In this document: in pieces, positions 1 to 24,200 of the stretch
Layout: every line of letters starts with the position of its first letter
Numbering within the stretch: the first letter of the stretch is position 1
NCBI GenBank assembly: GCA_030765605.1
Contig: JAVCCG010000026.1
Coordinates: 1 to 24,200 of the forward strand
Direction of reading: 5' to 3'
Length of the DNA: 24,200 bases
Source: Candidatus Alcyoniella australis
Lineage (GTDB): Bacteria > Lernaellota > Lernaellaia > JAVCCG01 > Alcyoniellaceae
Made by a program: the position numbers and the translations under genes
The notes under the pieces: generated by a model
Database searches by the model: none
Seen by the model: only the letters and a program-made list of their open reading frames with translations
Told to the model about the DNA's origin: nothing

Positions 1-53
1 CTTTCGTGCTGCTGGTTGTGACCGAGGATTTGGCGAAAAAGATCACGCCCTAG
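1..53 (+). CDS. 3' end of an unidentified protein (partial)
   Basis: The third frame is open from the window edge to a TAG at 51-53 and reads FVLLVVTEDLAKKITP before the stop. Only 16 residues are visible, so no family can be assigned. Two things suggest a genuine gene end: the stop is followed within 30 bases by a strong intrinsic terminator on the same strand, and the other two plus frames contain early stops. Confidence 0.5.
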   Translation, partial: FVLLVVTEDLAKKITP

Positions 54-80
54 CGCGATTGGATTGATCCGATTAAATTT

Positions 81-111
81 GGGCGGGGCGACCCGCCCGT
101 TTTATTTTTTT
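81..111 (+). terminator. Rho-independent terminator
   Basis: A perfect 7-bp G/C stem (GGGCGGG at 81-87, CCCGCCC at 92-98) with a GCGA tetraloop is followed by GTTTTATTTTTTT. It terminates the gene ending at 53. It lies only 20 bases before the next start codon at 132, so the downstream gene has almost no room for a promoter of its own after the hairpin. Confidence 0.9.
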
Positions 112-131
112 GCAGGCGTGGGGGATGTGCG

Positions 132-728
132 ATGTCCAAGTCCAAGCGCGCCAAGTGTGCGGTCTGCTCGGACAAGCAATGTACGCAGGGCAAGGATTGC
201 TTTGCCGGAGCAGCCGATGTTCGCGGTACGCTGACCGACAGCGAGATCCAGATGCTGCGCTGCGCGTCCTCTGTCGAGGCCGAGTTCTACATGCAGGCCA
301 CGCGTTTGGAGGAGCTGATCGAGTTCAGCTCGCGCATGGGCTATAAGCGGCTGGGCGTGGCGTTTTGCATCGGCCTCGCCGCTGAGGCTGAGCTGCTTTG
401 CAAAGTGCTCTCCGCGCGCTTCGAGGTTTTCTCGGCCTGCTGCAAGGCCTGCGGCCTGGACAAGTCCGAGCTGGGTTTGAAATATGTGCGTGACGAGGAG
501 TTCGAGGCGATGTGCAATCCGGTGGGCCAAGCCCGGCTGCTCGCTCGCGAGAAGACCGAGCTCAATCTGATCCTCGGACTTTGCGTGGGGCACGACATGC
601 TGTTCACCGCGCATTCGGCCGCGCCGGTGAGCACCTTTGCGGTCAAGGATCGCGTGTTGGGGCATAACCCTCTGGCCGCGCTGTACTCGAACTACTACCG
701 CAAACGCCGCTTCAACCTCGACGAATAA
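132..728 (+). CDS. DUF1847 family metal-binding protein
   Basis: This is a 198-residue protein of the DUF1847 family, whose biochemical role is not established. The N-terminus carries a Cys cluster (CAVCSDKQCTQGKDC, about residues 9-23) of the kind expected to bind zinc or a cluster. The C-terminal half contains the family's conserved stretch CVGHDMLFTAHSAAPVSTFA followed by VKDRVLGHNPLAALY. Further paired Cys residues occur near 'SACCKACG'. There is no signal peptide or membrane segment, so it should be cytoplasmic. The ATG at 132 follows a G-rich ribosome-binding stretch (GGGGGATG). The gene follows a terminator and is followed 21 bases later by the broken HAD hydrolase gene, suggesting an original two-gene unit. 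Family assignment is confident; function is unknown. Confidence 0.85.
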   Translation: MSKSKRAKCAVCSDKQCTQGKDCFAGAADVRGTLTDSEIQMLRCASSVEAEFYMQATRLEELIEFSSRMGYKRLGVAFCIGLAAEAELLCKVLSARFEVFSACCKACGLDKSELGLKYVRDEEFEAMCNPVGQARLLAREKTELNLILGLCVGHDMLFTAHSAAPVSTFAVKDRVLGHNPLAALYSNYYRKRRFNLDE

Positions 729-749
729 TCCGGGCCGGGAGACCTGGCA

Positions 750-1272
750 ATGCACGTGCTGCAACGGATTATCGAGCGCATCCAGGGCGCAGGACCGGAG
801 CAGCCGGTGGTGGTTTTCGATTTGGACAGCACGCTGTTCTCCACCGAGCTGCGCAGCTTACGATACGCCGCTGCCCGGGGCCGCGCGGTTCGTCAACCGC
901 GTGTATCGCGCGGGAGCAGTGGTGTGCTACCTCACCGGGCGCGACAGCCCGGGCATGGGAAGCGGAACGCGCGCAAGCCTGAGCGAACACGGCTTTCCCT
1001 TTGACTGCCAGCGGGTCGATCTGCTGATGAAGCCGCGGATCGAGATCAAGGACATGGATTTCAAGCGTGACGCGGTGCGGCAAATCGGTGAGATGGGCCA
1101 AGTGCTTGCCGCATTTGACAATGAACCGGGAAATATCAACCTATTTGCTGATACATTTCCCGAGGCGATCGTGGTGCTGCTCGATACGATCCACAGCCCG
1201 ACGCCAGTCGTGCCTTACGAGCACGTCGTGAGAATCAGCGACTTCAACGGATTGGCTGATCGGAAGGAATAA
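750..1272 (+). pseudogene. HAD-superfamily hydrolase, internally deleted and frameshifted
   Basis: The ATG at 750 has a good Shine-Dalgarno (GGGAG at 737-741) and opens a frame with the HAD motif I VVVFDLDSTLF (the DxD nucleophile pair). That frame becomes meaningless after about 855. From about 856 a different frame continues the same protein: AYDTPLPGAARFVNRVYRAG, then CYLTGRDSPG (motif II-like Thr), MKPRIEIKDMDFKRD (motif III-like Lys) and AAFDNEPGNINLF (motif IV acidic residues), ending at the TAA at 1270-1272. The two parts meet directly, leaving about 35 residues before 'AYDTPLPGA'. In relatives a cap segment of several dozen residues normally lies between them, so the cap appears deleted, with a +1 shift at the junction. 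As read, no complete enzyme can be made. An assembly or consensus error in this spot is the alternative explanation. Confidence 0.8.
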
Positions 1273-1324
1273 AACGGGCAAGAGGCGACCGATCCACGAC
1301 CCGTATCCGGGGCAGCCGCTGAAC

Positions 1325-1504
1325 ATGACGCAGCAGACGTTGGAGCAGGTGAAGCGGCTGCACGGGCTGCTGCCGATCTGTTCCAAGCGCAAGAGCATCC
1401 GCGACGACCAGGGCTACTGGCGGCAGGTCGAAACCTTTACCCACGGGTTGTGCCCGACGTGCCTTAAGGAACTCTACCCCGAGCTCGACGACGACAAGAG
1501 CTGA
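1325..1504 (+). CDS. Orphan Cys-rich domain of the sensor-associated 'LLPICxxCKxIRDDxGYW' type, possibly decaying
   Basis: The frame encodes RLHGLLPICSKRKSIRDDQG, then YWRQVETF and THGLCPTCLKELYPE before TGA at 1502-1504. This is the small domain commonly found at the extreme C-terminus of PAS-domain and response-regulator proteins. Here it stands alone. The usual first CxxC is reduced to CxxR (ICSKRK), while the second pair (CPTC) is intact, and the roughly ten-residue linker usually present between the halves is missing. The first in-frame ATG is at 1325 (59 aa) but lacks a clear Shine-Dalgarno. The frame is open back to 1232, and a good SD (GGAAGGA, 1262-1268) sits five bases before an in-frame ACG at 1274. 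This suggests either a lost ATG or a non-canonical start giving 76 aa. It ends 13 bases from the convergent gene. It may be a remnant. Confidence 0.55.
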   Translation: MTQQTLEQVKRLHGLLPICSKRKSIRDDQGYWRQVETFTHGLCPTCLKELYPELDDDKS

Positions 1505-1517
1505 TCGCCGGTCGGGC

Positions 1518-2621
1518 TCACTTGCCGATGTAGAGCACCTCGCTGATACCCGGCTGCGATATCTGAATCTGCGTGCCGTCGGGCGCGCTGAGCGTGGCCG
1601 TGACGTCGCAGCGGAAGCGCCAGACGTGGCTTTGGGCGAAAAGCCCGGCCACGGTGCGTTCGATGAAGCTCAGCTTGGATAAGATGTCGATGTACTCCAT
1701 CAATTTTTTCACCCGCACCTCGCCGCTGATCGACCAGCCGTTGGCCGCGGCCTGGAACCCCACGCGCATCGGCTTTTTCAGGCCCGTGGCCTGGTCCACG
1801 ACCCAGTCCGAGGGCTGCAGCGCGGCCGCGGTGGTGGCGAGCACAATTTGCGAGCCCTGGGCAACGATGATCCAGGTCGCCAGTCCCGCGCCGTACTGCT
1901 TGGGCAGCCGGAACTCGAGATAGTCGATGGTGTACTCGCCGCTCATGCTGCGCAGGCTCTGCCAGCGATCCGAGTACTGGTTGGGCAGCATCGATACCGG
2001 CGCGTGGTCCAGATAGGCCCGGCCGCTGATCGGGTGCGTTTTGCCCTCGAGGGTCACGGTTCCCGTAAGCTCGGCCATGGGCACGGGCACCCGCGCGCTG
2101 TAGTACTTCTGTTTGTCGCCGTCGAAAAAGACGAAGCTGGAGTTGGGCTGCCAGCCGGGGACCACGGCGTGCAGCTTGACGTCCACGACCATCTCCTGCT
2201 GGGCGACCCGTAGCCGGAAGTTCGGGTAGTCGCCGCTGAGGAAGCTCTGGCCGACCTTGATATCCAAGCGTTCGGTGGAGGCCTCAAACGCTTTGTCGTC
2301 GAACTCCTGGCGCACGAAGTGATCTTCGCCCTGCGGGTCGATCCAGGTCACGTCGACCGTGGCCTTCTGGTCGCCGATGCCGATGTTGGTGATCATCACG
2401 TTGCAAAAAAGCGCGCCGCCGTCGTCCAGGTCGGCGAGCACGAACCAACTGATGGAGAACATCTCGCGCTCGTCGGGGAAAAAGCTGTACTGCGAGAGGG
2501 GCAGCGGTTCGTTCAACGGCCAGGGCTCGCCGGGGAAGACCTCGACCTGCTTGGCATGGGCAACGGACGCGCACAGCGCCACGACCAGCAACGCCGATAA
2601 AAGCAGCAGCGGTTTTCTCAT
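1518..2621 (-). CDS. Secreted CrtC/Svf1-like (lipocalin-type) protein
   Basis: The 367-residue product has a clear Sec signal peptide (MRKPLLLLSALLVVALCASV, cleavage probably after AHA at 21-23), so it is exported. The mature part is rich in beta-strand-like sequence and carries FFPDEREMFSISWFVLADLD near the N-terminus and GRAYLDHAP at about 200-208. Both resemble the double-lipocalin fold family that contains carotenoid hydratase CrtC, AttH and yeast Svf1. These proteins bind or modify hydrophobic ligands; the ligand here cannot be told. It has no carotenoid genes beside it, so a CrtC reaction is not implied. The ATG at 2619-2621 has an SD (GAGG, six bases upstream). It lies 24 bases downstream of tnaA on the same strand and may be co-transcribed with it. 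Family call is moderate. Confidence 0.6.
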   Translation of the reverse strand: MRKPLLLLSALLVVALCASVAHAKQVEVFPGEPWPLNEPLPLSQYSFFPDEREMFSISWFVLADLDDGGALFCNVMITNIGIGDQKATVDVTWIDPQGEDHFVRQEFDDKAFEASTERLDIKVGQSFLSGDYPNFRLRVAQQEMVVDVKLHAVVPGWQPNSSFVFFDGDKQKYYSARVPVPMAELTGTVTLEGKTHPISGRAYLDHAPVSMLPNQYSDRWQSLRSMSGEYTIDYLEFRLPKQYGAGLATWIIVAQGSQIVLATTAAALQPSDWVVDQATGLKKPMRVGFQAAANGWSISGEVRVKKLMEYIDILSKLSFIERTVAGLFAQSHVWRFRCDVTATLSAPDGTQIQISQPGISEVLYIGK

Positions 2622-2645
2622 CGCAGACCTCGGTAAGTCGTGGAG

Positions 2646-4019
2646 TCAGATCGGTTTGAAATGGGCCAGGAAGTGACGCAGCTTTTGCGGCGCGTAGCTC
2701 AGGCGCAAACCGCGCAGCTCGGCGCGCCGCTTGTGAACCGCGATGACCACCTGCGCCACGTAGTCCAGATGGTTGTCGGTGTAGACCCGGCGCGGCACTG
2801 CCAGCCGCACCAGCTCCATGGGCGCGGGCAGCTCTTCGCCGCTTTGCTCGTCGCGGCTGGCGAACATCACCGAGCCGATCTCGCTGGTGCGCACGCCGCC
2901 CTCCAGGTACAGCGCGCACGAGAGCGACTGGCCCGGGAACTGCAACGGCGGCACGTGGGGCGCAAAGCGCGCGGCGTCGATGAACACCGCATGACCGCCC
3001 GCCGGAAGCTGCACCGGCACACCCGCGTCGTCGAGTTTTTTAGCCAGGCGTTCCACCTGGCCGATGCGGCAGTCCAGCCAGGACTCTTCGAGCCCCTCGC
3101 GCAGGCCCACGGCCAGGGCCTCCAGATCGCGGCCGGCCAGCCCGCCGTAGGTGCGGAAGCCCTCGATCACAACCATTACCTCGGTGACCTTGCGCGCCAC
3201 CTGCTTGCTGCGCGTGGCTAAAAAACCGCCGATGTTGACCAGACCGTCCTTCTTGGCGCTCATCGTCGCGCCGTGGGCCAGGCCGAACAGCTCTCGGGCG
3301 ATCTCGAGCAGCGGTCGCTTGGCCTGGCCGCGCTCGCGGTGCTTGATGAACCAACAGTTCTCAGCGTAGCGCGCGGCGTCGAGGTACAGCGGCACGCCGT
3401 GACGGTCGCAGACCTCGCGCACCCGGCGCAGGTTGGCCAGGCTCACCGGCTGACCGCCTACCGAGTTGTTGGTTACTGTGACCATCACCAGCGGCACGCG
3501 CTCGCGGCCCTGTTCGCGCAGCAGACGATCGAGCCCGCGCCAGTCCATGTTGCCTTTAAACGGCGCGCGCGAGTCCGGGTCGTGCGCCTCGCGGCACGGC
3601 AGGTTGAGCGCCACGCCGCCCTTGTGGCGCACGTTGGCCTCGGTGGTGTCGAAGTGCGTATTGTTCGGCACCAGCTGCCCGGGTTCGACCAGCGCCGAGA
3701 ACAGCAGGTTCTCCGCGGCGCGGCCCTGGTGGGTCGGGATCACGTGGTGCATGCCGGTGATCTCGCGCACCGAGCGCTCGAAGTTGAAAAAGCTCTGGGC
3801 CCCGGCGTACGACTCGTCGCCGCGCATCATCGCGCTCCACTGCATCTGCGACATCGCGCCCGTGCCCGAGTCGGTCAGCAGATCGATGGTCACGTTTCGC
3901 GCCTTGAGTGAGAACAGGTTGTAATGGGCCTGCCGCAGATATTTCTCGCGCTGGGCGCGGGTGGTCAACGGGATCGATTCCACGGCTTTTATTTTGTACG
4001 GTTCGAATCCAAGCGGCAT
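2646..4019 (-). CDS. tnaA: Tryptophanase (L-tryptophan indole-lyase)
   Basis: This is a PLP-dependent beta-eliminating lyase of 457 residues that splits L-tryptophan into indole, pyruvate and ammonia in the cytoplasm. The family is unmistakable: IDLLTDSGTGAMS, PTHQGRAAENLL, TVTNNSVGGQPVS, and the PLP lysine in ATMSAKKDGLVNIGG (Lys257). The close relative tyrosine phenol-lyase is nearly collinear, so specificity positions can be compared. Position 124 is Asp (Thr in tyrosine phenol-lyase), 381 is Ile (Arg there) and 448 is His (Phe there), all as in tryptophanases. Position 379 is Ser, unlike the Met of the lyase or the Val I recall in E. coli TnaA. I start at the ATG at 4017-4019 because a GGAG lies seven bases upstream; the frame stays open to 4094 but that extension has no family similarity. 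No tnaB transporter is adjacent, and no TnaC-like leader was recognised. Confidence 0.9.
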   Translation of the reverse strand: MPLGFEPYKIKAVESIPLTTRAQREKYLRQAHYNLFSLKARNVTIDLLTDSGTGAMSQMQWSAMMRGDESYAGAQSFFNFERSVREITGMHHVIPTHQGRAAENLLFSALVEPGQLVPNNTHFDTTEANVRHKGGVALNLPCREAHDPDSRAPFKGNMDWRGLDRLLREQGRERVPLVMVTVTNNSVGGQPVSLANLRRVREVCDRHGVPLYLDAARYAENCWFIKHRERGQAKRPLLEIARELFGLAHGATMSAKKDGLVNIGGFLATRSKQVARKVTEVMVVIEGFRTYGGLAGRDLEALAVGLREGLEESWLDCRIGQVERLAKKLDDAGVPVQLPAGGHAVFIDAARFAPHVPPLQFPGQSLSCALYLEGGVRTSEIGSVMFASRDEQSGEELPAPMELVRLAVPRRVYTDNHLDYVAQVVIAVHKRRAELRGLRLSYAPQKLRHFLAHFKPI

Positions 4020-4158
4020 CGAAGCGCTCCAGGTAATTATGGTCTGACTGTAACTTTGGAATATCCTAGTAGTCCGCCGGTCCAGTGTCCACAATCCGGG
4101 GGTTTCCTTGACCCATTGGAAAGGGGCATGTTACACAGCGCATCAGATGGAGGTCGTT

Positions 4159-4635
4159 ATGCCACGCATCCTGTTCGCGCTGTTGATCGTGTTGATCCTC
4201 GCCCTGCCGGTCGCGGCCCAGACCACGCCCGCGCCGGCAACGCCCGCTTCCGGATCGATTCAGTTCTACCCAAGGACCAGCCTGCATTTTCTCGGCGACG
4301 CCTCTTACGCGATCGAGCCCCAGGGCGAGCAGATCGCGGTCAGCGTGAACCACGGCGACAAGCAACAGAGCTATCGACTCTCCGGCGAACTACTCGAGAT
4401 CGACCGCATCCCCCTGGATCAGGGGACCGAGGTGCTGGTGGTCGTCTACAACAAACGCGGTGCTGAGAAGTGGGTGCTGGTGTTGGCTGAGATCGATTTC
4501 ATCAAGTACATGCGCGAGGCTGCCCGCGCCAAGGGCGTATCGGCCGAGATCGATCTTGCCGGTCAGGCGCAGATCGCATCGCTCCAGGTCAGCGACGCGG
4601 GCTTTCGTCAGATTTTAGGAATGCCGGCCGAGTAA
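4159..4635 (+). CDS. Small secreted protein of unknown function
   Basis: A 158-residue product begins with a strong Sec signal peptide (MPRILFALLIVLILALPVAA, then Q) followed by a Pro/Thr/Ala-rich linker (TTPAPATPASGS). The mature domain, about 120 residues, is mixed alpha/beta by eye: a strand-rich stretch up to VLVVVYNKRGAEKWVLVLAE, then a helical C-terminus. I do not recognise the family. The start at 4159 is chosen because GGAGG (4149-4153) sits five bases before it and the signal peptide begins there; ATGs at 4108 and 4147 are less suitable. It diverges from tnaA across a 139-bp gap. Its stop is one base away from the stop of the convergent RNase gene. A poor -35/-10 candidate (TTGACC at 4108-4113) precedes it. 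Confidence 0.75.
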   Translation: MPRILFALLIVLILALPVAAQTTPAPATPASGSIQFYPRTSLHFLGDASYAIEPQGEQIAVSVNHGDKQQSYRLSGELLEIDRIPLDQGTEVLVVVYNKRGAEKWVLVLAEIDFIKYMREAARAKGVSAEIDLAGQAQIASLQVSDAGFRQILGMPAE

Positions 4636-4636
4636 T

Positions 4637-6604
4637 TTAGTCTAACGTTCGGAATTCGACCAACCCGGTCTGCGGCTGCACGCGCTCGACGCGGGCCCGC
4701 CGCTTGCTGCCCGGCTCCACGCCCGCACCCAGTTCGATTATCGTGCGCAGCAGCACTTCCTCGACCTGGACCAGCTGGATGTCGGGCCGGTCGCGTAGCG
4801 GCTTGATCGCTCGCAGCGTGTATTCCCGGTCCGGGTTCTGCTCGAAAAAGACCAGGGTGAAGTAGCGCTTGATCTGTTGCTCGACATCGCGGATTGCCAG
4901 CAGCTCGCTCTCGGCCTGCTTGGCCAGGGTCAGCAGCTCGCTGCGGTCGGCGTAGGCTGTCTGGCCGTGGGCGATGTGGTGCGTGATCTGGCGTTGCATG
5001 ATCAGGTCTGGATAGCGCCTGATCGGCGAGGTGATCTGGAAGTAGGGTGTGACTCCCAGACTCACGTGCGGTCCCGGCTCAAGGGTCAGGATACTGGGTC
5101 CGGGGCGGTGCCCCACGGTCCGCGGTTCCTGCACGCGATAGATCGAGGGCAGTTCCCACTGGGCGCAGAGCTTGGCCGCCCGGTGGTTGGTGAGGATCAT
5201 CAGCTCCTCGACCAGGCGCGAGCCCGAGGCGTCGCGGTCGCGCAGGGCGATCTGCACGCGGCCTTGGGCATCCACGGAGATCTTGGTCTCCATGCCGGGG
5301 AAGACCGCGGCGCCTGCGGCCTGGCGGTTTTCCCACAGCAGCTTGCGCAGTGGTTCGAGCAGCAGCAGCGCCTCGCCGATCGGCGTGTCGCCGCCCTGCA
5401 TCAGCTCGGCCGTGGAGTCGAAGTCCAGGTTGCGGTCCACGCAGATCACGCTGGACTGCGGCTCGAACTCGAGCAGCTCAAGCTGTGCGTTAAAGCGCAT
5501 GAAAAAGCTCAGCGCGGCGCGATCCTGGCCCTGATTGAGGCTCAGCCGGTCGAAGCACAGGCTCTCGGGCAGCATCGGGTGGATCACGTTGGGCAGGTAG
5601 AGCGTGGCAATGCGACGCTTGGCCGCCAGGTCCAGCTCGCTGTCGCGTTCGATCAGCTCGCCCACGTCGGTGATGTGCACCCAGACCACCAGCTGGTCGC
5701 CGTCGCGCTGAACCGAGAGCGCGTCGTCGTAGTCCATCGTGGTCTCGGAGTCGATGCTGAACGTGGTCAGCCCGCGCAGGTCGCGCCGTCCCTCGATCGA
5801 CAGCGGAGCCGTGGCCAGCTGCTGAGCCTGTTCGAGTACCTTGGCGTTGAACCCGGTGCGCAGTCCGTGCCGCGAGAGGGTCAGCTCGATCAGGTCGATC
5901 TCGCGTCCGGCGGCGGTCAGTGCGGCGATCGCCCGCTCGTTGGCCTGCTCGCCGATCCAGAAGCGCTTGAGGAAGCCCAGGTCGATCTCGTCGTGCAGCT
6001 CGTTCTCCAGCAGCCGCTGCCACAGCGCGTCGAGAAAACGCTTCGACCCCTGAAGCTGCTCCAGCGCCTGCCGTGCGCCCTCGCGGCCGTCGGCCAGGGC
6101 GTTGAATACCGGCAGCGCCTCCTCGATCAGCAGCCGCGCCTGCTCCTTGCGCTGTTTGGTCTCGATCCGTTTTTGCAGCGTGGCGTCGTCCACCGCATCG
6201 ACCCGGTCGCCGGAGAGGCTGAAGCGCATCGGGTGCTCCAGGATCAGCCTGAGCAGCGCCGCGATCTGTACGCCGCCGGGCTGCTCGCCGTACCAGGTCT
6301 GGGCCATCTGCGCCAGGCTGAATCTGCCGCCGACCACGCTGTCCCACAGCAGGTCGAGGTCGATCTGCTCCATCAGTTCGCGGGCTTGCGCGTCGAACTG
6401 AGCCAGGACGCGGCGGATAGCGCTTTGATCCTGGGCCGGGGCGTCGAGCGCGAACTCGAATACCACCTTGTTTTGGTTGATTTTAACCTTGCGTCCCGTG
6501 GCCGTGAGCACGTGAAAGTGCAGGCGTGAGCCGTCCCCCTGGACGGAGTCCAGCCGCGCTCCGAACTCGTAGCGCTTGTTGTAGAAGCAAAGGCCGGGAA
6601 CCAT
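4637..6604 (-). CDS. RNB-domain 3'-5' exoribonuclease (RNase II/R family)
   Basis: This 655-residue protein belongs to the RNase II/RNase R family, processive 3'-5' hydrolysis of RNA in the cytoplasm. A short N-terminal beta domain (about 10-55) and a helical, Gln/Glu-rich region (about 60-270) precede the RNB catalytic domain. The metal-binding acidic motif is intact: SIDSETTMDYDDAL, with Asp285, 291, 293 and 294. SRLVEELMILTN (462-473) and TSPIRRYPDL (525-534) are further family signatures. A C-terminal S1-like beta domain follows from about 590. Length and the helical N-terminal region resemble the cyanobacterial/plastid type of RNase II more than E. coli RNase R, which has longer cold-shock domains; this subtype is an inference. 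The ATG at 6602-6604 has GAGG seven bases upstream. It is divergent from the epimerase gene and convergent, with a 1-bp gap, with the small secreted protein. Confidence 0.88.
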   Translation of the reverse strand: MVPGLCFYNKRYEFGARLDSVQGDGSRLHFHVLTATGRKVKINQNKVVFEFALDAPAQDQSAIRRVLAQFDAQARELMEQIDLDLLWDSVVGGRFSLAQMAQTWYGEQPGGVQIAALLRLILEHPMRFSLSGDRVDAVDDATLQKRIETKQRKEQARLLIEEALPVFNALADGREGARQALEQLQGSKRFLDALWQRLLENELHDEIDLGFLKRFWIGEQANERAIAALTAAGREIDLIELTLSRHGLRTGFNAKVLEQAQQLATAPLSIEGRRDLRGLTTFSIDSETTMDYDDALSVQRDGDQLVVWVHITDVGELIERDSELDLAAKRRIATLYLPNVIHPMLPESLCFDRLSLNQGQDRAALSFFMRFNAQLELLEFEPQSSVICVDRNLDFDSTAELMQGGDTPIGEALLLLEPLRKLLWENRQAAGAAVFPGMETKISVDAQGRVQIALRDRDASGSRLVEELMILTNHRAAKLCAQWELPSIYRVQEPRTVGHRPGPSILTLEPGPHVSLGVTPYFQITSPIRRYPDLIMQRQITHHIAHGQTAYADRSELLTLAKQAESELLAIRDVEQQIKRYFTLVFFEQNPDREYTLRAIKPLRDRPDIQLVQVEEVLLRTIIELGAGVEPGSKRRARVERVQPQTGLVEFRTLD

Positions 6605-6666
6605 CGGGAACCTCGATCAAAGGTCGCCTAGGCTAGACGATCGGCCGAGCCCTGGCAAGCCGTGAC

Positions 6667-6695
6667 TTGACATCGCGGCGGGTCTGCCGCATAAG
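6667..6695 (+). promoter_or_regulatory. Sigma-70-type promoter of the epimerase gene
   Basis: TTGACA (6667-6672, perfect -35) is followed after 17 bases by CATAAG (6690-6695, four of six matches to the -10 consensus). The predicted start near 6702 would give a short leader containing the GAGGAG ribosome-binding site before the ATG at 6728. Spacing and orientation fit well. Confidence 0.55.
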
Positions 6696-6727
6696 GCAAT
6701 TCGACCATAAGTGTTGAGGAGACTGCG

Positions 6728-7765
6728 ATGAGACTGATCGTTACCGGAGCGGCCGGGTTTCTGGGTTACCATATCTGCAACGAGCTCGCCGAGCACTACG
6801 ACGAGATCGTGGCGCTCGATGTCGCCGACTTCGTCGAGAACGAATATCCCGCCAAAACCAGCTTCCATAAGGTCGATATCCGCGACCTCGATGCGCTCAA
6901 GGCGCTGTTCGCGGGCGGAGGGCTCGTGGCCCACGCCGCGGCCGCCCTGCCGCTGTGGAAGCCCGAGGACATCTACAGCACCAACGTCCAGGGCACGCGC
7001 AACGTGCTCGAGGCGGCCAAGCATTGCGGCGTTGAGCGCGTGGTGCTGGTCTCGTCCACCGCGGTCTACGGCGTGCCCGAGAAGCACCCGATTTACGAGG
7101 ACGATCCGCTGGTCGGCGTGGGCCCCTATGGCGAATCGAAGATCGAGGCCGAGCAGATCTGCGTCGAATACCGCTCCAAAGGGCTGATTGTGCCGATCAT
7201 CCGCCCCAAGACCTTCATCGGTACCGGACGCCTGGGCGTATTCCAGATCCTCTACGACTGGGTCCAGAGCGGCAAGAAGATCCCGATCATCGGCAACGGC
7301 AAGAACCGCTACCAACTGCTCGAGGTTGAGGACCTGGTCTCCTCGATCCAGCTCGCGCTCAGCGGTCCGGCCGAAAAGGTCAACGATACGTTCAACGTCG
7401 GCGCCAAGGAATTTCACACGGTCAACCAGGACGTGGGCGAGATGTGCGCCTACGCCAATAGCGGCGCGCGGGTGATGCGCACCCCGGCCTGGCTGGTCAA
7501 GCTCGTGCTCGAGCTGTTCTGGATGCTGCGCATCTCGCCGCTGTACAAGTGGGTCTACGGCACGGCCGACAAGGACTCGTTCGTCTCCATCGAAAAGGCC
7601 GAAAAGGTGCTGGGCTGGGAGCCCAAGTACTCCAACGCCCAGGCGCTGATCCGCTCCCACCAGTGGTACCTGGACCACAAACACGAGCTGGCCGGAGCCG
7701 AGGGCGTCACCCACCGCGTGGCCTGGAAACAGGGCATTCTCGGGTTTATCAAGAAGTTCATGTAA
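6728..7765 (+). CDS. NAD-dependent epimerase/dehydratase (extended SDR)
   Basis: The 345-residue protein is an extended short-chain dehydrogenase/reductase with an N-terminal NAD-binding Rossmann fold. It carries the glycine motif TGAAGFLG (about 6-13), Asp at the end of strand 2 (VALDVAD), the DIRD motif, the VSSTAVYG catalytic Ser region and the YGESK catalytic Tyr/Lys pair. Such enzymes act on nucleotide sugars, steroids or hopanoid precursors; the substrate cannot be read from the sequence. A hydrophobic stretch (LVKLVLELFWML, around 258-269) in the substrate domain resembles the 3-beta-HSD-like branch more than sugar epimerases, which is only a hint. The ATG at 6728 has GAGGAG just upstream. 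Its last 8 bases overlap the 3' end of the convergent KaiC-like gene. Confidence 0.82.
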   Translation: MRLIVTGAAGFLGYHICNELAEHYDEIVALDVADFVENEYPAKTSFHKVDIRDLDALKALFAGGGLVAHAAAALPLWKPEDIYSTNVQGTRNVLEAAKHCGVERVVLVSSTAVYGVPEKHPIYEDDPLVGVGPYGESKIEAEQICVEYRSKGLIVPIIRPKTFIGTGRLGVFQILYDWVQSGKKIPIIGNGKNRYQLLEVEDLVSSIQLALSGPAEKVNDTFNVGAKEFHTVNQDVGEMCAYANSGARVMRTPAWLVKLVLELFWMLRISPLYKWVYGTADKDSFVSIEKAEKVLGWEPKYSNAQALIRSHQWYLDHKHELAGAEGVTHRVAWKQGILGFIKKFM

Positions 7766-9722
7766 CGCCGCGTCTAAGGAGCGGCTGCCGCCCGATGTAC
7801 TTCTGGGTGTACGGCACCAGGTGCAACAAGTTAAAGGGCTTCTGTGATGGATCGTCTGAGATGCAGTACTCGATGAACACCAGGCGCCAGTCCTTCTTGT
7901 AGACCTTGCCCGTGATGTTCTCTACCGAGATCGTCATTGCCTTTTGACGGATGTCGGTTTTCCATTTCTTGGGCAAATAAACAGTATTTTGCGGTGTTAC
8001 AAGATAGCGTGTGCGGTCGATGATCCCGAGTTTGATGATGATGTCGGCCATGGCCCGCAGTCCGAACAGCAGTTGATCGTCGGCCCCTGGGCCGTTGACC
8101 GCGATGAACAACGATCCGATGTGTTTTTCCTTTAAATAATTGATCAGCATCGGCATAAAGATCCGCTCGGCGTGCAGCAGCGGGAAGCGTAGGGGCAGGT
8201 GGGCCGTGCTGTTGAACAGCACGCGCTCGATATTGGGGTGCTTTTCGATAAACTCGTCGAAGATGCCGATGAATTCCTCTGCGAGCAAGAACCCGGGGTC
8301 GAAGTCGAGGATGTGCAGGGTGCCTTTTTTGCAGCCTCGGGTGTAGGCGGTGATCTCGAACTTGTCCTGCGCAATGGTCCTTTGGGGGGGCGTGAATGTC
8401 ATCCGGCCATCCAGCTCCTGGGGAATGCGTTTGATGTCGACCCGCTCCCCGAGGTTGATGACCACGGCGTCCTTGCCGTTGCGCACCGAATCGAACAGGT
8501 AGTTCATGGCCACGGCGAACTTGTGTGTGCCGCGCTCGCCCTCGAGGATGATGCACCCGTCGCGTTCGAACTCTTCGGCATTTCTTTTATCGGCATTATC
8601 GTAGATCAGCTTGTCGATCTCGCTGATGCCGAATGAGACGACGCTTTTCCCTTGGCTGTTGCTTGTATTCTGTTGGTCTTCCTTCTCTGATTGTTTTCTA
8701 CGCTTGGCCTGAATGATCTGGTGGTGCATTGAGACGAAAATTCTGAACACGGGATCATCGACTCTGATTTTAAAGGGATGCTTGCCGAACACGTGGCGCT
8801 GGTAGCGGCTCTTGGTGATTTCGATGATCTTGACCTTGTATTCTGAGCGCTCGTCCCAGTCGAGGGTGATAACGATATCGGCCAGGAATTCGACGTCGGA
8901 GATCAGCGGCGACGAGCCGTTGTCCAGCGAGGATTGATCCTGCTCGTAGAGGAAAATGCTCAGGGGAACGTGGCGTGAGAAGAGGGTGAAGATGCGGTAG
9001 AGCTGCTCGCGGGTCAGCGGATTGCACGAGAAGACGTTGAGGCTGTCTACGACAATCGCCAGGATTCGGTCGAGTTTCTTGCTGCCGGCCCGCGATTCCT
9101 CGATCAGGCGCGAGATCTGTTTGAAGCGCTGCCAGAAAACGTTGTCAGCCGGCTGATCTCCCTCCTCGAGAAACCGTGGCGAGAGCTTGGGAAAAAGCAC
9201 CACGCGCTGCTCTTGTGCATCCTCGACCACTTTTTCAAACAGCAGCCGACGGTGCTCGGTCTCGTCCGGTAGCGGGATCGAGCCCTCGGATTTAGCGATC
9301 AGCTGGTAATTCTCCAACATGGCATATTTTGGTTTTGGACCCTTGAGCTTTTCACAGATCATGCGTCGACCGACCTCGATCAGCGGCGTGAGAGCCTGCT
9401 CGATGGAGTAATAGACGCATACTCCTTTATCCCGGACGTGGTCCGATAGACATTGGCCTTTGATATCGCACTTGGCGAGGAAAGCCTTGGACAGAATCTC
9501 AAGGGCCAGTGTCGATTTGCCCAGTCCGGCCGGTCCCTTGAGCAACACCGTGACTCCTTGGTTGAACCAACTCCAGAAAGGATCGCCTGCAGCCATGTCC
9601 GTTCCGGGCAGGACGATTCCCCTGGGCTTGCAGTCCTCGCTCAGCTCGTCGAGCAGGCCGTTGAGGGTGTTGATACCCGTGTCGATTACCATCGAGTCGG
9701 GATCTTTTATACTGTTATCCAT
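7758..9722 (-). CDS. KaiC/RAD55-like two-domain RecA-fold ATPase
   Basis: The 654-residue protein has two KaiC-like RecA-fold halves. The first carries an intact Walker A (GPAGLGKST, 63-71), an acidic motif in the position of KaiC's catalytic Glu pair but reading SIEQ (Glu108 followed by Gln), Walker B LAIVVDSLNVF (Asp226), and the KaiC-family signature ITKSRYQRHVFGKHPFKI (about 302-319). A charged linker (about 340-360) leads to a second half that starts FGISEIDKL. There the P-loop is degenerate (GERGTHKF, 395-402, lacking the GK[ST]), while a Walker B-like LHILDFDPG (469-477) remains. Half one should bind and hydrolyse ATP; half two is probably structural or regulatory. The C-terminus lacks an obvious membrane segment. 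Its ATG overlaps the HD gene stop (ATGGATAA), indicating translational coupling. It is not a circadian KaiC: no kaiA or kaiB is present. The family call is sound; the function is unknown. Confidence 0.8.
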   Translation of the reverse strand: MDNSIKDPDSMVIDTGINTLNGLLDELSEDCKPRGIVLPGTDMAAGDPFWSWFNQGVTVLLKGPAGLGKSTLALEILSKAFLAKCDIKGQCLSDHVRDKGVCVYYSIEQALTPLIEVGRRMICEKLKGPKPKYAMLENYQLIAKSEGSIPLPDETEHRRLLFEKVVEDAQEQRVVLFPKLSPRFLEEGDQPADNVFWQRFKQISRLIEESRAGSKKLDRILAIVVDSLNVFSCNPLTREQLYRIFTLFSRHVPLSIFLYEQDQSSLDNGSSPLISDVEFLADIVITLDWDERSEYKVKIIEITKSRYQRHVFGKHPFKIRVDDPVFRIFVSMHHQIIQAKRRKQSEKEDQQNTSNSQGKSVVSFGISEIDKLIYDNADKRNAEEFERDGCIILEGERGTHKFAVAMNYLFDSVRNGKDAVVINLGERVDIKRIPQELDGRMTFTPPQRTIAQDKFEITAYTRGCKKGTLHILDFDPGFLLAEEFIGIFDEFIEKHPNIERVLFNSTAHLPLRFPLLHAERIFMPMLINYLKEKHIGSLFIAVNGPGADDQLLFGLRAMADIIIKLGIIDRTRYLVTPQNTVYLPKKWKTDIRQKAMTISVENITGKVYKKDWRLVFIEYCISDDPSQKPFNLLHLVPYTQKYIGRQPLLRRGVT

Positions 9723-11196
9723 TGTCCGCTTCCTCTTCGAACAGGGATTTCAGGGCCGTGACGAATTGCGTTTTCACAGTCTCGACCTGGTTGTCGTTCG
9801 ATTTCTGGTTAGAAGGTTTTTCAGGCAAAACGATGTTCAACGTCCATTCGCCGTCCATCGGCACAATTCGCAGAATGAATTTATCGTTGTTGTTTTTAAA
9901 GTATTCAGGGATCAGCGGGTCTGAGGGATGCTGCTCGGCCTCGTCCCTTAAGGGCCTGCTCCACAGGCCGGAGAGCCGTTCGAGCCTGCGGGCGATCATT
10001 TTCAATTGTTCGATGTCGTGGATGCCGCTTTCGTTGGAGAGCATTTGCCACGAGAAATAGCTTTTGCCGAACACGCCGAAGCGCAGCCGGAACATCGCAT
10101 TGATCACGTTTAACAGCTTGTACTGCGCCAGGTTGGGCTCGAGAGCTAAACGCAAATTGCCTTCTACCGACTTGAACAGGTGGCCGTTGAACGAGACGCG
10201 GCAGGCGCGGATCTCGAGGTCCATTTGTTTGTAGATCGGCCACCAGGTTTTAATCAGGCTCATCTTGTTTTGCAGGTCTTCGATGAACTTTTGGAGCAAC
10301 ACACCCTTTTTTGATAGGAGCTTTTCCGAGGGGAAGACCAGCAGCGAGCGGCTCGTCAGGTCGATCGTACAGCCGACGATCTGCTGGCGTAGATCAGCCT
10401 TCTTGGTAGCGGTTTGTGAGGCAAACAGGTCCTTGATTAGGAACTCGGGCAGGGTCCTATGGTATGAGATGTCCATTTCGTCGGCCAGGGCCAGGATCGC
10501 GCCCAGCCAGGCGATGCGCAGCGGGCCGAAGCGCTCGACGCATACATTGTCCAGGAACATCGTGCTTAGCAGCTTGTCAGCGATTTTGCGCTCGTGCAGC
10601 AGCGAAACCAGCGCGACCTGTTGAGCGATATGCTCGTCGAACAGCCCCATCTCGTTGTGGTGCATCAGAATGTAATAGTACGAGTAAAAGGCGTGATGTG
10701 GGTCCGCTTCGCCGTCGAGCGCATCTTTGATGTTTTGGTCCAGATGCTTCTCTGTGATGGCGGCTTTCTTTTCCTGTGTATCTTTGGCTATCTCTTGAGT
10801 CAGGGCATCGATGGCTCGCTCGATTTTTTGTAGCGATCGAGCTTTAGGAGCGATATAGGTGCCGTCCTCATCAAATAAATAGTCGTCCACCGCCTCCCGT
10901 TTCCTGCTTTTGTAGCGGTTCTTATACATCCGCCCAATGTCATGCAGGTAGATCGAGCAGAGCAGGATGAAGATCTCCACCTGGTTCAGGGGGATCGCTT
11001 GTCTGTCGCCCTTGATGATGTCGTTGCAGATTCGCTCGACGTTCTGAATGTGCGTCAGGCCCGAGTGGCTGGCTCCGTCGTCAGGCATCGCGCTGATCCA
11101 GCGCTGTGCGAGCTGCTCAACGGTCTGAAAACTCGGGTAGAGCTTTAATGCGGAACCCTGATCGAACTCCTGCAAACGCTTGCGAAGATACGACAC
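9715..11196 (-). CDS. HD-domain phosphohydrolase-like protein paired with the KaiC-like ATPase
   Basis: This 493-residue soluble protein has an N-terminal HD-type metal-dependent phosphohydrolase domain. Candidate metal ligands are His44/His49 (HSGLTHIQNVERI), the HD pair His85-Asp86 (IYLHDIGR), His179-His180 (LMHHNEMG), His201 (LLHERK) and Asp239/Asp242 (LALADEMDISYHR). The arrangement resembles the HD-CE type of prokaryotic conflict-associated HD domains; that assignment is from memory of the motif layout. A highly charged insert of about 70 residues (95-165) separates the HD pair from the later histidines. The C-terminal half (about 260-493) is alpha/beta, resembles nothing I recognise, and could be a sensor or effector-binding region. 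The start is GTG at 11194-11196, with GAGG five bases upstream; an ATG at 11210 is out of frame. It overlaps the KaiC-like gene by 8 bp. Confidence 0.72.
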   Translation of the reverse strand: MSYLRKRLQEFDQGSALKLYPSFQTVEQLAQRWISAMPDDGASHSGLTHIQNVERICNDIIKGDRQAIPLNQVEIFILLCSIYLHDIGRMYKNRYKSRKREAVDDYLFDEDGTYIAPKARSLQKIERAIDALTQEIAKDTQEKKAAITEKHLDQNIKDALDGEADPHHAFYSYYYILMHHNEMGLFDEHIAQQVALVSLLHERKIADKLLSTMFLDNVCVERFGPLRIAWLGAILALADEMDISYHRTLPEFLIKDLFASQTATKKADLRQQIVGCTIDLTSRSLLVFPSEKLLSKKGVLLQKFIEDLQNKMSLIKTWWPIYKQMDLEIRACRVSFNGHLFKSVEGNLRLALEPNLAQYKLLNVINAMFRLRFGVFGKSYFSWQMLSNESGIHDIEQLKMIARRLERLSGLWSRPLRDEAEQHPSDPLIPEYFKNNNDKFILRIVPMDGEWTLNIVLPEKPSNQKSNDNQVETVKTQFVTALKSLFEEEADNG

Positions 11197-11243
11197 AGCA
11201 GCCTCGACATATGTTTAAGAATAAAAAATTCAGATATGACATA

Positions 11244-11270
11244 ATTATCACTGCCCGGATAAAAAGTAAA
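11244..11270 (-). promoter_or_regulatory. Candidate promoter of the HD-KaiC operon
   Basis: On the minus strand TTTACT (11270-11265) precedes GATAAT (11249-11244, five of six matches to the -10 consensus) with a short 15-base spacer. The 11197-11290 stretch is strikingly AT-rich compared with the rest of the window, as expected for a promoter region of a separately controlled unit. Spacing is suboptimal, so this is tentative. Confidence 0.38.
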
Positions 11271-11297
11271 TCTACTCGGTCGTAATAGCTGGAAACT

Positions 11298-11327
11298 AAA
11301 GCCCGGGAGCATCGGCCCCCGGGCTTT
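11298..11327 (-). terminator. Intrinsic terminator after the CreD-like gene (bidirectional form)
   Basis: The perfect inverted repeat AAAGCCCGGG (11298-11307) and CCCGGGCTTT (11318-11327) encloses a 10-base loop. It lies about 25 bases beyond the stop of the minus-strand CreD-like gene. The U-tract is better in the plus direction (six T) than in the minus direction (TTTAGTTT), but the only gene nearby that needs it is on the minus strand. It insulates the HD-KaiC operon from its upstream neighbour. Confidence 0.75.
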
Positions 11328-11351
11328 TTTGTGCGTGCGGCTGTCTTGCGA

Positions 11352-12656
11352 TCAGCCTTGCGTAGGCTGCGGCGGTGGGGGCGGAGTCGGTGGAGCGGGC
11401 CGTTTGCGCGTGAATTTCTCATTCCAGTTGATGCGGCCGGTGAGCTGCATGATCACGAACAGCGTGACGATCGAGCCGATGGTCACGATCAAGCCGGTCC
11501 AGCCCTTATAGAAGTGGGCGTAGGAGAACAGTATCAGGTAGACGATCTGGGCCAGCCCGGCCTCCAGCGCGGCGAAGCGCAATCCCACGGCCAGCCGCAA
11601 ATAGCTCACCACCAGGAACAGCGAGACCGCCGAGCTTAGCAGGAACGAGGTCAGCAGGCCCACGTGATCTACGGTGTAGGTCATCAGCAGATGGAAAGCG
11701 AAGAACGCTGCCGAGAGGAATAGGTAGTGTATCGGGTGCAGGTCGATGCCCTTGAGCAGCGAAATCACGAACATCCAGACGAAGAAAAACAGCAGGCTCA
11801 CCGGCGCGAACAGGCTGATCTGCGAGGCCACGGGCCCGGGGTTGAGCTTGTGCGGCATCTCCATGCCGATGTTGAATCCCGAGATCAGGCTGGCGAAGCT
11901 CCAGTCCAGGTTCCAGCCGTCGCCGACCGCGGTTTTGGTCGTGGGCGACATCGAACCGTCCGGGAAATCGATGGCCTTGAAGTTGGTGTGCATCGTCAGG
12001 TTGAAGTCTTTGATGCGGTTGACGTTGTCGCCAAGGGCGTAGCGCCAGGAATCCAGGCCGCGACTGGTGTAGCTGATGTTGAACGGCACGCGATCGCCTT
12101 GCTTGATCGGCACTTGCTCGACGATGACCTTCTCGCCGCCCGAAGAGACCGGCGTGACCTGTGCATCGCTTTGGCCGTTGACCTCGAACGTGAACTCGTC
12201 GTACGAGGCGCGCATGGTCGGAAAGCGATAGGTGATAATCAGGAAGCCGTCCTGCTCGTCCGGGTGGGTGTAGCTGTACTCGCCGTTGAAACTCACCCCA
12301 TAGGTCGCGTACCACAGCAGGCCCTTGCGCCGGTGTTGCAGGTCAAAAGCCACATCGATCTGCGATGAGTCCAGCAGCACAGGACGGCGCTCGAACACGC
12401 GCTTTTCTTTGCTTACGACCTGGGTGCGGTTGGTCTGCGGATCGGTGACGCTCTCGCGCTCAATGCGCGTGGTCCACCAGCCGAACTCGACCTCGGGCGC
12501 GTATTGCGCCTGCGGTTCGCCCCATAGCCCGGCGACCTCTTCGGAGAGCCGCGCGGAGAAAGAGTTGGAGCGGGTCAGGGTCACCGTGCCCAACACCAGC
12601 CAGGCCACGCTGACCACAACGTAGATCACTACCAGAGCGGCTATCCGCTTCGCCAT
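11352..12656 (-). CDS. creD: CreD-like inner-membrane protein
   Basis: The 434-residue protein has an N-terminal membrane anchor (AALVVIYVVVSVAWLVLGTV), a large extracytoplasmic beta-rich domain (about 35-290) and a C-terminal bundle of hydrophobic segments. The C-terminal part contains LHPIHYLFLSAAFFAFHLLM and ends LTGRINWNEKF, matching the layout of CreD, whose members have LHPMQYLLVG and a terminal 'LTRNIDW'. CreD is an envelope-integrity protein in enterobacteria; its molecular activity is poorly known. A Pro-rich cytoplasmic tail (PPTPPPPPQP) ends the protein. The start at 12654-12656 is chosen because GGAGG lies seven bases upstream and the anchor follows at once; the frame is open to 12713. 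No creBC two-component genes are adjacent. Confidence 0.72.
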   Translation of the reverse strand: MAKRIAALVVIYVVVSVAWLVLGTVTLTRSNSFSARLSEEVAGLWGEPQAQYAPEVEFGWWTTRIERESVTDPQTNRTQVVSKEKRVFERRPVLLDSSQIDVAFDLQHRRKGLLWYATYGVSFNGEYSYTHPDEQDGFLIITYRFPTMRASYDEFTFEVNGQSDAQVTPVSSGGEKVIVEQVPIKQGDRVPFNISYTSRGLDSWRYALGDNVNRIKDFNLTMHTNFKAIDFPDGSMSPTTKTAVGDGWNLDWSFASLISGFNIGMEMPHKLNPGPVASQISLFAPVSLLFFFVWMFVISLLKGIDLHPIHYLFLSAAFFAFHLLMTYTVDHVGLLTSFLLSSAVSLFLVVSYLRLAVGLRFAALEAGLAQIVYLILFSYAHFYKGWTGLIVTIGSIVTLFVIMQLTGRINWNEKFTRKRPAPPTPPPPPQPTQG

Positions 12657-12697
12657 CACAACACCTCCAGGGTTTTGTCTATATTGACGACCGCCTG

Positions 12698-12713
12698 GCA
12701 GAAAAAGTTCCAA
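12698..12713 (-). promoter_or_regulatory. Possible sigma-54-type promoter before the CreD-like gene
   Basis: On the minus strand TTGGAACTTTTTCTGCC has the defining GG-N10-GC spacing of -24/-12 promoters (GG at 12711-12710, GC at 12699-12698) and five of six matches to TGGCAC. The element ends about 40 bases before the ATG, leaving a short leader with the SD. No activator gene is visible nearby and such matches arise by chance in GC-rich DNA, so confidence is low. Confidence 0.28.
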
Positions 12714-12900
12714 AGGGGGGTAAATTTCTAGGCACCGTTGAGGCAGCTTGGAGCTGCACTAAAACTCGCAAGCGGACCTTGCACGTATTTCAACGATGAT
12801 CTCCGCGACACGGGACGGATCGTTGGTCAACTAACAGCGTAATCCGCGAGTTTTGCCCCGGCTCATAGCCGGCGCTGCTTGTCGCGTGTTCTGCCGAGGC

Positions 12901-15330
12901 TCAAGGCCGCTTGGGAAAGCTCAGGGTGACGGCCAGGGCGATCAGGTAGCACGCCAGGCCGCAGGTCAGGGCCACGGAGAACCCGGCGATCAGTGCCACG
13001 GCCACGGCCAGCACCGAGGCCAGCACGCCGGCTGCGCCGTTGACACCCCAGACCCAGGGGATCAGTCCGGCCGAGCGTTCGCCCATGATTGTAATTCCCA
13101 GGGGGAAGGGCATGCCCAGCAGTAATCCAACGGGCAGCAGCGACGCCGCGACCACCACCACCTTGGCCGGGGTCGACCAGTGGATGCAGAGGTAGATCAG
13201 GTCGGGCAGCAGTCGGATGTAAAGTGCCAGCAATACGGCCAGACCCAGCAGTACAAAACGCAGCGCGCGTCGCGGGTTGGCGCCCATGCGCGTGGTCAGG
13301 GCCGAGCCGATGCCTGAGAAGGCCAGCAGCGAGAACAGGATCACGGTCAGTGAGTAGACCGGGTGCCCCATCAGCAAAATGAAGCGCTGCAACAGCGGGA
13401 TCTCGACCAGCATGAAGCCCAGACCCAGGCAGCAGAAGTAGGCCAGGAAGCCCGCGCGGTTGGTAATCCGTTCGGCGTTGCGGCGCGCCTTGAGCCACAG
13501 CGGGCCGAAGACGAAGATCAGCACCAGGATCGACGAGACCAGCAGCAGGGCGAACAGCAGGAACACCGCGCGGTAGTTGAACGCCTGGCCCGTGCCGCTT
13601 TGATAGGGCCGGTAGCGCAGGCCGAAGCCCGAGCGCAGCACGTCAACGGGTTTGATCATCTGGAAGAAAAACGGCGAGTCGTCGCTGCTCGGCGTCAGGT
13701 CGTAGGGATAATCGGCGATGAATTGGTCCAGGTCGCGCACCGTAATCAGATCGACGTAGGGGCCCGGCGGGTTGTCGCGGCCCGGCAGGTAGATCGGCGT
13801 GAAGCTCATCTGATCGCAGGTTTGCTCGATGGCCGCGATCTCCTGTTCGCTGAATTGCCCGCGCTTGATTAATACCGACGAGGTGCCGTGCGGCCCGTCG
13901 GCCACGTTGGCGTTGTTGACCACCGCGATGCTGCGCTCGAAGTCGTCCAGGCCCAGCCGCTGGAACATCGTGCGCGCTAGGCAGACCACGCGCAGAGTCT
14001 GGCGCGGTGGCTCCCAGGTAAAGCGCGAGATCGAGTAGATCCCGCCGGGCTTGAGCCGCTGGTATACGTCCTGGAACGCCTCCACGGTGTACAGATTGTT
14101 CTCCGAGAGCACGAAGGCGCCGGCGGCCGTGGCGGCCCAGGTGTCGACCAGCGACATCTGTACGATGTCGTAGCTCGCGCCGCTCTTCTGCAGGAAGCTG
14201 CGCCCCTCGTCGATCACAACCCGCACGCCCGGATAGCGCTCGGAGAACAACGCGCCGGAATAGTCGGGGTAGACCTGCAACGAGATTTTGGCGAACAGCG
14301 GATTGATCTCCACGCCGGTGACCGAGCGTTGGTCGAAGTACATTGCCGAGAGCAGATCGCGTCCGCCGCCGACCCCGATCACCAGCACGTCGGCATCGTG
14401 CTTGACGTGGTGCACAAGGTTGGTCACGTCCCAGGCCAGGTACTGATGCTCGCTCAGGTCGCCGTTAAAACGCGTAATCGGCGTGGCGGCCGACGAGTCG
14501 ATCCGCGCCAGCTTGCGCCCGGACTCGAGATACGGGCAGTTCGCGGACATGCCCCAGCCAAAGGGCGGCAGCGGCGTGTCCGGTTCGCCGACCTGATCGA
14601 CCACCACCCGCGAAAACGAGTTCCAACCGCTGTACTCGGGCGCTGGCCGCACCTCGCCCTTAATGAAGTCGGGCTCGAGCAGGCCGTATCGTCCGTTGAG
14701 CAGCAGCAGCAGCGCCAGCGCGCACGCACTGAACCACAGCGGCGCACGGCGCGATCCCGCGGGCCGAAACGCCGCGGCCGCGGCCAGGGCGATCAGCCCG
14801 GCGCAGACGATCACCTGGTGCGCGGGCATCAGGTGCATCAGCACGACCACGGCCAGGCAGGCCAGTCCGGCGCCGAGCAGGTCGCTGAAATAGATCGTGC
14901 CCACCTGTCGCGGATAGCGCGCAAGGGCCAGGGAGATCGTGAATCCCGAGACAACGAACGGCACGGCCAGCCCGGCGTAGACCAGGAAGACGTTGATCAT
15001 TCCCGGGAAGCTCTTGCGAAAGACGAACGGTACGCCCAAATGCCACAGGTAGGCCCCGGGCACGCACCAGGCCAGCAGCAGCGCGCCCAGCGCCAGATAG
15101 CGCCTAGTGCGCGCCGGGTCGATGCGGTCGGACAGCGCGTAGTTCAGCGCGCCGCCCGCGGCCAATCCGAACATCGCCAGCGACACGGCGACGAACGCGA
15201 AGTGGTACCACATCGTCACCGAGAACACGCGGGTCAGCGCGACCTCGAGCATCAGCGTGGCCATCGCCACCAGGAAGACGCCGAGGCAGACGTGTCCGAT
15301 CGGTTGTTGCTGTTGGTTCCCGGCGCTCAT
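12901..15330 (-). CDS. Membrane-embedded spermidine-synthase-like protein (fused transporter-like/SAM-fold)
   Basis: This 809-residue protein has three parts: an N-terminal bundle of about seven hydrophobic segments, a central soluble Rossmann domain and a C-terminal bundle of about six or seven segments. The central domain carries the spermidine-synthase/methyltransferase glycine motif VLVIGVGGGRDLLSAMYF (about 315-332) and GVEINP (about 339-344), followed by VDTWAATAAGAFVLSENNLY and LKPGGI. Members of this family are usually labelled spermidine synthase or fused MFS/spermidine synthase, but genuine aminopropyl transfer is rarely shown; the substrate is unknown. I start at the ATG at 15328-15330, just after the stop of the preceding gene (15341). 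An ATG at 15354 would overlap it and neither has a strong SD. It is the last gene of the aroE-aroK run. A 244-bp gap with no evident gene follows. Confidence 0.75.
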   Translation of the reverse strand: MSAGNQQQQPIGHVCLGVFLVAMATLMLEVALTRVFSVTMWYHFAFVAVSLAMFGLAAGGALNYALSDRIDPARTRRYLALGALLLAWCVPGAYLWHLGVPFVFRKSFPGMINVFLVYAGLAVPFVVSGFTISLALARYPRQVGTIYFSDLLGAGLACLAVVVLMHLMPAHQVIVCAGLIALAAAAAFRPAGSRRAPLWFSACALALLLLLNGRYGLLEPDFIKGEVRPAPEYSGWNSFSRVVVDQVGEPDTPLPPFGWGMSANCPYLESGRKLARIDSSAATPITRFNGDLSEHQYLAWDVTNLVHHVKHDADVLVIGVGGGRDLLSAMYFDQRSVTGVEINPLFAKISLQVYPDYSGALFSERYPGVRVVIDEGRSFLQKSGASYDIVQMSLVDTWAATAAGAFVLSENNLYTVEAFQDVYQRLKPGGIYSISRFTWEPPRQTLRVVCLARTMFQRLGLDDFERSIAVVNNANVADGPHGTSSVLIKRGQFSEQEIAAIEQTCDQMSFTPIYLPGRDNPPGPYVDLITVRDLDQFIADYPYDLTPSSDDSPFFFQMIKPVDVLRSGFGLRYRPYQSGTGQAFNYRAVFLLFALLLVSSILVLIFVFGPLWLKARRNAERITNRAGFLAYFCCLGLGFMLVEIPLLQRFILLMGHPVYSLTVILFSLLAFSGIGSALTTRMGANPRRALRFVLLGLAVLLALYIRLLPDLIYLCIHWSTPAKVVVVAASLLPVGLLLGMPFPLGITIMGERSAGLIPWVWGVNGAAGVLASVLAVAVALIAGFSVALTCGLACYLIALAVTLSFPKRP

Positions 15331-15340
15331 CGCACCGAAC

Positions 15341-16825
15341 TTACCATTGACCATCGTTGGCGAACAGCTTGACCACTCGCTCCAGGTTCGGTTCAAAGGT
15401 GTAGAGGTAGATCAGGTCGTCGCGGCCGTCGCCGTTGAAGTCGCGGATCAGCACGCGCACCGAGGGCTCGACCTCGATCGTCAGGTCGGGGTCGTCGAAC
15501 AGCGGTTCAGAATTGCGGCCCAGGCTGATCGCGGTGCGTTGCTTGTCCAGGCCGAACAGCAGGTCGCGCCGGCCGTCGGAATTGAAGTCGCCGCCAAAGT
15601 CGGGGTTGATGCCCACCAGCGAGATCCCGCTACGGTAGTCGGCGAGGTACTTGGCGCTGACGCTCAGATCGGGCTTTGCCGGATACAGGCCGTCGGCGCG
15701 GAACAGGTAGACGTTGTAGTCCACGTCAATGGCGCCGGTGAGCAGCGCCGAGGCGATCTCGAACAGCCCGATCTTGACGTAGGGCAGCACCAGATCGTCG
15801 CGGCCGTCGGCGTTGATGTCGATCACCTGGGCGTTGGAGGCCACGCCCTGCGACTCCAGGGCGAAGTCCGGCGATTGCGAGAAGCCGCCCTCAATCCCGC
15901 GGAACACCGCCAGGCTCGAGCGCATGTCCTTGAGCCCGCCGCCGTATTTGAGCACCACCGCGTCGGCCCGACCGTCGGCGTCGATCTGGGTGAGATTGAC
16001 GCGCACCGCGGTGTTGTTCAGCTTTTGCTCCTGCTCGGTGAGCACGGCGAAACGCCGCTGGATCGACGGCTGCTGCGAGAACACAATCCCCTGCTCGCCG
16101 CGTTGGGCGTAGTGCACGCGCACGGTGTCGCGCTGGGTCAACGTCAAATCGCGCAACCCGTCGCCGTCAGCGTCGACCAGCGCAATCAGCGGAACCAGCA
16201 GGTGCGATTCGTAGCTGCCCCAGGCCCAGTTGTAGCTGTCCTGGCCCTGGGACACGTTGTCCGCGTGCAGCTCGAACTCGACAGCGCAGGCCCGTTCAAA
16301 GCCGCCATCGTCCGAGCGCTTGAACAGCACCAGCGAGTCGCGGGTCGGGATCAGCAGCGAATCGCGGCCCTCGCCGGTCCAATCGCGCGCGAAGTCCTGG
16401 AACGGCAGCGAGTCGTCGTCCGCGGCCAAAGCGAAAGTATCGATCCGCACCAGCTCGCGCGTCGGTCCGCCCAGGGCCGGCTGGGCAATCACCGAACGGC
16501 CGGTGAGGTACAGCAGTTCCTGCGCGCCGTCGCCGTCCACATCGGCCAGGTCGAAAAACGTAGCGCCCGGCGGCGGCGTGAGCTCGGCCAACGCCTCAGC
16601 CTGGGGATCGTCTCCGCGCAGCACGCGCAGTCCGATGCTCTGGTTGGGCCGCAGCCCCTGCATGTAGACCAGCAGCAGCTCGGGACCCTCGCGGCCGTCG
16701 AGCTGCGCCACCAGCAGCTCCTGCACCACGCCGGGCAATTCGATTTGCGCGGGCGCGAACCCGGCCCACGCCGGCGGGGCGATCAGCAGCGCGAACAGCA
16801 GCGCGGTCGCCAGGGCCTTGTTCAT
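15341..16825 (-). CDS. Secreted FG-GAP/VCBS repeat protein
   Basis: The 494-residue exported protein has a Sec signal peptide (MNKALATALLFALLIAPPAW, cleavage probably after AGA/AG). It carries at least six FG-GAP/VCBS-type calcium-binding loops spread through the chain: DVDGDGAQELLYL, DADGDGLRDLTL, DADGRADAVVLKY, DINADGRDDLVLPY, DFNSDGRRDLLFGL and DFNGDGRDDLIYLY. This predicts an integrin-like beta-propeller stabilised by Ca2+, outside the cytoplasm. No enzymatic domain is visible. The start codon overlaps the aroK stop as TAATG at 16823-16827, so translation is probably coupled to aroK, which is an odd partner for a secreted protein. Its stop is ten bases before the start of the membrane protein downstream. 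Confidence 0.85.
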   Translation of the reverse strand: MNKALATALLFALLIAPPAWAGFAPAQIELPGVVQELLVAQLDGREGPELLLVYMQGLRPNQSIGLRVLRGDDPQAEALAELTPPPGATFFDLADVDGDGAQELLYLTGRSVIAQPALGGPTRELVRIDTFALAADDDSLPFQDFARDWTGEGRDSLLIPTRDSLVLFKRSDDGGFERACAVEFELHADNVSQGQDSYNWAWGSYESHLLVPLIALVDADGDGLRDLTLTQRDTVRVHYAQRGEQGIVFSQQPSIQRRFAVLTEQEQKLNNTAVRVNLTQIDADGRADAVVLKYGGGLKDMRSSLAVFRGIEGGFSQSPDFALESQGVASNAQVIDINADGRDDLVLPYVKIGLFEIASALLTGAIDVDYNVYLFRADGLYPAKPDLSVSAKYLADYRSGISLVGINPDFGGDFNSDGRRDLLFGLDKQRTAISLGRNSEPLFDDPDLTIEVEPSVRVLIRDFNGDGRDDLIYLYTFEPNLERVVKLFANDGQW

Positions 16826-17358
16826 TAAGAGGTCCTCCAGTTCATCAGTTCGATGGCCGATTGCGCAGCGCTTTGCACGGCGACCCGCGAGGTGTCGATT
16901 TCCAGCGCGGCCAGCGAGCGATAGAGCTCCAGCCGCCCTGCAAGCACTTGCCGCACCTCGGCCTCCGCGTCTGCGACGCCGGTGAGGCTCGGCCGCGAAC
17001 GTCGGGCAGCGCCGTGGATGCGGCCGGCCAAAATCTCCGGCGGCGCCAGCAGCAACAAATAGCGACCGAGGCGGCCCAGCAGTTCGCGGTTGGCCCCATC
17101 GAGCACAGCTCCGCCGCCCAAATCGATCACCGCGCCACGGCAGTCCTCCAGCCCGGCGATTACCAGCGATTCGAGGCGACGAAACTCGTCCCAGCCCTGC
17201 TCCGCTACGATGTGCGCGATATCCGTGCCGGCCAGGGTCTCGATACTTTGATCGGTGCTGATCAGCTCGCGGCTGCTAAGCCCGGCCGCCAAACGGCCTA
17301 CACTGCTCTTGCCCGCGCCGCGCGGGCCGATCAGCAGCAGGCACGGATCATCGATCAT
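16825..17358 (-). CDS. aroK: Shikimate kinase
   Basis: The 177-residue P-loop kinase phosphorylates shikimate at the 3-hydroxyl using ATP, the fifth step of the chorismate pathway, in the cytoplasm. Motifs in order: Walker A GPRGAGKSS (11-19), STDQSIE with the shikimate-binding Asp36, FRRLES with Arg60/61, the GGG loop (LGGGAV, 81-83), lid RSRPSL (Arg122) and RLELYRSL (Arg142). Length is normal. One oddity: the first acidic residue of the usual D-x-D before IE is Ser34. In the M. tuberculosis enzyme that Asp contacts Mg2+ through water. The gene overlaps aroE by 11 bp and the FG-GAP gene by 1 bp. The adjacency to aroE strongly supports the assignment. Confidence 0.9.
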   Translation of the reverse strand: MIDDPCLLLIGPRGAGKSSVGRLAAGLSSRELISTDQSIETLAGTDIAHIVAEQGWDEFRRLESLVIAGLEDCRGAVIDLGGGAVLDGANRELLGRLGRYLLLLAPPEILAGRIHGAARRSRPSLTGVADAEAEVRQVLAGRLELYRSLAALEIDTSRVAVQSAAQSAIELMNWRTS

Positions 17359-18193
17359 CGCGGTTCTCGTCCAACAGCCGATCCACCAGCGCGGACATGC
17401 GCTCGATCGGCGGCTTCACGCCGGTTAAGAGTTCGAATTGTTGCAGCGCCTGGTGCAGGAACATCGCAGCCCCGTCCACAATGCGACAGCCTCGGGCGCG
17501 GGAAAGTTTCAGCAGTCGCGTGGCGCGCGGCCGGTAGACCGCGTCGAACACCACGGCCCCGGGGGCGATCAGCTCCGGGTCGATCGGTGCGGCGTCGACC
17601 AGCGGCCACATGCCCAGCGGCGTGCAGTTGCAGACCAACGCGGCTCGGCCCAATTCCTGCGCCGCGCTTTGCGACCCGAGGCGCCCCGGCTCGAGTTCGA
17701 TGCTCAGTCGCCCGCCCAGATCGCGGCACAGCGCGGCCGCGGCCTCGTCCCGCCGAGCGAGCACCAGGGCCCGGCCCAAGCCCAGACGGTCGAGACTGAC
17801 CAGACAGGCGCGCGCCGCGCCGCCCGCGCCGAGCACCGCGGCGCTGCGGCCCGCCAGCTCCTCGCGATAGGAGCCCAGGGCCGCGAGCAGTCCGGCCACG
17901 TCGGTGTTCCAGCCGCAAAGGCGGCCGTCGCGCTTGACGATCGTATTCAGCGCGCCGGCCAGCTTAACCAGCGGATCGAGCTCGTCCATGGATTCGATCA
18001 GCGCGGACTTGAGCGGGATCGTCACCGAGGCCCCGGCCACTTGCCGGTCCTGTAAATGGCCCAGCGCCTCGGCGGCGTTGGCCGCGCGCCGGGCCTGGTA
18101 GTCGTGATCCAGTCCGGTCCAGCCGAAAGCCGCCTTGTACAGCTTAGGCGAGATGCTGTGTTCAACCGGATCGCCGAGCAACAGGTAGAGCAA
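17348..18193 (-). CDS. aroE: Shikimate dehydrogenase
   Basis: The 281-residue protein reduces 3-dehydroshikimate to shikimate with NADPH. The N-terminal substrate domain contains GDPVEHSISPKLYK (shikimate-binding Ser pair), catalytic Lys62 in SVTIPLK and catalytic Asp98 in GWNTDVAG. The C-terminal Rossmann domain carries GAGGAARA (from about 122) and VCNCTPLGM. Length is typical. The start is TTG at 18191-18193, supported by a strong SD (GGAGG) seven bases upstream; there is no in-frame ATG or GTG in a better position. It overlaps aroK by 11 bp. A strong terminator for the preceding gene ends only a few bases upstream of the SD, so its transcription depends on read-through or a promoter overlapping the hairpin. 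Confidence 0.92.
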   Translation of the reverse strand: MLYLLLGDPVEHSISPKLYKAAFGWTGLDHDYQARRAANAAEALGHLQDRQVAGASVTIPLKSALIESMDELDPLVKLAGALNTIVKRDGRLCGWNTDVAGLLAALGSYREELAGRSAAVLGAGGAARACLVSLDRLGLGRALVLARRDEAAAALCRDLGGRLSIELEPGRLGSQSAAQELGRAALVCNCTPLGMWPLVDAAPIDPELIAPGAVVFDAVYRPRATRLLKLSRARGCRIVDGAAMFLHQALQQFELLTGVKPPIERMSALVDRLLDENRDDR

Positions 18194-18207
18194 TTACCTA
18201 CCTCCGA

Positions 18208-18246
18208 ATAAAAAACGGGGAACGAAGCATCATACTTCGTTCCCCG
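18208..18246 (-). terminator. Strong Rho-independent terminator between the poly-Asp protein and aroE
   Basis: A perfect 12-bp stem (CGGGGAACGAAG at 18216-18227, CTTCGTTCCCCG at 18235-18246) with a 7-base loop is followed on the minus strand by TTTTTTATT. It terminates the gene that stops at 18296. The U-tract ends a few bases before the aroE SD. Confidence 0.92.
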
Positions 18247-18253
18247 ATCAGAC

Positions 18254-18283
18254 TCGATAGCAAGGCGCGTTAGCGCCTGTCAA
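18254..18283 (-). promoter_or_regulatory. Possible promoter for aroE inside the preceding 3' untranslated region
   Basis: A perfect -35 TTGACA (18283-18278) is followed after 18 bases by TATCGA (18259-18254, three of six matches). Transcripts would begin near or inside the terminator hairpin, so they might escape termination by carrying only part of the stem. A second small hairpin (AGGCGC-TAAC-GCGCCT, 18263-18278) overlaps the spacer. The -10 is poor, so this is tentative. Confidence 0.3.
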
Positions 18284-18295
18284 TTAACAGCCAGG

Positions 18296-19966
18296 CTAGC
18301 AGCCGCAGCCGCCGCCCAGGTTGGACTTGTCAGAATCGTCGTCGTCGCCTGACGAATCGTCGTCATCGTCGTCATCGTCATCGTCGTCGGGGGGCAGCAC
18401 GTTGATCTCGACCTGGTCGGGCACGCTCATCGCGGTGCCGTCGGTCACGATCAGCTCGAAGGTCAGCACGCCGACCTCGGTCGCCTCGAAGCTGGGCAGC
18501 TCGATTGTGGTGTTGTCGACTTCGGCGATCGGGCCGCCGGGCTGGCTCCAGATGAAGTTCAGCGGATCCTCGTCCGGATCGTAGCTTTCCGAGCCGTCGA
18601 GCTGGACCGTGTCGCCCACGTGCACTTCCTGATCTGCACCCGCGTCGGCCACCGGAACCAGATTCGGGCCGGTGTAACGCGCTACCGCCAGGTTCATGCC
18701 CACGGAGAAGCCGCGCTTGGAGTTGTAGAAGTCGACTCCGAGCAGCGGGTACTTGGCACGGAACGGATCGAGCTCCCAGTTCTCGCCGCCGTCCTCGGTG
18801 AACAGGATCACCGAGCAATAGCCCAGGCCCGCGCCGCCGCCGCCGACGATGAAGCCCTTATCTTCGTCGACGAAGAACAGGTCGCTGGCCGACCAGCCGC
18901 GGAAGCTTGGGATCTCGAGGGTCTGCGGTAGGGCGAACTGGTCCCAGTTCTCGCCGCCGTCGGATGTGTAATACAGGTAGTCGGTGGTCGCGGTTCCCTC
19001 GCGCGGCCAGGCCAGCGTCCAGGCGTGATCCGCGTCGGTCGAGTGGATCTTGCCGAAGCTGACGTTGGCGTTGGAGAGCACTACGTCCCAATTCAGACCG
19101 CCGTCGGTGGTGCGGTAGACCTTGCCGTCGACGCCCTTGCCGCGGCCGTTTTCGGCCTTGTAGTTCAGGCGGTAGATCGGGTCGCGCATGTACTGGATCA
19201 TCTCGTACCAGGCCAGGGCCAGATCCTCGGGATCTTCGAGGTTGTAGCCCTTGTCCTCGGGCTCCTCAGGGTCGAGGTTGCCCGTGGCCGCGTAGCCGTT
19301 GAGCGCGTCGGAGAAGGAGATGTCGTTGATGCCCATTTCCTCGTCGTCGCCGATGATCGGCAGCTCGCCCCAGTTCAGTCCGGCGTCGTAGGTGGCCACG
19401 ATATAGTTCGGGGCGCCCGCCGCGTAGCCGATCGTAGCGGTGGGGAAATCGACGGTCTGCAAGGTCTTGAAGATCGCGTTGACGCCCGGCAGCGAGGCCT
19501 CGTTGAAGGTCTGTCCGCCGTCGGAGGTATGCATTATCATTGCCTTGAGCATGAAGATGCAGGCCATGCACAGCGGCATGCCCAGTTCCTTACAGCTCGG
19601 CGGCACGCCCATGCCGACGATTACGCCGTTGTCGCCGTCAGTGAAGTCCGTGGCCAGCATGAAGCTCATCATGTCCATCATGCTGCACGGGTCCGAGCCA
19701 TCCATGGAGATGCGGTACATCGGGGACCAGCTGGTTCCGCCGTTGTGGCTGTCCCAGGCGTAGACTATGGACAACGCGCTGTCCTGATGCAGACCGGCGG
19801 TGTACACGTCCTCGGCGGTCGGGGCCGCGACGTACATCATCGCCGAGTTGCCGGCCATGGCCGATGAGTAGACGATCTCCCAGACTCCCTGTTCCTGTGC
19901 GACCGCGCCGGTCGCCACCATCAAGCACAGGGCAGCGCTGAACAGTAGAACTTGAATACGTTTCAT
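18296..19966 (-). CDS. Secreted YCF48/BNR-like repeat protein with PKD-like domain and poly-Asp/GGGCGC tail
   Basis: The 556-residue exported protein has a signal peptide (MKRIQVLLFSAALCLMVATG, then AVAQ). At least five BNR/YCF48-type motifs recur: TSDGGQTFNEA, TYDAGLNWGEL, TTDGGLNWDVV, TSDGGENWDQF and TEDGGENWELD, predicting a beta-propeller like the photosystem II assembly factor YCF48; here it is simply an extracytoplasmic propeller. A PKD-like domain (about 437-526; PVADAGADQEVHVGDTVQLD) follows. The last 30 residues are 11 Asp, SSG, four Asp, a short spacer and the terminal GGGCGC, which looks like an export or anchoring tail. The ATG at 19964-19966 is preceded by GGAGGAAGG; upstream codons to 20011 are not needed. 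A strong terminator follows. Confidence 0.8.
   Translation of the reverse strand: MKRIQVLLFSAALCLMVATGAVAQEQGVWEIVYSSAMAGNSAMMYVAAPTAEDVYTAGLHQDSALSIVYAWDSHNGGTSWSPMYRISMDGSDPCSMMDMMSFMLATDFTDGDNGVIVGMGVPPSCKELGMPLCMACIFMLKAMIMHTSDGGQTFNEASLPGVNAIFKTLQTVDFPTATIGYAAGAPNYIVATYDAGLNWGELPIIGDDEEMGINDISFSDALNGYAATGNLDPEEPEDKGYNLEDPEDLALAWYEMIQYMRDPIYRLNYKAENGRGKGVDGKVYRTTDGGLNWDVVLSNANVSFGKIHSTDADHAWTLAWPREGTATTDYLYYTSDGGENWDQFALPQTLEIPSFRGWSASDLFFVDEDKGFIVGGGGAGLGYCSVILFTEDGGENWELDPFRAKYPLLGVDFYNSKRGFSVGMNLAVARYTGPNLVPVADAGADQEVHVGDTVQLDGSESYDPDEDPLNFIWSQPGGPIAEVDNTTIELPSFEATEVGVLTFELIVTDGTAMSVPDQVEINVLPPDDDDDDDDDDDSSGDDDDSDKSNLGGGCGC
18335..18388 (-). repeat. GAC/GAT trinucleotide tract encoding poly-Asp
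   Basis: Two runs of GAC/GAT codons in the minus strand, 11 codons at 18356-18388 and 4 codons at 18335-18346, encode the poly-Asp linker of the secreted repeat protein. GAC and GAT alternate irregularly, so the run is not a perfect microsatellite, which suggests selection for the amino acid. Length change in units of three would keep the frame. Confidence 0.85.
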
Positions 19967-20048
19967 GGTTCCTTCCTCCCGGAATCGTAGGCTGCAACCT
20001 TTTTGCTGCACTTGTATTGTCGATAGGCAGAGATAGTTTTAACAGCTA

Positions 20049-20078
20049 ATCCTATTTACCATTATCCCCTGCTGTCAA
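20049..20078 (-). promoter_or_regulatory. Candidate sigma-70 promoter of the poly-Asp repeat protein gene
   Basis: On the minus strand TTGACA (20078-20073, perfect -35) and TAGGAT (20054-20049, four of six) are separated by 18 bases. The surrounding 20012-20078 stretch is AT-rich. A leader of about 75 bases would reach the ATG at 19966. The rest of the 185-bp gap to the receptor gene shows no gene and no convincing terminator. Confidence 0.42.
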
Positions 20079-20151
20079 GAGCCCCTGCGCTGGCCCGGAC
20101 TTTTGATCGGGTTTTGTCAACTACCCTCGCAAGAAACCCAAATGGAAGCTT

Positions 20152-22065
20152 CTAGTAGCTCAGGCGCAGTCCGGCGCCGTAGGCCCGGCCCGGCTCGGGG
20201 AATTTGCGGGTGGTCTCGTAGTAGGTGTCGAAGAGGTTGGTGGATTCGATGTAGACCTCGAAGGTCGACCCGTGACGCCAGAAGAGCCGGGCGTCGGCGA
20301 TCAGCCGCTCGGGCAGCAATTGCCGTTGTTGTTCGGCAGCTTGCGGCTCGGGGCGATCGCTGAATTCCGAGTAGTAGCGCGCCGCGATCTGGGCCCCGAG
20401 GCCGAACGGCGCCAAATAGCCGGCGCGGCCGCCGACGCCGAGTTGGGGTGCGTAGGGCAGGCCTTGCCCCATCTGACCGGCCGGACGCTCGCTGCTCACG
20501 GTCCAGTTCAGCCAGCCGTTGAGGCTCAGACCGTTCAGCGGCCGCAGTCCCAGTTCGACCTCAATGCCCGTGGCCCCGGCCGAGGCGCCGTTGTGAAAGC
20601 GACCCGAGCTGGCGCGCGGCCGAATCAGGTCGCGTGCGGCCAGCAAATAGGTGCGGAACCCCACGCTGACCATCTCCGTCCCGCCGAAGTCCAGGCCGGC
20701 CTCGATGCGGTCGAAGCGCTCGGGTTTGAGCTGATTGTTGCCCTGGTCGGGATCGAGCAGTTGGCGCTGGTCCGGCGCCTGCTGTTGATGCGAGGCGCCG
20801 AGCACCAGGGCCAGCGAGCCCCAGGGCTGCCAGCGCAGCATCAGCCTGCCGCGCGGCATGACCATCATCGGCGGCAGCTCGAGGATCTCGGAGAACAATC
20901 CCTGGTTGGTCTCGACACCGCCGCCCACGGCAATCAAGAGGCTTTCGTGGGGCCGGATTGCGTCCTCCAGGGCATAGGCCTGCACCGCGGTGACAAACCG
21001 CGTGTCGCGCGTACGAAAGTCGATCAGCGTGCTGTCTTCGAGCCAAAACGCGGCCATGCCGCTCAGCCGCGAGTAGCGCCCCAGGTCGAGCACCGGGTAG
21101 ATCGAGCCCCCGGTACGGGTAAAACCGTAGCGTTCATTGTCGATCCGCAGGCCGCGGTTGGGCCGCGTGTACTGCGGAACGCGTTGGCGCTCGTGGAGCA
21201 CGGCCAGATTGCCGCCGATCGAGAACACGTCGCCCAGTAGCTCGCCGCCCAGGCGCGCGTGCCAGCGGGTGTGATCCTCCACTGCCCGCCACAACGGCTC
21301 GTGCTGGGCCAGCCCCACCGGCACGCCGCGATCGCCCGTGCAAAAGCCGCCCGAGGCGTCGATCCCGGCGTTGGGGTTGAAGCGGTAACCCAGCTTGGCC
21401 CAGGCGTTGCTGTTGTTGCGATAGCTCTGTTCGCGGATCCCGCCGTTTTCGCGCGGCGCGGTCTCGAAACTCTGGGGCAGCATGAAGCCGGTGGAATCGT
21501 GGTGCGCGCCGATCACGCGGCTGGACAGGCCGCGGTTGCCGAATCCCACGTCAAGCGCCACGTCGCTTTGCTCGGGGTAGCCGTAGCGCATCTGCACGCC
21601 GCCGTGATACCCCTCCAGGCCCGGTTTGGTCCACAGGTAGACCAGCGCCGCCTCGCCGCCGGGACCGGCCAGCGGAGATGCCGCCGAGCGCACGACCTGC
21701 ACGCGCTCGATATTGGCCAGGCTGACGTCGGCCAGGTCCAGAGAACTGCTGTAGGGATCCAGCAGCGGGATGCCGTCGAGCAGCACCTGCACTTCGCCGG
21801 TCGGCCTGGAGCGCTCCATGACGTGGCTCTCGCCGTTGGCGCCGTGAAAATCTCCCTCGTGGAGCATCATCCCGGGCACCGCGGCCAGCAGTTGGGCCAG
21901 GTTGCGCGCGCCGATGTTTTGGATATACGCGGCATCGAACTCGCTGGACGTGACCTCGGGCAGGCCGCCGCTCCACGGTCGATAGAGATCATCGCCCGCA
22001 ACGGCAGCGGCCGCGACCAGGATGCACAGCGTGACGATGGCGAGGATGTTGCCGATTCTCATCAT
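20152..22065 (-). CDS. TonB-dependent outer-membrane receptor
   Basis: The 637-residue protein has a Sec signal peptide (RIGNILAIVTLCILVAAAAV, then AG) and a TonB-dependent receptor plug: ARNLAQLLAAVPGMMLHEGD, VQVLLDGIPLLDPYSS, ANIERVQVVRSAASPL. A long beta-strand-rich barrel follows, with aromatic-rich alternating segments and a C-terminal strand ending GAGLRLSY (terminal aromatic residue, as expected for BAM recognition). It would take up a ligand across the outer membrane using TonB energy; the ligand is unknown. Receptors of this size usually transport siderophores, cobalamin or small oligosaccharides. Two adjacent ATGs (22065, 22062) are candidate starts and the SD is weak (GGAA). The upstream same-strand neighbour is a GH38 mannosidase, which might hint at a glycan ligand. 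Confidence 0.85.
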   Translation of the reverse strand: MMRIGNILAIVTLCILVAAAAVAGDDLYRPWSGGLPEVTSSEFDAAYIQNIGARNLAQLLAAVPGMMLHEGDFHGANGESHVMERSRPTGEVQVLLDGIPLLDPYSSSLDLADVSLANIERVQVVRSAASPLAGPGGEAALVYLWTKPGLEGYHGGVQMRYGYPEQSDVALDVGFGNRGLSSRVIGAHHDSTGFMLPQSFETAPRENGGIREQSYRNNSNAWAKLGYRFNPNAGIDASGGFCTGDRGVPVGLAQHEPLWRAVEDHTRWHARLGGELLGDVFSIGGNLAVLHERQRVPQYTRPNRGLRIDNERYGFTRTGGSIYPVLDLGRYSRLSGMAAFWLEDSTLIDFRTRDTRFVTAVQAYALEDAIRPHESLLIAVGGGVETNQGLFSEILELPPMMVMPRGRLMLRWQPWGSLALVLGASHQQQAPDQRQLLDPDQGNNQLKPERFDRIEAGLDFGGTEMVSVGFRTYLLAARDLIRPRASSGRFHNGASAGATGIEVELGLRPLNGLSLNGWLNWTVSSERPAGQMGQGLPYAPQLGVGGRAGYLAPFGLGAQIAARYYSEFSDRPEPQAAEQQRQLLPERLIADARLFWRHGSTFEVYIESTNLFDTYYETTRKFPEPGRAYGAGLRLSY

Positions 22066-22116
22066 TTTATTCCGGTAATGCCACGTAGGCTGCCATTGCC
22101 GACCAGAATACAACAT

Positions 22117-22131
22117 CCCCCGGCACGGGGG
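22117..22131 (-). other. Short GC hairpin after the GH38 gene
   Basis: A 6-bp stem, CCCCCG (22117-22122) and CGGGGG (22126-22131), with a GCA loop lies four bases beyond the mannosidase stop, but only a mixed TGTTGTATT follows. It may be a weak terminator or mRNA 3'-end stabiliser between the mannosidase and the receptor gene. Confidence 0.35.
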
Positions 22132-22134
22132 AAA

Positions 22135-24200
22135 TCAATCGCGCATTCGCAGGGTGACGATCTCGTAGGGGCCCACCTGGAACTTCAGCTCCGCGGCGGG
22201 ATCGAGGCCTTGCGTGTCGCGGCCCAGCAGGTCGGTCAGCCTGGCGGACGAGGGCTTACGCCCCAGGCGCACCGACGCCTGCTGCTTTTTCCCGGCGCTC
22301 TCGTGAAAGCGCAGCACCAGCTCGCCGTCCTCGCGATACAGCGCGTCCGGGCACAGCGCCGCGGGCTCGAGATCGAGCAGTCCGTCGCGGGCCACGCCCT
22401 TTTTGCCGCTTCCGGCCTCGAGCGGCACGACCAGCGGTGGATGGAGCATGCGCAGGGCGCAGCGCCAGGGTGCGGCCGCTGCGAAGTTCGGGCCGTGGGG
22501 CATCAGCCCCAGTCGCGCGCGGTGTACGCCGATGCCCAATGCGCCGCCGCCCGAGCGGTAGAAGTGGATCTTGTCCGTGGAGCGGTGCAAACACGAACGA
22601 AGCTCAGAGCCGTGACGGCGATGTCCGGGCACGCCGCAGTTGAGCAGCGAGACCCCGGCCCACAGCGAGGTCAGGTCGCTGACCCCCACTGCCGGGCGCT
22701 CGCCGCCGTTGCACTCGACGAACCCGCCGGGCACCTCGTTGCGCCACACCGCGTGACTGAGGTTGGTCGGCAGCCGGAAGATCAGCCTGCGGCCCGGGTC
22801 GGCGAAGTCGACCTCGGTCTGGACCTCGAGGTAGGGCAGGCAGTGGGTCAGTGTGAAAATGCGGCGGAAGCGACCGTGGCCGATGCGGCCCTCGACAGAC
22901 AGTCGTGCCAGCAGCGGCCCGCGCTCGAGCAGCCGCACCGAATAGGGCCCGCGCTCGTTGTGCAGCCGACCCAGCGGCAGGCCGTAGTAGAGGCTCCCCG
23001 GATCGCGCTGCAGGGCCAGACGGCCGCCGCCGGGCGTCTCGATCGTTGAACCATCAGCGCTGATCAGCCGCAGCAGCCGACCATCGCGCGGATCGAACTG
23101 CGCCTCGATCAGCGGCCCGTGCAGCCGCTTGAGACTCGCCTGCACCGCGGCCTCCACGCCCGCGGGCGGATCGGAGACCGGGACAACGCTGAACGTGCGC
23201 CAGCCCGCGGCGGGCAGCTTTGCCACGAACCCCAGGTTGACCTCGTCCAGTCCGCCGTCCGCGTAGCGCCGGGCCGCGAGCACCTGGTGCGGCAGGGTTC
23301 GGCCTTTATCGTCGAGCACGCGGAAGCGGCGTTGGCCCTCGGAGGGGTTGAACGATATTCGAATCAGCTCCAGCCGCTCAAAGGGCAGCGGGTTGGCCGC
23401 GAGGAAATTGTACGGGCCTTCCCCGCAGCGCGCCGTGCGCGCCAGCTGGGCCAGGCATTGGTCGCGCACCTCTCGGGCCAGGGCGATGGCGTGCTCGAAT
23501 TCGGCGTCCACCTCCGCGGCAACGTGGTCGGGCAGCGGGCCGCAGATCGCGTCGTGGAACTGGCCGCACAGCGTGCGTTCCCAGGCCGGATCGAGCTGCG
23601 CGTTGCGATCCTCGTTGCCCAGGCGCTGCGACCAGGCCGCGGCGAACTCGGCTTCGCGCAGTGCAGCCTCGGCCCGGCGATTGAGCTGCTTGGTGCGCAC
23701 CCGCGCGCCGTAGCAGCCCGCGAGATCCGGACCCAGCTCGCCGTGCATCTCGGCCATCGGAGCGCCGCGCAGCGCGCGGAAAAAGCGGCCGGGCGTGCTG
23801 AACCGATAGGGGCTTTGCGGATGCAGCTCGTTCCAACGCTCGATCAGTTTGGCGGTCGACTGGGGACGTCCGTGGTCCACGCCCGCGGGCACCAGCAGCT
23901 GGTCGCCCGCCGCGTGGTTGCGCAATCCTTTTTGCACGCGCCACAGCTGGTAGAGCCCGCGTTGCTCATCTTGAGCCAGCGGGTAGCCCGCGAAGTACAT
24001 CCGCGGCAGATGCGCCGTTGTGATACGCGTGCCGTCCAGTCCGATCCAGTCAAACTCGCTGGGCACGTCGGCCCGCGGCTCGCGCCTGCTGTAGACCAGG
24101 GCCGTGGTGCCGGACTTGACCAGCACCTGCGGCATTTGCGGCGAGATGCCGAAGCTGTCGATCAGCCAGCCCACGGTGCTGGGCTTGCCGAAGTTTTCAA
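22135..24200 (-). CDS. Glycoside hydrolase family 38 alpha-mannosidase (5' end outside window)
   Basis: The frame runs off the right edge; 687 residues are visible, lacking the N-terminal part. Close to the edge is the GH38 catalytic motif VGWLIDSFGISPQMPQVL, whose Asp corresponds to the nucleophile of retaining alpha-mannosidases. Next come VPAGVDHGRPQSTAKLIERW and QFHDAICGPLPDHVAAEVD, typical of the catalytic and middle domains. The C-terminal beta-sandwich region follows to DRLY-less end PYEIVTLRMRD. Family members remove alpha-linked mannose from glycans. The GTG at 24172-24174 is not a start: the frame continues upstream as ENFGKPST. No signal peptide can be assessed. The Ser after the nucleophile Asp replaces the Pro common in animal enzymes (IDPFGHS). 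Confidence 0.85.
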   Translation of the reverse strand, partial: ENFGKPSTVGWLIDSFGISPQMPQVLVKSGTTALVYSRREPRADVPSEFDWIGLDGTRITTAHLPRMYFAGYPLAQDEQRGLYQLWRVQKGLRNHAAGDQLLVPAGVDHGRPQSTAKLIERWNELHPQSPYRFSTPGRFFRALRGAPMAEMHGELGPDLAGCYGARVRTKQLNRRAEAALREAEFAAAWSQRLGNEDRNAQLDPAWERTLCGQFHDAICGPLPDHVAAEVDAEFEHAIALAREVRDQCLAQLARTARCGEGPYNFLAANPLPFERLELIRISFNPSEGQRRFRVLDDKGRTLPHQVLAARRYADGGLDEVNLGFVAKLPAAGWRTFSVVPVSDPPAGVEAAVQASLKRLHGPLIEAQFDPRDGRLLRLISADGSTIETPGGGRLALQRDPGSLYYGLPLGRLHNERGPYSVRLLERGPLLARLSVEGRIGHGRFRRIFTLTHCLPYLEVQTEVDFADPGRRLIFRLPTNLSHAVWRNEVPGGFVECNGGERPAVGVSDLTSLWAGVSLLNCGVPGHRRHGSELRSCLHRSTDKIHFYRSGGGALGIGVHRARLGLMPHGPNFAAAAPWRCALRMLHPPLVVPLEAGSGKKGVARDGLLDLEPAALCPDALYREDGELVLRFHESAGKKQQASVRLGRKPSSARLTDLLGRDTQGLDPAAELKFQVGPYEIVTLRMRD

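Follow-up and report, generated by a model that had tools for sequence, protein, structure and literature searches.

The HD dNTPases SAMHD1 and dGTPase have four ligands in their HD site (H..HD..D). Two further His are seen in the ligand set of binuclear HD phosphodiesterases and nucleases (HD-GYP, PgpH, Cas3-HD), and two of these, HD-GYP and PgpH, are cyclic-dinucleotide phosphodiesterases with six-ligand HD sites. In the tandem ATPase KaiC of the cyanobacterial clock, the roles of the motif residues, including the catalytic Glu and the trans-acting K-x-R, are known. The combination of an HD effector with a dedicated partner protein has been described for the anti-phage system Clover, in which the HD dNTPase CloA, a dGTPase, is paired with a regulator, the nucleotidyltransferase CloB (PMC12265719).

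Here, we describe a gene pair from a 24,200-nucleotide stretch of the genome of Candidatus Alcyoniella australis (hereafter, the window), which encodes an HD-CE family protein and a tandem KaiC-like ATPase. As proposed for this pair, Clover consists of two genes, with an HD effector restrained by its partner. However, the partner in the window is KaiC and not a nucleotidyltransferase, the Clover effector is a dNTPase, and no sequence relation between the two systems was detected. A literature search, which covered few subscription papers, revealed no paper describing an HD/KaiC pair, and a conflict-systems paper in eLife (2020) names neither HD-CE nor KaiC; the absence of a published pair is a weak sign of novelty. 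The HD-CE effector domain is known, and the new element would be the KaiC-type switch.

Organization of the gene pair

Both open reading frames were found at the coordinates given by the first-pass annotation, and the 8-bp overlap that it described between them is exact (Table 1). Its identification of the two products also agreed with the profile searches: the HD protein matched PF24391 (E 2.1e-16, 60.9 bits, cut-off 27), and the ATPase matched PF06745 in two stretches (E 2.2e-14, 53.8 bits, cut-off 26.6). The motif GAGGAAG is located 6 nt upstream of the kaiC ATG. The pair had further been credited with its own AT-rich upstream region and with an isolating terminator. The former was borne out, with a GC content of 42% at 11197-11330 versus 63% for the window. 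The latter held in part: the hairpin is strong, but it is on the + strand that its T-run is uninterrupted, the tail on the module's own strand being TTTAGTTT, and the hairpin was absent from the list produced by a pattern scan. At its other end, the kaiC gene has an 8-bp tail-to-tail overlap with a convergent epimerase gene (window 7758-7765).

Table 1. Coordinates of the HD/KaiC gene pair, its domains and its flanking signals in the window.
Feature	Position	Strand	Basis or remark
HD-CE family protein, GTG start	9715..11196	-	493 aa; PF24391 above cut-off; homologues in three other genomes
HD domain and alpha/beta extension	10189..11139	-	residues 20-336; ligands H49, H85, D86, H168, H201, D239
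Probable winged-helix domain in C-terminal half	9829..10134	-	residues 355-456; low-confidence model
Tandem KaiC-like ATPase	7758..9722	-	654 aa; PF06745 above cut-off and fold alignment of low-confidence model
KaiC domain D1	8727..9611	-	motifs invariant or almost invariant across the four homologues
KaiC domain D2, degenerate	7998..8636	-	weak PF06745 match and alignment
8-bp gene overlap ATGGATAA	9715..9722	-	HD gene stop and kaiC gene start
Shine-Dalgarno-like GAGGAAG of kaiC gene	9729..9735	-	inside HD gene; read from sequence
AT-rich leader of HD/KaiC module	11197..11297	.	GC content and sequence
G+C-rich hairpin, possible terminator, between creD-like gene and module	11298..11327	.	-25.6 kcal/mol fold

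Linkage of the HD and KaiC genes in distant genomes

In a whole-genome search, the HD protein matched one further genome of 60, G047, which belongs to another phylum; at this locus (L005), a 474-aa HD gene is followed after 39 bp by a 635-aa KaiC gene. A pattern scan of genome contigs with the KaiC protein led to two Candidatus Aminicenantes MAGs (loci L006 and L007), and the HD protein alone gave no match in the same scan. In both Aminicenantes loci, HD is fused to the first KaiC domain (D1) in a single polypeptide (848 and 893 aa), and the second (D2) has a gene of its own, which overlaps the HD-D1 gene by 4 bp. The order HD, KaiC-D1, KaiC-D2 is retained in all four loci, whereas the gene break shifts: it separates HD from D1-D2 in the window and G047, and HD-D1 from D2 in the Aminicenantes. 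Identity to the window proteins is 30–33% for HD, 36–38% for D1, and 27–37% for D2.

The first-pass annotation considered the two genes to be a module and suggested adjacency in other genomes as a check. HD adjoins KaiC in four of the four homologous loci, two of them with the HD-D1 fusion, and we have hardly any doubt that HD and KaiC constitute one module. Because the fusion and the gene order persist over such divergence, the sequences provide strong evidence that the two proteins would work as one functional complex. The opposite assumption, that the genes are chance neighbours without a functional link, draws on there being four known cases only; it is extremely improbable, since the order is kept in three lineages, the reading frames overlap, the gene break has shifted, and the HD-D1 gene fusion already contradicts it. 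The context statistics are nevertheless weak, because the homologous loci represent three independent lineages only. The two natural arrangements point to the interface between effector and switch.

The HD protein

The homologous HD proteins scored 50.8 (L006), 57.0 (L007), and 48.4 bits (L005) with PF24391. Ligand conservation had been put forward as a further check of the module, and all six expected metal ligands are invariant in the alignment of the four-member family; when eight remote HD-CE proteins were added, five of the six remained invariant, and H201 was found in 11 of 12 sequences. The HD protein is likely to be enzymatically active. Because its set H..HD..H..H..D has two His beyond the dNTPase set, a phosphodiester is the better guess for the substrate and is probably favoured over a nucleoside triphosphate. 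The first-pass annotation had offered, as an example, an ATPase that controls hydrolysis of a nucleotide or second messenger; with regard to this suggestion, too, the ligands lean to phosphodiesters and away from nucleoside triphosphates.

The same ligands bear on the possibility that the HD protein is a nucleotidase, which would hydrolyze dNTPs or NTPs to starve invaders and be held by the ATPase, like the Clover dGTPase or SAMHD1. HD dNTPases with a regulator are proven anti-phage effectors, as demonstrated by Clover CloA/CloB (PMC12265719), but the two additional His depart from the SAMHD1/dGTPase four-ligand set, and no dNTPase family match of the HD protein was found in Pfam, NCBIfam, or PADLOC. 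We consider this explanation quite improbable, and an assignment to Clover or to dGTPase-type HD defence was rejected on the missing family match and the KaiC partner.

The structural model of the HD protein has low confidence (mean pLDDT 52). Plain Foldseek was uninformative on this model, whereas a second aligner gave matches to PPX/GppA and to winged-helix proteins. The closest solved fold to residues 17-336 is the C-terminal HD domain of PPX/GppA exopolyphosphatases (Z 8–12, best 11.8), although the HD protein is devoid of their actin-like catalytic domain. PF24391 also gave weak matches to other HD proteins, PPX/GppA-like ones among them, which we attributed to the similarity of HD domains in general and disregarded. 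Residues 355-456 aligned with many winged-helix chains (ScpB, OmpR, IclR-type, and others; Z 8–10.4), of which ScpB was the top match (Z 10.4). We call this region a probable winged helix, since the aligner's notes mention possible non-specific matches at Z below 8, or below 13 in the case of helical bundles. A Pfam search gave no match for this region. The HD profile found nothing when run against the sequences of the PDB.

A sharper form of the explanation that we prefer, and one compatible with it, is that the HD protein is a nuclease for DNA or RNA that resembles Cas3-HD or Cas10-HD and is gated by the ATPase. The probable winged helix agrees with this, and so do the PADLOC results, in which the HD part weakly matches Cas3-HD (1.5e-4 in L006 and 2.2e-4 in L007) and Cas10_Id (8e-4 in L005). 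However, the Cas-HD matches lie close to background and may stem from the HD fold as such, and the closest structural matches are the HD domains of PPX/GppA; the nuclease form is somewhat unlikely.

The tandem KaiC-like ATPase

The description of the second protein as a double KaiC proved right as to the presence of two KaiC domains, but the second of them is degenerate. D1 has Walker A GPAGLGKST (63-71), the Glu of YSIEQ (105-109) in the place of the KaiC catalytic Glu, Walker B VVDSLN (224-229), and, within TKSRYQRHV, K304-x-R306 at the position of the KaiC trans-acting residues. In D2 of the window, the P-loop reads GERGTHKF, the segment of the catalytic Glu NLGE, and Walker B LFNSTA. The alignment revealed the same losses in all four homologues: His or Asn precedes the P-loop Lys and Phe or Leu follows it, Gly replaces the catalytic Glu, and Walker B lacks Asp. 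As read from these motifs, the ATPase site of D1 is intact and D2 is a degenerate pseudo-ATPase. An insert after the D1 Walker A (window 9440-9475, - strand) contains 2–3 Cys in every homologue, with C85 invariant, and is a possible metal or redox site.

D2 matched PF06745 below the cut-off in three of the four members (E 9e-4, profile positions 2-215 of 231). Since a comparison of the D1 and D2 profiles aligned the shared linker alone, D2 was assigned to KaiC by its weak Pfam and fold matches and not by similarity to D1. The low-confidence model of the KaiC protein aligned end to end with tandem KaiC structures over about 550 columns (Foldseek E 2.4e-16). In tandem architecture, D1 motifs, and fold it resembles the cyanobacterial clock KaiC; however, an assignment to the circadian clock protein (NF006799) was rejected, as the score is 36.1 bits versus an equivalog cut-off of 408 and D2, without ATPase motifs, is not an active second (CII) domain. 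PADLOC, run in the window on the HD and KaiC proteins, revealed no strong match for either. The KaiC protein weakly matched the mad8 ATPase of MADS (2.8e-4 in the window and 1.2e-7 in L006); we refrained from assigning it to MADS, since an unrelated archaeal-type ATPase in L006 matches too (2.4e-4).

Partner domains of remote HD-CE proteins

PF24391 was searched in 290 genomes, and the matches were annotated. HD-CE was found fused to HSP90-like ATPase domains (L046, L047, L048, and L051), to NB-ARC and TPR in a 1109-aa protein (L049:2233-5562, +), and to a CARF domain (Cas_APE2256) in an 832-aa protein (L034:1398-3896, -), the last being a candidate CRISPR-associated HD effector. The earlier claim that similar HD domains occur in conflict systems is supported by these fusions. 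On the evidence of domain architecture, HD-CE is a recurrent output domain of conflict-type regulated NTPases and sensors. The HD/KaiC module would conform to this pattern, its switch being of the KaiC type.

The proteins combining HD-CE with HSP90-like or STAND (NB-ARC) domains share with the module the same HD ligands and the coupling to a regulated NTPase. The module differs in that a tandem KaiC with a dead D2 serves as the NTPase, in that part or all of this NTPase is encoded by another gene, and in that a probable winged helix is present in the HD protein. The CARF fusion likewise has an HD-CE effector attached to a sensor, which is of the CARF type, whereas the module has the KaiC ATPase.

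The genome of L006 also contains an HD-CE and HSP90-like ATPase gene that overlaps a NACHT-pentapeptide STAND gene (L051:6001-11515, +).

Distribution and genomic neighbourhood

The module is rare and scattered. The HD profile matched the genome of the window (G000) and G047 among 386 sampled genomes, the known MAG alone among 247 genomes of its phylum, and 2 of 34 genomes in the Aminicenantes family; there was no match in 345 relatives of another genome, a set without a positive control. The KaiC-D1 profile recovered the same two genomes as the HD profile among 241, with no other match at 1e-8. The module was not found in six genomes of the same class, and neither protein was found in phages, plasmids, or viral contigs. 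The third-position GC (GC3) of the module genes is 0.73–0.75 versus 0.83–0.88 in eight other window genes. The patchy distribution, together with the deviating GC3, suggests horizontal acquisition. In the same-class genomes, the genes that flank the module show no synteny, and no empty site was recognizable in this comparison.

In the window, the module is surrounded by epimerase, CreD-like, RNase II-type, and spermidine-synthase-like genes, and no evident defence gene was seen near the module in L007. Defence or mobile genes are present at two of the four loci. In L006, a Septu-type pair of PtuB (HNH) and PtuA (ATPase) is located at 784-2605 (-), at a distance of a few kb to the fused module. 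The L005 region includes AbiEi/AbiEii, a type IV (T4SS) coupling protein, RadC, DUF932, and a PIN-like pair, the latter judged by eye.

The ordinary chromosomal genes around the module in the window and L007 would suit a role in housekeeping or stress signalling, in which the KaiC-type ATPase would be a sensor of the energy state and a second messenger would be degraded by the HD phosphodiesterase under its control, with the winged helix as transcriptional output. Six-ligand HD sites, which are typical of cyclic-dinucleotide phosphodiesterases, agree with such a role, and KaiC-like ATPases are known regulators. We nevertheless regard signalling as unlikely, given the very patchy distribution with absence from all six same-class relatives, the deviating GC3, the defence or mobile neighbours at two loci, and the immune-type NTPase or CARF partners of the remote HD-CE relatives. 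The distribution, the codon use, and the neighbours at these two loci favour a conflict or defence role, which is also supported by the HD-CE fusions to HSP90-like, NB-ARC and TPR, and CARF domains. The ordinary neighbours in the window, the lack of an evident defence gene in L007, the absence of phage and plasmid copies and of a strong PADLOC match, and the low confidence of the models argue against it. Overall, we lean slightly toward a conflict or defence role.

Proposed function

We propose that the module is a rare, horizontally spread pair of effector and switch that operates as a conflict system, probably anti-phage or anti-plasmid; by analogy with the HD-CE systems above, we give this complete reading an even chance. 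The notion of an effector and switch pair is based on the linkage in all four loci, the HD-D1 fusion in two of them, the ligand conservation, and the intact D1 combined with a degenerate D2. The KaiC tandem may assemble into a ring in which D1 would bind or hydrolyze ATP and the dead D2 could be used as a sensor or scaffold. This ring would hold back the HD protein attached to it until the ring changes its state in response to a cue, such as phage or plasmid activity. The released HD site would then cleave a phosphodiester substrate, which may be a nucleic acid or a cyclic or oligo-nucleotide, and the winged helix may help to bring the HD protein to DNA or to the KaiC ring. The KaiC-type switch would thus stand where HSP90-like, STAND, or CARF modules stand in other HD-CE proteins. 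More tentatively, and at somewhat less than an even chance, this would be the first immune or conflict module to be described with a KaiC-type tandem as the gate of an HD phosphodiesterase, one ATPase domain of the tandem being active and the other dead.

In conclusion, the gene pair adds a KaiC-type switch to the NTPases accompanying HD-CE domains and, being small, is testable. If the proposal is true, a ring resembling a clock protein would have been reused as the trigger of an effector. To our knowledge, few roles of KaiC-like ATPases have been established beyond the cyanobacterial clock and archaeal motility, and the module, if confirmed, would tie these ATPases to a defined enzymatic output.
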